Shown here: positions 1-64,000 of the stretch, in pieces
Position numbering within the stretch: position 1 is the stretch's first letter
How the letters are laid out: each line of letters starts with the position of its first letter
Source: Sphingomonas sp. URHD0057
Lineage (GTDB): Bacteria; Pseudomonadota; Alphaproteobacteria; Sphingomonadales; Sphingomonadaceae
Length of the DNA: 64,000 nt
NCBI RefSeq assembly: GCF_000620665.1
Contig: NZ_JIAU01000005.1
Location: forward strand, 177,501-241,500
Direction of reading: 5' to 3'
Notes under the pieces: model-generated
Told to the model about the DNA's origin: nothing
The model's input: only the letters and a program-made list of their open reading frames with translations
Databases searched by the model: none
Made by a program: the position numbers and the translations under genes

Positions 1-4
1 CCAT

Positions 5-1039
5 GTGAATCGTTCACGCCGGATGACTATGCCGCTGGCCCCGATGGAAGCCCTACTCGCCGCCGAGCTGCCCGAGGGCGACGGCTGGCAGTTCGAGCCC
101 AAGTGGGACGGCTTCCGCTGCCTTGCCCGCCGCGACGGAGCAGAGATCACGCTCACCTCCAAGTCGGGCAAGCCGCTCGGCCGCTACTTCCCCGAAGTGA
201 TCGACATCCTAGCTCGAGTGAAGGCAAAACGCTTCCTGCTCGACGGCGAGCTCATCATTCCATTGAGCCACGCGCTGTCGTTCGAAGCGCTGCAGCTGCG
301 GCTGCACCCGGCCGAGAGCCGCGTCCGCCGGCTCGCCAAGGAAACTCCGGCCGAGCTGATGCTGTTCGACCTGCTCGAACTGGACGGCAAGAGGCTGACC
401 GGTAAGCCGCTTGTCGAGCGCCGCGATGCGCTCGAGCGCTTCTTCGCGAAGAACGTTGTGCTGGGGCTTCAGCTATCGCCTGTGACGCAAAACCGCGATG
501 TCGCCACCGATTGGCTGAAGCGCAGCGGCGGGGCGCTCGACGGCGTCATCGCCAAGCGGCTGGACGATTCCTATCACCCCGGCGAGCGGGCGATGATCAA
601 GGTCAAGCAACAGCGGACGGCCGACTGCGTGGTCGGCGGCTTTCGCTATGCCGAGAAGAAAAAGGTCGTGGGGTCGCTGTTGCTCGGCCTCTACGACGAC
701 CACGGCTTGCTTCATCACGTCGGCTTCACGTCCGCAATTCCGGCGAAGGAGCGGCCCCGGCTGACGAAGGATCTCGAGAAGCTGGTGGAGGCGCCGGGCT
801 TCACCGGCAATGCACCCGGCGGACCGAGCCGCTGGAACACCGAGCGCACCACGCAATGGCAGCCGCTCAGGCTGGAGCTGGTGGTCGAGGTCAAATACGA
901 CCAGGTCACCGGCCGCCGCTTCCGCCACGGCACCGGCTTCGTCCGCTGGCGCCCCGACAAGGACCCGAGGCAATGCACGTTCGATCAGCTCGCGCCCGAG
1001 CTCAAGCCGTCCGAGCTCAAGGAGCTGTTCGGGAAATGA
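5..1039 (+). CDS. ATP-dependent DNA ligase (LigC/LigD-ligase type)
   Basis: Small stand-alone ATP-dependent DNA ligase that would seal nicks in duplex DNA via a covalent lysyl-AMP. The adenylation motif EPKWDGFR (motif I, Lys at about residue 34) is clear, followed by SKSGK and the downstream motif DGVIAKR (about 180). The C-terminal OB-fold region carries VEVKYDQVTGRRFRHGT, typical of LigD/LigC ligase domains. At about 340 aa it lacks the polymerase and phosphoesterase domains of full LigD. The start is uncertain because the window begins only 4 bases upstream: a GTG lies at 5 and ATGs at 23 and 29, and the conserved region begins near the ATG at 29, so the protein may be slightly shorter. 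The stop overlaps the ATG of the next gene (ATGA), so the two repair genes are probably cotranscribed. Confidence 0.88.
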   Translation: MNRSRRMTMPLAPMEALLAAELPEGDGWQFEPKWDGFRCLARRDGAEITLTSKSGKPLGRYFPEVIDILARVKAKRFLLDGELIIPLSHALSFEALQLRLHPAESRVRRLAKETPAELMLFDLLELDGKRLTGKPLVERRDALERFFAKNVVLGLQLSPVTQNRDVATDWLKRSGGALDGVIAKRLDDSYHPGERAMIKVKQQRTADCVVGGFRYAEKKKVVGSLLLGLYDDHGLLHHVGFTSAIPAKERPRLTKDLEKLVEAPGFTGNAPGGPSRWNTERTTQWQPLRLELVVEVKYDQVTGRRFRHGTGFVRWRPDKDPRQCTFDQLAPELKPSELKELFGK

Positions 1040-1626
1040 GCTTGCTGTTCCACGAGCCGCTGATCGCCGGCCTCGATTATCGAGAGGAGCTGATCAGCCG
1101 AGCCGAGGAGCAGGCGCTGATCGCGCGACTGGAGCAGCTCGATCTGACCCCTTTTCGCTTCCATGGCTGGCTCGGCAACCGCAAGACGCAGAGCTTCGGC
1201 TGGCGCTACGATTTCGACGACTCCTCCTTCGCCCCGGGTGAGCCGATCCCCGACTGGCTCGTCCCGCCTCGCGAGAAGGCTGCCGCTTTCGCCCGCCTGG
1301 AGGCGCGGGATTTCGCGCATGTCCTACTCGCCCGCTACGATCCCGGAGCGGGCATCGGCTGGCATCGCGACCGCGACGTATTCGACCAGGTCGTCGGCAT
1401 CTCGCTCGCCACGCCCACCATTCTTCGCTTCCGCCAGCGAACCGCAACCGGCTTCCGCCGCGCCAGCCTCGAACTCCTGCCGCGCTCGGCTTATTTGCTG
1501 TCGGCGGATTCCCGATGGGCTTGGGAGCACCGGATCGTACCCGGCGAGCAACTGCGCTTCTCGATCACTTTCCGAACGCTGTCCGAGAAAGGGCGAAGGA
1601 TCGCCGCAGGTCAGCGCAACTCGTAG
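1036..1626 (+). CDS. AlkB-like 2OG-Fe(II) oxygenase
   Basis: Predicted Fe(II)/2-oxoglutarate dioxygenase of the AlkB family, which oxidatively removes alkyl groups from nucleobases. The 196-residue protein has the iron triad: H110 and D112 in GWHRDRDVF, and H165 in WEHRIV. The 2-oxoglutarate-binding arginine region is RFSITFR (R174/R180). The ATG at 1036 overlaps the TGA of the upstream DNA ligase, implying translational coupling and a shared role in DNA repair. The 3' end overlaps the convergent HutG-like gene by 16 bases. Family assignment is secure; the precise substrate (DNA, RNA or protein) cannot be read from sequence. Confidence 0.9.
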   Translation: MSLLFHEPLIAGLDYREELISRAEEQALIARLEQLDLTPFRFHGWLGNRKTQSFGWRYDFDDSSFAPGEPIPDWLVPPREKAAAFARLEARDFAHVLLARYDPGAGIGWHRDRDVFDQVVGISLATPTILRFRQRTATGFRRASLELLPRSAYLLSADSRWAWEHRIVPGEQLRFSITFRTLSEKGRRIAAGQRNS

Positions 1627-2489
1627 CCGGCGAGGCATTCGGCGACCCAGCGGGCGGCGGTGAGGGCGCTGAGATCGCTCGCATCGAGCGACGGGTCCCA
1701 TTCGGTGAGGTCGACCACCCTGACCCGGGGATCGGACGCCAGCTTGCGCACCGCCCAGAAGAAATCGTGGGCCGCCATGCCGCCCGGCCGCGCGCCTGGC
1801 GCGCCGGGAAGCTGCGCGCGGTCGATGACATCGATGTCGCAGTCGATGACGAGCGCATCGCAGTGGGCGACATGATCGAGCGCGTGCTGGATGGCCTGGG
1901 CGATCCCCTGTGCCCGCACGTCGCCGATGGTGATCACCAGGTTTCCGGCGGCGATCGCATCCTCATGCATCGCGCGGCTGTTGGCGAACGGGGCGAGCCC
2001 GACCTGGGCGATGTTCGCGCCGGGCAAGCCATCCTCGATCAGCGCGCGGACGGGGTTGCCGTTGCTGAGGCCCTCGTCGAGCTCGCGCATGTCGAAATGC
2101 GCGTCGAGCGTGATCAGTCCGATCTCGTCGAGGGCGCCGCCGAGCCCGAGCACCGCCGGCCGTGTAATCGCATTGTTGCCACCGACCAGCAGCGTCAGCG
2201 CATGCGCTTCCGTGCTGGCGGCAACTGCCTCACGGATCAGCGGCATCGCCGCTTCGATCGTCGAACCGGGGAGCGCGACGTCGCCGCGGTCGGCGACTCC
2301 GGTCGCAAGCTCGCGCCCGGTTTCGACGTCGTACAGCCCGATCCGGCGCAGGGTCCGCCGCAGCAGTGCCGGCGCTTGGTCGCACGCGCCCGGAGTGACC
2401 GATCCTACGGCGAGCGGCGCGCCGAGCAGGCCGACCGCCGCCGGCTTCCGCTCGACGATGAGGTCGCTGAGATTGGGCCAGCCCGCCAT
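1611..2489 (-). CDS. HutG-like arginase-family protein (putative formimidoylglutamase)
   Basis: Ureohydrolase-fold protein of 292 aa. Its position, divergent from hutI, points to the last step of histidine degradation, hydrolysis of N-formimino-L-glutamate to glutamate and formamide. Two manganese-binding motifs are intact: DAHFD (129-133) and DCDID (216-220). The first motif, normally GGDH, reads GGNN (103-106), so the usual metal-binding histidine is replaced by Asn. This may mark a divergent HutG subgroup, altered metal use, or loss of classical activity. Only 39 bases separate it from hutI, so the two genes share a compact divergent promoter region. No hutC-type repressor is visible in the window. 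Confidence 0.75.
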   Translation of the reverse strand: MAGWPNLSDLIVERKPAAVGLLGAPLAVGSVTPGACDQAPALLRRTLRRIGLYDVETGRELATGVADRGDVALPGSTIEAAMPLIREAVAASTEAHALTLLVGGNNAITRPAVLGLGGALDEIGLITLDAHFDMRELDEGLSNGNPVRALIEDGLPGANIAQVGLAPFANSRAMHEDAIAAGNLVITIGDVRAQGIAQAIQHALDHVAHCDALVIDCDIDVIDRAQLPGAPGARPGGMAAHDFFWAVRKLASDPRVRVVDLTEWDPSLDASDLSALTAARWVAECLAGYELR

Positions 2490-2528
2490 CGCTTTACGCT
2501 AGCATTGCTGCTCGCCTAAGGCGACGCC

Positions 2529-3740
2529 ATGTGGGACCGGCTGCTCGTCGACTGCAAAATCGCGACGCTCCAGGCGCGGCCGGGCGACCCGCTCGGCATC
2601 ATCGACAATGGCGCGATCGGGATCACCGACGGCAAGATCGTCCGCGTCGGCAAGCGGACCGAGCTTGCCGGCACTCGCGCCAAACAGGTCGACGCGCTCG
2701 ACGGCGCCTGGGTCACGCCGGGCCTGATCGATTGCCACACCCACCTCGTCTTCGGCGGCAATCGCGCCGACGAGCATGCAATGCTCCGCGCCGGCGCGAC
2801 CTATGAGGAAGTCGCCAAGGCCGGCGGCGGGATTGCCTCGACCGTCGAAAGGACCAAAGCGGCGTCGGACGACGAGCTGCTTGAGCAGAGCCGGGCCCGC
2901 CTCCATGCGCTGATGCGCGGCGGCTGCACGACGATCGAGATCAAGAGCGGCTATGGGCTCGACCCCAAGAGCGAGATCCGGCTGCTCAAGATCGCCGAGT
3001 CACTCGGCGAGGGTGAGGCAGTGCGCATCGTTCCGACCCTGCTGGCGCTTCATGCATTGCCCGCCGGCAGCCGGGACCGCCGCGCCCATTATGTCGGCGA
3101 GATGATCGACAAGCTGCTGCCCGCGGTAGCGCGCGACCAGCTCGCCGCCAGCGTCGATGCCTATTGCGATACGATCGCCTTCACCCTTGCCGAGACCGAG
3201 CGGTTGTTCGCGGCCGCGACCGAGCTCGGCTTGCCGGTCCGGCTCCACGCCGAGCAACTGAGCAACCGCGGCGGTGCGAAGATGGCCGCGCGCTACAAAG
3301 CGCTGTCGGCAGATCACCTCGAGCATATCGACGAGGCGGGGGTCGAAGCGATGGCGCAGGCGGGGACTGTCGCCGTGCTGCTCCCGGGCGCCTTCTACGC
3401 CCTCCAGGAGACCAAGAAGCCGCCAATTGACTTGTTCCGCGCGCACGGCGTGCCGATGGCCGTTGCGACCGACTGCAACCCGGGCACGTCCCCACTATTG
3501 TCGCCGACGCTGGCAATCAACATGGCGTGCACCTTGTTCGGGCTGACCCCCGAAGAAGCGCTAGCCGGGATGACCGTCAACGCCGCGCGCGCGCTCGGGC
3601 TCGAGCTCGAAATCGGCACCATCGCGACGGGCAAGATCGCGGACCTCGCCGTGTGGCGTCTGGAGAGCCTGACCGAGCTCGGCTACTGGATCGGCTTGCC
3701 GGGACCGGAGAGGAGGATTTTCGCCGGTGTCGACGGCTAG
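2529..3740 (+). CDS. hutI: Imidazolonepropionase HutI
   Basis: Amidohydrolase that converts 4-imidazolone-5-propionate to N-formimino-L-glutamate, the third step of histidine catabolism. Its 403 aa match the usual length. The metal-binding HxH is in DCHTHLVFGG (H70, H72). Further ligands lie in the HAEQLSNRGG region and in the conserved ATDCNPGTSP segment near the C-terminus. It is first in the operon hutI - membrane gene - hutU - hutH and divergent from hutG-like; the following gene starts 14 bases before its stop. Confident assignment from both sequence and context. Confidence 0.96.
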   Translation: MWDRLLVDCKIATLQARPGDPLGIIDNGAIGITDGKIVRVGKRTELAGTRAKQVDALDGAWVTPGLIDCHTHLVFGGNRADEHAMLRAGATYEEVAKAGGGIASTVERTKAASDDELLEQSRARLHALMRGGCTTIEIKSGYGLDPKSEIRLLKIAESLGEGEAVRIVPTLLALHALPAGSRDRRAHYVGEMIDKLLPAVARDQLAASVDAYCDTIAFTLAETERLFAAATELGLPVRLHAEQLSNRGGAKMAARYKALSADHLEHIDEAGVEAMAQAGTVAVLLPGAFYALQETKKPPIDLFRAHGVPMAVATDCNPGTSPLLSPTLAINMACTLFGLTPEEALAGMTVNAARALGLELEIGTIATGKIADLAVWRLESLTELGYWIGLPGPERRIFAGVDG

Positions 3741-4341
3741 GCTCGCGGCGGCGCTGGTCGCGATTGTCTGCTGGGTCGGCCTCGCCGCTCAATTCGCGGT
3801 GACCTACGGCCAGCAGCACGACGTCATCGCGTCGCTGTGGATCATCGCGCGCTTCTTCACCATTCTCGCCAACCTCGTTCTCGCCGCGACCATGAGCCGG
3901 GTCGCGACCGGCGGCCGCGTTTCGGCGAGCGTGCTTGGCGGCGTGACGCTGGCGATCCTGCTCGTCGGGATCGTGTACTTCTTCCTGCTCCGTGGACTTC
4001 ACACCCTAAGCGGCCTTGCACTCGTCGCCGACACCCTGCTCCACAAAGTTTCGCCGGTGGCGATGGCCCTATGGTGGCTACTGTTCGCGCCCCGCGCGAA
4101 GCTGCGGTGGAGCGCGCCGATCTGGTGGTCGGCCTTTCCCGTCGCCTACCTCGTCTATGCGCTCGCGCGCGGGCATTTCGACCACAAATACCCCTATCCG
4201 TTCCTGGACGTCGGCAAGCTCGGCTGGACCCAGGCCGCGCTGAACGTCGGCGGGATCGCGCTCGGCTTCATCCTGGCCGGCTTCGCGCTGATGTGGTTCG
4301 ATCGTTGGCGTCCCCTTGGGTCGAGCCCCTCCACCCGCTAG
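3727..4341 (+). CDS. Pr6Pr-type integral membrane protein in hut operon
   Basis: A 204-residue membrane protein with about six hydrophobic helices, resembling the Pr6Pr/FAR-17a-like family (for example the LHKVSPVAMALWWLLFAP and HFDHKYPYPFLDVGKLGW segments). The likely GTG start at 3727 overlaps the 3' end of hutI by 14 bases, and the gene ends 12 bases before hutU, so it is translated as part of the hut operon. No transport signature was seen. A role in histidine or urocanate uptake is only a guess from position. Confidence 0.72.
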   Translation: MSTARLAAALVAIVCWVGLAAQFAVTYGQQHDVIASLWIIARFFTILANLVLAATMSRVATGGRVSASVLGGVTLAILLVGIVYFFLLRGLHTLSGLALVADTLLHKVSPVAMALWWLLFAPRAKLRWSAPIWWSAFPVAYLVYALARGHFDHKYPYPFLDVGKLGWTQAALNVGGIALGFILAGFALMWFDRWRPLGSSPSTR

Positions 4342-4353
4342 AGCGGCTGCGTA

Positions 4354-6012
4354 ATGACCGGACGACGGGATAACAGCCGCCATATCCGCGCCCGGCGCGG
4401 GAGCGACATCGTGGCCAAGAGCTGGGCCACCGAAGCCGCGGTACGGATGCTCATGAACAATCTCGACGAGGAGGTCGCCGAGGACCCCCAGAGCCTGGTC
4501 GTCTACGGCGGCATCGGCCGTGCCGCGCGCAACTGGGAGTGTTTCGACAAGATCGTCGAGACCCTGGAGCGGCTGGAGGAGGACCAGACCCTGCTCGTCC
4601 AGTCGGGCAAGCCGGTCGGGGTGTTCCGCACCCACCGCGATGCACCCCGGGTCCTCATCGCCAACTCTAATCTCGTGCCCAAATGGGCCAATTGGGAGGT
4701 GTTCAACGAGCTCGATCGCAAGGGCCTCATGATGTACGGCCAGATGACCGCCGGCAGCTGGATCTACATCGGCACGCAGGGCATCGTCCAAGGCACCTAC
4801 GAGACCTTCGTCGAGATGGGCCGCCAGCATTATGGCGGCGACCTCAAGGGCAAATGGATCCTGACCGCCGGCCTCGGCGGCATGGGCGGCGCGCAACCGC
4901 TGGCGGCGGTGATGGCCGGCGCCCACTGCATCGCCATCGAGGTTCAGGAAAGCCGGATCGAGAAGCGGCTCGAGACCCGCTACGTCGATCGCCGCGCGAC
5001 CGGCATCGACGAGGCGTTGGAGATCATCCGCACCGCGGAGGAGCCGACCAGCGTCGGCCTGCTCGGCAATGCCGCGGAGATCATCCCCGAGATGCTGGGG
5101 CGCGGCATCCGCCCCGATGCGCTCACGGATCAGACCAGCGCGCACGACCCGGCCAACGGCTACTGTCCCGCGGGCTGGAGCGTCGCCAAGTGGCAAGAGA
5201 TGCGCGAGCGCGACCCGGCCGAAGTCGCCGCCGCGGCGCGGGAGTCGATCGCCGCCCATGTCGAAGCGATGCTCGCCTACAAGGACATGGGCGTCCCCAC
5301 CTTCGATTACGGCAACAACATCCGCCAGGAGGCGCTCGATGAGGGCGTGACCCGCGCCTTTGACTTCCCTGGCTTCGTTCCGGCTTATGTGCGGCCCTTG
5401 TTCTGCCGGGGCATCGGCCCGTTCCGCTGGGTCGCGCTATCGGGCGATCCCGAGGACATCTATCGCACCGACGCCAAGGTGAAGGAGCTGATTCCCGACG
5501 ACCCGCACCTCCACCGCTGGCTCGACATGGCGCGCGAACGGATCGCCTTTCAGGGTCTTCCCGCGCGGATCTGCTGGGTTGGCCTCGGCCAGCGCCACCG
5601 GCTCGGCCTCGCTTTCAATGAGATGGTGCGCAGCGGCGAAGTCTCCGCCCCGATCGTCATCGGCCGCGACCATCTCGACAGCGGCAGCGTCGCCTCCCCC
5701 AACCGCGAGACCGAGAGCATGAAGGACGGCAGCGACGCGGTCAGCGACTGGCCGCTGCTCAATGCCTTGCTCAACACCGCCTCAGGGGCGACCTGGGTCT
5801 CGCTGCACCACGGCGGCGGGGTCGGCATGGGCTATTCGCAGCACGCCGGAATGGTCATCGTCGCCGACGGCACCGACGACGCCGCGCGGCGGCTGGAGCG
5901 CGTGCTGTGGAACGACCCCGCCACCGGCGTCATGCGCCACGCCGACGCCGGTTACGAGATCGCCATAGACTGCGCCCGCGAGCAGGGCCTCGATCTGCCC
6001 ATGATTCCCTAA
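4354..6012 (+). CDS. hutU: Urocanate hydratase HutU
   Basis: Converts urocanate to imidazolonepropionate with tightly bound NAD+, the second step of histidine catabolism. The 552-aa length is normal. A dinucleotide-binding AGLGGMGGA motif lies at about 172-180, and the family's conserved YCPAGWS and DYGNNIRQ segments are present, as is the [13 protein letters not shown] region near the C-terminus. It sits in the hut operon between the membrane gene and hutH. A palindromic repeat begins 1-2 bases after the stop codon. Confidence 0.97.
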
Positions 6013-6013
6013 T

Positions 6014-6080
6014 CGTCATCCCCGCGAAAGTGGGGACCCAGTCTTTTTGTTTGCTAGGTTGCGCTTTCGCGGGAATGACG
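6014..6080. repeat. Intergenic palindromic repeat between hutU and hutH
   Basis: A 67-bp element with 17-bp terminal inverted repeats and one mismatch: 6014-6030 pairs with 6064-6080. It fills almost the whole hutU-hutH gap. It resembles the family of dispersed palindromes beginning CGTCATCCCCGCGAAAG seen widely in proteobacteria. Its right end runs straight into the purine-rich stretch (aaagag) ahead of the hutH ATG. The transcript should fold into a long hairpin, possibly affecting mRNA stability or hutH translation. Confidence 0.85.
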
Positions 6081-6087
6081 AAAGAGA

Positions 6088-7596
6088 ATGTTAAAACTCA
6101 ATCCTGAAAACATCTCGCTCGACCAACTCCGCCGGCTGTGGGCCGGGGCCGAAGCGTCACTCGACGACGCATCGATGCAGCGCGTCTCCGAAGCCGCAGC
6201 CTCGGTCGACCGCATCGTCGCCGGCGGCGAGACGGTCTATGGCGTCAACACCGGGTTCGGCCTGCTCGCCAACACGCGCATTCCCGACGACCGCCTCGCG
6301 GAGCTCCAGACCAACTTGATCCTGTCGCACAGCGCCGGCCTTGGCGATCCGCTGCCGCGCCACGTCACGCGGCTGATGATCGTGTTGAAGCTGCTCGGTC
6401 TCGGCCGCGGCTATTCTGGCGTCCGCCCGCTTGTGATCGAGACGCTCCAGGCGCTGCTCGACCGGGACGCGATGCCGCTCATTCCCTCGCAGGGCAGCGT
6501 CGGGGCATCGGGCGATCTTGCGCCCCTAGCGCACCTCATCTCGGCGCTGATGGGTTATGGCCGGATCGACGTTGCGGGCGACATCCTGGGGGCTGGCGAT
6601 GCGCTCAAGCGCATTGGCCTCGAGCCGCTTCAGCTCGGCCCGAAGGAAGGCCTCGCACTCATCAACGGCACGCAGGCGAGCACCGCCTTGGCGCTCGACG
6701 CTTTGTTCCAAGGGGAGCGGGTGTTCGCGGCCGCGATCGCCGCCGGCGCGCTGTCGGTGGATGCGCTCAAAGGATCGGGCAAGCCGTTCGACCCGCGCAT
6801 TTCCGAGCTTCGTGGCCAGCCCGGCCAGATTCGGGTCGCCGCCGCGATCCACGGCTTGCTGGACGGCAGCGAAATCCTGACCTCGCACGTCGCCTGCAGC
6901 CGCGTGCAGGATCCCTACAGCTTCCGCTGTCAGCCGCAGGTGATGGGTGCCTCACTCGACTTGCTGATCAATGCGGCGCGGACCCTGACCATCGAAGCGG
7001 GCGCGGTGACCGACAATCCGATCGTCTTCCCCGATGAGGACAAGGCCATTTCAGGCGGGAACTTCCATGCTCAGCCGGTCGCCTTTGCCGCCGACATCAT
7101 TGCCATCGCCCTGTGCGAGGTCGGCAGCATCTCCGAGCGCCGGGTCAGCGTCCTCGTCGATCCCAAGATGAGCGGCCTGCCCGCCTTCCTGACGGAGGAT
7201 TCGGGGGTGAACTCGGGCCTGATGATCCCGCAGGTCACCGCCGCCGCGCTGGTCAGTGAGAACAAGAGCCTCGCCTTCCCCGCGAGCGTCGATTCAATTC
7301 CGACCTCGGCCGGTCAGGAGGACCACGTGTCGATGGCGCCGATCGCCGCGCGCAAGGCGGGGACGATCGCGCGCAATGCCGCGGGCGTGATCGCGGTCGA
7401 GCTGATGGCCGCGGCCGAGGGCATCGACTACCACGCGCCCTTGAAGACCTCCGAAAAGCTGCAAGCGATCCATGCGCAGGTGCGCGCGCTATCGCCGCAC
7501 TTCACCGCCGACCGCTATTGGGCCGACGAAATCAGCGGGCTTCAGGCGGCCGTGCTGGCTGGGTCCATCGGCGCGGAGGGAGTCGCGCTCAGCTGA
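6088..7596 (+). CDS. hutH: Histidine ammonia-lyase HutH
   Basis: Deaminates L-histidine to urocanate, the first step of the pathway. The electrophilic MIO cofactor forms from Ala140-Ser141-Gly142 in GSVGASGDLAPLAHL. Other hallmarks are YGVNTGFG (about 51-58) and SAGQEDHVSM. The length of about 502 aa is typical. The ATG at 6088 lies 7 bases beyond the palindromic element, and its weak purine-rich ribosome-binding region is formed at the repeat boundary. The 3' end overlaps the convergent DUF2147 gene by 8 bases. Confidence 0.97.
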   Translation: MLKLNPENISLDQLRRLWAGAEASLDDASMQRVSEAAASVDRIVAGGETVYGVNTGFGLLANTRIPDDRLAELQTNLILSHSAGLGDPLPRHVTRLMIVLKLLGLGRGYSGVRPLVIETLQALLDRDAMPLIPSQGSVGASGDLAPLAHLISALMGYGRIDVAGDILGAGDALKRIGLEPLQLGPKEGLALINGTQASTALALDALFQGERVFAAAIAAGALSVDALKGSGKPFDPRISELRGQPGQIRVAAAIHGLLDGSEILTSHVACSRVQDPYSFRCQPQVMGASLDLLINAARTLTIEAGAVTDNPIVFPDEDKAISGGNFHAQPVAFAADIIAIALCEVGSISERRVSVLVDPKMSGLPAFLTEDSGVNSGLMIPQVTAAALVSENKSLAFPASVDSIPTSAGQEDHVSMAPIAARKAGTIARNAAGVIAVELMAAAEGIDYHAPLKTSEKLQAIHAQVRALSPHFTADRYWADEISGLQAAVLAGSIGAEGVALS

Positions 7597-7978
7597 CGCG
7601 CGTCCACCGCTGTTCCTTGCAGAACAGCCCCATGACCGCGCAGCCCTTCACCACCATGACGTTGGGGCCGACCTGGTGGACGGTCGCCGATCCGCTGATG
7701 CCGCGCTTGGGCTCGTAGGCGCGGCCTTTGTAGAGCCCGCCGCCCAACGGCTTGAGGTCGCTCAGCACGCGCGCGCCGGCGCCAACGCCTTTTGCACGGT
7801 TCTTGGCGTTGGCCCAGCCGACCGTCCCGCAATAAGCCTCGCCGCAGCGCGTCACGTTGACGATGACGCTGCGGTGGGGGTTCGCCCAGCGTCCTTCGAG
7901 CGCCGCCTGGGCCGAGGCCATGACGGGAACGGTCGCGGCAACGGCGACCAGCGCGATTTTTGTGAGAATCCGTTTCAT
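7589..7978 (-). CDS. Secreted DUF2147-domain protein
   Basis: A 129-residue exported protein: the ATG at 7978 gives a classical signal peptide (MKRILTKIALVAVAATVPVMASA). The mature part starts with the domain hallmark LEGRWANPHRSVIVNV and contains four cysteines (CGEAYCG and two near the C-terminus), consistent with periplasmic disulfides. A longer in-frame start would destroy the signal peptide. DUF2147 proteins have no established enzymatic role. Monocistronic, convergent with hutH. Confidence 0.85.
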   Translation of the reverse strand: MKRILTKIALVAVAATVPVMASAQAALEGRWANPHRSVIVNVTRCGEAYCGTVGWANAKNRAKGVGAGARVLSDLKPLGGGLYKGRAYEPKRGISGSATVHQVGPNVMVVKGCAVMGLFCKEQRWTRVS

Positions 7979-8045
7979 GCCGTCGCCTCTAGCCGAATTT
8001 TGTGGCGGAAATGGCACGCCGAGCTTGCCTCCAGATGAACCGGAA

Positions 8046-11000
8046 TCAGTGGAAATCGCGGCTTTTGGGGATGATTTCGACGTCCCGTGGGTGGCGCGCG
8101 GCGGGCGGCCGCCAGCTTCCTGCGGCGTCGCCGGGGTTGCGGGTGGAGGGCAGGGCCTCGTCGCTCAGGTGGCGCAGCATGTGGCTATCATCCTCGACGC
8201 TGCGCGCGATGACATGGATGACGTCGCTGTCCTCATCGCGCTGGACGATGCCGTGCACCGCCATCAGCCGCGCCCCCATGACGATCTTGCGCTGCCTGGC
8301 GAACACGTCGGGCCAGACGACGAGGTTGGCGATTCCGGTCTCATCCTCGACGGTGATGAAGACGACGCCCTTGGCGCTGCCCGGCCGCTGGCGGATCAAT
8401 ACCAGGCCGGCCAGCGACAGGCGCTTGCCGTCGCGGATGGTCTTGAGCCGATCGGCGGGGATGAATTTCCGCCCGGCATAATGCTCGCGCAGGAACGCCA
8501 TCGGATGCGCTTTCAGCGACAGCCGCACGGTCTGGTAATCGTTCACGACATGCTCGGCCAAGGGCATTACCGGAAGCGCCGCGGGCTGCCCTTCCACGCC
8601 TTCGTCCGCAGCCTCGGCATGAGCGAACAGCGGCAGGTCGGGCGCCTGGCGGAGCGCGCGCGAATCCCACAGCGCGGCGCGCCGGTCGAGGCCCATCGAG
8701 CGGAACGCATCGGCTGCTGCGAGCCGCTGGATCGCGTGGGCCGGGACACGGGCGCGCCGGCGCACGTCCTCGACACTGGCGTAGGGAGGGGCCGCCGCGA
8801 GCCGCTCGACATCGGCGCTGCGCAGCCCATCGACCTGACGCAGGCCGAGGCGCATCGCTCCGTCCTCCAGCGTGCAATTCCACTCGCTGCGATTCACGTC
8901 TACCTCGCGCACGTCGACCCCATGCTCGTGTGCGTCGCGGACGATCTGCGCGGGCGCGTAAAAGCCCATCGGCTGCGAGTTCAGCAACGCGCAGGCGAAG
9001 GCCGCGGGGTATTTCCATTTGAGCCAGCTCGACACGTAGACGAGGTGCGCGAAGCTCGCGGCATGGCTTTCGGGGAAGCCATATTCGCCGAAGCCCTTGA
9101 TCTGGTCGAAGCAGCGCTGGGCGAACGCGGGGTCGTACCCTCGCCCGACCATCCGCCCGACCATTTTGTCCTCGAGAATGCTGATGTCGCCTTTCGAGCG
9201 GAAGGTCGCCATCGCCTTCCTCAGTTGGTTCGCCTCCTCCGAGCTGAACTTCGCCGCGTCGAGCGCGATCTTCATCGCCTGCTCCTGGAAGATCGGCACG
9301 CCGAGCGTCCGCCCGAGGATTTTCTCCAGCTCGTCGGGCTCGCCATGCTCGGGATCGGGGCAGGGGAAGGTCACCGCCTCCTTGCCGCTACGGCGCTTCA
9401 GGAAGGGATGGACCATGTCGCCCTGGATCGGCCCGGGGCGGACGATCGCGACCTCGATCACAAGGTCGTAGAAGCAGCGCGGGCGGAGGCGCGGCAGCAT
9501 GTTCATCTGCGCCCGGCTCTCGACCTGGAACACGCCGAGCGAATCCCCTTCGCACAACATGTCGTAAACTTGCGGAACTTCGCGCGGGACGGTCGCCAGC
9601 TCCCACCGCTCGCCGTGGTGCTGCTCGATCAAATCGAACGCCTTGCGGATGCAGGTCAGCATGCCGAGCGCGAGCACGTCGATCTTGAGGATGCCCAATT
9701 CCTCGATGTCGTCCTTGTCCCATTCGATGAAGGTGCGGTCATCCATCGCGCCATTGCCGATCGGCACCGTTTCGGTCAGCGCCCGCTCGGTCAGAATGAA
9801 GCCGCCGACATGCTGCGACAAATGGCGCGGCATGCCGATCAGCTGCTCGGCAAGCTTCATCGTTCGCTTGAGGTGCGGGTCGGAAAGGTCGAGCCCGGCG
9901 TCGTTCGCGCGCGCATCCTCGAGCTCGGGGTCCATGCTGCCCCAGATGGTCGAGGCGAGCGCGGCGCAAATGTCTTCGCTGAGGCCCATCACCTTGCCCA
10001 CTTCGCGGATCGCCGAGCGCGGGCGATAGTGGATCACGGTCGCGGCGATCCCAGCCCGCTCGCGGCCGTATTGCTGATAGATGTGCTGGATCACCTCCTC
10101 GCGCCGCTCGTGCTCGAAGTCGACGTCGATGTCGGGCGGCTCGCGCCGCTCTTCGGAGATGAAGCGCTCGAACAGGAGCTCGTTGACCGAGGGATCGACC
10201 GCGGTGATGCCTAGGCAATAGCAGACCGCGCTGTTGGCCGCCGAGCCGCGGCCCTGGCACAGGATCGGCGGATCGAGGCTGCGGGCGAAGGCGACGATGT
10301 CGTGGACCGTCAGGAAATAGCGCGCGAAGTCGAGCTTCGCGATCAGCGGGAGCTCGTAATTGAGCTGCTTCAGCACCTTGGCGGGAATGCCGTCGGGCCA
10401 GTGCTCCTTCGCGCCCTCCCAGGTCAGCTGTTCCAGATAGTCTTGCGGCGACTTGCCGTCGGGCACCGTCTCCCTCGGATATTCGTAGCGCAGCTCGTCG
10501 AGGCTGAAATGCAGCAAGTCGGCGAACTCGCGGGTCGCCGAAATCGCGTGCGGCCAGCGCGCGAACAGCCGCGCCATCTCCTCGGGCGATTTCAAATGTC
10601 GCTCGGCATTGGGGTTGAGCAGATAGCCGGCGGTCGCGATCGTCACTTTCTCGCGGATGCAGGTGACGACGTCCTGCAGCGGCCGCCGCTCGGGCGCGTG
10701 GTAATATACGTCGTTGGTCGCGAGGATCGTACAGTCGTGGCGGTTCGCCAGGCGATCGAGCCGCTCGATCCGCGCGGCATCGCCGCCGCGATAGGGCCAG
10801 CTCGCGGCGATGTGGCGGAGTGAGGGAATGGCGTCGCGCAGCCGTGGCAGCTCGGCTTCGAAGGCGCCGAGATCGTCTTGCGGCCAGGCGATGAAAGCGA
10901 TGCCCTCGGCGTGCGCCGCGACGTCCGCGAGGCTCAGCTCGCACTCGCCCTTCTCCGCGCGCATCTTGCCGAGGCTGAGCAGCCGCGACAATCGCCCGTA

Positions 11001-11327
11001 GCCGTCGCGGTCGATCGGGTAAGCGAGCAGGCTGGGCGCGTCGGCCAGGTCGAGCCGGCAGCCGATCAGCGGCCTCAACCCGGCGCCGGTGCAGGCGCTG
11101 TGCATCCGGACCACCCCGGCCAGCGTGTTGCGGTCGGCAATGCCGATCGCGTCATAGCCTTGGCCCAAGGCCGTCATCACCAGCTCGATCGCGTCCGATG
11201 CTCCGCGCAGGAAGGAGAACGGCGAGCTGACGCCGAGTTCCACATAGGGTGATGGGCTCGCCGGCGGCGGCGGCATGTCCGCCCGCCGCACCAGCTTCAA
11301 CCGTGAGAATCCGGGCCTTTCGGGCAT
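8046..11327 (-). CDS. dnaE2: Error-prone DNA polymerase DnaE2 (ImuC)
   Basis: Alternative catalytic alpha subunit of DNA polymerase III, performing damage-induced translesion synthesis with ImuA and ImuB. The N-terminal PHP domain begins YVELGVSSPFSFLRGAS. The polymerase active site is in PPDIDVDFEHERR, and the conserved CQGRGSAANSAVCYCLGI and HVGGFILTE segments are present. A helix-hairpin-helix region and OB fold follow toward the C-terminus. The ATG at 11327 overlaps the imuB stop (TGATG), favouring coupled translation; an alternative ATG at 11276 lies closer to the conserved N-terminus. Third gene of the imuA-imuB-dnaE2 SOS cassette. Confidence 0.96.
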   Translation of the reverse strand: MPERPGFSRLKLVRRADMPPPPASPSPYVELGVSSPFSFLRGASDAIELVMTALGQGYDAIGIADRNTLAGVVRMHSACTGAGLRPLIGCRLDLADAPSLLAYPIDRDGYGRLSRLLSLGKMRAEKGECELSLADVAAHAEGIAFIAWPQDDLGAFEAELPRLRDAIPSLRHIAASWPYRGGDAARIERLDRLANRHDCTILATNDVYYHAPERRPLQDVVTCIREKVTIATAGYLLNPNAERHLKSPEEMARLFARWPHAISATREFADLLHFSLDELRYEYPRETVPDGKSPQDYLEQLTWEGAKEHWPDGIPAKVLKQLNYELPLIAKLDFARYFLTVHDIVAFARSLDPPILCQGRGSAANSAVCYCLGITAVDPSVNELLFERFISEERREPPDIDVDFEHERREEVIQHIYQQYGRERAGIAATVIHYRPRSAIREVGKVMGLSEDICAALASTIWGSMDPELEDARANDAGLDLSDPHLKRTMKLAEQLIGMPRHLSQHVGGFILTERALTETVPIGNGAMDDRTFIEWDKDDIEELGILKIDVLALGMLTCIRKAFDLIEQHHGERWELATVPREVPQVYDMLCEGDSLGVFQVESRAQMNMLPRLRPRCFYDLVIEVAIVRPGPIQGDMVHPFLKRRSGKEAVTFPCPDPEHGEPDELEKILGRTLGVPIFQEQAMKIALDAAKFSSEEANQLRKAMATFRSKGDISILEDKMVGRMVGRGYDPAFAQRCFDQIKGFGEYGFPESHAASFAHLVYVSSWLKWKYPAAFACALLNSQPMGFYAPAQIVRDAHEHGVDVREVDVNRSEWNCTLEDGAMRLGLRQVDGLRSADVERLAAAPPYASVEDVRRRARVPAHAIQRLAAADAFRSMGLDRRAALWDSRALRQAPDLPLFAHAEAADEGVEGQPAALPVMPLAEHVVNDYQTVRLSLKAHPMAFLREHYAGRKFIPADRLKTIRDGKRLSLAGLVLIRQRPGSAKGVVFITVEDETGIANLVVWPDVFARQRKIVMGARLMAVHGIVQRDEDSDVIHVIARSVEDDSHMLRHLSDEALPSTRNPGDAAGSWRPPAARHPRDVEIIPKSRDFH

Positions 11328-12868
11328 CACCCAAACAACCCGTGGATGAACCAATTGGGCAACCCGCCGCGGCCGTCCCCGATCACGCCTTCGCGGTAGA
11401 TCCAGTAGCGGCGGCCGGTCGCATCCTCAACGCGGTAATAATCGCGCAGCCGGGCCGAGGACGGCTGGCGCCACCATTCGGGCGCGATCCGCTCGGGCCC
11501 CTCGGCGCGGGCGATGTCATGCACCGCGCGCCGCCACACGAACCGCCGCGGCATGCCTTCGGGAGTCGCGTAGATGACGTCGATTGCCTCGGGCCGGTCG
11601 AGCAGGTGCTGCGGTCTTGCCGTCATTGCGAGCCCCGAAGGGGCGCGGCAATCCAGCTTTCTCTTGTCTGGATTGCTTCGCTTCGCTCGCAATGACGAAA
11701 CAGCCGCCACCCACCCGCTCGCCCGCTCGGGCACATGGCTTTCCTCCGCCTGCGGCCGGCGCACCGCGCGCGGCCCGAGCTTGACCGTCAGCCGGTCGAC
11801 CAGCCGGGCGATATCGCGTGTCCCGGAGGGCTCTTCGACCAGGCTGTCCTGCGCCGCGCCCAGGTCTTCGGTCCAGTCGGCCTGCAGCGCGAAGGCATCG
11901 AAGCCGAATTCGGGATCGAGCGTCGCCGCCTTATCGGAGAGCAAGCGATTGAGGTGCTTTGGGTCGCGGCTGGCAATCGAGGTTGCGACCGAGGCCACCG
12001 CGACGCTGCCGTCGACGCGAAAGCCCATCAGCGACAGCCGCCGCGCGCCGAGGTGGCGCTCCTGCAGCTCGCGGACGAGCCTGGGGATCAACCGTTCGAG
12101 CGCCTGCGCGGCGGCTTCGGGGTGCGTCGCCGGTTCTTCCAACCGAAGCGCGGCGCGCGGGGGCGGATCGACCGGCGCGGCGGTCAGCGGTTCGTCCTTG
12201 CGTCCCGTCAGCCGGTCGAGTGCATCGACGACATCCTCGCCGCCGCGGAAACGCCGGGCCAGCGCCAGCCTTGGCATGTCGAGCAGCGCGCCGATCGTCT
12301 TCAGCCCCAACCGCTCAAGCGTGCGCGCCGTGTCGGGGGCGAGGCGGAGGGCGGAGACGTGCAGCGATGGGAGCTGCTCCGGTAGCCCCTCTCCCGCAGA
12401 GCGGCTGCATCTCGCCAGCGCCCAGGCCGCTGCCGCAGTCGGAGCGATCGCCGTGCGCACCGTCACTCCGATCCTCGCAAAGCATCGTTCGATATCGCGC
12501 ACCAGCCCACGCTCACCCCCGAACAAATGCGCGACTCCGGTCACGTCGAGCCGCAGCGCATCGGCCCCATCCACCTCGACCAGCGGCGACCAGCGCCCGG
12601 CCCAGCGCGCGAGCGTGGCGACCAGCGCTGCGTCGCCTTGGGGGTCGGCGGGGACTGCGATCAGGCTCGGCTCGAGCGCGCGCGCGTCGGTCAGCCGCGC
12701 GCCGGCTTGAGCGCCGCGTGCCGCCGCCGCCTGGGTCACCGCGTGGATCAGGAGTCCGTGCGGCCCTTCGACGGTGAGGACGACCGGAGCGTCAGGCTCG
12801 CAATCGCTCGACTTCGCCCAGCGCTCGATCGCCAGATGCGGCAACCAGATGGAAATGATCCGCCTCAC
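11327..12868 (-). CDS. imuB: ImuB, Y-family polymerase-like mutagenesis protein
   Basis: Catalytically degenerate Y-family polymerase that bridges DnaE2 to the beta clamp in the mutasome. The GTG at 12868 gives the family N-terminus VRRIISIWLPHLAIERW; a longer reading upstream is not conserved. About 513 aa. Palm/fingers homology (VEVDGADALRLDVTGVAHLFGG) and a helix-hairpin region (LERLGLKTIGALLDMPR) are visible. An intact palindromic repeat (11621-11697) is inserted in frame near residues 390-416, before the conserved C-terminal PEAIDVIYATPEG region, adding a foreign loop. The start lies 77 bases inside imuA; the stop overlaps dnaE2. Confidence 0.93.
   Translation of the reverse strand: MRRIISIWLPHLAIERWAKSSDCEPDAPVVLTVEGPHGLLIHAVTQAAAARGAQAGARLTDARALEPSLIAVPADPQGDAALVATLARWAGRWSPLVEVDGADALRLDVTGVAHLFGGERGLVRDIERCFARIGVTVRTAIAPTAAAAWALARCSRSAGEGLPEQLPSLHVSALRLAPDTARTLERLGLKTIGALLDMPRLALARRFRGGEDVVDALDRLTGRKDEPLTAAPVDPPPRAALRLEEPATHPEAAAQALERLIPRLVRELQERHLGARRLSLMGFRVDGSVAVASVATSIASRDPKHLNRLLSDKAATLDPEFGFDAFALQADWTEDLGAAQDSLVEEPSGTRDIARLVDRLTVKLGPRAVRRPQAEESHVPERASGWVAAVSSLRAKRSNPDKRKLDCRAPSGLAMTARPQHLLDRPEAIDVIYATPEGMPRRFVWRRAVHDIARAEGPERIAPEWWRQPSSARLRDYYRVEDATGRRYWIYREGVIGDGRGGLPNWFIHGLFG
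11621..11697. repeat. Palindromic repeat inserted in frame in imuB
   Basis: A 77-bp element with perfect 13-bp terminal inverted repeats (CGTCATTGCGAGC at 11621-11633; its complement at 11685-11697) and an inner hairpin around CCCCGAAGGGG. It belongs to a widely dispersed palindromic family in proteobacteria. In the imuB reading frame it is stop-free and encodes the familiar repeat peptide SLRAKRSNPDKRKLDC. Family coding versions of this kind are reminiscent of Rickettsia palindromic elements. Confidence 0.9.
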
Positions 12869-13517
12869 AGGCGATACTCCAGCGGCCGGGCGGAGCCCCA
12901 CGCGCGCGGAACAGCTCGGCGTCCCAGGCCGGCAAGCCCGGCGCCCGCCCGTCGAGCGAATTGAGCAACGACGGTGCGGATCCGATCCGCCAGCGCATCC
13001 GCGCACCGCTCAGATTCGCGATGCCGCCGAGCCGCACCAGCCAGCAGGGCGTGCCGCTGCGCTCCGACGCGACCGCCAGCCGCCGCGTCGCGGTGAAGTC
13101 GAGCGCGCGCGGGTCGCCCCACAATTCGCCGATCACGGCCGAAAGGCAGGCGCATCTTACCCCTTCCTCCATCGCCCACAGCGCGTCTTTGGCGTCGCGC
13201 GCCTCGACGTGAATGAGGTTTTGGCTGGGCAGGCCGGGCGGGTGGACCCGCCCGCTTTCGAGGATCGCCATCCGGTCCTGGATCCACAGTAATGGTTTGT
13301 CCCGGTCGAGCTGGGCGAGCAGGAACCCGGCCCAGCCGCCGTCGCGAGGGTGCGCGGCGAAGATTTCGGACAGGGTGGGGCTGGACGGAGCAGGCAGGTG
13401 CCAGCGCTCGTCCAACCCCGTGGGGAGACGATCAGGTAAGGCCGGCCGGACCTGCGCGGAGACAGCTCCGCCGGCGACCAAAGACAAGCCTTTCGCCACA
13501 CGACTCACAACGCTCAT
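12792..13517 (-). CDS. imuA: ImuA family SOS mutagenesis protein
   Basis: RecA/SulA-like accessory protein of the ImuABC mutasome, about 241 aa. Recognisable segments: HLPAPSSPTLSEIFAAHPRDGGWAG, the LLWIQDRMA strand, WGDPRALDFTATRRLAVASE and the C-terminal DHFHLVAASGD. First gene of the cassette; imuB starts 77 bases before its stop. The ATG at 13517 directly abuts a LexA operator (13518-13532) and is only about 15 bases from a -10-like box. The mRNA would therefore be leaderless or nearly so unless translation begins at an internal codon. Confidence 0.88.
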   Translation of the reverse strand: MSVVSRVAKGLSLVAGGAVSAQVRPALPDRLPTGLDERWHLPAPSSPTLSEIFAAHPRDGGWAGFLLAQLDRDKPLLWIQDRMAILESGRVHPPGLPSQNLIHVEARDAKDALWAMEEGVRCACLSAVIGELWGDPRALDFTATRRLAVASERSGTPCWLVRLGGIANLSGARMRWRIGSAPSLLNSLDGRAPGLPAWDAELFRARGAPPGRWSIACEADHFHLVAASGDRALGEVERLRA

Positions 13518-13532
13518 GTTCTACTTTTGTTC
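13518..13532. promoter_or_regulatory. LexA (SOS) operator of imuA-imuB-dnaE2
   Basis: The sequence GTTCTACTTTTGTTC is an exact match to the alphaproteobacterial LexA consensus GTTC-N7-GTTC. It lies between the -10 box and the imuA start codon, where LexA would block initiation. It implies damage induction of the whole mutagenesis cassette. Confidence 0.92.
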
Positions 13533-13561
13533 TTATCTCGCGAGTCCGCTCACGGAGTCAA
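13532..13561 (-). promoter_or_regulatory. Sigma-70-type promoter of imuA
   Basis: Reading the minus strand, TTGACT (13561-13556) is a 5/6 match to the -35 consensus. It is followed after 18 bases by GATAAG (13537-13532), a 4/6 -10 box, which touches the LexA operator. The -35 sits just upstream (3') of the glycosyltransferase stop codon. The predicted start site falls inside the operator, 7-10 bases before the imuA ATG. Confidence 0.7.
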
Positions 13562-14638
13562 TCGCGCGACTCGGGTCCAAGCCATTTCGCCGCCCTTCTT
13601 GCGAGCCGCCGAGCTGACCAGGCCCTCGACAAACAAACGGGTGCAACGGTCCCAGCTATAATGCGTCGCCTCGGTCGCGGCGGCGCGGCGATCGGCGGTC
13701 CGCGTCCGCGCTACCGCCTTGGCAAGATCCTCGTCCACCGCGCCAATGCATGCCGATCCGCCGTGGATTCCACATCCGTCGCCGCCGAGGATATCGATGG
13801 GCCCGGCCACCGGATAAGCCGCGACTGGAAGGCCGCAGGCCAGGGCTTCGATATTGACCAGGCCGAACGTGTCGGTGCGGCTGGGAAACACGAACACATC
13901 GGCAGCCGTATAGGCAGAGGCCAGCTCCGCCCCATGCTTGGGACCGAGGAACAGCACGTCGGGATAGGCTTCCCTCATCCTTTCAAGCGCCGGCCCGCCC
14001 CCGACCACGACCTTGCTGCCTTCGAGCTCAAGGTCGAGGAACGCCTCGATGTTCTTCTCCGGCGCCACCCGCCCGACGTTGAGGAGGATCGGCCGCGGCA
14101 AGCTGGCCATCGCCGGATGCGGCGGAACCTTGGGGTTGAACTGGTCGAGGTCGACGCCGCGCGGCCAGATATGAATCCGTTCGATGCCGCGGGAATTCAG
14201 CTCCTCGGCCAAGGACGTCGTTGCCGCAAACGTCCGTTCGGCACAGCCGTGGAAACGGCGCATCATCTTCCACAACCACTGCACCGGGATTCCCGTGCGG
14301 ATCGAGACATAATCCGGAAAGCGCGTGTGGAAGGCGGTCGTGTAGCTGCGCTCATTCCTGATGCACCAGCTGCGGGCCGCCCAGCCGATCGGTCCTTCAG
14401 TCGCGATGTGGATGCTGTCGGGCTGAGTCTCGGTGAGGATTTTGCGCACCTTTCGTCCGCAGGCCAGCGACAGGCGGATTTCGGGGTAGGTCGGGCAGGG
14501 CACCGTGACGAAGCGCGACGGCTCGATGACTTCGACTTCGTGGCCGCTTCGGCGCAGCCCCTCCACCGTGGTTGAAAGTGAACGAACGACGCCATTGACC
14601 TGCGGATGCCAGGCATCCGATGCGAGCGCGATCCTCAC
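13550..14638 (-). CDS. Family 1 (GT4-type) glycosyltransferase
   Basis: Retaining glycosyltransferase with a GT-B fold, like the mannosyltransferases that use nucleotide sugars. The GTG at 14638 gives the expected N-terminal strand VRIALASDAWHPQVNGVVRSL, and its GTGA overlaps the upstream stop. The nucleotide-sugar site is LNVGRVAPEKNIEAFLDL plus FPSRTDTFGLVNIEALACGLPV (E-x7-E motif). About 362 aa. Coupling to the LpxH-like phosphoesterase gene suggests an envelope glycolipid substrate; which lipid or sugar is not visible. Confidence 0.87.
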   Translation of the reverse strand: MRIALASDAWHPQVNGVVRSLSTTVEGLRRSGHEVEVIEPSRFVTVPCPTYPEIRLSLACGRKVRKILTETQPDSIHIATEGPIGWAARSWCIRNERSYTTAFHTRFPDYVSIRTGIPVQWLWKMMRRFHGCAERTFAATTSLAEELNSRGIERIHIWPRGVDLDQFNPKVPPHPAMASLPRPILLNVGRVAPEKNIEAFLDLELEGSKVVVGGGPALERMREAYPDVLFLGPKHGAELASAYTAADVFVFPSRTDTFGLVNIEALACGLPVAAYPVAGPIDILGGDGCGIHGGSACIGAVDEDLAKAVARTRTADRRAAATEATHYSWDRCTRLFVEGLVSSAARKKGGEMAWTRVARLTP

Positions 14639-15519
14639 GCGGCCGCTTGCTCTTTGCGCTCGGCCCGTGCCAGCTCTGCCTGGGCGCGCCTGTGCTCGGC
14701 CCAGTCGATGATCTCCATCCGCCCATTCGAATGCTCGACGAGCGCCGTACAGCTCTCCACCCAATCGCCGTCGTTATAATAGGTCACGGCACCGATCTGC
14801 CTGACCTCGGCGGAATGGATATGGCCGCAGACGATACCGTCGGCGCCGCGCTCCGCCGCGGCATGCGCAACCACCTCCTCGAAGCTGGAGATGAACTGGA
14901 CGGCGTTCTTGACCTTCTTCTTGAGGTGCGCGGCCAAGGACCAATAAGGCAGGCCGCGCTTGCGCCGGATCCAATTGAGGACGCGATTGAGCTGCAGCAG
15001 CAGGGTGTAAGCATTGTCACCCAGCAGGGCGAGCCATCTGGCGTAGAGCACGACCCCGTCGAACTCATCGCCGTGCAGGACGAGTAGGCGTCGTCCGTCG
15101 GCGGTTGTGTGGATCGCCTCGGGCACCAGCTCGATGCCGCCGAGATTAAGCCCAACATAGCCGCGGAAGGCTTCGTCGTGATTGCCCGGGACATAGATCA
15201 CGCGCGTCCCGTGCTTGGCCTTTTTCAGCACGCAGCGGACGACGTCGTTGTGGCGCGGCGGCCAGTACCAGCCTTTGCGGAGCTGCCAGCCATCGACGAT
15301 GTCGCCGACCAGGAACAGCGTTTCGCAATCGGTCGATTTCAGGAAATCGAGCAGCAATTCCGCTTTGCATCCGGCGGTGCCGAGATGGGTGTCGGAAACC
15401 CAGATCGTTCGATAGGCGAACTTGGGCCGGGTCGGCTCGAAATGCGCCGGCTCCTCGATCCACGTTGCCGTTGGCGTCCGCGCAAGGCTGGCTGTCCCAG
15501 CCGGCACTTTCGCTGCCAT
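14635..15519 (-). CDS. UDP-2,3-diacylglucosamine diphosphatase-like metallophosphoesterase
   Basis: Calcineurin-like phosphoesterase of the LpxH/LpxI-substrate clan, 294 aa. All metal motifs are present in order: SDTHLG (about 42), GDIVDGW, GNHDE, HGDEFD and GHIHSAE. It is longer than enteric LpxH (about 240 aa), with an N-terminal leader and a charged C-terminal tail. It is translationally coupled (GTGA) to a GT4 glycosyltransferase. It could act in lipid A or in an analogous envelope glycolipid pathway; sphingomonads often carry glycosphingolipids instead of LPS, so classical LpxH function is not assured. Confidence 0.82.
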   Translation of the reverse strand: MAAKVPAGTASLARTPTATWIEEPAHFEPTRPKFAYRTIWVSDTHLGTAGCKAELLLDFLKSTDCETLFLVGDIVDGWQLRKGWYWPPRHNDVVRCVLKKAKHGTRVIYVPGNHDEAFRGYVGLNLGGIELVPEAIHTTADGRRLLVLHGDEFDGVVLYARWLALLGDNAYTLLLQLNRVLNWIRRKRGLPYWSLAAHLKKKVKNAVQFISSFEEVVAHAAAERGADGIVCGHIHSAEVRQIGAVTYYNDGDWVESCTALVEHSNGRMEIIDWAEHRRAQAELARAERKEQAAA

Positions 15520-15620
15520 TCCGATCCCCTGCGATCATTGTCGATGCGCAAACATTATCGATGAGGGGCAAGACTTGAACGTGACAGAATAGCGACCGCC
15601 TGGTGACACGACCAGTGAAG

Positions 15621-16310
15621 CTAGGCGTAGTCCTCGAGGAACCTTTTTAACTCGCGCACCACGTCGCGCGCTGCGCGTGGCGAAATTGCAAACGCCATGT
15701 GATGGCAGTCGAGCTCGGCCTCCTCATCGCGTTCATGATCGAGCCCGCGCGCCGCACGAGGCGCGATCATCCCGTCCCGCCGCGACCAAATTGCCAGGTG
15801 CGGGACCGGCGGCTTGTCGGTGATGCGCGGGATCGGAGGGTCGTCGACCGGATGCTTGGCAACCCACTCATAGAGCCGCCACACGTTGTTCTGTCGCGGG
15901 TCACCGGAAAAAGGAGTCCCGAGCGTAATGACCGCTTTTACCTGCTCCGGATGGTGCCGCGCATATTCGCGCGCGAAAAGGCCGCCGAGGCTCCAGCCAA
16001 CGATGACGATGGCCCGGTCATGGCCGAGGCTATGGATGCGCTCCCCGAGCTTTTCGAGCGTGTCCGGCCGCGCGCCAAAGTTCCAGCCTTGCTTCCAGCC
16101 GTGCACCCGGAAGCCCGCGCGAGCGAGCTCGCGCCGCAACGAGAAGGTGGTTTGATCACCGCACAGGAAGCCCGGGATCACCAGCACCGGCTGGCCGTCG
16201 AGCGGTCCGCGCGGCCCGCGTTTGCGGAACGTCCCGATCATCCGGCCGACGTTCCAGGCGATCTCGCCCAGGTTGCGCGTCGGTGGCGCGTCGTCGCCTT
16301 CCCACTCCAC
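15621..16310 (-). CDS. Alpha/beta hydrolase, lipase-like
   Basis: A 229-residue alpha/beta-hydrolase-fold protein. The nucleophile elbow is GWSLGG (Ser about 105); an oxyanion-hole region VIPGFLCGD precedes it, an acidic residue follows IWSRRDG, and a late His is in DCHHMAF. No signal peptide is present, so it is cytoplasmic. It ends 2 bases from the stop of serS-proximal sequence (serS is upstream on the same strand) and may be cotranscribed with it. Substrate unknown. Confidence 0.83.
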   Translation of the reverse strand: MEWEGDDAPPTRNLGEIAWNVGRMIGTFRKRGPRGPLDGQPVLVIPGFLCGDQTTFSLRRELARAGFRVHGWKQGWNFGARPDTLEKLGERIHSLGHDRAIVIVGWSLGGLFAREYARHHPEQVKAVITLGTPFSGDPRQNNVWRLYEWVAKHPVDDPPIPRITDKPPVPHLAIWSRRDGMIAPRAARGLDHERDEEAELDCHHMAFAISPRAARDVVRELKRFLEDYA

Positions 16311-16312
16311 GC

Positions 16313-17572
16313 TCAGAGGAACTCGCCTCCCATCAGCTCCTGCAGCGCCTTGGGCAGCCGCACCCGTCCGTCCTCGGTCTGGTGGTTCTCGAGCAGCGGA
16401 ACGAGGATGCGCGGGCTCGCGAGTGCGGTGTTGTTGAGCGTGTGGGCGAAGCGCACTTTCCCGTCGCTGCCGCGGTAACGGATGTTGGCGCGCCGCGCCT
16501 GCCAGTCGTGCAGCGTCGAGCAGCTATGCGTCTCGCGATATTTGCCGAGGCTCGGGACCCAGCTCTCGATATCGTTCATGCGATATTTGCCGAGGCCCAT
16601 GTCGCCGGTCGAGGTCTCGATCACCTGATAGGGGATTTCGAGTGCCTGCAGCAGCTCCTCCGCAAGACCGAGCAGCGTCGCGTGCCACTCGGCCGACTGC
16701 GCGCCGTCGGCCTCGCAGATCACATATTGCTCGACCTTCACGAACTGGTGGACGCGGAGCAGGCCGCGCACGTCCTTGCCGGCGCTTCCCGCCTCGCGGC
16801 GGAAGCACGGCGAGTAACCGGCGTAGAGGATCGGCAGCTTGTCGTGTTCGATGATCTCGCCCGAATGGAGCGAGGTCAGCACTACCTCGGCGGTCCCGGC
16901 GAGCCATAGATCGTCGTTGGGTAGCTGGTACGTCTCCTCGCGGTGCCCGGGAAACTGGCCCTGGTTGAGAAAAGCCTGCTCGCGGGCGATCGCGGGCACC
17001 GTGATCGGCGTGAAATTCGCAGCGGCGATCTTCTCGAGCGCCCAACCCATCAACTTGGTCTCAAGCAGTGCGAGGCGGCCCTTGAGGCAATAGGTGCGCG
17101 ATCCCGAAACCTGGGTGACGCGCGACAGATCGCCCCAGTCGTTCTTCTCGATCAGTGCGACATGGTCGAGCGGCTCGAACCCGAAGCTCGGGGGCGAGCC
17201 CTCCGTGCGAATGACCGTGTTGTAGCTCTCGTCCGGCCCGACCGGAGCGCCTTCGTAAGGGATGCCCGGAAGCTGAAGCATCAGCAGCGACAGCTCGCCT
17301 TCCTTGGCGGCGAGGTCATTCTCCAGCTCCGAGGCGCGGGCGCCTGCCTCCTTGGCCTTGCGGCCGAGCTCGGCCTTTTCCTCCGGCGCCGCTTTCGGGA
17401 ATTGGGCGCTGATCGCGTTGCGCTCGGCGCGCAGGCGCTCGATCTCGGTCTTCGCTCCACGCACCTCGGCATCGAGCGTCAGCAGCACGTCGAGATCGAC
17501 GTCCACGCCCTTGTCGCGGATCGCGCGCTCGACCGTGTCCCGGTTTGCCTTGATGAAATCCAGTGCCAGCAT
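16313..17572 (-). CDS. serS: Seryl-tRNA synthetase
   Basis: Class II aminoacyl-tRNA synthetase that charges tRNA(Ser). Its 419 aa comprise the N-terminal two-helix tRNA-binding arm (about 30-100, charged coiled coil), then motif 2 (SPCFRREAGSAGKDVRGLLR) and motif 3 with ASPRILVPLLENHQ near the end. The C-terminus LPKALQELMGGEFL is typical. It overlaps nothing and lies downstream of the flavin reductase gene, with the alpha/beta hydrolase following closely. Confidence 0.98.
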   Translation of the reverse strand: MLALDFIKANRDTVERAIRDKGVDVDLDVLLTLDAEVRGAKTEIERLRAERNAISAQFPKAAPEEKAELGRKAKEAGARASELENDLAAKEGELSLLMLQLPGIPYEGAPVGPDESYNTVIRTEGSPPSFGFEPLDHVALIEKNDWGDLSRVTQVSGSRTYCLKGRLALLETKLMGWALEKIAAANFTPITVPAIAREQAFLNQGQFPGHREETYQLPNDDLWLAGTAEVVLTSLHSGEIIEHDKLPILYAGYSPCFRREAGSAGKDVRGLLRVHQFVKVEQYVICEADGAQSAEWHATLLGLAEELLQALEIPYQVIETSTGDMGLGKYRMNDIESWVPSLGKYRETHSCSTLHDWQARRANIRYRGSDGKVRFAHTLNNTALASPRILVPLLENHQTEDGRVRLPKALQELMGGEFL

Positions 17573-17592
17573 GGCCGCGTGCCTAGCCGAGA

Positions 17593-18108
17593 CTAGTCGA
17601 AGTGCAAACGCCGGTAGCGGCCGCGAAAATAGAGCAAGGGGTCGAGGCTGGCATCGAAGCTCGCCTTGACCACGCGGCCGACGAGGATGTGGTGATCGCC
17701 CCCGTCATAGACCGCGTAATTTTCGCACTCGAACACGCCGAGCGAGTCTTCGAAGATCGGCGCACCCGCTTCCCCGCACGACCAGGGCGTCTGTCCGAAA
17801 CGGTCCTCGACGCGGGTCGAGAAGGTAATCGAGGCGGGCTGCTGCCCGGTCTGGAGCACGTTGATCGCGAAGTGAGTCGCGCTGGTCAGCGCGGTCGCGC
17901 TAGCCGCCTGCTTGTACAGACACACCAGCAGCAGCGGCGGATCGAGCGACACCGAGGTGAAGCTGTTGACCGTCAGCCCCGCGGGCTCGCCGGCTTCGTT
18001 GAGGCAGGTGACCACGGTCACTCCGGTCGCGAAGCAGCCAAGCGCATCGCGCAGCGTGCGGGGATCATGTCCGCTGCGATATTCGCCCTTCACCCGCTGA
18101 TCGGTCAT
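17593..18108 (-). CDS. Flavin reductase family protein
   Basis: A 171-aa FMN-binding split-barrel protein, NAD(P)H:flavin oxidoreductase type. Hallmarks are CFATGVTVVTCLN, the flavin loop TVNSFTSVSLDPPLLLVCL and the NAD(P)H-site motif GDHHILVGRV near residue 145. Such proteins usually supply reduced flavin to a monooxygenase. The gene lies immediately downstream of phhA on the same strand (7-base gap), so it is probably cotranscribed, although phenylalanine hydroxylase itself uses pterin and not flavin. Confidence 0.9.
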   Translation of the reverse strand: MTDQRVKGEYRSGHDPRTLRDALGCFATGVTVVTCLNEAGEPAGLTVNSFTSVSLDPPLLLVCLYKQAASATALTSATHFAINVLQTGQQPASITFSTRVEDRFGQTPWSCGEAGAPIFEDSLGVFECENYAVYDGGDHHILVGRVVKASFDASLDPLLYFRGRYRRLHFD

Positions 18109-18115
18109 GCTGGGG

Positions 18116-18919
18116 CTATAACGCCAGCAACCGCTCCCGAGTCAAAGTCATCACATCGGTTATGGTCCCCTCGAGCGACTCCGATACCAGGTAGCGCGGC
18201 TGAAAGGCGTCGTGCTTGTAGGGCGTGTCGACCGCTTGCTCGACCGAGAAGGGCACCCGCTCGACCGCCTCGCTCTCCAGGCTGAAATGAGCCTCGCCGA
18301 AGCTCGAAGCGAGCCCCGCACCGAGGATTTTCAGCTCGCCTGCTTCCAGTGCCAGCCCGAACTCGACGCTGTGCCAGTAGAGCCGCGCCGCCTTGTGCCC
18401 CTGACCGGCGGCGATCGCTGCGCTGCCGAGCTCGCCGATGTGCCGGGTCATGTCGGCATACTCATGGTGCGCGAGCATCGGGATGTGGCCGAACATGTCG
18501 TGGAAGCAGTCCGGCGCCTCGAGGTAATCGAGCTGCTCGCGGGTGCGGATGAAATTGCCGACCGGGAACACTTGGCTGGCCAACATGGCGAAGAAGACGT
18601 CGTCCGGCACCAGCCCCGGCACCGCGACCGTCCGCCACCCGGTCCGCGGCTCGAGGATCGCGTTCAGCCCCTCGACGTCCGGAACGCCCGGGTGCGACAG
18701 GCGCAGCAGGTCGATCCCGTCGAGGAACGGCGACACCACGCGGCTGCCAAGCAGCTCCACCTGCCGCGCGAACAGCAGGTCCCACACCGCATGGTCCTCG
18801 GCGGTGAACGCCTCCCAGTTCTGCGGGACAACGTAGCTCTCCCAATCCTCCCCGAGCTCGCTCGGGGAGGGGGACCGTCCGGAGGACGGTGGAGGGGCCT
18901 TGTCTTCAATGTCGAGCAT
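18116..18919 (-). CDS. phhA: Phenylalanine 4-monooxygenase PhhA
   Basis: Tetrahydrobiopterin-dependent, non-haem iron hydroxylase that converts phenylalanine to tyrosine. The iron ligands are H140 and H145 in CFHDMFGHIPML and E186 in YWHSVEFGL; 267 aa is normal for bacterial enzymes. The first 26 residues include a Pro/Ser-rich stretch encoded by an inserted palindromic repeat (18847-18890), ahead of the conserved WESYVVPQNW. A good ribosome-binding site (aaggac) precedes the ATG. The upstream leader shows a Tyr-codon attenuator, so expression probably responds to charged tRNA(Tyr). Partner genes phhB and hppD lie nearby. Confidence 0.96.
   Translation of the reverse strand: MLDIEDKAPPPSSGRSPSPSELGEDWESYVVPQNWEAFTAEDHAVWDLLFARQVELLGSRVVSPFLDGIDLLRLSHPGVPDVEGLNAILEPRTGWRTVAVPGLVPDDVFFAMLASQVFPVGNFIRTREQLDYLEAPDCFHDMFGHIPMLAHHEYADMTRHIGELGSAAIAAGQGHKAARLYWHSVEFGLALEAGELKILGAGLASSFGEAHFSLESEAVERVPFSVEQAVDTPYKHDAFQPRYLVSESLEGTITDVMTLTRERLLAL
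18847..18890. repeat. Tandem-hairpin palindromic repeat inside the phhA N-terminus
   Basis: Two adjacent perfect hairpins: a 10-bp stem with 4-base loop (18847-18856/18861-18870) and a 7-bp stem with 3-base loop (18874-18880/18884-18890). The layout matches a dispersed intergenic palindrome of sphingomonads (gggg-rich stems). Here it is read in frame as part of phhA, encoding about residues 9-25. Confidence 0.75.
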
Positions 18920-18942
18920 TCTTCGTCCTTCTCGTGAGCAAT

Positions 18943-18973
18943 AAAAAACCCGCCGGGCGGGAGCCGAGCGGGT
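18943..18973 (-). terminator. Intrinsic terminator (attenuator) in the phhA leader
   Basis: On the minus strand ACCCGC (18973-18968) pairs with GCGGGT (18953-18948), extended by CGG/CCG after one bulged base, giving a 9-bp GC-rich stem with a 7-base loop. A run of five further T residues follows at once. It ends 23 bases before the phhA ATG, so it would stop transcription before the gene unless prevented. An 8-bp inverted repeat just upstream (19013-19020 with 18975-18982) makes an additional leader hairpin. Confidence 0.8.
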
Positions 18974-19002
18974 CGAGGTTGGTCGTCTGAGCTATGCGCG
19001 CG

Positions 19003-19062
19003 TCAGCCGGTCCCAACCTCGTCGGGATAGTAATAAACGGCGCTGATCGTGCGGCGGGTCAT
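19003..19062 (-). CDS. Tyr-rich leader peptide upstream of phhA
   Basis: A 19-codon reading frame MTRRTISAVYYYPDEVGTG, ending at a TGA, lies between the presumed promoter and the phhA attenuator. Codons 10-12 are TAT-TAC-TAT, three consecutive tyrosines. Codons 15-17 hold one arm (GAGGTTGG) of an 8-bp hairpin. The stop lies upstream of the terminator. An in-frame ATG 18 bases earlier (19080) would add a further Tyr. This is the classic architecture of ribosome-mediated attenuation, here responding to tyrosine, the product of PhhA. Confidence 0.62.
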   Translation of the reverse strand: MTRRTISAVYYYPDEVGTG

Positions 19063-19097
19063 TGCGCGTCCGTATCTCATTCCAGGCCTGAACGCGC

Positions 19098-19127
19098 AAT
19101 GTCTGCTTTCGACCCATTGCGGACATC
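19098..19127. repeat. Dispersed palindromic repeat, copy A
   Basis: A 30-bp imperfect palindrome with arms TGTCTGC and GCGGACA around a TTTCGACCCATT core. Two related copies (19906-19937 and 20336-20365) bound the two small genes that follow. It lies between the phhA leader and the divergent gene at 19165. Confidence 0.75.
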
Positions 19128-19164
19128 TGCCGCCTGTGTGACATCTCCCCGCGGGGGCAGAAAC

Positions 19165-19845
19165 ATGAGATTCGGCACACTACGGCCGGAGCACGGGTGG
19201 CGCGCGTTCGGCACCGAGCTCGTCGTGGTCATCCTGGGTGTGTTGATCGCCCTATGGGCTCAGCAACTTGTGGATCGCTGGCGCTCCCGTGCCGCCGTAG
19301 CGGACCTTCGCCAATCCCTGAATATGGAGCTGGGCCAAAGCCTGGACGCATATCGCCTGCGGATCGCGCAGGGCGATTGCGCACGGCGCAGACTGGCCGA
19401 GCTTGAGGGCTGGCTGGCGGCGCAGCATAGCGGCAGGCCGACCAAACTCACCAGCCCGATTGATCGCCCGTTGGGGTTCGCGCTCGACACCACCGCTTGG
19501 GAACAGGCCGGCGACACGCTGACAAACATGCCCCTCAAACAGCGAATTGCCTATGGCACCATCTACAGTGAGCTCCGCAATTACGACCTGCTGCGTCTGC
19601 AGGAGAAAACGGTTTGGATTGGTATCCGTGGGTATGAAGGCGCTGCCGCGATCAGTCCGGAACGTCAGTTCGACTTGCACGCGCTGATCACGCAAGCTCG
19701 CGACATCGATCGATCAATTGAACTCAACTGGCAACAAGACCTGCCAAAGGAAGGTGTGAAGCTCGGCGTCAAACTCGACACGACGGATGTCCCAAGCCAC
19801 TATTGGCGTGATTTGTGTCGGCCCCTGCAAACGAAACCTGCATAG
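19165..19845 (+). CDS. Hypothetical protein with one N-terminal membrane helix
   Basis: A 226-aa protein not assigned to a family. The ATG at 19165 follows a purine-rich ribosome-binding region (GGGGGCAG). One transmembrane helix lies at about 16-36 (ELVVVILGVLIALWAQQLV), preceded by an Arg-rich N-terminus; the rest is soluble and largely helical, probably periplasmic. The GTELVVVILGVLIAL pattern resembles small DUF6090-like bacterial membrane proteins, but this is a weak match. It lies between repeat copies A and B, in a patch with lower GC than its neighbours, suggesting acquired DNA. Confidence 0.7.
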   Translation: MRFGTLRPEHGWRAFGTELVVVILGVLIALWAQQLVDRWRSRAAVADLRQSLNMELGQSLDAYRLRIAQGDCARRRLAELEGWLAAQHSGRPTKLTSPIDRPLGFALDTTAWEQAGDTLTNMPLKQRIAYGTIYSELRNYDLLRLQEKTVWIGIRGYEGAAAISPERQFDLHALITQARDIDRSIELNWQQDLPKEGVKLGVKLDTTDVPSHYWRDLCRPLQTKPA

Positions 19846-19905
19846 TCGCGCGCGCAGAATATCCGCCACGGCGCGGTGGCAGCCGCCGCTCAGCTGATCG
19901 GACCA

Positions 19906-19937
19906 GCGTCCGCTTTCCACCCATTGCAGACATTAGG
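19906..19937. repeat. Dispersed palindromic repeat, copy B
   Basis: Second copy of the TGTCYGC...GCRGACA palindrome, with core CCGCTTTCCACCCATTGCAG. It lies between the stop of the 19165 gene and the start of the next, on the same orientation as copies A and C. Confidence 0.75.
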
Positions 19938-19961
19938 CCATTCGGGCAGCTTGATGAGACC

Positions 19962-20336
19962 ATGCCCCGAACGTTCTTGGTCCTAGCCGCAATCGCCTTC
20001 GTCACCGGCAGACCCGCTTACGCCGCTAATGGCACGGTCCAAAAGGCGAGATTGATTGGGGTTTGGACCCTAGACGGCGGTTCATGTGAAGGGGACACCG
20101 CTGCGATCTACAGAGCTGATGGAACTTACGGGACGTCGGAGACAGAGGGGCGGTGGACGCTTCGCGGGAACCGGCTCTTTACAACGGTTGAAACGCAAGG
20201 GGAGGCTGGCGACACGCCAAGAGCCGTCCGACCAGTGCAGAGGAACATTGTTACTTTGGTGCGCGTGACACGCACAATCCGACTAGAGAGGTGGCGGGAC
20301 GGGTCGCTCCATACGTCTCGTCGATGCGCCACGTGA
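19962..20336 (+). CDS. Small secreted hypothetical protein
   Basis: A 124-aa exported protein. The ATG at 19962 gives a signal peptide ending PAYA before ANGTVQ. The mature part looks like a short beta-rich domain with WTLDGGSCEGD, YRADGTYGTSETEGRWTL and a C-terminal Cys, similar in pattern to small lipocalin-like or DUF domains that read WxL...YxxDGTY...GxW. A pair of cysteines could form a disulfide. No family was named with confidence. Repeat copy C starts exactly at its stop codon. Confidence 0.65.
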   Translation: MPRTFLVLAAIAFVTGRPAYAANGTVQKARLIGVWTLDGGSCEGDTAAIYRADGTYGTSETEGRWTLRGNRLFTTVETQGEAGDTPRAVRPVQRNIVTLVRVTRTIRLERWRDGSLHTSRRCAT

Positions 20337-20365
20337 TGTCCGCTTTCCACCCAAAGCAGCCATTA
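20336..20365. repeat. Dispersed palindromic repeat, copy C
   Basis: Third, more degenerate copy (core CCGCTTTCCACCCAAAGCAG), beginning at the last base of the preceding gene's TGA. With copies A and B it gives the order repeat-gene-repeat-gene-repeat. Confidence 0.7.
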
Positions 20366-20385
20366 CCCGTTGGCCTGAGCAACTG

Positions 20386-20544
20386 CTAGAGATGGTTCGA
20401 CACGTTGCCGTACATCGTGTCGATCTTGTCTCCCAGCGCATGAAACGCGCCCAGGGCCGCGATCGCGATCAGCGTGGCGACGAAGGCATATTCGATCGCA
20501 TTCGCTCCGCGCTCGCATCGCACAATTTGCGTTAATCGTCGCAT
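20386..20544 (-). CDS. Flp family type IVb pilin
   Basis: A 52-residue pre-pilin. After a short basic leader (MRRLTQIVRCER) comes the prepilin-peptidase motif GANAIEYAF with the conserved Glu-Tyr at +5/+6, then a hydrophobic helix (ATLIAIAALGAF) and a short polar tail. The ATG at 20544 has a strong ribosome-binding site (AGGGAG). It would be the major subunit of a Tad/Flp pilus for adhesion. No tad or cpa assembly genes are in the window, so it is an isolated copy here. Confidence 0.9.
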   Translation of the reverse strand: MRRLTQIVRCERGANAIEYAFVATLIAIAALGAFHALGDKIDTMYGNVSNHL

Positions 20545-20638
20545 CGTCCACTCCCTGGTTAACGCGGGCGTGTCCACTCGACCCGGTTCGGGGACGATTC
20601 TGCTCTTGAGAAGGCTGCCAAAGGCTTGCCGGCAATGG

Positions 20639-20890
20639 TTAACCGGCCAGGCGGTTGATCGCCTCCGCGAGAGCCACGTCGCGGTCGGTGACGCCGCCGG
20701 CATCGTGGCTGGTCAGGCGGAAATCGACCCGGTTCCAGACGCTGGTGAACTCTGGATGGTGGTCGGCCTTCTCGGCGTGCAGTGCGACCCGGCTTAAGAA
20801 GCCGAACGCCTCGCTGAAATCCTTGAACTTGAAGGTCCGCACCAGCGCTTTGCCGCCGTCCTCGAGCGTCCATCCTTCGGGAGCGTCCAT
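20639..20890 (-). CDS. phhB: Pterin-4a-carbinolamine dehydratase PhhB
   Basis: An 83-residue dehydratase that regenerates the pterin cofactor after each turnover of phenylalanine hydroxylase. The family motif [16 protein letters not shown] (about 40-55) holds the catalytic histidines, followed by [13 protein letters not shown]. The N-terminus is slightly short (usual about 95-110 aa). It is separated from phhA by the accessory patch but is on the same strand, and divergent from hppD. Confidence 0.93.
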
Positions 20891-21093
20891 CGCGATTCTC
20901 CTGTCCTACAAGCCCTGCGTGCGATTATGCCGGCGCCAATGACCCGCTTCCAGCTTCACCCGAAAGCGCCGCCCGCAGCCGCCCTTTCGCGCGCGCCACA
21001 CGCGCGCACGCGTGGGACCGCTGCGTTTGCTGCGTTTCGGATCGCTTGAAAAGCTGGGACGCGAAGCGCAACTGGCGCGCGAAGGAGAATAGA

Positions 21094-22178
21094 ATGGCCA
21101 CGCAAGTCGCCGACGAGAATACCGTCACCGGGTTTGCCAACCCGATGGGCACCGACGGCTTCGAGTTCGTCGAATATACCGCGCCGGACATCGAGCTGTT
21201 GCGCTCGCTGTTCACCCGGATGGGCTTCCCCGAGGTCGCGCGGCACAAGAGCAAGAACGTCACGCTGCACAAGCAGGCGGACTGCAATTTCATCATCAAC
21301 GCCGAGCCCGGCTCCTACGCCGAGGATTACGCCAAGGCGCACGGGCCGAGCGCCTGCGCGATGGCGTTCCGGGTCAAGGACGCCAGGGCCGCGCACGAGC
21401 GGGCGCTCAAGCTCGGCGCCACCAACATCGAAGTGAGCAAGGGCGACGGCGAGCTCGATATTCCGGCGATCGAGGGCATCGGCGGCTCGCGGCTGTTCTT
21501 CGTCGACCGCTACGGCGACAATTCGATCTACGAGGTCGACTTCGACTTCCACCCCGACTGGCAGCAGCGGATGGCGGACGCCGACTCCAAGCTCACCTAC
21601 ATCGACCACCTCACTCACAACGTGAACCGCGGGCGGATGAGCGTCTGGGCCGACTTCTACGAGCGGCTCTTCAACTTCCGCGAGATCCGCTACTTCGACA
21701 TCGAGGGCAAATCGACCGGTCTGTTCTCCAAGGCGATGACCAGCCCGTGCGGCAAGATCCGCATTCCGTTGAACGAGAGCCAGGACGACAAGAGCCAGAT
21801 CGAGGAGTTCCTGCGCGAGTACAAAGGCGAGGGCATCCAGCACATCGCGCTCGGGACCTCGAACATCTACGACAGCGTCGACATCATCCGCGCCCGGGGC
21901 ATTCCGTTCCAGGACACGCCCGACACCTATTACGAGCTGCTGCCCGAGCGCATCCAAGGCCATGACGAGAGCATCCCCGAGCTCGAGAAGCGGCAAATCC
22001 TGATGGACGGCGCGCCGACCGAGGGTCAGGGACTGCTGCTGCAGATCTTCACCCAGAACGTGATCGGCCCGATCTTCTTCGAGATCATCGAGCGCAAGGG
22101 CAACGAAGGCTTCGGCGAAGGCAATTTCAAGGCCTTGTTCGAGAGCATCGAGCTCGATCAGATGCGCAGGGGCGTGCT

Positions 22179-22182
<4 letters not shown>
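21094..22182 (+). CDS. hppD: 4-hydroxyphenylpyruvate dioxygenase
   Basis: Fe(II) alpha-keto-acid dioxygenase that turns 4-hydroxyphenylpyruvate into homogentisate in tyrosine catabolism. About 362 aa with two VOC repeats. Metal ligands are His in LTYIDHLTHNVNRG (about 180) and EGIQHIALGT (about 260), and Glu in the C-terminal FFEIIERKG. The ATG at 21094 follows the strong site GAAGGAG; an upstream in-frame start is unlikely. The stop overlaps the presumed CTG start of the thiolase gene. It works downstream of PhhA/PhhB and a Tyr aminotransferase. Confidence 0.97.
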
Positions 22183-23381
<1,199 letters not shown>

Positions 23382-23391
23382 CATCCCCGTC

Positions 23392-23856
23392 ATGGCGACT
23401 GCGGCCACGATCCTCGACGAAGCGGCCATCATGGCCGCGATCGCCGACGTTCCCGATCCGGAAATCCCGGTTCTGACGGTCGGCGACCTCGGCATCATTC
23501 GCGGCTTCGTCGCCAATCCGCCGCGGGTCCGTGTAAGCCCGACCTATACCGGCTGCCCGGCCACCGTGGCGATCGAGCATTCGATCCGCGAGGCGCTCGA
23601 CAAAGCAGGCTTTCAAGCGGTTCACATCGAGCGGGTGCTGTTCCCGCCCTGGACCACCGAGTGGATCACGCAGCGCGGCCGCGAACGCCTCAAGGCCTAT
23701 GGGATCGCGCCGCCGAACCCGTCAGCGCTCGCCGAATGCCCGCAATGCGGCTCGGCCGATACCGAGGAGGTCAGCCGCTTCGGCGCCACTCCGTGCAAAG
23801 CCCAATGGCGCTGTAAATCCTGCCTGGAGCCATTCGAGCGCTTCAAATGCCACTGA
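23392..23856 (+). CDS. paaD: Phenylacetyl-CoA epoxidase assembly subunit PaaD
   Basis: A 154-aa PaaD-type protein needed for maturation of the phenylacetyl-CoA epoxidase. An N-terminal MIP18/DUF59 domain (VPDPEIPVLTVGDLGII, PTYTGCPA) is followed by a zinc- or cluster-binding tail with four cysteines (CPQCGSADT and CKSCLEPF). It begins 10 bases after the thiolase, so the three genes hppD, thiolase and paaD look cotranscribed. The epoxidase subunits PaaA, B, C and E are not in the window. Confidence 0.93.
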   Translation: MATAATILDEAAIMAAIADVPDPEIPVLTVGDLGIIRGFVANPPRVRVSPTYTGCPATVAIEHSIREALDKAGFQAVHIERVLFPPWTTEWITQRGRERLKAYGIAPPNPSALAECPQCGSADTEEVSRFGATPCKAQWRCKSCLEPFERFKCH

Positions 23857-23865
23857 GCGGCTAGC

Positions 23866-25017
23866 TCACCATTCGGCGAAGCTGCCGTCGGCGGTGCGGA
23901 AGATGGGGTTGCGCCAGCGGTGGCGGTCCTTGTCGGCCTCACGCACCGCGGCCTCGTCGATGTCGACGCCGAGGCCCGGGCCTTCCGGCACCGGCAGGTA
24001 CCCGCCGACCGGGGTCAGCGCCTCCGGGTTGGTGCAGAAGTTCAGAAGGTCGTGCCCGCCGGTATTGTAGTGAATGCCGAGGCTGATTTCCTGGATCGCG
24101 TGGTTGGGCGTGCAGGCCGCGATCTGCAGGCAGGCGCCGAGCGCCAGCGGCCCCAGCGGGCAATGCGGCGCGACCGCAATGTCATAGGCCTCGGCCATGG
24201 CCGCGATCTTGCGCACCTCGAGGATGCCGCCGGCGTGGCTCAAATCGGGCTGGATGATGTCGACCGCGCCCGCTTCGAAAAAGGGCTTGAAGTCCCACCG
24301 GCTGAACAATCGCTCGCCAAGCGCGATCGGGGTCGAGGTCAGCGCGGCGATCTGCGCCAGGCCTTCGGGGTTCTCCGAGAGCAATGGCTCTTCGATGAAC
24401 AGGAGGCCGAGCGGCTCCAGCGTTTTCGCCAGTTGCTTGGCCAGCGGGCGGTGGACGCGGCCATGGAAATCGAGCCCGACGTCCATGCCCAGCGCCTGAG
24501 CCGCTTCGACGCGCTTGATGACGTCGTCGAACAGTTTTGGAGTCCCGATCCAATCGAGGTCAGCGGTGGCGTTCATCTTGACCGCGGTGAAGCCCTGGTT
24601 GCGACGAACCTCCGCGGCCTCCGCGATCTCATGCGGCCGATCGCCGCCGATCCAGGCGTAGGAGCGGACCTTGTCGCGCACCTTGCCGCCGAGCATCTGC
24701 CAAGCGGGCAGCCCGAGCGCGCGGCCCTTTAAATCCCACAGCGCCTGCTCGAGCCCGGCGAGGGCGCTCATCAGCACCGCGCCGCCGCGGTAGAAGCCGC
24801 CGCGGTAACCGACCTGCCAGATGTCCTCGATGTTGAACGGGTCGACGCCGATGAAACGGTCGCGCAGCGCCTCGAACGCCCCGTCGACCGCCTCGGCCCA
24901 GCCTTCGAGGCTCGCTTCACCCCAGCCGAAGGCGCCGTCCTCGCTCTCGACGCGGACGAATAGCCAGCGCGGCGGCGCATAGAAGGTCTCGATTCGGCCG
25001 ATCTTGCGCGTCGTCAT
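23866..25017 (-). CDS. dgoD: D-galactonate dehydratase
   Basis: Enolase-superfamily dehydratase (383 aa) converting D-galactonate to 2-keto-3-deoxygalactonate. Metal-binding residues lie in DVGLDFHGRV, LLFIEEPLLSEN and TPIALGERLFSR; the catalytic base His is in VAPHCPLGPLALG. The WRNPIFRTADGSFAEW C-terminus is characteristic of DgoD. The GH1 gene stops 4 bases inside its start (ATGA), so it is translationally coupled to it. Part of the De Ley-Doudoroff galactose block. Confidence 0.95.
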   Translation of the reverse strand: MTTRKIGRIETFYAPPRWLFVRVESEDGAFGWGEASLEGWAEAVDGAFEALRDRFIGVDPFNIEDIWQVGYRGGFYRGGAVLMSALAGLEQALWDLKGRALGLPAWQMLGGKVRDKVRSYAWIGGDRPHEIAEAAEVRRNQGFTAVKMNATADLDWIGTPKLFDDVIKRVEAAQALGMDVGLDFHGRVHRPLAKQLAKTLEPLGLLFIEEPLLSENPEGLAQIAALTSTPIALGERLFSRWDFKPFFEAGAVDIIQPDLSHAGGILEVRKIAAMAEAYDIAVAPHCPLGPLALGACLQIAACTPNHAIQEISLGIHYNTGGHDLLNFCTNPEALTPVGGYLPVPEGPGLGVDIDEAAVREADKDRHRWRNPIFRTADGSFAEW

Positions 25018-26300
25018 GCTTCCTCCGCCTTGGCCGCCTGCGTCCCGCTGCCGCCGAAGCGACGCCCGGCCGCGTCATCGTCATCTTCGTCCGGATGCTC
25101 GCCGACGCGCTTGATGGGCACCACGAGGCACACGCTCGAAGCCGGCAGCACGTTGCGCCAGTCGGCGATCAATTGCTTGTACGCCCGGCCGACATTGCGG
25201 ATCTTGCGGTCGAGATCGAACAGCCCGAGCGGGTTGACGTTGCCGTTCTGCTCGCGAAGCGCGGTGTCCCAGTCGATCTGGTCGGTCAGCGAATACCAGG
25301 TGAAGCCCACGGTCGGGATTCCGACGTTGCGCAGCCTCAGAACGTTCGCCCACTCCTTCCACAGCCATTTGACCGCTTCGTCGCCGTGCGGGCCTTCCCA
25401 CAGGTTGGTCTCGGTGTGCATCACCGGAAGCCGGTAGCGGTTGTAATATTGGCGGGTGATCTCGGAATAGCCGAAGGTCTCGCCGGCGGCGACGGTGTGG
25501 CCGTCGGCGAACACGCGGTGCTCGTTGAGCTGGTAATAATCGTTGCCGAGGATGCAATGCTGCTTGAGGCGGTGGTCGAGGAACCACTCATATTCCTCGC
25601 GGGTCATCCCGCTATCCAGCAGATATTGGTACATGCCGCTATCGACCCGCCGTCCGTAATTGAGGTCGAGGCTGAGGAACCGCATCTGGTTCAGGACCTC
25701 GGCGCGGCCGATCGCGGCGGGCGAATCGGCGTGGTAATATTCCGACGATTCCGACTGGATGAAGATCGCGTCGTGGCGGCGCTTGAGGATCTCGATCATC
25801 CCCAGGACATTGGCTTTGACGAGGTGCTTGATCGCGGTGACGAACGAGCGGTCGTCCTTCAACTGCTCGTTCCACCAGCCGTATTTCGCGGAGAACACCG
25901 CGCAGATGAACATCTCATTGATCGGGGTGTACAATTGCACCCATGGGAAGCGTTCCGCGAAGGCCCCGGCATAGTCGGAGAACAGCCGAGGGAAATCGGG
26001 ATTCTGGAAGTTGCCGAGCCAGTCGGGCACGCCGAAATGGCAGAGGTCGACGATCGGCGTGATCTCGCGTCGCTTGAGCTCCGCGAAGGTGAGGTCGGCG
26101 AATTCCCAGTCGAACTTGCCCGGCCCAAGGTAAGTCTTGTGGATCGGCGGTCCATAGCGGAGGAAATTGATGCCGATTTCCTGGACGCAGTCGAAGTCCT
26201 CGCGCCAACGCTCGTAATGGCCGCAGACGTCCATCTCGTCGATGCGGATCTTGCCGTGGTTGATCGTCGGGATGCTGTTTTCGATCCCGGTCGCGAACAT
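25014..26300 (-). CDS. Glycoside hydrolase family 1 protein (putative beta-galactosidase/glucosidase)
   Basis: A (beta/alpha)8 glycosidase of 428 aa, with the acid/base Glu in TPINEM (E129) and the nucleophile Glu in MHTETN (E297). Family GH1 proteins act on beta-glucosides or beta-galactosides. The N-terminus has no signal peptide, so it acts in the cytoplasm. A low-complexity acidic/basic tail (GEHPDEDDDDAAGRRFGG) follows the catalytic domain. Its place in a galactose operon favours beta-galactosides as substrates. It is shorter than classical GH1 enzymes (about 450 aa). Confidence 0.83.
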   Translation of the reverse strand: MFATGIENSIPTINHGKIRIDEMDVCGHYERWREDFDCVQEIGINFLRYGPPIHKTYLGPGKFDWEFADLTFAELKRREITPIVDLCHFGVPDWLGNFQNPDFPRLFSDYAGAFAERFPWVQLYTPINEMFICAVFSAKYGWWNEQLKDDRSFVTAIKHLVKANVLGMIEILKRRHDAIFIQSESSEYYHADSPAAIGRAEVLNQMRFLSLDLNYGRRVDSGMYQYLLDSGMTREEYEWFLDHRLKQHCILGNDYYQLNEHRVFADGHTVAAGETFGYSEITRQYYNRYRLPVMHTETNLWEGPHGDEAVKWLWKEWANVLRLRNVGIPTVGFTWYSLTDQIDWDTALREQNGNVNPLGLFDLDRKIRNVGRAYKQLIADWRNVLPASSVCLVVPIKRVGEHPDEDDDDAAGRRFGGSGTQAAKAEEA

Positions 26301-26334
26301 GAAGTTGGCGATGGCCTAGTCTCCTAAGGTCTCG

Positions 26335-27198
26335 TCAGCCGTCATAGGGGACGTCAGCCAGTCCCCTCGCCCCTGGAACCGTCATAAACAACCCCCCGGC
26401 ATTTGGTTGCATTTCCAGGGCCGATTGATCGAGGTCAATGCTCGCCGAAGTAACGTACAGCCGGTCGAGATCGGGTCCGCCGAAGGCGCAGCTGGTGGGG
26501 CGCTGGACGGGCATTTTGACGGTCTCGACCCACTCGCCCGCCGCCGAGAAGCGGCGAATGCACCAGCCGTCCCAGAAGGCGATCCACAGGCAGCCGTCGC
26601 TGTCGACGGTCATTCCGTCGGGGTAGCCGTCGCCCGGGCCGAATTGGAGGAAAGTGCGGCGGTTGGCGGCTTGGCCATCGGCGCCGAGGTCGAAGGCATA
26701 CGTCACCTGCCGCGCGGAATCGCTGTGGTACATGATGTCGCCGGACGGGCTGAAGGCCGGGCCGTTGGTTACTTTGTAGCCGCTATCTACGGCGGCCCAG
26801 CCAGTTGGCGCCACGCAGTAAAGCGTTCCCGTCGCGGCCCGCTCGCTATCGTCCATGGTGCCCGCCCAGAACCGCCCGCGGCGGTCGACTTTCCCATCGT
26901 TGAAGCGGTTATCCGGAAGCTGCTCCTCGGGCTTGGCGATGATCTCGAACCGGTCCGCGGCCGGATCGACAAGGGCGATGCCGTCTTCCGTCCCGGCAAT
27001 GAACCCACCGCTTTTCCTCGGCGCCAGCGAGCCGATGCGCAGCGGCGTCGGCCACTCGGCCAGCCGGCCGTCCCCGTCGAGCCGGAAGATTTTCCGGCCC
27101 TTGATATCGAGCCAGTAAAGCGCCGACTCGCGCGTCACCCAGACCGGCCCTTCTCCGAGCACGGCGTGAACGTCCGCGATGCATTGCACCTCCGCCAT
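26335..27198 (-). CDS. SMP-30/gluconolactonase family lactonase (putative galactonolactonase)
   Basis: A six-bladed propeller lactonase of about 287 aa. Metal-binding sites are in LGEGPVW (Glu), NRFNDGKVDRRGRFWAG (Asn/Asp) and GYPDGMTVDSDG. From operon context it should hydrolyse galactono-gamma/delta-lactone to galactonate after galactose dehydrogenase. The ATG at 27198 precedes AEVQCIADVHAVLGEG; an upstream ATG (27219) is possible. It is divergent from dgoK across about 75 bases that must hold both promoters. Confidence 0.87.
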   Translation of the reverse strand: MAEVQCIADVHAVLGEGPVWVTRESALYWLDIKGRKIFRLDGDGRLAEWPTPLRIGSLAPRKSGGFIAGTEDGIALVDPAADRFEIIAKPEEQLPDNRFNDGKVDRRGRFWAGTMDDSERAATGTLYCVAPTGWAAVDSGYKVTNGPAFSPSGDIMYHSDSARQVTYAFDLGADGQAANRRTFLQFGPGDGYPDGMTVDSDGCLWIAFWDGWCIRRFSAAGEWVETVKMPVQRPTSCAFGGPDLDRLYVTSASIDLDQSALEMQPNAGGLFMTVPGARGLADVPYDG

Positions 27199-27272
27199 TC
27201 GCATTGCCCTAGACAACAATGTCGGTGGAGCGAAGTTGCGCGGGCGCAGTTGTTGGCCCCATGGGCGAGGCC

Positions 27273-28157
27273 ATGCGCTGGATGGACGGATTTATTGCGG
27301 TCGACTGGGGCACGACCAATCGGCGCGGCTACCGGATCGATTCGTCGGGCGAATGCCCAGGCGAGTTCGAGGACGGCAAGGGCATTTTGTCGGTGCCCAG
27401 CGGCGGCTTCCCGGCTGCGGTCGCGGAAATCCGCGAGCGGCTCGGCGATCATCCGCTTCTTCTCGCCGGCATGATCGGATCCAATCGCGGCTGGGTCGAG
27501 GCGCCTTACGTGCCCTGCCCGGGAGGAATCGATGAGCTGGCGGCGGCGCTGGTCTGGCCCGGCGAGCGCGAGGCGATCGTGCCTGGCATGTCCTATGTCG
27601 GCCAAGGGCGTGCCGACGTGATGCGCGGCGAGGAGGTGCAGCTGCTGGGCGGCGTCGCGTCGGGCCTGGTCGATCCCGAGGGCTTCGTCTGCCACCCAGG
27701 CACCCACAACAAATGGGCATTGCTGCGCCATGGCAAGTTGCAGACCTTCGGCACCGTGATGACGGGCGAGCTGTTCAACCTGCTGAAGGAGCACAGCATC
27801 CTGTGCGACCTCCTGCAAGGACCGGTGGAGGTCAACGACGCCTTCAGGCAAGGGGTGCGCGACGCGATGGAGCGCGAATTGCTTCCCGCGTCGCTGTTCG
27901 GAATCCGTGCCGCTGTGCTCCTTGGCCAGAAGCCCAAGGAAGACGCGCCGTCCTACACCAGCGGGCTGCTGATCGGAACCGACGTGCGCATTGGCCTCAC
28001 CTGGCCGCTGACGGCGCAGATCGCCGTCATGGGACGCCCCGAGCTGACCCGGCTCTATGCGGCGGCGATCGCGGAATCCGGTCGCGAAACGATCGAGCTC
28101 GACGGGGAACGCTGCTTCCTCGCGGGCATTGGGGAGATCGCGAAGAGGATTTCATGA
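27273..28157 (+). CDS. dgoK: 2-keto-3-deoxygalactonokinase
   Basis: Sugar kinase phosphorylating 2-dehydro-3-deoxygalactonate at O-6. About 294 aa. The nucleotide-binding motif FIAVDWGTTNRRGYRI near the N-terminus and CHPGTHNKWALL in the middle mark the DgoK family. Several starts are possible (27219-27282); ATG 27273 has the best spacing from a GCGAGG ribosome-binding site. It overlaps dgoA by four bases (ATGA). Confidence 0.94.
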   Translation: MRWMDGFIAVDWGTTNRRGYRIDSSGECPGEFEDGKGILSVPSGGFPAAVAEIRERLGDHPLLLAGMIGSNRGWVEAPYVPCPGGIDELAAALVWPGEREAIVPGMSYVGQGRADVMRGEEVQLLGGVASGLVDPEGFVCHPGTHNKWALLRHGKLQTFGTVMTGELFNLLKEHSILCDLLQGPVEVNDAFRQGVRDAMERELLPASLFGIRAAVLLGQKPKEDAPSYTSGLLIGTDVRIGLTWPLTAQIAVMGRPELTRLYAAAIAESGRETIELDGERCFLAGIGEIAKRIS

Positions 28158-28783
28158 GCCCGACCGAAACCCTGCGCCACTATCTCGTGCAATGCCCGCT
28201 GATCGCGATCATCCGCGGGGTGACGCCCGACGCGGCCGAGGCGATTGGCGACGCCATTTACGAGGGCGGCATCCGGATTATCGAAGTGCCCCTGAATTCG
28301 CCGGACCCATTCGGAAGCATCGAGCGGCTGGCTGCAAAATTTGGCGAGCAGATACTGGTGGGCGCCGGGACCGTGCTTCGCTGGAGCGAGATTCATGACG
28401 TCAAGGCTGCGGGAGGCCGGCTCGTGGTCTCGCCCAACACCAACAGCGAGGTGATCGCGGCGACAGCGGAAGCCGGATTGGTGTCTTGCCCGGGCTATTT
28501 CACGCCCTCCGAAGCGTTTGCCGCTCTCGAGGCGGGAGCGACGGCGCTCAAGCTGTTCCCCGCGGAGGGCGCATCGCCCGCAGTGCTGAAGGCCCAGCGC
28601 GCGGTGCTTCCCAAGGATGTGCCCGTGCTGATCGTCGGCGGCGTCGCTCCGGACAATATGCAGCCCTGGATCGACGCCGGCGCTGCCGGCTTCGGGCTCG
28701 GGTCAGGCCTGTACAAGCCCGGCCAATCGCCGGCCGAGACACTCGAAAAGGCACACGCTTATGTCGCCGGGGTGCGGTCTTGA
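28154..28783 (+). CDS. dgoA: 2-keto-3-deoxy-6-phosphogalactonate aldolase
   Basis: Class I aldolase, 209 aa, cleaving KDPGal to pyruvate and glyceraldehyde-3-phosphate. The Schiff-base lysine lies in ALKLFPAEG; other motifs are IIRGVTPD, GAGTVL and VSPNTN. The ATG overlaps the dgoK stop. The TTG of galactose dehydrogenase overlaps its own stop (TTGA). This completes the lower half of the De Ley-Doudoroff route. Confidence 0.95.
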   Translation: MSPTETLRHYLVQCPLIAIIRGVTPDAAEAIGDAIYEGGIRIIEVPLNSPDPFGSIERLAAKFGEQILVGAGTVLRWSEIHDVKAAGGRLVVSPNTNSEVIAATAEAGLVSCPGYFTPSEAFAALEAGATALKLFPAEGASPAVLKAQRAVLPKDVPVLIVGGVAPDNMQPWIDAGAAGFGLGSGLYKPGQSPAETLEKAHAYVAGVRS

Positions 28784-29703
28784 AGCCGATCAAGATTGCG
28801 ATCCTCGGCTTCGGCAAGATCGCCGCCGATCAGCATGTTCCTGCCATCGAGGCCAATCCGCGGTTCGACCTGCTCGCGACGTCGAGCCGGTCCGGCGAGG
28901 GCGTCGCGCAGAGATTCACCGACTGGCGCGAGCTGATCGGCGCCGTCGATGGGCTTGAGGCGGTGGCGATCACCACGCCGCCCGAACCGCGCTACGACAT
29001 GGCGCGCGAATGTCTCCTCGCCGGGCTTCACTGCCTGCTCGAAAAGCCGCCTACCACCGGAACCGCCGAGATCGCCGATCTCGATTGCCTGGCGCAAGCG
29101 GAACAGCGGACCTTGTTCACCACCTGGCATGCCCAGCACCATGCGACGGTCGATGCGGCCGCCAAGGCGCTCGCCGGCAAGCGCATCCGGTCGATGGCGA
29201 TCCACTGGCACGAGGACTTCCATAAATGGCACCCCGGCCAGCAATGGATCTGGGAGCCGGGCGGGTTCGGCGTGTTCGATCCGGGGATCAACGCCTTTTC
29301 GATCGCGACGAAGATTTTCCCCGGCGGCCTGTTCGTGCGCTCGGCCGACCTCAGCGTGCCGCGGAACAGTCAAACGCCGATCGCCGCCGACATCGGCTTT
29401 TTCAGCCCCGAGGCCGATGGTCCACTGACCGCAAGTCTCGACTGGCGTCGAAGCGAAGACGAGGAATGGACCATTGCCGTCGGGACTACCGACGGCACAT
29501 CGCTTCGTCTGGAAGACGGCGGCGCAAGGCTGGTCCTCAATGGCGACGTTCACGAGGACCACGGGCCGGGCGAATATCCCGACATTTATTCGACCTTCGT
29601 CGACCTGATCGACCAACGCAGCAGCCTCGTCGACGTCGCGCCGCTCCGGCTTGTCGCCGACTGCCTCCTCGTCGGCCGCAGGATCGAGGTCGATCCAGTT
29701 TAA
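28780..29703 (+). CDS. D-galactose 1-dehydrogenase (Gfo/Idh/MocA family)
   Basis: NAD(P)-dependent dehydrogenase of 307 aa oxidising D-galactose to galactonolactone. The Rossmann motif GFGKIA starts at residue 10, and the family segment LLEKPPTTG supplies the catalytic Lys. WIWEPGGFGVFDPGINAFS is typical of galactose dehydrogenase. The start is a TTG at 28780 overlapping the dgoA stop. First enzyme of the pathway, last in the plus-strand operon. Confidence 0.91.
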   Translation: MKPIKIAILGFGKIAADQHVPAIEANPRFDLLATSSRSGEGVAQRFTDWRELIGAVDGLEAVAITTPPEPRYDMARECLLAGLHCLLEKPPTTGTAEIADLDCLAQAEQRTLFTTWHAQHHATVDAAAKALAGKRIRSMAIHWHEDFHKWHPGQQWIWEPGGFGVFDPGINAFSIATKIFPGGLFVRSADLSVPRNSQTPIAADIGFFSPEADGPLTASLDWRRSEDEEWTIAVGTTDGTSLRLEDGGARLVLNGDVHEDHGPGEYPDIYSTFVDLIDQRSSLVDVAPLRLVADCLLVGRRIEVDPV

Positions 29704-29787
29704 GTCGGGCATTGAGCCGGATCGCGGCGTGGAACGCGATCGGCTCGCGCGCGTAATGACGGCGGGGCGCCGCGCCTGGGAGACGAA

Positions 29788-30546
29788 ATGGCCGAGGTCA
29801 TGGCCGATGAGCTGATTCAGGCTGACGAGGCATTCGCCGGTAACCGCCTGCTGTCGACCTTCTCGGCGGAGGCCCGCGGCTTGATCGAGCCGTTCGGAAC
29901 GCTGGTTGCCCTTGCCGAAGGCGAGGAAGTGCTGCGGCGCGGCGATGAGGTCGAGGCGAGCCTGTTCCCGGTCGGGTCGACGATGATCTCGATGGGAGTC
30001 GAATTGTCGGGCGGACGGTCGATCGAAGTCGCATCAGTCGGCCGCGAAGGGGCGGTCGGAGGAATCGTAAGCTGCGGTCACGCGCCCGCTTTTTCACGCG
30101 CCGAAGTATTGATCGGCGGGTCGGCATTCCGCGTCCCGATGAAAGCCCTGGAAGAGGCCAAGGGGCGCTCGCCCTTCATCGCCAACCTGTTCTGCCGCTT
30201 TTCCGACTATTTGCTGTCGCAGGTCATGCAATCAGCCGCTTGCACCGCTTTTCATTCCATCCCCGAGCGAGCCGCGCGCTGGCTGCTCCATGCGCAGGAT
30301 CGCGCGGGCGACCGCATCGAGCTCACGCAGGAGGCGTTCGCATCGCTGCTCGGCGTCCAGCGCACGACGGTCAATGCCGTCATCCGCGAGCTCCAGGAGG
30401 AAGGATTGGTGACGACGGGGCGCGGAGTCGTCCGCGTCGCCGACCGCGCGGGCCTCAAGCGTCGCGCGTGCGAATGCTACCGGACGCTCGAGGATCATTT
30501 CGGCGCGGTCATTGGCACCACCGGAATTGGCGCCCGAAGGGGCTGA
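29788..30546 (+). CDS. Crp/Fnr family transcriptional regulator
   Basis: A 252-aa regulator with an N-terminal cyclic-nucleotide-type beta barrel (about 30-140) and a C-terminal winged helix (ELTQEAFASLLGVQRTTVNAVIRELQEEGL). The barrel lacks the Cys cluster of Fnr and a clear cAMP signature, so the ligand is unknown. It follows the galactose block in the same direction after an 84-base gap, so it need not control it. The first ATG may be skipped for a second at residue 5. Confidence 0.88.
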   Translation: MAEVMADELIQADEAFAGNRLLSTFSAEARGLIEPFGTLVALAEGEEVLRRGDEVEASLFPVGSTMISMGVELSGGRSIEVASVGREGAVGGIVSCGHAPAFSRAEVLIGGSAFRVPMKALEEAKGRSPFIANLFCRFSDYLLSQVMQSAACTAFHSIPERAARWLLHAQDRAGDRIELTQEAFASLLGVQRTTVNAVIRELQEEGLVTTGRGVVRVADRAGLKRRACECYRTLEDHFGAVIGTTGIGARRG

Positions 30547-30551
30547 TCCGG

Positions 30552-31052
30552 TTAGTTGTTTTGAATGTTCGAACGCGTTTTGACGGCCGCCGCAGCGGAT
30601 GCCTCCGCGCATAGCGGCTCGCTCTCGGTGAGAGTGATCGGCGACCAGTCGTCGGTTGCCATCATCCGCGCTCCCGTGCCCTCGACTTTCTTGATGTCGT
30701 AGCCCGCCTTCATGGCCATCAGCTGCGGGGTCGCGGCGTCCCACTCCTTCACGATCGTGAACGGCTTGTGCATTCGCTTGCCGGTCGCCTGGCCCGAAGC
30801 CTGATCACGCGGACTGATCACCTGGTACTGGGCGGCATGAATGACGCCCGCGGCGCAATTCAACCGGATGACCGCCGTGTCCGGACGCCCGTCGCCGTCG
30901 AGATCGCCGGTGCTCTTCGCCTTGAGATAGATGAAGCCTTGCGGAGTCTCGCGCGCGACTGAGTCGATCTTGAGGTAATAATCCGCGCTGGCGGCAGTCG
31001 CGGCGGTGGACAACAGCAAGGCAACGCCCGTCGTGAACTGCAATGTGCGCAT
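30552..31052 (-). CDS. Secreted hypothetical protein
   Basis: A 166-aa exported protein. ATG 31052 follows a strong GGGGGAG ribosome-binding site and opens a signal peptide (MRTLQFTTGVALLLSTAATAASA). The mature part contains DLDGDGRPDTAVIRLNC, resembling a calcium-binding EF-hand-like or FG-GAP loop, and two cysteines. No family name was assigned with confidence. It lies downstream of pyrC on the same strand after a 46-base gap and is convergent with the Crp/Fnr gene. Confidence 0.7.
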   Translation of the reverse strand: MRTLQFTTGVALLLSTAATAASADYYLKIDSVARETPQGFIYLKAKSTGDLDGDGRPDTAVIRLNCAAGVIHAAQYQVISPRDQASGQATGKRMHKPFTIVKEWDAATPQLMAMKAGYDIKKVEGTGARMMATDDWSPITLTESEPLCAEASAAAAVKTRSNIQNN

Positions 31053-31098
31053 GACCAATCTCCCCCGGGAGGCGCGCAGGATGCGCCTCGATTGGACT

Positions 31099-32121
31099 TC
31101 AGGCAAGCAATCTCCAGCCCAGCACTTCGCCGGCCTGGAACGGCACGACTCCCGCGAGTTCGTCCGGAACGCGGGCCTCACTGCGCTCCAGCGTCACGCT
31201 CCCCTCGTTGAGGGGCAGGCCGTAGAAGCGCGCCCCATTCTCTGACGCGAAAGCTTCGAAATGATCGAGCGCGCCTTCTTCCTCGAACACCGTCGCATAG
31301 CTTTCGAGCGCGAACGGCGCATTGAAGATCCCGGCGCAGCCGCACGATGATTCCTTCGCCTCGCGACTGTGCGGCGCGCTGTCGGTGCCGAGGAAGAATT
31401 TCGGCGAGCCCGAGCTCGCGGCCTTGCGCACGGCCAGGCGATGCTCCTCGCGCTTGGCGACCGGCAGGCAGTACGCATGCGGCCTCAAGCCACCGGCGAA
31501 AATCGCATTGCGATTGAGGATCAGATGTTGCGGCGTGACGGTCGCGGCCAAGCCGTCCCCCGCCTGCAGCACGAATTGAACGGCCTGCGCGGTCGTAATG
31601 TGCTCGAACACGATCTTCAGTCCTGGAAAGTCGCGCGTCACCGGTGCGAGCACGCGCTCGATGAACACGGTTTCGCGATCGAACACGTCGATGCGCGGAT
31701 CGGTGACCTCGCCGTGGACGCACAGCACCATTCCGATGCGCTCCATCCGCTCCAGCACCGGGTAGATGTTGCGGATGTCGGTGACCCCGCTGGCGCTGTT
31801 GGTGGTCGCGCCCGCCGGATAGAGCTTGGCGGCGATCCACGCGCCGGTCTCGAACCCGCGGGCGAGCTCATCCTGGCTCGTCGAATCCGTGAGGTAGCAG
31901 GTCATCAGCGGCGTGAAGCCCGGCCCGGTCGCGTCGACGATCCGCGCGCGGTAGGCGCTTGCTTCTTCCGGCGTAGCGATCGGCGGCACCAAATTGGGCA
32001 TGACGATCGCCCGCGCGAACTGGCGCGCGGTAAAGGGTGCCACGGCCTTCAGCATCTCGCCGTCGCGCAAATGCGCGTGCCAGTCGTCGGGCCGGCGGAT
32101 CGTCAGTGTTTCATTTGCCAC
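31099..32121 (-). CDS. pyrC: Dihydroorotase PyrC
   Basis: Zinc amidohydrolase of pyrimidine synthesis that interconverts carbamoyl-aspartate and dihydroorotate. 340 aa, class II (E. coli type). The N-terminal metal-binding HxH is in [13 protein letters not shown] (H15, H17); the carbamylated Lys is in [13 protein letters not shown]; further ligands are in [15 protein letters not shown] and FEHITT. Only 22 bases separate its start from the divergent ygfZ, so promoters must overlap or lie within the genes. Confidence 0.97.
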
Positions 32122-32143
32122 GCGGGCTACCTAACTGACGGAT

Positions 32144-32908
32144 ATGCTGGCGACCACCCTGACCGACCGCGCGCTCGTTCGACTGTCCGGCGAGGACGTG
32201 CACGGGTTTATGCAGGGCCTGGTGACGAACGATGTGACCGGCACGCTGCCGGTGTGGGCCGGGCTCCTCACGCCTCAAGGCAAGTGCCTGTTCGACTTCC
32301 TGGTGTGGGCGGATGGCGGGGACCTCCTGCTCGATTGCGAGGCCGCGGCCGCTGATGACCTGATCAAGCGGCTGACGATCTACCGTCTGCGCCGGCCGAT
32401 CACGATTGAACGCGATTTGTCGCTCGCGGTGCACTGGTCGGTGGAGGGCGCCGAGGGCGTTCCCGATCCGCGCCTGGCGGACCTTGGCCGGCGTTGGCTC
32501 CAGCCTAGTACCCCTGCGAAGGCAGGGGTCCAGTCCGAACAAAAAGAGTCTGGGCTCCTGCCTTCGCAGGAGCACAAGTGGCTCGAGCATCGGCTGCGCC
32601 TCGGGATCACCGAGGGCCGCGCCGAGCTCGGCGACGTGCTCTGGCTCGAATGCAACGCGGTCGAGCTTAACGGCGTGAGCTTCTCGAAAGGCTGCTTCGT
32701 CGGGCAGGAGAATACGGCGCGGATGAATTGGCGTGCCAAGGTCAACCGCCGGCTGGTCGTGGTCGAGAGTCGCGAAGAAGGCCCGCGCCTGCGCATTGCC
32801 TATCCGGGGCTCGGCCTGGCTGTCGAACATCGCCGCACGGACGACCTCGACGGCACCATCATTCCCGCTTGGCTCGCTCGCTCGCTCGCTCAGCCAAGCA
32901 CCGCATAG
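32144..32908 (+). CDS. ygfZ: Folate-binding protein YgfZ (Fe-S cluster biogenesis/tRNA modification)
   Basis: Aminomethyltransferase-like protein of 254 aa. The family signature KGCFVGQENTAR (with the key Cys) is present at about residue 185. The N-terminal half has FMQGLVTNDVTGTLPVWAGLLTPQGK. A palindromic repeat (32510-32574) is inserted in frame at about residues 122-144, adding a foreign loop after the PITIERDLSLAV strand. The 3' end overlaps the convergent cyclase by 19 bases and lies in a (GCTC)5 tract. Confidence 0.92.
   Translation: MLATTLTDRALVRLSGEDVHGFMQGLVTNDVTGTLPVWAGLLTPQGKCLFDFLVWADGGDLLLDCEAAAADDLIKRLTIYRLRRPITIERDLSLAVHWSVEGAEGVPDPRLADLGRRWLQPSTPAKAGVQSEQKESGLLPSQEHKWLEHRLRLGITEGRAELGDVLWLECNAVELNGVSFSKGCFVGQENTARMNWRAKVNRRLVVVESREEGPRLRIAYPGLGLAVEHRRTDDLDGTIIPAWLARSLAQPSTA
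32510..32574. repeat. Palindromic repeat inserted in frame in ygfZ
   Basis: About 65 bp, with perfect 14-bp arms: CCTGCGAAGGCAGG at 32513-32526 and its complement at 32557-32570. In frame it encodes roughly TPAKAGVQSEQKESGLLPSQ. It resembles, in arm sequence, the dispersed CCCC-TGCGAAGGCAGG palindromes of sphingomonads and is a different family from the imuB element. Confidence 0.9.
32867..32899. repeat. (GCTC)5 tandem repeat within an 8-bp inverted repeat
   Basis: The tetranucleotide GCTC is repeated five times at 32872-32891, flanked by GCTTGGCT (32867-32874) and its complement AGCCAAGC (32892-32899). It overlaps the 3' ends of convergent ygfZ and cyclase genes. It may act as a bidirectional terminator hairpin; repeat-number change would alter only the C-termini. 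Confidence 0.7.
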
Positions 32909-33558
32909 GCACGCACCGGGAAGGTTCCCATGCCCTTCACCTTGGGCGGCACCGCGGAGAAGCGAAAGCCCTCGTCGGGCAGGGCGCCGAGCCCGGTCAT
33001 GTGCTCGCAGATCGGAATGCCGGCGCCGAGCAGGCGGGTGTGAATCGGCCGGGCGCGGACGTGCATGTTGTCGATGTTGCAGCTGTCGATGCCGACGATT
33101 CGCGCGCCATGGTCGACGAGCCAGTCCGCGGCCTCGGGGGTGACATAAGGATGCTCGCCGAAATAGGCGTCGCTTCGCCAGTGGCGGTCCCAGCCGGTGT
33201 GGAAAAGCACGGCTCTTCCGGCGACCTCGTGTCCTTCGAGATGCTGCGGCTCGATCGCGAGGCCATTCTCCCACGGCCGCCGGATGACGATGCCGGGCAC
33301 ATCGGCCAGCGACGGCAATTCCAGCTCGGACAAGTCGGCGCCGTCGGCATAACGATGAAAGGGGCTGTCGAGATAAGTGCCGGTATTGGCGACCATGTCG
33401 ATACGCCCGATCTGGAAGGTCGAGCCGTCATCGTAATTGGCCGCCGTGCTTGTCCGCTCCCAGAAGTCGCAGATATGCGGCCCGGGCAGGCCCTTGTACG
33501 TGGTCATCCCGTCCTCAATCACATGGCTGAGGTCGATGATCTCCGCGCGATCCGCCAT
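32890..33558 (-). CDS. Cyclase family protein (KynB-like fold)
   Basis: A 222-aa member of the cyclase/kynurenine formamidase family. The normal metal site HxGTHxDxPxH appears here as NTGTYLDSPFH (58-68), so the first two His ligands are Asn and Tyr, while Asp and the last His remain. Other family sequence ([34 protein letters not shown]) is well kept. The ATG at 33558 overlaps by 40 bases the end of the small membrane gene on the same strand. The substrate is unknown. Loss of two ligands may mean a different cofactor or no hydrolase activity. Confidence 0.82.
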   Translation of the reverse strand: MADRAEIIDLSHVIEDGMTTYKGLPGPHICDFWERTSTAANYDDGSTFQIGRIDMVANTGTYLDSPFHRYADGADLSELELPSLADVPGIVIRRPWENGLAIEPQHLEGHEVAGRAVLFHTGWDRHWRSDAYFGEHPYVTPEAADWLVDHGARIVGIDSCNIDNMHVRARPIHTRLLGAGIPICEHMTGLGALPDEGFRFSAVPPKVKGMGTFPVRAYAVLG

Positions 33559-33781
33559 AAAGCAATTCCCCCGATCAGCATCCAGACCACATTGAGCGTC
33601 GTCGACGGTAACGCGCCGTGCCACCAGCCGTTGACCACAAACCCGGCGGCGCCGAACACATTCATCCACTGATACAACCGCGACTGCCCTGTCAGCTTGC
33701 CCGCCGACAGCAGCCCATAGGCCGCAAGGATCAGAAGCGCGCCCGCCCAGCCGACGACTTCGACCGTGAGCTGGATCGGGC

Positions 33782-33785
<4 letters not shown>
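33519..33785 (-). CDS. Small three-helix membrane protein
   Basis: An 88-aa hydrophobic protein, read as [23 protein letters not shown]..., with about three helices ([40 protein letters not shown]). It resembles small CBU_0592-type membrane proteins. The open frame has no ATG, GTG or TTG until residue 41; it begins at CTG 33785, which overlaps the acnA stop (CTGA). Coding nature is supported by the hydrophobic pattern and tight spacing, not by a standard start. It overlaps the cyclase start. Confidence 0.58.
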
Positions 33786-36460
<2,675 letters not shown>

Positions 36461-36536
36461 CGGCGTCCTTGGTTTCGAGCGGGTGACGGGGCGTGCGCGC
36501 CCTTAGCAACCACCGCTGCAAGCGGCAAACCGCCGC

Positions 36537-37541
36537 TCAGATCCAGCCGCGCCGTTTGAAGTACAGATAGGGCAGGATCATGCTGGCGAGCATCAGCACC
36601 AGCGATGCCGGATAGCCCCACATCCACTCGAGCTCCGGCATGTGATGGAAGTTCATGCCGAAGATGCCGGCAACCAGCGTGGGCGGCAGGAACACCACCG
36701 CCGCCCAGGAAAAGAGCTTCATCGCGGCATTCTGCTCGATGCTGATGAGGCCGAGCGAAGCGTCGAGCAGAAAGGTGAGATTGTCGGACAGGAAGCTCGA
36801 ATGTTCGCTCAAGGACGTGATGTCCGTCGTCAGGCTGGTGAGGTGGTGCCGGGCGTCGACCTGCTCCTTGGCATGCATCAGGTTGGAACCGCCAAGGAAG
36901 CTCAGCATCCGGTTCGAGCTCACCGCCGAATAGCGGATTTTCGCCAATAGGGTTTGCGCTCGCCCGATCCGGGTCAGCAGGGCCGTGAGGCGGGTCGCGG
37001 GAATTCGCCTCGCCTCGAGGTCGCGCGCGAAAATGTGCGACGAGATCTGCTCGATCTCCGCGCCGACATTTTCCAGCTCGTCGGCGAGCCGATCGATGAT
37101 CGCGTCGAGCAAGCGGACCAGGACCGTCACCGAATCGCGCGCAAGACCGGGCTCGCGCTGAACGTGCCCGGCAAACGCCAGCACGGGCTTGGGCGTCGCG
37201 TAGCGAATCGTGACCAGGCGGCCGTTGGCGAGCACGAAACCGACGGGGGTCGTGGACGGGGCTCCGTCGGCGACGCCGTAAAGGACGCTGACGGTCATGT
37301 AGAGCACGCCGTCGCGCTCATAGAGCCGGCTCGAAGGCTCGATCTCCTTCATCTCGTCTTCGGTGGGGATGCCGACCTGGATGCAGCGCTCGACCAGCGC
37401 TTCTTCTTGCTTGGTCGGTTCTTCGAGGTCGATCCACGTGGCCCCGTCCGGAATGCGCTCGACCTCAGGGTCGATCACGCTTCCGTCGCAGCCCGGTCCG
37501 TAAGTGCGCAGCATCGGGCGCGTGTGTCCGATGATCGACAC
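36537..37541 (-). CDS. CorA-type magnesium transporter
   Basis: A 334-aa member of the CorA family, a pentameric Mg2+/Co2+ channel of the inner membrane. The C-terminal two helices carry the selectivity motif GMNFHHMPE and a basic tail (YFKRRGWI). The long soluble N-terminal domain is mostly acidic. The start is either 37541 or the ATG at 37514. It is divergent from the DUF2585 gene, with their 5' ends close together. Confidence 0.92.
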   Translation of the reverse strand: MSIIGHTRPMLRTYGPGCDGSVIDPEVERIPDGATWIDLEEPTKQEEALVERCIQVGIPTEDEMKEIEPSSRLYERDGVLYMTVSVLYGVADGAPSTTPVGFVLANGRLVTIRYATPKPVLAFAGHVQREPGLARDSVTVLVRLLDAIIDRLADELENVGAEIEQISSHIFARDLEARRIPATRLTALLTRIGRAQTLLAKIRYSAVSSNRMLSFLGGSNLMHAKEQVDARHHLTSLTTDITSLSEHSSFLSDNLTFLLDASLGLISIEQNAAMKLFSWAAVVFLPPTLVAGIFGMNFHHMPELEWMWGYPASLVLMLASMILPYLYFKRRGWI

Positions 37542-37581
37542 GGCTTTGCAAGCCGGTTTGCTCTGCTACCCTTGCAAAGGC

Positions 37582-38139
37582 ATGACCCGCAGCCGCGCCG
37601 CGTTTGCGGCAATCCTCATCCTCGTTGCCGCGGCCGCGATCCTGCTGGCGATGGGCCGCAATCCAATGTGCACCTGCGGAACGATCGACCTGTGGGTCGG
37701 CGAACGGGACAGCGCCAGGACGAGCCAGATGCTCGCGGACTGGTACAGCCTCAGCCACATCGTCCACGGCCTGTTGTTCTACGCGGCGCTATGGCTGGTC
37801 GCCCGGCGTCTGCTCCCCGAGTGGCGCTTCCTGATCGCCCTGATCATCGAATCGGCATGGGAGGTGACGGAGAACACGCCGTTCATCATCGACCGCTATC
37901 GCGAGACCACGGCCGCGCTCGGCTACACCGGCGACAGCGTCATCAACTCGCTGTCCGACATTCTGATGATGGCCGCCGGCTTCTTGATCGCGCGCAAGCT
38001 TCCGATCTGGGCCTCGGTCGCGCTGCTGATCGTGCTCGAAGTCGTGCCGCTGTTCGTCATCCGCGACAATCTGACGCTCAACGTGTGGAACCTGCTCGCC
38101 TCGAACCCCGCGGTCGCCGCCTGGCAGGCGCGCCACTGA
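37582..38139 (+). CDS. DUF2585 family membrane protein
   Basis: A 185-aa protein with about five hydrophobic segments. The block CTCGTIDLWVGERDSARTSQ followed by WYSLSHIVHGLLFY and ESAWEVTENTPFIIDRYR is characteristic of DUF2585. ATG 37582 (MTRSRAAF) gives an in-membrane first helix. Function unknown; the conserved polar residues in IESAWEVTEN suggest a metal-binding or enzymatic role that is unproved. Confidence 0.88.
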   Translation: MTRSRAAFAAILILVAAAAILLAMGRNPMCTCGTIDLWVGERDSARTSQMLADWYSLSHIVHGLLFYAALWLVARRLLPEWRFLIALIIESAWEVTENTPFIIDRYRETTAALGYTGDSVINSLSDILMMAAGFLIARKLPIWASVALLIVLEVVPLFVIRDNLTLNVWNLLASNPAVAAWQARH

Positions 38140-38196
38140 CCGGCACCAATCCTTGTCCGAAGCATTGATACGGCGACCTTTTCGGGAGCAGCCCTG

Positions 38197-38712
38197 GTGA
38201 AACATCTGATGATCTTCGCGCTCGCGGCGGCGGCGATGGCCGCGCCGGTTCAGGCCGGCGAAGTGTTCGGCGGCCTTTACGTGCATGATGTCGACACGCC
38301 GCTTACCATCAGCGGTGTCGAAGGCGGCGCCGACGTCCAGGTCGGCTATCGCGGCGGGCGCATCGGACACACCCCGCTTCAGCCGTACGCGTTCGGCGCG
38401 ATCAACACCGCGGGCGAGACGAGCTACGCCGCCGTCGGCCTGTCGGCGAGGTTTGGCAGGCAGGTCTACATCCGCCCCGGCGTCGGGATCGCCATTCACA
38501 ACGGCTCGGCGAGGAACTTCGAAGACCCGACCAACGGCAAGATCGACTTCGGCAGCCGCGTGCTGTTCGAGCCCGAGCTTGGCCTGGGGTTCCAGGTCAA
38601 CAGCCGGCTCAGCGTCGAGGCGAGCTGGGTGCACATGAGCCACGCCCAGCTGTTCGGCCGGCAGAATCCCGGAATCGACAATCTCGGCGTGCGCCTGAAC
38701 CTCGGGCTTTAG
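38197..38712 (+). CDS. PagL-like outer membrane acyloxyacyl hydrolase
   Basis: A 171-aa outer membrane beta-barrel with an N-terminal signal peptide cut after VQA. The C-terminal [18 protein letters not shown] contains the His-x-Ser pair of the PagL catalytic site, and the last residue is hydrophobic (GL). PagL removes a 3-O acyl chain from lipid A. The start is a GTG at 38197 with GGGAG upstream. If the organism makes glycosphingolipids rather than LPS, its true substrate is uncertain. Convergent with fumC, sharing 4 bases. Confidence 0.85.
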
Positions 38713-40103
38713 CGCCCGATCATCTTCTCCGCCTTGACGACGCGATCGAAGGTCGCCTCGTCGACGAGACCCAGCTCGAGTCCCGCTTCCTTCAGCGTCT
38801 GGCCGGTCTTGTGCGCGTGCTTGGCGATCGCGGCGGCATTATCGTAGCCGATCTCCGGCGCGAGCGCGGTGACCAGCATCAGCGACCGGTTCATCAGCTC
38901 GCCGATGCGCTTCTCGTCAGGCTCGGCGCCGTCGAGCAGCCGCTCGGTGAAGCTCTCCATACCGATCGACAGCAGGTTGATCGAGCGGATCACATTGGCC
39001 CCGATCAGCGGCTTGAACACGTTGAGCTCGAGATGACCCTGGAGCCCGCCGATGGTCACCGCGACGTGATTGCCGATGACCTGGGCGGCAACCATCGTCA
39101 GCATCTCGGCCTGGGTCGGGTTGACCTTGCCCGGCATGATCGAGCTCCCGGGCTCATTCTCGGGCAGCTTCAATTCGCCCAGGCCGCAACGGGGGCCGGA
39201 GCCGAGCAGGCGGATGTCGTTGGCGATCTTGCTCAGCGCGACCGCGACCGTGTTGAGGACGCCCGACAGCTCGACGAGCGTGTCATGCGCGGCGAGCTCG
39301 GCGAATTTGTTGGGCGCCGAGGTGAACGGCAGCTGGGTGAGCTTGGCGACTTCCTTCGCGAACTCCGCACCGAAGCCTTGCGGCGCGTTAAGGCCGGTCC
39401 CGACCGCGGTGCCGCCCTGCGCGAGCTTAAACACCCGCGGCATCACCGACTGGACGCGTTCGATGCAGTCCTGAACCTGCGCAGCATAGCCCGAGAACTC
39501 CTGGCCGAGGGTCAGCGGGGTTGCGTCCTGCAGGTGGGTGCGGCCGATCTTGACGATCGAATCCCACCGCCGCGCCTGGTCGGCCAGGCGCGCCTGCATG
39601 GTTTCGAGGGCGGGGATCAGCCGGCTCGTGACGGCGCGGGCGGCGGCGATATGCATCGCCGTCGGGAAGCTGTCGTTCGACGACTGGCTCTTGTTGACAT
39701 GGTCGTTGGGGTGGACCGGCTCCTTGCCGCCGCGCTTGCCGATCAGGATCTCGTTGGCCCGGCCGGCGATCACTTCATTGGCGTTCATGTTGGATTGCGT
39801 GCCGGAGCCGGTCTGCCAGATGACCAGCGGGAACTGGCTGTCGAGATCGCCCCGGGCGACTTCGCCGGCGGCCTGCTGGATGATTTCCGCGAGCTTGGGA
39901 TCGAGCCCGCCGATCCGCGCATTCACCCGTGCCGCCGCCTGCTTGATGAAGCCGAGCGCGTGAACGATCTCGAGCGGCATCTGCTCGCGCGGCCCGAACG
40001 GGAAATTCTCGATCGAGCGCTCGGTCTGCGCGCCCCAGTACGCGTCGGCCGGGACTTCGATCGGCCCGAAGCTGTCGGTCTCGGTGCGGGTATCGGTCGA
40101 CAT
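38709..40103 (-). CDS. fumC: Class II fumarate hydratase
   Basis: Converts fumarate to malate in the TCA cycle. 464 aa. The superfamily signature [13 protein letters not shown] holds the mobile catalytic serine loop; the B-site His region is [12 protein letters not shown] and [14 protein letters not shown]. The gene is followed immediately by the convergent PagL-like gene, and its 5' flank (40116-40127) has a 12-bp perfect palindrome. It lies downstream of the sspB gene on the same strand. Confidence 0.98.
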
Positions 40104-40115
40104 TGGCCCTCTTCA

Positions 40116-40127
40116 CTTCACGTGAAG
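40116..40127. promoter_or_regulatory. 12-bp perfect palindrome ahead of fumC
   Basis: CTTCACGTGAAG is a perfect palindrome 13 bases upstream of the fumC ATG, within the 33-base gap to the sspB gene. It has the size of a repressor half-site pair. No -35/-10 elements were clear nearby. A chance match is possible. Confidence 0.3.
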
Positions 40128-40136
40128 CGGCTCCTG

Positions 40137-40619
40137 CTATTTCTTCTTGGTAAAGTCCACGCTGACGACATTCGACCCGTCTTCCGCGCCCTCGCTCTTG
40201 GGCGCGTCATTCTCCGCTTCCTCATGCTCTTCGGGCGGCTCCTCGGCGGCATTGGCCTGGAACGTCAACGCGAACTCCACCGCCGGATCGTGGAACTGGG
40301 TGACCGCGGCGAACGGCACGTGGAGGAGCGCGGGAACGCCGCCGAAGGACAGCCCGACAGTAAAGTCGTCGTCCTCGACCTTGAGGTCCCAGAAGCGGTG
40401 CTGGATGACGATCGTCATCTCGTCGGGAAAGCGCTCCATCAAATGCTTGGGGATCGAGACGCCGGGCGAGCGGGTCTTGAAGGTGATGTAGAAATGATGG
40501 TCGCCGGGCAGCCCGCCCGAGCGCTCGACTTCGCCGAGCACCCGTCCGACCACCGCTCGCAGCGCGTCTTGCACGATCTCGTCGTAGGGGATCAGGCTTT
40601 CCGGGCTCTCGTCGGTCAT
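40137..40619 (-). CDS. SspB-alpha family ClpXP adaptor
   Basis: A 160-aa protein with the SspB fold as found in alphaproteobacteria, delivering ssrA-tagged proteins to ClpXP. The core has YDEIVQDALRAVV, FYITFKTRSPGVSIP and LSFGGVPALLHVPFAAV, followed by an acidic linker and a short C-terminal motif NVVSVDFTKKK that is likely the ClpX-binding tail. ATG 40619 is chosen over a TTG at 40628. Confidence 0.88.
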   Translation of the reverse strand: MTDESPESLIPYDEIVQDALRAVVGRVLGEVERSGGLPGDHHFYITFKTRSPGVSIPKHLMERFPDEMTIVIQHRFWDLKVEDDDFTVGLSFGGVPALLHVPFAAVTQFHDPAVEFALTFQANAAEEPPEEHEEAENDAPKSEGAEDGSNVVSVDFTKKK

Positions 40620-40674
40620 CGCTTTCAAAGTGGTAGCGAGCGCCGCTTCCCGGTCAAGCGACTCGGCGACGTCG

Positions 40675-41565
40675 CTAGAGTGGGGCGGCGGCCATCAATA
40701 TCTCACAGGCGCCCGACAGCCCGGTCTTCCAGCAATTGGTGAAATAGATGGTTTTGCCGTCCGGGGCCCATTTTGGCGCCGTCGCGCGCCCCTCGGTGTT
40801 GGCGACCAGCGTGACGTTCTTCCCGTCCGCGTCCATGACGAAGATCTGGTAGCTCGAGTTGCGGTTCGCAGCGAAGGCGATGCGCTTGCCGTCGGGCGAC
40901 CAGGCGGGCCAGCCTTCGAACGCCGGGTGGTCGGTGAGGTTCTTGAGGTTCGTCCCGTCCGCATCCGCAACGAAGACCTCGCTGTTAATATCGAGCATCT
41001 TGCGAAAGGCGATCTTGCGTCCGTCGGGCGAGGGGACGGGATAGGTGTTGACGCCCCCGCTGATGACCGTCGCGATCTTTCCGCTGGCGACGTCGATCCG
41101 ATAGACTTCGGCGGCATTCTTGCGCGGCGGGTCGAGGTCGTCGTTGGTGCAATAGAGGATCGACTTGCCGTCCGGCATCCATGCCGGGTGGATCGGGCTC
41201 TGCGTCGGCGGAGTCAGCCGCCGGCTGCCGCTGCCGTCGATGTTCATCACGTAGAGCCCGTTGCGGCCGTTCTCGATGCGGACATAGGCGACCTGCCGGC
41301 CGTCCGGCGACCACGCCGGATCCTCGATGTCGGCGCTGTCCTTGAGCAATTGGCGTTCGCCGCGCCCGTCCGTGCCGGCGATAAATAGAGTCTCTCGGCC
41401 TTCGAGCGCCTTCAGGAACACCATCTGCTTGCCATCAGGCGACAGGCTGGGGTCGTAGTTTTGCGAATAAGTGATCGGCAGGGCGATGGCGCGGAATTGC
41501 GCGTCCGCCGCGGAAGCCAGCAATAGGAGGCCAAGTCCAGCCAAGCGGGTTACACTCGGTCTCAA
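40675..41565 (-). CDS. Secreted TolB-like beta-propeller protein (first copy)
   Basis: A 296-aa exported protein with a signal peptide (LAGLGLLLLASAADAQ) and repeated PD40/WD40-like strands (SPDGKQMVFLK, SPDGRQVAYVR, SPDGRKIAFRK, SPDGKRIAFAANR). It starts at TTG 41565, overlapping the stop of the neighbouring gene (TTGA). It is clearly a paralog of the 41562-42509 product (shared TYPVPSPDGR and GWPxWSPD). Likely a periplasmic scaffold or sensor; not a true TolB of the Tol-Pal system. Confidence 0.8.
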   Translation of the reverse strand: MRPSVTRLAGLGLLLLASAADAQFRAIALPITYSQNYDPSLSPDGKQMVFLKALEGRETLFIAGTDGRGERQLLKDSADIEDPAWSPDGRQVAYVRIENGRNGLYVMNIDGSGSRRLTPPTQSPIHPAWMPDGKSILYCTNDDLDPPRKNAAEVYRIDVASGKIATVISGGVNTYPVPSPDGRKIAFRKMLDINSEVFVADADGTNLKNLTDHPAFEGWPAWSPDGKRIAFAANRNSSYQIFVMDADGKNVTLVANTEGRATAPKWAPDGKTIYFTNCWKTGLSGACEILMAAAPL

Positions 41566-42509
41566 TGGCCGGACTCCAGGTCGATCTTGGCGATTCCCCC
41601 GATCTCGCCGCCGCCTTCCTCGGTCAGGCGATAGACGTAGAGTGCCTTGCCGTCGCGGCTGAAGCTGGGCTGGACGTGGCTTAGCGGGCCGTCGGTAAGA
41701 CGCTCCAGCGCGGTCCCGTCGGGCCGCACGCGGTAGATCTGTCCGACGGAGGGGACATGATCGCGGTTCGACGCGAAGGCCACCCAGCGGCTGTCGGGCG
41801 ACCACATCGGCCAGCCGTCATAGGCACCGCTGTTGCTTACGTTGACCGGATGCGCGCCGTCGACGGCGCTAACGAACACCTCGGAATTGCGCGCGCCGGG
41901 ATCGAGCTCCCAGGTCAAGCCGGGCGTCGCGATGACGTAACGGTATGCGATCATCCGGCCGTCCGGAGAAGGCACCGGATAAGTGCACACCGAGCGACAA
42001 TCGGTCAGCTTGCGGACATCGCCTCCGTCAGCCCCCATGCTGTAGATGTCGATCCACTGCTTCGACCAATCCGCGCTCAGGTCCGGTGTGGCTCGGGCCG
42101 AGTTGAAAAAGATTTGTTTGCCGTCGTTCGACCAGTGAGGATGGGAATCGTCGCCGGGAACGGTAGTAAGCCGCTTGAGGCCGCGCCCATCGACGTCGAT
42201 CAGATAGATCTCCGACTCGTTCTCGTCGGTTGAGCCGGCTGGCCGCATCCCGAAGAGGATGGTTTTCCCGTCCGGCGACCATTGTGCGGTCCCGGGTTCC
42301 GTGCCGCTCCTGGGCTCGTCGAATAATATGCGCGGATTGCTGCCGTCCGGGGCGGCTAACCACAGGGCTTGGCGACCCGAGCGATTGCTCGAGAACACAA
42401 GCGTTGCGCCGTCGGGCGACAGTGCCGGATAGGAATCGTGAACCCCGGTCACAGCGGTCACCGCGGCGAGCATTTGCATGAACATCATGCGCGCAAGGCT
42501 CGTCCCCAC
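41562..42509 (-). CDS. Secreted TolB-like beta-propeller protein (second copy)
   Basis: A 315-aa paralog of the previous gene, with a short N-terminal hydrophobic segment (FMQMLAAVTAVTG) that may be a signal peptide, and PD40 repeats such as LSPDGATLVFSSNRSG, WSPDGKTILFG and SPDGRMIAYRY. It lies between the LytTR regulator gene (42-base gap) and its own paralog (TTGA overlap), so the three look like one operon. Role unknown. Confidence 0.8.
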   Translation of the reverse strand: MGTSLARMMFMQMLAAVTAVTGVHDSYPALSPDGATLVFSSNRSGRQALWLAAPDGSNPRILFDEPRSGTEPGTAQWSPDGKTILFGMRPAGSTDENESEIYLIDVDGRGLKRLTTVPGDDSHPHWSNDGKQIFFNSARATPDLSADWSKQWIDIYSMGADGGDVRKLTDCRSVCTYPVPSPDGRMIAYRYVIATPGLTWELDPGARNSEVFVSAVDGAHPVNVSNSGAYDGWPMWSPDSRWVAFASNRDHVPSVGQIYRVRPDGTALERLTDGPLSHVQPSFSRDGKALYVYRLTEEGGGEIGGIAKIDLESGH

Positions 42510-42551
42510 CCAGTGCTGCGGGGAACCAGTTTGTGGCGAAGTGGCGAAGTC

Positions 42552-43295
42552 CTAACCGAGGCGCGACAGATTCGGTGCGAAGGCGCGGCCGACGGCGAGC
42601 TCGGTGCCGTCGACCAGCCTGACGACGCGGTCGCCGTTTGATCCGGCGATCGTCTCGATCCGCTCGCGGTTGACGAGGAAGCGGCGGTGGATCCGGATGA
42701 ACCCGCGTCCCAGCAGCAACCGTTCGGCATCGCGCATGGTCATTCGCCGCATCACCGTGCGGCCGCCGACATGCAGCTCGATGTAATTGTCCGCCGCTTC
42801 GATCCAGTCGATCGCTCCTGCAATCGTGCCGAGCTCGACCGTCGCCGGGTTCGGCGGACGGCGCAGCGCCGCCTTCCGGGTGAGCGCGATCAGGAGCACG
42901 CTGATGCCGATCGCCGGCACCCGCCGCATGACCAGCAGCCCGAAGCGGTCGGTGACGTCGCCGACGCAGAAGTCGACCAGATATTCGACGTTGATCGAAA
43001 GAGCGGCAATGCCGAGCACCAGCGCGACCAGCGTCGCCGGGCGCCGCGTCGCTTCCAGGCCCTGGGGCTCTTTCGACCATTCGAACAAGGCGAACCAGGG
43101 GACGACCGCGATCGCCGACCAGGTCAGGCTGCCCGACCAAGCGCCCGGCTCTTGCCCCGTCAGGAGGTATTGGTAGCCGTGACAATAGCTCGCGCCCGCC
43201 AGCCAGACGACGAGGCCGCAGACGATCAACGCCGTGCCCCGAATCGGGTCGAAGAAGAATCGCGAGAGACTCAGGCGCGGGGCGATCGAGGCCAT
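42552..43295 (-). CDS. Membrane LytTR-domain transcriptional regulator
   Basis: A 247-aa protein: about four N-terminal membrane helices (GTALIVCGLVVWLAG, LTWSAIAVVPWFALF, TLVALVLGIAALSIN, AIGISVLLIALT), then a C-terminal LytTR DNA-binding domain (IDWIEAADNYIELHVGG, RDAERLLLGRGFIRIHRRFLVN). Such one-component membrane regulators often bind direct repeats near their own operon. It is the first gene of an operon with two secreted TolB-like propellers, and is divergent from the HIT gene. Confidence 0.87.
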   Translation of the reverse strand: MASIAPRLSLSRFFFDPIRGTALIVCGLVVWLAGASYCHGYQYLLTGQEPGAWSGSLTWSAIAVVPWFALFEWSKEPQGLEATRRPATLVALVLGIAALSINVEYLVDFCVGDVTDRFGLLVMRRVPAIGISVLLIALTRKAALRRPPNPATVELGTIAGAIDWIEAADNYIELHVGGRTVMRRMTMRDAERLLLGRGFIRIHRRFLVNRERIETIAGSNGDRVVRLVDGTELAVGRAFAPNLSRLG

Positions 43296-43370
43296 GGTGC
43301 AAGGATACCTACGCTCGCAACAAGGCACAATTGCCTTGACGGGCCGCGTGTCGAAGCCAGAATCGGGTTC

Positions 43371-43748
43371 ATGCCGATCGACGCCACCCAACCCTATGAC
43401 GACAGCAACATCTTCGCCCGGATCCTGCGCGGCGAAATCCCCTCGAAGACGGTCTACGAGGATGAGTACGCGCTCGCTTTCCACGACATCAATCCGCTGT
43501 CGCCGGCCCACATCCTCGTGATCCCTAAGGGCTCTTACGTGTCGTGGGACGATTTTTCGGCCACGGCCTCCGATGCGGAGATCGCCGGGTTCGTCCGGGC
43601 GGTCGGCAAGGTGGCGCGCGACTGCGGGCTGGTCGAGCCAGGCTATCGGCTGCTTGCCAACGCCGGATTGAACTCGGGCCAGGAAGTCCCGCACCTACAC
43701 GTGCATATCTTCGGCGGCCGTCCGCTCGGCCCGATGCTGTCCAGCTAG
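43371..43748 (+). CDS. HIT family nucleotide hydrolase
   Basis: A 125-aa histidine-triad protein of the HinT branch, a nucleotide phosphoramidase. The triad HLHVHIFGG is near residue 105, and the N-terminal YDDSNIFARILRGEIP and HDINPLSPAHILVIPK segments are standard. ATG 43371 is chosen because the upstream frame is not conserved. Confidence 0.95.
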   Translation: MPIDATQPYDDSNIFARILRGEIPSKTVYEDEYALAFHDINPLSPAHILVIPKGSYVSWDDFSATASDAEIAGFVRAVGKVARDCGLVEPGYRLLANAGLNSGQEVPHLHVHIFGGRPLGPMLSS

Positions 43749-43827
43749 ACGGAAAGCAGCGGTCGAAGAGGGATTGCCCTTGGCCCGCCAGCCGTTAGGG
43801 TCAAACACAACGCTTTAGGGGAGTGAT

Positions 43828-45471
43828 ATGGCTAGCATTGCACCGCGACAGGGCGGACGAGGACGGATCAAGTCGCTCGACGAGATTCTCGCGACTGCGC
43901 AAAAGAAGTCCCTCAAGCGCTCGCTTGGCGCGTTCCAGCTCACCCTGCTGGGGATCGGCGCTGTCATCGGCACCGGCATTTTCGTCCTGACCGCGACCGC
44001 CGCCCAAAAAGCCGGTCCGGGCATGATGGTCAGCTTCATCGTCGCCGGCACCGTCTGCGCCCTGGCCGCGCTGTGCTATTCGGAACTGGCCTCGATGGTC
44101 CCGGTGGCCGGGTCCGCCTACACCTATTCCTATGCGGTGATGGGGGAGATGGTTGCCTGGCTCGTCGGCTGGGCGTTGATCCTCGAATATGCGCTCGGCG
44201 CGTCCGCGGTGGCGGTCGGCTGGTCCGGCTTTATGAGCGGCCTGCTCGATTCGGTGGGGGTGCACATACCCCATGCCTTGAAGGTCGGGCCGCCGATCCA
44301 ATGGGGGTTTCTCCAGGGCGGTGAGGTCGGCGGGCTGATCAATCTGCCGGCGGTTCTCGTGGTTGCCTTCGTCACCACCTTGTTGGTGATCGGAACCAAG
44401 GAAAGCGCCACCTTCAACGCGGTCCTGGTGGTCATCAAGATTACCGCGCTCACCCTGTTCCTCATCATCACTTTGCCGATGATCAGCGGTCACGCCGCCA
44501 ATTTCGAGCCATTCGCGCCGCGCGGATGGGGCAACCCGCTCAGCTCCTCGGGGACCGGCATCCTCGGGGCGGCGGCGTCGATCTTCTTCGCCTACGTCGG
44601 GTTCGACGCGGTCTCCACCGCCGCTGAAGAAACCAAGAACCCGCAGCGCAACGTGCCGATCGGACTGATCGCAAGCCTCCTGATCTGCACGGTCTTCTAC
44701 CTGCTCGTCGCCGGCGGCGTGGTCGGCGCCTATGGCGCGCAGCCATTGATGGATCCGGCGACCGGGCTCGCCTTCAAGGAAGGCTCGCCGGAACTCTATG
44801 CGTCCGCTGCCTGCCAGGCGGCCCATGCGCCGACCGTTTGCTCGAAGGAGGCGCTGGCGCACATCCTTCGCGAAGTGTCGAACCCGCTGTTCGGCAACCT
44901 CGTCGGCCTCGCCGCGGCGATCGCGCTGCCGTCGGTCGTGCTGCTGATGATGTTCGGCCAGACTCGCGTCTTCTTCGTCATGGCGCGCGACGGCTTGCTT
45001 CCGGAGCGGCTGTCGGCGGTCCATCCGCGATTCCGGACGCCCTATGTCGTCACCATCGTCACCGGCTTCTTCGTCGCCATTGCGGCCGCTTTCCTGCCGG
45101 TCGGTACGCTGGCCGATTATTCGAACGCCGGCACTTTGTTCGCCTTCGCGGCGGTGTCGCTTGGCGTGATGATCCTGCGCAAGAGGGACCCCGGCCGAGC
45201 GCGTCCGTTCCGGACGCCGGCGCTGTTTGTCCTGGCGCCGCTGTCGATCGCCGGCTGCTTGCTCCTGTTCGTGAACCTGAACATGGAATCCAAGCTGCTG
45301 TTCCTGTCGTGGACGCTGATCGGACTCATCTTCTATTTCCTCTACGGATATCGCCACAGCAACCTCGCGCGCGGCATCGTTGATGTGCCGGAGCTTGCGC
45401 CTGACGCGCCGGGATCGATTGGAGTCGCGCCGATGCCCGGCGCTCCGGTGCCGCCGGACGACCGCGGCTAG
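43828..45471 (+). CDS. APC family amino acid permease (CAT-like)
   Basis: A 547-aa integral membrane transporter with about 12 helices. The first helix carries the APC signature GIGAVIGTGIF, and SFIVAGTVCALAALCYSELASMVP follows. A periplasmic loop (PLMDPATGLAFKEGSPELYASAACQAAHAP) contains two cysteines. The AGGGGAG ribosome-binding site lies 5 bases before the ATG. It would import cationic or neutral amino acids; specificity not visible. It ends convergent with the PfkB gene, overlapping by 4 bases. Confidence 0.91.
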   Translation: MASIAPRQGGRGRIKSLDEILATAQKKSLKRSLGAFQLTLLGIGAVIGTGIFVLTATAAQKAGPGMMVSFIVAGTVCALAALCYSELASMVPVAGSAYTYSYAVMGEMVAWLVGWALILEYALGASAVAVGWSGFMSGLLDSVGVHIPHALKVGPPIQWGFLQGGEVGGLINLPAVLVVAFVTTLLVIGTKESATFNAVLVVIKITALTLFLIITLPMISGHAANFEPFAPRGWGNPLSSSGTGILGAAASIFFAYVGFDAVSTAAEETKNPQRNVPIGLIASLLICTVFYLLVAGGVVGAYGAQPLMDPATGLAFKEGSPELYASAACQAAHAPTVCSKEALAHILREVSNPLFGNLVGLAAAIALPSVVLLMMFGQTRVFFVMARDGLLPERLSAVHPRFRTPYVVTIVTGFFVAIAAAFLPVGTLADYSNAGTLFAFAAVSLGVMILRKRDPGRARPFRTPALFVLAPLSIAGCLLLFVNLNMESKLLFLSWTLIGLIFYFLYGYRHSNLARGIVDVPELAPDAPGSIGVAPMPGAPVPPDDRG

Positions 45472-46466
45472 TCGAACAGACCCTTAGCGAGCGACCGGAG
45501 GTCGGCCTCCGGTCGCGCGCCGTAGTGCTGGATGACCTCGGCGGCGCAGATGGCGCCAAGACGCAACGATGGTTCGAGCCCCAGGTTGCGCGCTTCGCCG
45601 GCCAGAAAGCCGGCAGCAAACAGGTCGCCGGCGCCGGTCGTGTCGATCAGCCGCTCTATGCGCTCCGCCGGCACGTTGGCCCGCTCGCCGCGACGGACCG
45701 CAAGCGCCCCTTTTTCGCTCATCGTCACCACCAGCGTCTGTACCTGAGGCGCAACTGTGGCGACTGCTTCGTCGACGCTGTCCGATCCCGCGAGCTGCAG
45801 GATCTCGACCCCGTTGGCGAACAGGATATCGATCCGGCCCTCCTCGAGCAGGCGCAGCATGTCGCCGCGATGACGATCGACGACGAAGCTGTCCGACAAA
45901 GTGAAGGCGACCTTGGTCCGGGCTTCGCGCGCCGCGTCCATTGCCTTGTACATCGCGGCGCGCGGTCCTTCGGGGTCCCACAAATAGCCCTCAAGATAGA
46001 GGATCGCCGCGTCCGCGACCTGGGCCAGGTCGACGGCGTCGGGCTCCAGGACCTGCGCGGCGCCGAGGAAAGTGTTCATCGTCCGCTGCGCATCTGGAGT
46101 GACGAGGATCAGGCAGCTGCCGGTCGCGCCGATCCCGCTGCGTGGCGGCGTCGCGAACTCGACGCCGAGGCTGCGGATGTCGTGGCTGAAGATCGATCCC
46201 AGCTGGTCGTCGCCGAGCTGGCCGATGAACCCGGCCTTGAGGCCCAGCGAAGCCAGCCCAGCCACGGTGTTGGCGGCCGAGCCGCCGCTCGCCTCCCGGG
46301 CCGGGCCCATCGCCTGGTAGAGGCGCGCCGCCTGCGCCTCGTCAATCAGCTGCATCGCGCCCTTGTGCATGCCGTGCGCGGCGAGGAAGTCGTCGTCGGC
46401 GTCGGCGATTACGTCAACGATCGCATTGCCGATGGCGAGCACGTCGAGGCGGCGGTCGGGCATCAC
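45468..46466 (-). CDS. PfkB family kinase, adenosine kinase-like
   Basis: A 332-aa ribokinase-fold kinase. N-terminal IGNAIVDVIADADD and GGSAANTVAG (substrate site) and the catalytic DTTGAGDLFAAGFLAG (Asp base) define the family. The overall pattern matches alphaproteobacterial adenosine kinases, but sugar kinases cannot be excluded. Two ATG codons in tandem open the frame; the second (46463) is equally likely. Divergent from the small lipoprotein gene. Confidence 0.9.
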   Translation of the reverse strand: MMPDRRLDVLAIGNAIVDVIADADDDFLAAHGMHKGAMQLIDEAQAARLYQAMGPAREASGGSAANTVAGLASLGLKAGFIGQLGDDQLGSIFSHDIRSLGVEFATPPRSGIGATGSCLILVTPDAQRTMNTFLGAAQVLEPDAVDLAQVADAAILYLEGYLWDPEGPRAAMYKAMDAAREARTKVAFTLSDSFVVDRHRGDMLRLLEEGRIDILFANGVEILQLAGSDSVDEAVATVAPQVQTLVVTMSEKGALAVRRGERANVPAERIERLIDTTGAGDLFAAGFLAGEARNLGLEPSLRLGAICAAEVIQHYGARPEADLRSLAKGLFD

Positions 46467-46556
46467 GTCTCCGGTTGCAGGGAAAGCGCGCGCCTAGCGG
46501 CGTGTTCAGCGGGCGGCAACCTTGCCTCCGCGATTGCGCGCGGCCATCGTCCGTTT

Positions 46557-46913
46557 ATGCGCCGCTTAATCCTCGCCTCTGCTCTGTTCGTTTCCGCCTG
46601 CGCGACCCGGCCGCAGCAGCCCGAGACCGTGCCCCCGCCGCCGGTGGTGTCGCAGCCGCAGCAACCGCGCGGCCTCATCGGCATGACCTCGAGCGACCTC
46701 ATGCATCATTTCGGCACGCCGGCGATGCAGATCCGCGAAGGGACCAGCCTCAAGCTGCAGTTCCGCGGCCGGCTGTGCGTGCTCGACGCCTACCTCTATC
46801 CATCGGGCAGCGGCGCCGGCGCGCTGCGCGTGACCCATGTCGACACCCGTGCGCCGTCGGGCATCGATTACAATCAGGCGGCCTGCGTCTCCGCGCTCGA
46901 AAATCCGAGCTGA
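46557..46913 (+). CDS. Small lipoprotein with BamE-like pattern
   Basis: A 118-aa predicted lipoprotein: MRRLILASALFVSAC gives a lipobox with Cys15. A Pro/Gln linker follows, then GLIGMTSSDLMHHFGTPAMQIREGTSLKLQFRGRLCVLDAYLYP, which resembles the SmpA/BamE/OmlA domain used by outer-membrane lipoproteins. No further assignment. The 3' end overlaps the convergent queG by 40 bases. Confidence 0.78.
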   Translation: MRRLILASALFVSACATRPQQPETVPPPPVVSQPQQPRGLIGMTSSDLMHHFGTPAMQIREGTSLKLQFRGRLCVLDAYLYPSGSGAGALRVTHVDTRAPSGIDYNQAACVSALENPS

Positions 46914-47947
46914 GCAAGCGCCCAGCCGGCGGCCTCGGCGATAACCGGATCGGGGCCATCGACGTGGGCGCGGATCGATGGCGCGAGCGAGGCATCTCGG
47001 GTATTTCCCGCCGCGATCAGGCAATTGCGGATCATACGCTTGACCCCGATCCGCTTGATCGGCGAGCCCGCGAACATCTCGCGAAACGCGGCCTCGTCGA
47101 GCTTGAGCAGGTCGGCGAGGCGCGGCGCGGCCAGCTCGGCGCGCGGCAGGAACGCGCGGTTCGCCGCCGCGGCATTCGCGAACCGGTTCCAGGGGCAGAC
47201 CGCAAGGCAATCGTCGCAGCCGTAGATGCGGTTGCCGATCGCGGCGCGGAATTCGTGCGGGATCGCGCCGTCATGCTCGATCGTCAGATAAGATATGCAG
47301 CGCTGGGCATCGATCCGATGGGGGTCGTCGAATGCGTCCGTCGGACAGGCGTCGAGGCAGCGCCGGCAACTGCCGCAATGTTGTCCGGAGTCCGCCGGCG
47401 GATCGGGTACCAGCTCCAGGCTGGTCAGGATCACTCCGAGGAACAGCCAGCTGCCATGCTCGCGGCTGATCAAATTGGTGTGCTTGCCCTGCCAGCCGAT
47501 GCCCGCGGCCTGGGCCAAGGGTTTTTCCATTACCGGCGCGGTATCGACAAACACTTTGAGATCGGAGGGCGCCTGGCTGACGATGAAGCGCGCCAGCGCC
47601 TTCAGCGCCTTCTTGACCGTCTTGTGATAGTCACCGCCCTGGGCATAGACCGAGATGCGCCCCAGCTCTGGATGCGCGGCCAGCGCCAGCGGATCGGCCG
47701 CCGGCGCATAGCTCATCCCCAGCGCGATCGCGGATTTCGCCTCGGGCCACAGCGCCTGCGCCGACACGCGATGATGCGCGCGCTCCTCCATCCAGCCCAT
47801 CGTTCCATGGCGTCCGGCTTCGAGCCATTCTCTGAGTTCGCGTCCGGCGGAGTCCGCCGCATCGGCGCGCGTGAAGCCGCAGGCGGCGAAACCCAGCCGC
47901 GCCGCTTCGCTCCTTATTGCTTCCTCAAGGCTTTGGCCCTTATCCAC
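46874..47947 (-). CDS. queG: Epoxyqueuosine reductase QueG
   Basis: Cobalamin and iron-sulfur enzyme for the last step of queuosine synthesis in tRNA. 357 aa. Two [4Fe-4S] sites: CGSCRRCLDACP (about 185) and CDDCLAVCPWN (about 235). The N-terminal FAACGFTRADAA and C-terminal HEAT-like tail are usual. The start is a GTG at 47947. Divergent from the ABC exporter genes across 45 bases. Confidence 0.97.
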   Translation of the reverse strand: MDKGQSLEEAIRSEAARLGFAACGFTRADAADSAGRELREWLEAGRHGTMGWMEERAHHRVSAQALWPEAKSAIALGMSYAPAADPLALAAHPELGRISVYAQGGDYHKTVKKALKALARFIVSQAPSDLKVFVDTAPVMEKPLAQAAGIGWQGKHTNLISREHGSWLFLGVILTSLELVPDPPADSGQHCGSCRRCLDACPTDAFDDPHRIDAQRCISYLTIEHDGAIPHEFRAAIGNRIYGCDDCLAVCPWNRFANAAAANRAFLPRAELAAPRLADLLKLDEAAFREMFAGSPIKRIGVKRMIRNCLIAAGNTRDASLAPSIRAHVDGPDPVIAEAAGWALAQLGFSSAETQAA

Positions 47948-47992
47948 GGCGGCGCCACTACACCGTCCGCGTGGATTTCCGTAGGAATTTCA

Positions 47993-48013
47993 GTGCTTCG
48001 ACAAGCTCAGCAC
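47993..48013. repeat. Short palindromic repeat overlapping an ABC gene start
   Basis: GTGCTTCGACAAGCTCAGCAC, a 21-bp palindrome-like element (arms GTGCT/AGCAC) widespread in proteobacteria. Its first three bases are the probable GTG start of the ABC ATPase, so it encodes that protein's first seven residues. Confidence 0.75.
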
Positions 48014-48943
48014 CAAGCCAACGCAGTCGAAGCGGTCGACCTCGTCAAGGATTTCGACAAAACCCGCGCGGTCGACGGCGTTAGCCTCGCGGTCCCGGCA
48101 GGGTCGATCTACGGGCTGCTCGGGCCCAATGGCGCGGGCAAGACCACGATCCTTAGGATCCTGCTCGGAATCATCGACCCGTCGAGCGGCACGCGGCGGA
48201 TCCTCGGCCGTGAGCATCCGCTCGATGCCGCCGCCGAAGTCGGCTATCTGCCGGAGGAGCGCGGCCTTTATCCGGCGATGCACGCGCGCGACGCCATCGC
48301 CTTCGTCGGAGCGTTGCGCGGCCTGCCGCTCCGCGAGGGCCGCCGCCGCGCGGATGAGCTGCTGCAGGCGCATGGCCTTGGCGATTGGGCGCGAAAGCCG
48401 ATCCGAAACCTCTCGAAAGGCATGGCGCAGACGGTCCAACTGCTCGGCGCCATCGTCCACAGGCCGCGGCTGATCGTGCTCGACGAGCCGTTCGCGGGAC
48501 TCGACGCCATCAACCAGGGCCGGCTCGAAGAGCTCATCCGGCGCAAGGCGCGCGAGGGCGCGACGATCATCTTCTCGACCCACGTCATCGCCCACGCCGA
48601 GCGCCTGTGCGAACGGATCGCGATCGTCGCCAAGGGCAAGGTGGCGTTCGAGGGTGGTGTCGACGAGGCGCGCAGCAAGTTGCGCCCGATCGTCCGCTTG
48701 CGGACCCGCGCCGACGACGGTCCGTGGCGCTCAGCCATTCCGTCCGACGCGCGCCGCGATGGCGGCGAATGGGTGTTCGAGCTGCCCAAGGGCGGTCCCG
48801 AGCCATTGCTCAAGGCCCTGATCGACGGCGATGCCGGCATCGAGACGCTGGCGATCGAGCGCCCCGGGCTGCACGACGCCTTCGTCGCCATCGCCGGCAA
48901 CAGCGCCGCCGCCGAAATGACCGCCGTGGAGCCGGTGGAATGA
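47993..48943 (+). CDS. ABC exporter ATP-binding subunit (NatA-like)
   Basis: A 316-aa ATPase of an ABC-2 exporter. Walker A GPNGAGKTT, signature LSKGMAQ, Walker B LIVLDEP and an H-loop in STHV are all present; a C-terminal extension (DUF4162-like) follows. The start is GTG 47993 behind TAGGA, inside a palindromic repeat; no other start precedes the conserved EAVDLVKDFDK. Coupled to the permease by an ATGA overlap. Confidence 0.9.
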   Translation: MLRQAQHQANAVEAVDLVKDFDKTRAVDGVSLAVPAGSIYGLLGPNGAGKTTILRILLGIIDPSSGTRRILGREHPLDAAAEVGYLPEERGLYPAMHARDAIAFVGALRGLPLREGRRRADELLQAHGLGDWARKPIRNLSKGMAQTVQLLGAIVHRPRLIVLDEPFAGLDAINQGRLEELIRRKAREGATIIFSTHVIAHAERLCERIAIVAKGKVAFEGGVDEARSKLRPIVRLRTRADDGPWRSAIPSDARRDGGEWVFELPKGGPEPLLKALIDGDAGIETLAIERPGLHDAFVAIAGNSAAAEMTAVEPVE

Positions 48944-50151
48944 TGAAATTCATCCGCTCGGCGTTCGTCATCGCCCGCCGCGACTTCAGCGCGACGGTGC
49001 TGTCGAAAACGTTCCTGTTCTTCCTCCTCGGCCCGCTGTTCCCCCTGCTTCTCGGCGGCGCCTTCGGAAGCATCGGCGCGCGCGTCGCCAGCCGAACCGA
49101 ACGCCCGGTCGTGGCGGTCGTCATGCACCGCGCGGACGCCGCCCAGATCGCCGCGGCGCGCGCTCGCCTGGCGGATGGGCTGGGCGATGAGGCGGTCGTC
49201 AGCCTGGTCTATTATGCCCCGCAGCCCGATATGCCGAGCCTTCAGCGGCAGCTGCTCCGCCACGGGGACCCACCGATCCAGGCGGTCGTCAGCGGATGGC
49301 TCGGCGATCCCAAGGTCGCGGGCAACGTCCGGCCGGGCGATCCGACCGCGCGGCAGCTCGGCCTGATCCTCCACGACGCGGTTACGCCGCAGTTTTCGTC
49401 GCCGCCACTGCTTGTCTCTCCGGCAAAGACGTCGTCCGGCGCGCTGGTCAAGGAGCGCGCGTTGACCGGCCAGATCGGCCAGATGCTGCTGTTCTTCCTG
49501 ACCATCCTCCTCTCGGGCATGCTGCTGTCCCAGCTGATCGAGGAGAAATCGAACAAGATCATCGAGGTCATTGCCGCCGCGGTGCCGATCGATGCTTTGT
49601 TCGTCGGCAAGCTGTTCGCGATGCTCGCGGCGTCGGTGGTCGGGATCGTCGTCTGGCTCAGCGCGGGCGCGCTTCTCATCCAGCTCGCCATGCACGGCGG
49701 CGTCCAGATGCTGCCACCGCCGGCAGTCGGCTGGCCCGGCTTCCTGTTGCTCGCGATCGCTTATTTCGGGATGAACTATCTGCTTCTGGGCGCGGTGTTC
49801 CTGACCATCGGCGCGCAGGCGGCGACGGTGCGCGAGGTTCAGACCATGTCGATGCCGGTGACCTTCGGGCAGGTCCTGCTGTTCGGCTTCGCCGCCACCG
49901 CGATCGGATCGCCCGACGCGCCCGACGCGATTGCCGCCGCGATCTTCCCACTGTCCTCGCCGATGGTGATGATCGCGCGCGCCGCGGAGCGGCCCGACTG
50001 GTGGCCGCACATCGCCGCGCTGGCATGGCAGGCGCTGTGGGTCACGCTGATCCTCAAGCTCGGCGCGCGCATGTTCCGCAAGACCGTGCTCAAGTCCGGC
50101 CCGCGTACGCGCCGGTGGTTCAAGCGAGCCGAATGGGTGTCTGGCGCCTAA
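48940..50151 (+). CDS. ABC exporter permease subunit (NatB-like)
   Basis: A 403-aa membrane protein of the ABC-2 type: one N-terminal helix (FLFFLLGPLFPLLLGG), a large extracytoplasmic domain (about 50-185), then five or so helices (GQMLLFFLTILLSGMLLSQ, ASVVGIVVWLSAGALL, GFLLLAIAYFGMNYLL). This layout fits NatB/YhaP-like permeases for sodium or antibiotic efflux. Starts at ATG 48940, four bases inside the ATPase gene. Convergent with the PEP-mutase paralog, sharing 4 bases. Confidence 0.89.
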   Translation: MMKFIRSAFVIARRDFSATVLSKTFLFFLLGPLFPLLLGGAFGSIGARVASRTERPVVAVVMHRADAAQIAAARARLADGLGDEAVVSLVYYAPQPDMPSLQRQLLRHGDPPIQAVVSGWLGDPKVAGNVRPGDPTARQLGLILHDAVTPQFSSPPLLVSPAKTSSGALVKERALTGQIGQMLLFFLTILLSGMLLSQLIEEKSNKIIEVIAAAVPIDALFVGKLFAMLAASVVGIVVWLSAGALLIQLAMHGGVQMLPPPAVGWPGFLLLAIAYFGMNYLLLGAVFLTIGAQAATVREVQTMSMPVTFGQVLLFGFAATAIGSPDAPDAIAAAIFPLSSPMVMIARAAERPDWWPHIAALAWQALWVTLILKLGARMFRKTVLKSGPRTRRWFKRAEWVSGA

Positions 50152-50894
50152 CCGATCGCTTCGCGCGCCATCTCTTCAAACTTCGCCATCAGGTCCATGT
50201 ACGGGAATGGCCCGTGGCTGACGCGGGCGATACCGGCGCTCGCCCATTGGGCGCGGCTCGGTCCGTTGGGCAGGTGCATCGCGTTGATCGGCACGCTGAG
50301 CGCTCCACAGATCGTCTCGACCAGCGCGAGGTCGGCCAGCCCGGGAATGAAATAGCCGTTGATCCCGGCGTCGGCGTAGGTCTTGCCACGCTCGATCGCC
50401 TGGTCGGCAAGCGCTGAATCATGCGCGGCCGCCGGCGCCTTCAGGAACAAATCGGTTCGGGCATTGATGAAGAAGGCATCGCCGACGCCAGCGCGCAGCG
50501 CCGCGATCCGGGCCGCTTGATCGGCGACGTCATACAAGCGGTCGGTCCCGACGATCTGATCCTCGAAGTTGCAGCCGATCGCTCCGGTCGCGGCGAGGCG
50601 GCGGCCGTTCGCGGCCAAACCCTCGGCGTCGGTGGCATAGCCGCCTTCGAAATCCACTGTGACTGGAAGATCGACCGACTTCGCGATGCGCTCAGCGTTG
50701 GCTAGCGCGAGGTCGAGCGGAACTTCCTGACCGTCGCCGACGCCGGTGGCCATCGACACAGAGGCGCTGCCGGTGGCAATCGCCTTTGCCCCGGATTTGA
50801 CGACGGCGATGGCGCTGCCGGGGTCCCAGATATTGAACAACACCACCGGGTCGCCGGCGACATGAAGCGCTACAAAGTCGTCGAACCTGCTCAT
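50148..50894 (-). CDS. Isocitrate lyase/PEP mutase family protein (copy 1)
   Basis: A 248-aa (beta/alpha)8 protein of the ICL/PEPM superfamily. Substrate and metal residues are expected in FNIWDPGSA, VDFEGGYATD and GCNFEDQIVG, with NARTDLFL and GYFIPGLADL later. The classical KKCGH catalytic loop of isocitrate lyase is absent, so it may be a carboxy-phosphonate, oxaloacetate or 2-methylisocitrate-type lyase. It is a close paralog of the gene at 50978. Confidence 0.86.
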   Translation of the reverse strand: MSRFDDFVALHVAGDPVVLFNIWDPGSAIAVVKSGAKAIATGSASVSMATGVGDGQEVPLDLALANAERIAKSVDLPVTVDFEGGYATDAEGLAANGRRLAATGAIGCNFEDQIVGTDRLYDVADQAARIAALRAGVGDAFFINARTDLFLKAPAAAHDSALADQAIERGKTYADAGINGYFIPGLADLALVETICGALSVPINAMHLPNGPSRAQWASAGIARVSHGPFPYMDLMAKFEEMAREAIG

Positions 50895-50977
50895 TGGATT
50901 TCAGCCTCCGCTTGGAGCCGGATTATGGAACCAGCGGTGCAATGAGGCTCCCGAAATCTTGCGCTCAACACCCAAGC

Positions 50978-51721
50978 TCAGCTTATCGCCGCTCGCGCCA
51001 TGTCCTCGAGCGTCGCCATCAGCGCGCGGTGCGGGAAGGGGCCGTGGCTGATCCGCGCGACGCCGGCGGCCGCCCATACTTGCTTGTCGGGCGCGCCGGG
51101 GAAAGCGATGACGTTGAGCGGCAGCGGGACCTCGCGCACGACGCGCTCGATCTGCGCCGGATCGGCAAGGCGCGGGACGAAGAAGCCGCTCGCGCCGGCG
51201 TCCGCGAACGCCTTGCCCCGCTCGACCACCTGGTCGACCAGCGCGTCGTCATAGGTCTGGGTCTTGAGGAACAGGTCGGTCCGCGCGTTGATGTGGAAGC
51301 GGTCGCCCACCGCGCGGCGGATCGCGGCGATGCGCTTCACTTGCAGCTCTAGCGGATGCACACCCTCCCCGCCGATCACTTGGTCCTCGAAGTTGCAGCC
51401 GACCGTGCCGGTCTCGGCGAGCCGCCGGACGTTCTCGCCGCCGTCTTCGGGGTTGGCCGAATAGGCGCCTTCGAAGTCGACCGTCAGCGGGATCTCGACG
51501 GCATCGGCGATGCGCTTCGCATTGGCGAACGCGAATTCCATCGGCACCTGCTCGCCATCGGGCCAGCCGTTGGCGTCGGCGACGGGATGGCTGCCGGTGG
51601 CAAGCGCTTTGGCGCCGGCCTTCACAACGCTAAGCGCGCTGCCGACGTCCCAGATGTTGTAGAGCACGACCGGATCGCCGGGGACGTGGAGCGCGGCGAA
51701 GCTCTCGAAGCTGCCGGCCAT
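50978..51721 (-). CDS. Isocitrate lyase/PEP mutase family protein (copy 2)
   Basis: Paralog (247 aa) of the preceding gene, with YNIWDVGSA, VDFEGAYSANPED and GCNFEDQVIG. The shared layout and head-to-tail order suggest a tandem duplication followed by divergence. The ATG at 51721 overlaps the stop of the M49-like peptidase by one base (TGATG). No substrate can be assigned. Confidence 0.86.
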   Translation of the reverse strand: MAGSFESFAALHVPGDPVVLYNIWDVGSALSVVKAGAKALATGSHPVADANGWPDGEQVPMEFAFANAKRIADAVEIPLTVDFEGAYSANPEDGGENVRRLAETGTVGCNFEDQVIGGEGVHPLELQVKRIAAIRRAVGDRFHINARTDLFLKTQTYDDALVDQVVERGKAFADAGASGFFVPRLADPAQIERVVREVPLPLNVIAFPGAPDKQVWAAAGVARISHGPFPHRALMATLEDMARAAIS

Positions 51722-53379
51722 CACACGTGGTCCGGGTAGATCGGATGGATGTCGACCGGGATATGGCCCATCTGGCTCGTCACCTGCTTGGCCTCCGCGT
51801 CCATCACCGCCCATTTGGCGAGGAACGCCTTGGTGCCGTTGTAATCGCCGGTCGCCTGGAGCCGGATGATGTCGCCGACAAGGTCGCGGATGCCGGCATC
51901 CAGCTTAGCCGGGTCGATCCGGTAGCGCTTGGCATTGGCGTCCCACACGATCCCGCCCTTGTCGCGCAAGTAACGGTATTGCATCGCTGCTCCGCGCCCG
52001 TGGGCATCGGTGTCGCCGAAGCGCATTGCGCGGAACAGGCCGGCAACGTAAGCGGCTCGGATTTGCGGCTTCTCGGTGGCGGGGAGCACGCCTTTGTCCA
52101 TCATGAACAGCACGTTGTACGCGCCCATCACGTCGGCCTTGGCTTCCTCGAAGCCGCCGCCGACGTCCTTCAGCTCCTTGTCGACACTGGTCTTGCGGCC
52201 GTTGACCGTGATCGATCCCGGCCCGAGGCTGTGGCTGAGCTCATGGAACAAGGTTTCCATGTACATATAGCGCCGGTTCACGTTCGCCGCGTCTGCCGGC
52301 ACCAGCACCAGGCTCGCCATCGGCTGCAGGATGCGGTCGTATTTGGCGCCGAGCACGTTCTGCAGGATCACCTTTTTCGCACCCTTCGCCTCGCGCACTC
52401 GCTCGTCGTTGGGCAGGTTGAAGGCGACGCTCTGGATGCCGTGGTTGCTGTCGCCGCCGGCGTGGATCTGATCCCCGACCGAGATCGGCGACGCAAACCC
52501 CCGCTTGAAGTTCTTGTACTGCTCGTCCTCGGGCAGGTTCGCTTCCATTTCGCGCAAGTGGCTCTTGTAGATGTCGAGCGCTTGCGATTCCTTGGGGTTG
52601 CGCAGCACGACATAGGCTTCGAACGCGGTTTTCGCTCCGTAGAGATTGTCGGTGTAGGTCTCGTACGGGCCGATCACCATCTCGATCGGCGTGTCCTTCA
52701 AGTCCATCCAGGCGAGCTCGGAGTCGTAATAATCGTCGCTCCGGAAGGCCTTGGCGCGAAGGGTCAGGAACTTCGTGAGGCTCGGGTTGGTGGTGATCGC
52801 CGCGGCCTGCTCCAGCTTCTGCGCGGCGGGCTCCAGCCACTCCTTATATTCCTGGCTGTAGGGGACCGCGACCAGTCTATCGCCTTGCCGCCTCACGACC
52901 GTGTACGGGTCCGTCAGCGCCTTCACCTCGTCGGGATGCTTGGCGAGATAGGCGTCGAACTGCTCCTTGGTCAGGCCGGCCGGATAGATACCGGCGCCGA
53001 CGGGACGCGGCGCATTGCCGTAGAACGGCTTGTCGTTATCGACCTCGTCCCACGGGCCCATGAACGTATCGAAACGGTCGAGCAGCGCCTTGTTGCCGCT
53101 CTTGGCGATCTCGTCGCGCAGCCGTGGATTGTCGGCCGAGACCTGGCGCAGGTAGATCGGGTTGAGCAGGTCCGCGGCCTGGATCAGGAGGTTGACGACC
53201 TGGCGCTCCTCGCCCGTCAGGTAGCTCGTGTCGGCCTTCATCTCGACTCGGGCAAGCTTGTCGGCGGCGCCCTGCCCGGGGGCTTCGCCGGCGGCATTAT
53301 CCTGCTGGTTGGTGGTGGCCGCCTGGCAGGCGACGAGCGAAAGCGCGGCAGCGGCCGCGAGCCAACGAAGGTTGCTCAT
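51721..53379 (-). CDS. M49-like (dipeptidyl peptidase III-type) zinc peptidase lipoprotein
   Basis: A 552-aa lipoprotein (LSLVACQA lipobox) with a Zn-peptidase domain. The zinc motif reads FHELSHSLG, an HEXXH form instead of the HEXXGH of classical DPP III, followed by EEAKADVMG (second zinc ligand and downstream Asp). Bacterial relatives occur as Zn-dependent hydrolases of family M49. It probably acts on peptides in the periplasm. It is upstream of the two ICL/PEPM paralogs and on the same strand. Confidence 0.83.
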   Translation of the reverse strand: MSNLRWLAAAAALSLVACQAATTNQQDNAAGEAPGQGAADKLARVEMKADTSYLTGEERQVVNLLIQAADLLNPIYLRQVSADNPRLRDEIAKSGNKALLDRFDTFMGPWDEVDNDKPFYGNAPRPVGAGIYPAGLTKEQFDAYLAKHPDEVKALTDPYTVVRRQGDRLVAVPYSQEYKEWLEPAAQKLEQAAAITTNPSLTKFLTLRAKAFRSDDYYDSELAWMDLKDTPIEMVIGPYETYTDNLYGAKTAFEAYVVLRNPKESQALDIYKSHLREMEANLPEDEQYKNFKRGFASPISVGDQIHAGGDSNHGIQSVAFNLPNDERVREAKGAKKVILQNVLGAKYDRILQPMASLVLVPADAANVNRRYMYMETLFHELSHSLGPGSITVNGRKTSVDKELKDVGGGFEEAKADVMGAYNVLFMMDKGVLPATEKPQIRAAYVAGLFRAMRFGDTDAHGRGAAMQYRYLRDKGGIVWDANAKRYRIDPAKLDAGIRDLVGDIIRLQATGDYNGTKAFLAKWAVMDAEAKQVTSQMGHIPVDIHPIYPDHV

Positions 53380-53438
53380 GGGCCGGGCCTCTAGCAGCCG
53401 TAGCGGCCGCGTATCAATCGGCCGCCGGCGAGGGCCTT

Positions 53439-53466
53439 GTCACAAAACGGTAACAGAAGCGTCACA
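53439..53466 (+). promoter_or_regulatory. Pho box upstream of the pst operon
   Basis: Three PhoB half-site-like hexamers GTCACA (53439), GTAACA (53450) and GTCACA (53461) are spaced exactly 11 bases apart, one helical turn. They lie 71 bases before the pstS start. The same 11-base pattern occurs ahead of the second pstS, which supports PhoB control. Confidence 0.82.
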
Positions 53467-53536
53467 CGGCATACGCCGAACAGCCGCTAGGGCCGGTCAC
53501 CATCGCATCCGGAAAAATCGACAAGGAGTGAAGCCT

Positions 53537-54583
53537 GTGAACAGGATGGTTATCGCATTGCCGCTCGCGGCCCTGCTCGTTGCCTGCGGGTCGAAGACCG
53601 GCGGCTCCAGCGGGGGCGGCAGCAGCAGCGACATCCACATCGTCGGATCGTCCACTGTCTACCCCTTCACCAAGGCGGTCGCGGAAGACTTCATGCGCGC
53701 CAACCCGGGGGTTGCCGTGACGGTTGAGTCGACCGGCACTGGCGCCGGCATGAAATTGTTTTGCGCCGGCGTCGGGAGCAAGTTCCCCGATGTCACGGAC
53801 GCGTCGCGCGCAATCAAGAAGAGCGAATACGACACCTGCGTCCAGAACGGCGTCAAGACGATCATCGAAGTGCCCGTCGGTATCGACGGCCTGACGGTCA
53901 TCGAAGCCAAAAACGGCCCGGCAATGAACCTGACCCAGGCCGACATTTATAAGGCGCTCGCCGCAAATCCGTTCGGCAAGGGCGCCAACACGGCGCAAAC
54001 CTGGAAGGACGTCAATCCGGCGCTTCCGGCGGTGAAGATTCGTGTCCTCGGTCCGCCGCCGACCTCGGGCACGCGCGACAGTCTCGCCGACCTCTACCTG
54101 ACCAAGGGTTGCGACACCGATCCGGCGATGAAGGCGCTCGCGAAGAGCAACGAGGACCAGCACAAGCAGGTCTGCACCAAGATCCGCGAGGACGGCGCCT
54201 ACGTCGAAGCGGGCGAGAACGACAATCTGATGGTCCAGAAGGTGTCGGTCGATCCCGGCACGCTCGGCATCCTCGGCTTCTCCTATCTCGACGAGAACGC
54301 CGACAAGGTCCGGCCGGTCCAGATCGCCGGCATCACGCCATCCGAAGAGACGATCGCCAACCTCTCCTATCCCGGCGCGCGCAAGCTCTACATCTATTTG
54401 AAGGGCGAGCACCTGCAGGCGAAGCCCAAGATGCGTGACTTCGTCGCTCAATATGCGAAGATGTGGGGCATGGGCGGCGCGCTCGAGCGGGTCGGCCTGG
54501 TTCCCTTCGGGGGCGCCGACGCCACCGCCGCATCGCAGCAAGCGGCGGACCTCAAGCTGCTCGACCCGAGCGGGCTCAAGTAA
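53537..54583 (+). CDS. pstS: Phosphate ABC transporter substrate-binding lipoprotein PstS
   Basis: Periplasmic phosphate-binding protein, 348 aa, anchored as a lipoprotein (PLAALLVACGSK). The phosphate-binding residues are expected in VGSSTVYPF, ESTGTGAGMKLFCAG and PPPTSGTRD. The GTG at 53537 is spaced 8 bases from AAGGAG; an ATG at 53546 is possible. It heads the pstSCAB-phoU-phoB operon. A second, non-lipidated PstS is encoded at 59737. Confidence 0.96.
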   Translation: MNRMVIALPLAALLVACGSKTGGSSGGGSSSDIHIVGSSTVYPFTKAVAEDFMRANPGVAVTVESTGTGAGMKLFCAGVGSKFPDVTDASRAIKKSEYDTCVQNGVKTIIEVPVGIDGLTVIEAKNGPAMNLTQADIYKALAANPFGKGANTAQTWKDVNPALPAVKIRVLGPPPTSGTRDSLADLYLTKGCDTDPAMKALAKSNEDQHKQVCTKIREDGAYVEAGENDNLMVQKVSVDPGTLGILGFSYLDENADKVRPVQIAGITPSEETIANLSYPGARKLYIYLKGEHLQAKPKMRDFVAQYAKMWGMGGALERVGLVPFGGADATAASQQAADLKLLDPSGLK

Positions 54584-54599
54584 GCGGGAGAGGGCGGGG

Positions 54600-55979
54600 A
54601 TGAGCCTCGGTCTCGCGTTCGTTTCCGTCCTGGTCGTCGCGTTCGCGGCAGCCTGGGTCGGCTTCGCGCGCGGACGCCGCTTGCGCACCGCCGGCCGGCT
54701 CCACTCCCTGCCGGTCTATCACGGCGCCTATGCGGCGCTGTGGGCTGCCATCCCCGCGCTCCTCCTGCTTGCGGCGTGGGCCCCGTTCCAGTCGCAAATG
54801 GTGAACCAGGCCGTGCTCGCGAGCCCCGAAGGCCGCGCGCTTCCGCAGTTCGATATGCAGCGCGAGTCGATCATGTCGGAAGCGCAGGAGATCGCCGACG
54901 GCGAGCGCGAGCAGGGCTTCAACCCGCAGTCCTCCAGCCTGGCGCCTCGCATCCGCTCCGAACAACAGCGCTATGCGATGATGGGCGGCGTTGCGGCGAT
55001 CCTCGTCGCCTTGGCCGCGGCGGCGCTGGCCGTTCGCCGCAGCAAGCCTCAGTTCCGCGCCCGCGCCGGCGTCGAGCGATGGGTGATGATCGTCCTGTTC
55101 GCGGCCTCGCTGATCGCGATCCTGACGACGCTCGGAATCCTGCTCTCGCTGATGTTCGAGAGCCTGCGCTTCTTCCGGCTCTACCCGCTTCAGTCGTTCG
55201 TGTTCGGGCTTGAATGGAGCCCGCAGACCGCGATCCGCGCCGACCAGGCGGGCTCGTCCGGGGCCTTCGGCGCGATCCCGCTGCTGTGGGGCACGTTCTT
55301 CATCGGCGCGATTATCGCCATGGTGGTCGCGGTCCCGCTTGGCCTGATGTCCGCGATCTATTTGACTCAATATGCGCATCCGACCGTACGCGCCTGGCTC
55401 AAGCCGATCCTCGAGATCCTCGCCGGGGTGCCGACCGTCGTTTACGGCTATTTCGCCGCTTTGACGGTCGCTCCCGTCGTCCGCGACCTGGGCCTTCGGC
55501 TCGGCGTCGAATCGGCGAGCAGCGAGAGCGCGCTCGCCGCCGGGCTGGTGATGGGGATCATGATCATTCCGTTCATCAGCTCAATGGCCGACGATTCGAT
55601 CGCCGCGGTCCCGCAGTCGATGCGCGACGGCAGCCTGGCGATGGGCGCGACGACGTCGGAAACCATTCGCAGGGTGCTTCTTCCGGCGGCTCTGCCCGGA
55701 GTCATGGGCGGCATCCTGCTCGCCGTCAGCCGCGCGATCGGCGAGACGATGATCGTGGTGATGGCCGCGGGCCTCGCTGCCAACCTCACCGCCAACCCGT
55801 TCGCCAGCGTCACCACCGTGACCGTACAGATCGTTCAGCTTCTGACCGGCGACCAGGAATTCGACAGCGCCAAGACTCTGGCCGCCTTCGCGCTTGGCCT
55901 AGCCTTGTTCCTGATCACGCTTCTTTTGAACCTCATCGCGCTGCGCATCGTGCGCCGCTTCCAGGAGCAATATGAATAG
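54600..55979 (+). CDS. pstC: Phosphate ABC transporter permease PstC
   Basis: Inner-membrane permease, 459 aa, longer than E. coli PstC (319 aa) because of an N-terminal extension (about 1-160) with two extra helices and a periplasmic loop. The permease core has the EAA-like loop ATTSETIRRVLLPAALPGVMGG and helices such as LWGTFFIGAIIAMVVAVPLGL. It overlaps pstA by 8 bases. Confidence 0.95.
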   Translation: MSLGLAFVSVLVVAFAAAWVGFARGRRLRTAGRLHSLPVYHGAYAALWAAIPALLLLAAWAPFQSQMVNQAVLASPEGRALPQFDMQRESIMSEAQEIADGEREQGFNPQSSSLAPRIRSEQQRYAMMGGVAAILVALAAAALAVRRSKPQFRARAGVERWVMIVLFAASLIAILTTLGILLSLMFESLRFFRLYPLQSFVFGLEWSPQTAIRADQAGSSGAFGAIPLLWGTFFIGAIIAMVVAVPLGLMSAIYLTQYAHPTVRAWLKPILEILAGVPTVVYGYFAALTVAPVVRDLGLRLGVESASSESALAAGLVMGIMIIPFISSMADDSIAAVPQSMRDGSLAMGATTSETIRRVLLPAALPGVMGGILLAVSRAIGETMIVVMAAGLAANLTANPFASVTTVTVQIVQLLTGDQEFDSAKTLAAFALGLALFLITLLLNLIALRIVRRFQEQYE

Positions 55980-57225
55980 CCGCGCGCCCTCTCGCTGGAG
56001 CGACGTGGCGATGCACCAGCGCGTGCGGCGCCGTTACATTGTCGAGCGCTGGTTTCGAGGCGTCGGCTTTGCCGCCGTTGCGCTGTCGGTTCTGTTCCTC
56101 GCGTTCCTGCTGTTCAACATGGGCTCGAAGGGCCTCGGCGGGTTCAGCCACTACGAGGCATCGCTCCCGATCGATTTCACGCGCAGCGATCTGTTCCTCG
56201 ATCCCGCCACGTTGCGCGGCCCAGACGCCGCTCAGACGGTCGCTTCGGCCGACCTCGAAACCGCGATCTCCAAAGCGGCGGTCGCGGCCTACGGTCCGGG
56301 CGCCGAAGAGATGTTCGGCGATGCGGCGATCACCAGGCTGACCAAGGCGATCCTCGCCGATCCGGCCATGCTCGGCGGCACCTCGACCTTGTGGCTTCCG
56401 GTCGGCAGCAAGCTCGACGTTGCCGCGAAGGGCGACAGCGACGCCGCCAACGAGAAGCTGGTCGACATGCTTCAATCGCGTCACGCGCTGCGGCGGACTT
56501 TCAACGCCGACTTCCTGACCTCGTCGGACTCGACCGATCCGTCGTCGGCGGGTGTGTGGGGCGCCCTCAAGGGCACGTTCCTGACCATCCTGGTGACCAT
56601 GGGTCTGGCCTTTCCGATCGGCGTCCTGGCCGCGGTCTATCTCGAGGAATTCGCTACCCGAAACCGCTGGACCGACGCGATCGAGGTCTCGATCAATAAC
56701 CTCGCCGCGGTCCCTTCGATCATTTTCGGCCTGCTTGGCCTCGCGGTGTTCCTCAACGTCATGAACCTGCCGCGATCGGCGCCGCTGGTCGGCGGGCTGA
56801 CCCTTGCGCTGATGACCATGCCGGTCATCGTCATCGCCGGGCGCAACGCGATCAAGACCGTGCCGCCGTCGATCCGCGACGCCGCGCTCGGGGTCGGCGC
56901 CTCGAAGATGCAGGTGGTGTTCCACCACGTCCTTCCCCTCGCGCTGCCCGGAATCCTAACCGGCACCATCATCGGCATGGCCCGTGCGCTGGGCGAGACC
57001 GCGCCGCTGCTGATGATCGGCATGCGCGCCTTCATCGCCGCCCCGCCGAGCGGTTTCACCGCGCCCGCGACCGTTCTCCCGGTTCAGATCTTCCTGTGGT
57101 CCGACGAAGTCGACCGCGGCTTCGTCGAGAAGACGAGCGCGGCGATCATCGTCCTGTTGCTGTTCATGCTGTTGATGAACGGCCTCGCAATCTATCTTCG
57201 CAACCGCTTTGAGCGCCGCTGGTGA
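55972..57225 (+). CDS. pstA: Phosphate ABC transporter permease PstA
   Basis: Partner permease, 417 aa. One helix at about 37-55 is followed by a DUF3333-like soluble region ([19 protein letters not shown]), then five helices with the EAA loop [21 protein letters not shown]. The DUF3333 domain is common in alphaproteobacterial PstA. Overlaps pstB by four bases. Confidence 0.95.
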
Positions 57226-58214
57226 TGCTGATGAAAGAGAAACAACCGATCACGCCCGTGACGCCGGTGCCGACGACGTCGACGGCCATCGGAGCGGACG
57301 CCAATCGCAAGGGACCATCGATGATGGACGACCAGGCAAGTACCGTGAAAGATAGCGACGTTGCTCGCGATGCGCCCGACAAGCCGCTTCCGAACCTGTC
57401 TTTGTCGCAGCTGTCCAATATTCAGGACACATCGGACGAAGAAGTTGCGCCGGGCAGCGAGCCCAAGATGCGCGCCAACAATGTCAGCGTCTTCTACGGT
57501 GACAAGCAGGCGCTCAAGGACGTTTCGATCCAGATCTACGAGGATCTCGTCACTGCCTTCATTGGTCCCTCGGGTTGCGGCAAGTCGACCTTCCTGCGGT
57601 GCCTGAACCGGATGAACGATACGATCCCGTCCGCGCGGGTAACCGGCTGCATTGAACTCGATGGCGACGACGTCACGACCTCCAGCATGGACGTCGTCCA
57701 GCTTCGCGCGCGGGTCGGGATGGTCTTCCAGAAGCCGAATCCGTTCCCGAAGTCGATCTTCGAGAATGTCGCTTACGGTCCGCGCATCCACGGCCTGTCC
57801 AGCTCGCGATCCGAGCTCGACGGGATCGTCGAAACCTCGCTCAAGCGCGCCGGCCTGTGGGACGAGGTCAAGGACCGCTTGCAGGAAAGCGGCACCGCGC
57901 TGTCCGGCGGGCAGCAGCAGCGCTTGTGCATCGCTCGCGCGATCGCCGTCGATCCCGAGGTCATCCTGATGGACGAGCCCTGCTCGGCGCTCGATCCGAT
58001 CGCCACCGCCAAGATCGAGGAGCTGATCCACGAGCTGCGCGGCCGCTACGCGATCGCGATCGTCACCCACAATATGCAGCAGGCGGCGCGCGTCTCGCAG
58101 CGGACCGCTTTCTTCCATCTCGGCGAGCTGGTCGAATACGGCAAGACGTCGGAGATCTTCACCAACCCGCGCCAATCGCGCACCCAGGACTATATTACCG
58201 GCCGTTATGGCTGA
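57222..58214 (+). CDS. pstB: Phosphate ABC transporter ATPase PstB
   Basis: ATP-binding subunit. Walker [10 protein letters not shown], signature LSGGQQQR, Walker [14 protein letters not shown] and the H-loop VTHNMQQA are intact. Relative to the usual about 250 aa, this frame has an N-terminal extension of about 80 residues, rich in Pro, Thr and Asp ([18 protein letters not shown]), before the [16 protein letters not shown] start of the ABC domain. The GTG at 57222 overlaps pstA, supporting a start here. Confidence 0.95.
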
Positions 58215-58228
58215 TCGGAGCAGGACCA

Positions 58229-58924
58229 ATGCAGCAGCAAGCTAGCGGGCACACGATCAAGGCGTTCGATGAGGACATCGAACGGCTGCGCGCGCTGATC
58301 AGCGAGATGGGCGGCCTCGCCGAACATTCGATCGGGGAAGCCATGCGCTGTCTCGTCCAGCGCGACGTCGACGGCGCCAGCAAGGTCATCCTTGACGACA
58401 AGAAGCTGGATCTCCTCGAAATCGAGACCGAGCGCCGGGCGGTGCAGCTCATCGCGCTTCGCGCGCCGATGGCCGGCGACCTTCGCGATGTCGTCGCCGC
58501 GCTGAAGATCTCGGGCGTCGTCGAGCGGATCGGCGACTATGCGAAGAACATCGCCAAGCGCGTTCCGATGCTCGAGACCGCCGGCAAGATCGAGCCCTTG
58601 TCGCTGCTTCCGGAAATGGCGCGGATCGCGACCTCGATGGTACACGACGTCCTCGACGCCTTCGTCGAACGGGATGCGCCGGCGGCGGTCCGGGTCTGCG
58701 AGCGCGACCAGGCGGTCGACGATTTCTACGATTCCATCTTCCGCGCGCTGCTGACTCACATGATGGAAAATCCGCACAATATCGGCCAGTCCGCCCATCT
58801 GTTGTTCGTCGCCAAGAATCTCGAGCGCGTGGGCGACCATGCGACGAACATCGCGGAGATGGTCTATTATGCCGCGACCGGCGAGCACATGGCGGATCGG
58901 CCCGGCAAGTCGGCAATGCCGTGA
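58229..58924 (+). CDS. phoU: Phosphate signalling protein PhoU
   Basis: Two-helical-bundle metal-binding protein that represses the Pho response through PstB and PhoR. 231 aa. The metal-binding ERIGDYAKNIAKR and RVGDHATNIAEMV motifs (about 100 and 205) are present. ATG 58229 follows GGAGCAGGA. The stop overlaps the phoB start. Confidence 0.96.
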   Translation: MQQQASGHTIKAFDEDIERLRALISEMGGLAEHSIGEAMRCLVQRDVDGASKVILDDKKLDLLEIETERRAVQLIALRAPMAGDLRDVVAALKISGVVERIGDYAKNIAKRVPMLETAGKIEPLSLLPEMARIATSMVHDVLDAFVERDAPAAVRVCERDQAVDDFYDSIFRALLTHMMENPHNIGQSAHLLFVAKNLERVGDHATNIAEMVYYAATGEHMADRPGKSAMP

Positions 58925-59619
58925 TGATGGCCAATAAGCGCCTGTTGCTGGTCGAGGACGACCGTTCGCTCGCTGACCTCGTCACCTTCCATTTCGAGCG
59001 GGCCGGCTACGACGTCACGCGCACCGGCGATGGCGAAGAGGCGCTGATCCTGGTCGACGAGGTCAAGCCGGACGTCGTCCTGCTCGACTGGATGATCGAA
59101 GGAATCAGCGGGATCGAAGTCTGCCGGCGCCTGCGCCGCCGGGCGACGACCGCCAACGTCCCGATCATGATGCTAACCGCCAGGGGCGAGGAAAGCGACC
59201 GCATCCGCGGGCTCGAGACCGGCGCCGACGATTATGTGACCAAGCCGTTCAGCCCGCGCGAGCTGGTCGCGCGAGTCGCGGCGGTTTTGCGCCGCGTGAG
59301 GCCGGCTTTGGCGGGCGAGCAACTCGCCTATGCGGACGTCGAAATGGACGTTGCCGCGCACCGCGTTCGCCGCAGCGGGCATCAGGTTCCCCTGGGCCCG
59401 ACCGAGTTCCGGCTCCTCCGGCATTTCCTCGAGCATCCCGGCCGGGTGTTCTCGCGCGAGCGCTTGCTCGATGCGGTGTGGTCGCACGATCCCGACATCG
59501 ACGCGCGGACCGTCGATGTGCATGTCCGCCGGTTGCGCCAGGCGCTGAACTCGGAAGGGCGTTCCGATCTCATCCGAACCGTCCGTTCGGCCGGCTATTC
59601 GCTCGATTGCGACGGCTGA
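58921..59619 (+). CDS. phoB: Response regulator PhoB
   Basis: OmpR-type regulator, 232 aa. The receiver domain has the phosphoacceptor D56 in VVLLDWMI and Lys108 in VTKPF. The winged-helix domain ends LRQALNSEGRSDLIRTVRSAGYSLD. It activates genes with Pho boxes, such as those upstream of both pstS genes. The start GTG 58921 or an adjacent ATG overlaps phoU. Confidence 0.96.
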   Translation: MMMANKRLLLVEDDRSLADLVTFHFERAGYDVTRTGDGEEALILVDEVKPDVVLLDWMIEGISGIEVCRRLRRRATTANVPIMMLTARGEESDRIRGLETGADDYVTKPFSPRELVARVAAVLRRVRPALAGEQLAYADVEMDVAAHRVRRSGHQVPLGPTEFRLLRHFLEHPGRVFSRERLLDAVWSHDPDIDARTVDVHVRRLRQALNSEGRSDLIRTVRSAGYSLDCDG

Positions 59620-59636
59620 GTGGCCACGCGGCCACA

Positions 59637-59664
59637 GTCACAAAAGTGAAACATCGGCGTCAAA
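59637..59664 (+). promoter_or_regulatory. Pho box upstream of the second pstS
   Basis: Half-site-like hexamers GTCACA (59637), GAAACA (59648) and GTCAAA (59659) recur every 11 bases, matching the arrangement before the first pstS. It lies 73 bases before the ATG at 59737. Confidence 0.78.
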
Positions 59665-59736
59665 CAACCGTCGCGGCGCCAGCCTAGCACTCCGACTCAG
59701 CGGACCGGAATCGAGGTCCTTTTTCGGGGTACTAAA

Positions 59737-60774
59737 ATGGCTTTCAAACCACTGGGCCTCGCCGCGACGGCGGTGATGGCGCTTACTGTTTCAACCACCG
59801 CCGACGCCCGCTCGCAGATGCGCGCGGTCGGCTCGTCCACCGTCTATCCGTTCGCCAAGATCGTAGCCGAGCGAATCGCCCGCGCTAACCCGCGGCTCGG
59901 AACGCCGATCATCGAATCGACCGGCACGGGCGCCGGCATGAAGCTGTTCTGCGCCGGCGTTGGCGAGCGCTTCCCCGACGTCGAGAATGCCTCGCGCCGG
60001 ATGAAGGCTTCGGAAGCCAAGCTGTGCGCTCAGAACGGCGTCAGCGCGATCACCGAGATCCAGGTCGGCATCGACGGCATCAGCCTCGCGACCGCGAAGA
60101 GCTCGCCGCTTCAGAACGTCACCACCCGCGACATCTATCTGGCGCTCGCCAAGACGCCGTTCGGCAAGCCGAACCGCGCCAAGACCTGGCGCGACGTCAA
60201 CGGCAAGCTGCCCAACCTCCCGATCCGCGTTTACGGGCCCCCGCCGACCAGCGGCACGCGCGACGCGCTGGGCGAGCTGATCATGACCGCCGGCTGCGAC
60301 AGCAACCCCGGCATGGCCGCCGTGAAGAAGGCGGACGAGACCAAATACAAGGCGATTTGCACCGGAATGCGTGAGGACGGCTGCTACATCGAAGCCGGCG
60401 AGAACGACAATCTCATCGTCCAGAAGATCGAGGCGAATCCGGGGACGATTGGCATCTTCGGCTATTCCTATCTCGAAGAGAACGCCGATCGCGTGAAGGG
60501 TCTGCAGATCAACGGCGTCGGGCCGAGCTATCAGACCATCAGCAGCTTCAAATATCCCGGTGCTCGTCCGCTCTATATCTACATCAAGAATGCCCACGCC
60601 GGCGCAATCCCGGCGGTGCGCGCGTATGCTGCCGAGTTCACCAAGGAGAGCGCGTTCGGCCCGAACGGCTACCTTCTCAAAGCCGGCCTGATCTCGGCGC
60701 CGAACACCATTCGCGCGCGCAGCCAGCAGGCGGCGAGGGCGCTCGCCCCACTCAACCTGGCGAGCCTCAAATAG
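59737..60774 (+). CDS. Soluble periplasmic phosphate-binding protein (second PstS)
   Basis: A 345-aa paralog of PstS with the same binding motifs (VGSSTVYPF, ESTGTGAGMKLFCAG, PPPTSGTRD). It has an ordinary signal peptide (VSTTADA) and no lipobox, so the mature protein is free in the periplasm. It has its own Pho box and lies between the pst operon and the porin. A soluble form could shuttle phosphate from the porin to the membrane-bound PstS and transporter. Confidence 0.95.
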   Translation: MAFKPLGLAATAVMALTVSTTADARSQMRAVGSSTVYPFAKIVAERIARANPRLGTPIIESTGTGAGMKLFCAGVGERFPDVENASRRMKASEAKLCAQNGVSAITEIQVGIDGISLATAKSSPLQNVTTRDIYLALAKTPFGKPNRAKTWRDVNGKLPNLPIRVYGPPPTSGTRDALGELIMTAGCDSNPGMAAVKKADETKYKAICTGMREDGCYIEAGENDNLIVQKIEANPGTIGIFGYSYLEENADRVKGLQINGVGPSYQTISSFKYPGARPLYIYIKNAHAGAIPAVRAYAAEFTKESAFGPNGYLLKAGLISAPNTIRARSQQAARALAPLNLASLK

Positions 60775-60824
60775 CGTTGGTCGCATAAACCCTAGTCAAT
60801 CACTAGAGTATCTGGATAGAGGGA

Positions 60825-60847
60825 CCGCGGCGAGCGAATCGCCGCGG
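60825..60847 (+). other. Strong hairpin in the porin leader
   Basis: CCGCGGCGA and its complement form a perfect 9-bp stem with a 5-base GCGAA loop, in the 104-base gap between the second pstS and the porin. There is no T-run, so it is not a simple terminator. It may act as an mRNA stabiliser or partial attenuator between the two genes. Confidence 0.6.
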
Positions 60848-60878
60848 CTCCGCCGAACCCAGGGGGGAAGGAAAGAAC

Positions 60879-62423
60879 ATGAAGTTGAAGTTTGTCGCTG
60901 CGCTCCTTGCTGGAAGCGCGATTTGTTTCTCGACACCTGCATTGGCGCAGGATCCGGCGGCTCAGGCGGCCCCCGATTCGACCGAGCCCGACCCGTCGGA
61001 TGCAACCGCTGATGCGGCGATCGCGAATGCGCAGGCCGTCGACGACGCGCAGGCCAAGATCGAGCTGTTGCAGGCGCAGGTCGAAGCGCTCCAGGCGTCG
61101 ATCGAGCAGGTGAAGAGCTCGATGACCAAGGTCACGCCCTCGTGGAAGGGCGGCCCGCAGTGGGATGACAAGGAAGCCGGTTTCAGCTTCAAGCCCAAGG
61201 GCCTGCTGCAATATGACGCGGGCTATGTCGGCTTCCCCAACGGCGACGAACGCCGCGGTACCGTCGCCGGCCTGAACTTCGGCAACCTCGGCTGGAACAC
61301 CCGCGCCCGACGCCTGACTCTCGGCGCCGACGGCACGCTACCCGGTGGCTTCCGCTACAGCGCCGAATTCAACTTCGCGCAGGCCGGCGTCGACTTCGAG
61401 GACGTGCTGATTGCCTATGACTTCAAGAACTCGCCGCTGACGGCCCAGGTCGGATACTTCTATCCGTTCGCCAGCCTCGAGACGATGACCAGCTCCAAGT
61501 ATACATCGTTCATGGAGCGCGCCGGCATAACCGACGCCTTCAGCCACAATCGCCGCATCGGCGCCGCGTTGACCGCTACCGACAAGGCCACGGACAAATG
61601 GACATTCCAGGCCGGTATCTTCAGCGAGGAAATGAATAACACCGACCTCAACCGCACGGGCTGGGACGCGGCGGTCCGCGGCGTTTTCTCCCCGACGCTT
61701 GGCAACATTCGCCTGCACCTCGGCGCGAACTTCGAGCACCGCGAGAACAAGCGTGAAGCGCAGAGCCGGAACTATCAGGTCCGGCCGATGACGCAGCTGA
61801 CCGACCAGCGTTTCGCAGCCACCGGCGCCCTCTCGGCCAAGGGCGACGACGTCGCCGGGCTCGAGGTCGCGGCGATCATGAAGAGCTTCCACGTCGCCGG
61901 GGAAGCGCAAAAAGTGTGGGTGCGCGGAACCTACACGCCGGCGGAGCAGGCCGCCATTCTGCTCGATCAGGGAACCAACACTACGCCGAATGGCACCGCG
62001 CTCAACAGCAATCCCAGCTTCTGGGGCGGCTATGTCGAAGCCGGCTTCTACCTCACCGGCGAAACCCGCGCCTACAAGGGCGGCAGCTTCGGCCGCGTGA
62101 AGGTCCTCCATCCGTTTAATGATGGCGGCTGGGGCGCGTTTCAGATCAACGGCCGCGTCGACTATGTGAACCTCAGCGACGACGTCGACAGCAGCTCCGC
62201 CTTGCTGACCGCGCCCTTCTACGTGAACGGCGGCAAACAGATCGCCTATCAGCTGAGCGGCATCTGGAACCCGACGGATTATGTCCGCCTCATGGCCCAA
62301 TATTCGCACATCAACGTGACCGGCGGCCCGCGCAACGCGCTCAGCGACGACCTCACCGATCCGGCCAACAAGCGCGAGTTCGACAGCGACGTGCTCTCGA
62401 TGCGCGCGCAGATCGATTTCTAG
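60879..62423 (+). CDS. OprO/OprP-like phosphate-selective porin
   Basis: Outer-membrane 16-strand porin, 514 aa. A signal peptide (AICFSTPALA) and a coiled-coil region (AQAKIELLQAQVEALQASIEQ) precede the barrel. Porin O/P features: GLLQYDAGYVGFP, TLGADGTLPGGFRYSAEFNFAQ and a C-terminal aromatic strand ending RAQIDF. GGGGGAAGGAAAG is a strong ribosome-binding site. Its place downstream of Pho-boxed pstS suggests it admits phosphate across the outer membrane. Confidence 0.93.
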   Translation: MKLKFVAALLAGSAICFSTPALAQDPAAQAAPDSTEPDPSDATADAAIANAQAVDDAQAKIELLQAQVEALQASIEQVKSSMTKVTPSWKGGPQWDDKEAGFSFKPKGLLQYDAGYVGFPNGDERRGTVAGLNFGNLGWNTRARRLTLGADGTLPGGFRYSAEFNFAQAGVDFEDVLIAYDFKNSPLTAQVGYFYPFASLETMTSSKYTSFMERAGITDAFSHNRRIGAALTATDKATDKWTFQAGIFSEEMNNTDLNRTGWDAAVRGVFSPTLGNIRLHLGANFEHRENKREAQSRNYQVRPMTQLTDQRFAATGALSAKGDDVAGLEVAAIMKSFHVAGEAQKVWVRGTYTPAEQAAILLDQGTNTTPNGTALNSNPSFWGGYVEAGFYLTGETRAYKGGSFGRVKVLHPFNDGGWGAFQINGRVDYVNLSDDVDSSSALLTAPFYVNGGKQIAYQLSGIWNPTDYVRLMAQYSHINVTGGPRNALSDDLTDPANKREFDSDVLSMRAQIDF

Positions 62424-62478
62424 TGAGTGAAGCCTGAAATAGCCTTTCGGTCCCTCTCTCCCCTTCGGCTCGAAAGGC

Positions 62479-62507
62479 GGCCCCCTCGTCCTCGCTGCGA
62501 GGGGGCC
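62479..62507. repeat. 10-bp stem palindrome between porin and phoR
   Basis: GGCCCCCTCG pairs with CGAGGGGGCC around a 9-base loop. It lies 56 bases after the porin stop and 52 bases before the phoR ATG. With no T-run it may be a repeat element or a Rho-type structure rather than an intrinsic terminator. Confidence 0.65.
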
Positions 62508-62558
62508 TCTCTGGCTCCAGGCGTGGCTCCAGACGACCAATCGGCTACACAGCCTGCG

Positions 62559-63563
62559 ATGCCTCCGTTTAGCCTCAGCGAACGCGCACTCGTCGACGCG
62601 ATCGACGAACCGGCGCTCATCGTCGAGGGAGCCATCGTGCGGCTCGCCAATCCGCCCGCGCTGGGGCTGCTCGGCAAGTCGATCGAGGGCCGCGATCTCA
62701 GGCTGGCAATCCGGCATCCGCAAGCGCTCGAGCATATCCTCGGGCACCGTTCGGGCGACATCGACGTCACCGGCATCGTCGATCCCGGGCGATCGTGGCG
62801 GCTTCACATCCGCCGGCTCGGCCCGACGTCGGTCCTGGTTCGAATGGTCGATCGATCGGACGCCGTTTCGGCGGAGAAGATGCGGGTCGACTTCGTCGCC
62901 AACGCCAGCCACGAGCTGCGCACCCCGTTGTCGACCGTGCTCGGCTATGCCGAGACGCTGGCGGAAGAGAATGATCTACCCGCCGATCTCCGCGCGAATT
63001 TCGGGCGCACGATCCGTGACGAGGCGCGCCGGATGTTGCGCATCATCGAAGATTTGATGAGCCTGTCGCGTATCGAGGCCGACCGCTTTCTCGCGCCGAA
63101 CGACAGCGTTTCCATCGACCAGGTCATTGGCACTGCGGTTGCGAATGCGGCCAGCCTGCGGATCGCTCGCTGCGAGTTCCTCGTCGACGCTCGCCAGGAT
63201 TTGCCCCCGGTTCGCGGCGACCGCGCTCAGCTCGTCCAGGTGCTCGACAATCTGATTAGCAATGCCGTGCGCTACGGCTGCGAGGGGCCCGCCGCGAAGA
63301 TCGAGGTGTCGGCGAAGCGGGATGGACGATGGGTGGCCCTGACCGTCTCCGATCAGGGGCCGGGCATCCCGCGCGAGCACCTGACGCGGGTGACCGAGCG
63401 CTTCTATCGCGTCGACGCGGCCCGCAGCCGCGAGTCGGGCGGGACCGGGCTTGGCCTCGCGATCGTCAAGCACATCGTCGAGCGCCACAAAGGCACGCTC
63501 GAGATCAAGAGCATTGTCGGGGTCGGGACCAGCGTCACCGTTCGGTTGCCGGCCGCCGGCTAG
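62559..63563 (+). CDS. phoR: PhoR-like histidine kinase without membrane segments
   Basis: Sensor kinase of 334 aa for PhoB. A PAS-like region (about 8-95, ALVDAIDEPALIVEGAIVRLANPPALGLLG) is followed by the HisKA domain with phosphoacceptor H118 in NASHELRTPLSTV and the HATPase boxes DNLISNAVRYG, SDQGPGIP and GGTGLGLAI. Unlike most PhoR proteins it has no membrane helix. The ATG at 62559 is chosen because a longer reading from 62427 would be encoded by the palindromic hairpin region; GTG 62523 is possible. Confidence 0.87.
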   Translation: MPPFSLSERALVDAIDEPALIVEGAIVRLANPPALGLLGKSIEGRDLRLAIRHPQALEHILGHRSGDIDVTGIVDPGRSWRLHIRRLGPTSVLVRMVDRSDAVSAEKMRVDFVANASHELRTPLSTVLGYAETLAEENDLPADLRANFGRTIRDEARRMLRIIEDLMSLSRIEADRFLAPNDSVSIDQVIGTAVANAASLRIARCEFLVDARQDLPPVRGDRAQLVQVLDNLISNAVRYGCEGPAAKIEVSAKRDGRWVALTVSDQGPGIPREHLTRVTERFYRVDAARSRESGGTGLGLAIVKHIVERHKGTLEIKSIVGVGTSVTVRLPAAG

Positions 63564-63985
63564 GCCGTATTCGCAGAATCCAGCAGCGCCGCCAGCGCCT
63601 TCTCGACCTGGTCGATCGTGTAGGGCTTCGCCAACCGCGGCCGATCCTCCCATTTGTCGGGCATTTGCCAGTCCGCGTAGCCGCTGGTCAGCACGAACGG
63701 CACGCCTTTCGCATCGAGCGCGTCGCACAGGGGGAAGACGCGTTCGCCGCGGATGTGCACATCCATCATCGCCGCGTCGATCTCGGCATCGCCATCGAGC
63801 AACTCGCGCGCCGCGGCCATGTTCGGCGCCGGCCCGATCACCGTGCAGCCGAGGTCGCTGAGCAATTCCGCGGTGAACGGTCCGACCACCGGCGAATCCT
63901 CGACGACGAGGATGCGATAGCCGTGGAGCGGAGCTTCCCCGCTCACCCGAGGCTGGACCTCAGTGGACGAATCTGGCGACGACAT
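63560..63985 (-). CDS. Single-domain response regulator
   Basis: A 141-aa receiver-only protein. Acidic pocket in VVEDSP, phosphoacceptor Asp in AAMMDVHIRG, switch Thr in LTSGYAD, and Lys in LAKPYT. There is no output domain, so it is probably a phosphotransfer partner of an HWE- or hybrid-type histidine kinase. Convergent with phoR, overlapping by 4 bases. Its 5' region lies at the window edge, so the promoter is not seen. Confidence 0.88.
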   Translation of the reverse strand: MSSPDSSTEVQPRVSGEAPLHGYRILVVEDSPVVGPFTAELLSDLGCTVIGPAPNMAAARELLDGDAEIDAAMMDVHIRGERVFPLCDALDAKGVPFVLTSGYADWQMPDKWEDRPRLAKPYTIDQVEKALAALLDSANTA

Positions 63986-64000
63986 CTCGATACGAACGCG

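Follow-up and report, generated by a model that had tools for sequence, protein, structure and literature searches.

A putative tyrosine-codon attenuator upstream of the phenylalanine hydroxylase gene in sphingomonads

Amino acid attenuators are a textbook mechanism, and the ribosome that stalls on the leader frame of such a system reaches about 15 nt from the first base of the codon at which it is held. Attenuators of the trp type (trpL, pheL and hisL of Escherichia coli; trpL of Sinorhizobium meliloti) combine a short reading frame, codons for the amino acid produced, a terminator and an alternative helix, and the leader described here is like them in each of these respects. In S. meliloti, the trpL transcript starts at the leader ATG itself (PMC7298713, in excerpt). 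Two described leaders of aromatic amino acid synthesis come closest in subject. The aroR leader of aroF in Corynebacterium glutamicum likewise carries a Tyr codon, in the run Phe-Tyr-Phe; it responds to phenylalanine, while tyrosine availability was reported to have no effect (PMC11802643, in excerpt), and it differs from the present leader in both gene and phylum. The uORFC-13-1 motif upstream of aroF in Acholeplasma is likewise a predicted upstream frame with a terminator, but it has Phe codons and belongs to another gene in another phylum (PMC8632094, in excerpt). Phenylalanine hydroxylase is also regulated by PhhR or Lrp/AsnC, but there the regulators are proteins and the setting is catabolic; the role of Lrp/AsnC at phhA is a suggestion from gene order (PMC1173090, in excerpt).

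We analysed a stretch of 64,000 nucleotides from Sphingomonas sp. URHD0057 (the window, to which all coordinates refer). Comparison of its phhA upstream sequence with those of relatives makes it very likely, in our judgement, that the phhA leader is a ribosome-mediated transcription attenuator reading charged tRNA(Tyr).

The phhA leader and its distribution

The phhA gene (18116..18919, minus strand) encodes a phenylalanine 4-hydroxylase of 267 aa (PF00351, Biopterin_H, E = 4.1e-40) and is preceded on the same strand by the hexamer GAAGGA (18926..18931), its likely ribosome-binding site. A flavin reductase-like gene and serS follow downstream on the same strand. On the opposite strand, 2 kb upstream of phhA, lies the gene for 4-hydroxyphenylpyruvate dioxygenase (21046-22182), a gene of tyrosine breakdown beside one of tyrosine synthesis.

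Between them, on the minus strand, a reading frame of 19 codons, MTRRTISAVYYYPDEVGTG followed by TGA, occupies 19003..19062 (ATG at 19062-19060, TGA at 19005-19003). It has counterparts at the same place in relatives and is predicted to be a short translated frame. Three adjacent Tyr codons, TAT TAC TAT, stand at 19027..19035. The leader of 19 codons with its three adjacent Tyr codons, as first described in the initial annotation, is thus present in the window sequence, and the Tyr run is conserved. Searches with the PhhA protein covered 100 relatives, named genomes and 298 genomes of the family. A count that did not select for Tyr was made on the 62 phhA loci of the window's genus minus L199, where tblastn gave no phhA piece though a leader is listed there, leaving 61. 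From the genus, 56 leader frames were chosen by spacing alone, with no Tyr criterion; at least two Tyr codons fell within the last 16 codons in 52 of these, and Tyr made up 142 residues, or 15.8% of those scored. The remaining four leaders (L189, L192, L200 and L201) have one Tyr each in those 16 codons and keep the terminator, a pattern of either decay or an altered signal.

A larger collection of 69 distinct leaders, for which both Tyr and a terminator were required, served solely to examine RNA geometry and the choice of codons. The last Tyr codon lies 7-8 codons before the stop in 62 of the 69 (range 5-10). Their Tyr codons are 164 TAT and 28 TAC, as against 20 TAT and 29 TAC in seven neighbouring genes of the window (Fisher p = 1e-9), a comparison that is indicative only, the leaders being drawn from many genomes and the reference genes from one.

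An intrinsic terminator, identified by pattern match on the minus strand (18943..18973), follows the frame. Its GC-rich hairpin spans 18973-18949, with 5' arm CCCGCTCGG (18972-18964) and 3' arm CCGGCGGG (18956-18949), and its T-run consists of six T at 18948-18943, 23 bases from the phhA ATG (18919). A GC-rich terminator whose T-run ends at that distance had been proposed beforehand; it is there, and it is conserved, since a pattern search within 200 nt upstream of phhA found a terminator at 56 of the 61 genus loci. Five loci lacked a match. Of these, L193 fits a laxer T-run pattern and L197 has an interrupted T-run, both behind a Tyr frame; L203-L205 (both copies in G007 and the second copy in G010) have neither leader nor terminator before phhA. 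The leaderless phhA genes at L203 (G010) and L204 (G007) lie downstream of, and co-oriented with, a frame that we take to resemble the end of a shikimate dehydrogenase. Terminator-like sites as such are not in excess in the 5-kb region (2 vs 3.1 expected). Under a lax threshold on 18900-19120, the only Rfam match was a sub-threshold one to the Burkholderia sRNA family BcKCsr2, at 18942-19047 (19.8 bits against a cut-off of 40), probably driven by the terminator.

Upstream of the frame on the minus strand, a -35-like block, TTGCGCGTTCA, occupies 19089..19099. A block of the form T..N2-3[GA]TTCA or TTGAC was found 15-50 nt upstream of the leader ATG in 56 of the 69 leaders, a count given without a chance level, and in 48 of these 56 the block begins 35-39 nt ahead of that ATG; it would act as a promoter. 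A -10-like element, GATACG (19071..19076, minus strand), lies 8 nt ahead of the ATG; it was recognised on visual inspection of the upstream sequences, and GATA-like hexamers (GATAAG, GATAGG, CATAGG, etc.) stand about 8 nt before the ATG in many relatives (by eye, uncounted). The near-constant distance of the promoter-like block and the GATA-like hexamer points to a transcript start at, or immediately beside, the leader ATG, i.e. to a leaderless transcript. A 28-base near-repeat, ATGTCCGCAATGGGTCGAAAGCAGACAT with variants, occurs three times on the minus strand (19099-19126, 19906-19933 and 20336-20363; at most 3 mismatches, mean of 0 in shuffles), and one of its copies directly adjoins the -35-like block.

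A Tyr-rich frame followed by a terminator precedes phhA at nearly all loci of the window's genus, and the leader is also found in named records of Sphingosinicella, Allosphingosinicella, Sphingomonas parva and Sphingorhabdus soli. Leaders of the cultured species Sphingomonas hankyongi, S. sediminicola and S. alba are among those compared. It was present at none of 18 phhA loci in other genomes of the family (L119-L126, L128-L137) and at none of seven named alphaproteobacterial phhA loci (L062-L068). In other families of the order, 18 phhA loci were matched: 11 of them (L206-L216) lacked the leader too, one ended at a contig end and six fell outside the comparison. Stray Tyr-containing frames were few among the loci without a leader, and none was spaced before a terminator. 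A covariance model (R1) applied to the 298 family genomes gave 11 matches above 50 bits, all of them before phhA and in three genera (g1, g71 and g80), and the next 14 matches (L149-L162, at most 41 bits) had no Tyr run in the candidate frames listed. The leader is confined to related genera. Because a true leader, that of G035, scored only 27.6 bits with R1, and because the weaker matches lie mostly outside those listed, a second Tyr-controlled gene beyond phhA may exist.

The alternative helix

In the window, the last codons of the leader frame can pair with the segment just before the terminator. The 5' arm of this alternative, putatively antiterminating helix, CGAGGTTGG, lies within the frame at 19013..19021, and the 3' arm, CCAACCTCG, at 18974..18982, ending 0-1 nt before the terminator stem (both minus strand). 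The helix has 8 bp (19020-19013 with 18982-18975), or 9 bp when C19021-G18974 is included. The initial annotation had noted an 8-bp hairpin at these positions; it exists, and it proves to be the conserved helix of the family of leaders. In a search for the best uninterrupted pairing of the last codons with sequence as far as the terminator, the helix core started 13-17 nt before the stop in 68 of the 69. The window also has outer pairs, CCGA (19025-19022) with TCGG (18967-18964), which reach into the terminator arm; these are replaced by CCAG/CTGG in L016 and L017 and are absent in, for example, L006, L007 and L010.

The pairing is kept despite sequence differences between lineages (CGAGGTTGG/CCAACCTCG, GGAGGCTGG/CCAGCCTCC, GCGGTGG/CCACCGC, GCGATGG/CCATCGC, GGTGGGG/CCCCGCC and CCGGACGGG/CCCGTCCGG). 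MAFFT columns shifted the 3' arm by one base between subgroups, and covariation was therefore tested by permutation and not by counting pairs in alignment columns. Among 27 groups of leader sequences, which are related by descent and are not independent trials, cognate arms paired better than permuted ones (p = 5e-5), the observed mean never being reached in 20,000 trials. Over the same 27 groups, the result was p = 5e-5 without the terminator arm and weaker for the terminator arm alone (p = 0.0037). With an ungapped helix (14 groups) we obtained p = 2e-4, and the cognate arm ranked first, alone or tied, in only 3 of these groups. Base changes on both sides were seen at paired positions (C-G/G-C at -16, A-T/C-G/G-C at -14 and T-A/C-G at -11) in a pair table from the 14-group test, for which the helix register was picked per sequence, so that the table is biased towards pairing.

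Codon choice favours the helix beyond what the peptide requires: synonymous recodings of the five codons formed a weaker helix on average than the native sequence (Wilcoxon p = 1.5e-8, 27 groups), with a median of 9.5% of recodings forming a helix as good as the native one. The peptide ends themselves vary by lineage (PDEVGTG, LDAVETG, ARAGPI) and the helix is nevertheless kept. Comparison of the phhA upstream regions of relatives, the kind of check proposed at the outset, has returned a conserved short frame with a Tyr run, a conserved terminator and a covarying helix.

The position of the helix relative to the terminator differs between lineages. In 43 of the 69 leaders the 3' arm of the helix ends within the terminator arm; in 24 it stops 0-3 nt short of that arm, and in 2 the gap is wider. 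The window and its near relatives belong to the 24, with a helix core that abuts the terminator without overlap. A helix that overlaps the terminator arm would provide a simple switch with the sign needed for product feedback. Exclusion of the terminator by the helix would rest on overlap in the 43 and on abutment in the 24, and folding calculations show no switch. With a ribosome masking the first Tyr codon, equilibrium (Boltzmann) folding gave a terminator probability of 1.00 in the window and of at least 0.82 in all 45 scored leaders (one of 46 was unscored), and moving the mask to the third Tyr position brought the minimum to 0.70. That equilibrium folding fails to reproduce the switch counts against attenuation. 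When the whole leader was folded from the ATG with partners within 34 nt only, the terminator probability dropped to 0.33 in the window and to at most 0.63 in L019, L034 and L040. Taken alone, the 143-nt leader is no more stable when folded than shuffled versions of it (z -0.72); such single-sequence measures are unremarkable, and the significance comes from conservation.

The 2:3 helix of a four-segment trp-type attenuator, which would join the post-stop segment to the terminator 5' arm, was looked for and not found: its mean energy is -5.1 kcal/mol compared with -6.5 kcal/mol when shuffled (mean z +0.60; z < -2 in 1 of 69 leaders). The leader codons, by comparison, pair better than their shuffles do (mean z -1.74; z < -2 in 26 of 69).

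Tyrosine supply in leader-carrying genomes

Only three of the 61 genomes from the window's genus (G004, G007 and, in two pieces, G010) have a TyrA (PF02153) match above the cut-off; four more have partial sub-threshold matches. In the same list, 29 of 39 genomes of other families had TyrA over the cut-off, as did 263 of the 298 family genomes, a sample that includes six of the window's genus. With TyrA in just 3 of 61 genomes, PhhA is probably the only source of tyrosine in most of the genus. PhhA has been described as the main tyrosine route in Dyella japonica on the strength of fitness data (PMC7311316, in excerpt). No phhA match was obtained in 4 of the 61 genus genomes (G016, G023, G033 and G040).

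The leaderless phhA loci of the genus (two in G007 and the second copy in G010) are all in genomes with TyrA matches, and in G010 a TyrA match lies near the leaderless phhA. TyrA and the leader are both present in G004, and the first phhA of G010 (L009) has a leader. Loss of TyrA does not require the leader, which was found at 0 of 21 examined phhA loci from the family (L218-L237 and L130), 20 of them in genomes lacking a TyrA match over the cut-off and one in a genome where that match is split (G378). The family genomes with no TyrA match number 33, of which 20 were named directly and 13 were obtained by elimination from the list of positives. Two genomes of genus g80 at 99% completeness, G152 and G227, have neither phhA nor a TyrA match (G227 by elimination) and are likely tyrosine auxotrophs.

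The window genome gave no match for prephenate dehydratase, chorismate synthase, 3-dehydroquinate synthase or TyrA; it has TrpA. Chorismate synthase is missing from 19 of the 61 genus genomes, including the single-contig genomes G015, G022, G030 and G039, and from 16 of the 18 genomes with the closest phhA (L001-L018, identity at least 73%); other leader-carrying members of the genus keep it. The genome of the window thus appears to belong to a shikimate-less clade of sphingomonads, in which PhhA would make tyrosine from imported phenylalanine. A leader that senses tyrosine shortage argues, from sequence alone, for an anabolic role of phhA here.

Attenuation, its rivals and the known leaders

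The sequence of events that we propose is as follows. Transcription would begin at or near the leader ATG, with a ribosome trailing RNA polymerase. When charged tRNA(Tyr) is ample, the ribosome would reach the stop and cover the codons just upstream of it, the terminator would form and phhA would be off. When charged tRNA(Tyr) is scarce, the ribosome would stall on the Tyr run, freeing codons that lie roughly 15-23 nt beyond the first Tyr to pair inside the terminator 5' arm or in contact with it. The geometry of the window suits such a scheme: its helix arm starts 15 nt past the first base of the Tyr run, roughly as far as a ribosome held on the first of these codons extends, so that a stall would leave the arm free and a ribosome at the stop would cover it. 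Once formed, the helix would hinder the terminator, phhA would be transcribed and tyrosine would be made from phenylalanine; low charged tRNA(Tyr) would thus turn phhA on. In the window's lineage, where the two helices abut, contact between them at the RNA exit channel might be what hinders the terminator. The initial annotation had already put forward a Tyr-codon attenuator giving product feedback. Its central idea is upheld by the Tyr codons, the terminator, the covarying helix and the rarity of TyrA; the antiterminator that it proposed is not.

That antiterminator was a pairing of GGGACCG (19014-19008) with CGGCTCCC (18966-18959), and attenuation switched by this particular helix is very improbable. 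It can be drawn in the window sequence with one bulge. Across the leaders, however, it is not conserved: pairing of at least 4 bp between the codons and the terminator loop is reached in just 18 of 69, a figure given without a chance level, and the loop varies in the alignments; we have rejected it as the switching helix. Another reading dispenses with the switch and has a fixed terminator making a short stable RNA, or a trans-acting leader peptide, like rnTrpL/peTrpL of Sinorhizobium, the RNA mattering more than the Tyr codons. The transcript may start at its own ATG, which has been reported for trpL of S. meliloti (PMC7298713, in excerpt), and at four genus loci the RNA outlasts the Tyr run. 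Retention of the RNA in some lineages after decay of the Tyr run, as in the four one-Tyr leaders, counts against attenuation. Yet 52 of 56 leaders have at least two Tyr codons near the end, and the peptide end varies while the helix is kept, so that this end is not a conserved product. We regard a trans role in place of attenuation as improbable, though it can coexist with attenuation.

A chance frame before an ordinary terminator, with no tyrosine regulation, would account for the ordinary single-sequence folding and terminator counts, but the fact that Tyr codons, a terminator and a covarying helix are all kept across the genus and its relatives makes it extremely improbable. The chance of a T-box or a ligand-binding riboswitch is close to negligible: either would share the position and the logic, with the gene off at ample product, but no Rfam family reached its gathering score in the window, the T-box covariance model gave no match at E up to 1 on 18900-19120, and what is conserved is a frame containing Tyr codons.

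Attenuation by charged tRNA(Tyr) can be extended to an evolutionary picture that we offer tentatively, as doubtful in its entirety. In this picture, the attenuator reads Tyr only, and its antiterminator has slid along the leader as lineages diverged: it overlaps the terminator arm fully in the Sphingosinicella type and merely touches it in the window's lineage, where it would have to act by steric abutment at the exit channel. It would control a hydroxylase usually called catabolic that serves as the sole tyrosine source where TyrA and, in the window's clade, chorismate synthase too have been lost. Leaders with different helix registers form a natural series on the overlap needed between antiterminator and terminator.

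The initial annotation knew of no described Tyr-attenuated phhA, and we likewise found none in the open-access literature, among the matches listed; nor did we find there an attenuator that reads Tyr alone or one that controls phenylalanine hydroxylase. A survey of premature terminators does not mention phenylalanine, tyrosine, phhA or any Sphingo- word in its main text (PMC2965389). Unlike the trp-type attenuators, the phhA leader has Tyr as its regulatory codons, and only three RNA segments are visible in it. The 5' arm of its alternative helix is formed by codons downstream of the regulatory run, unlike the layout of regions I-IV (PMC1183508, in excerpt). The mechanism is thus of a known kind, and the gene, the amino acid and the helix layout are, apparently and to us, new.
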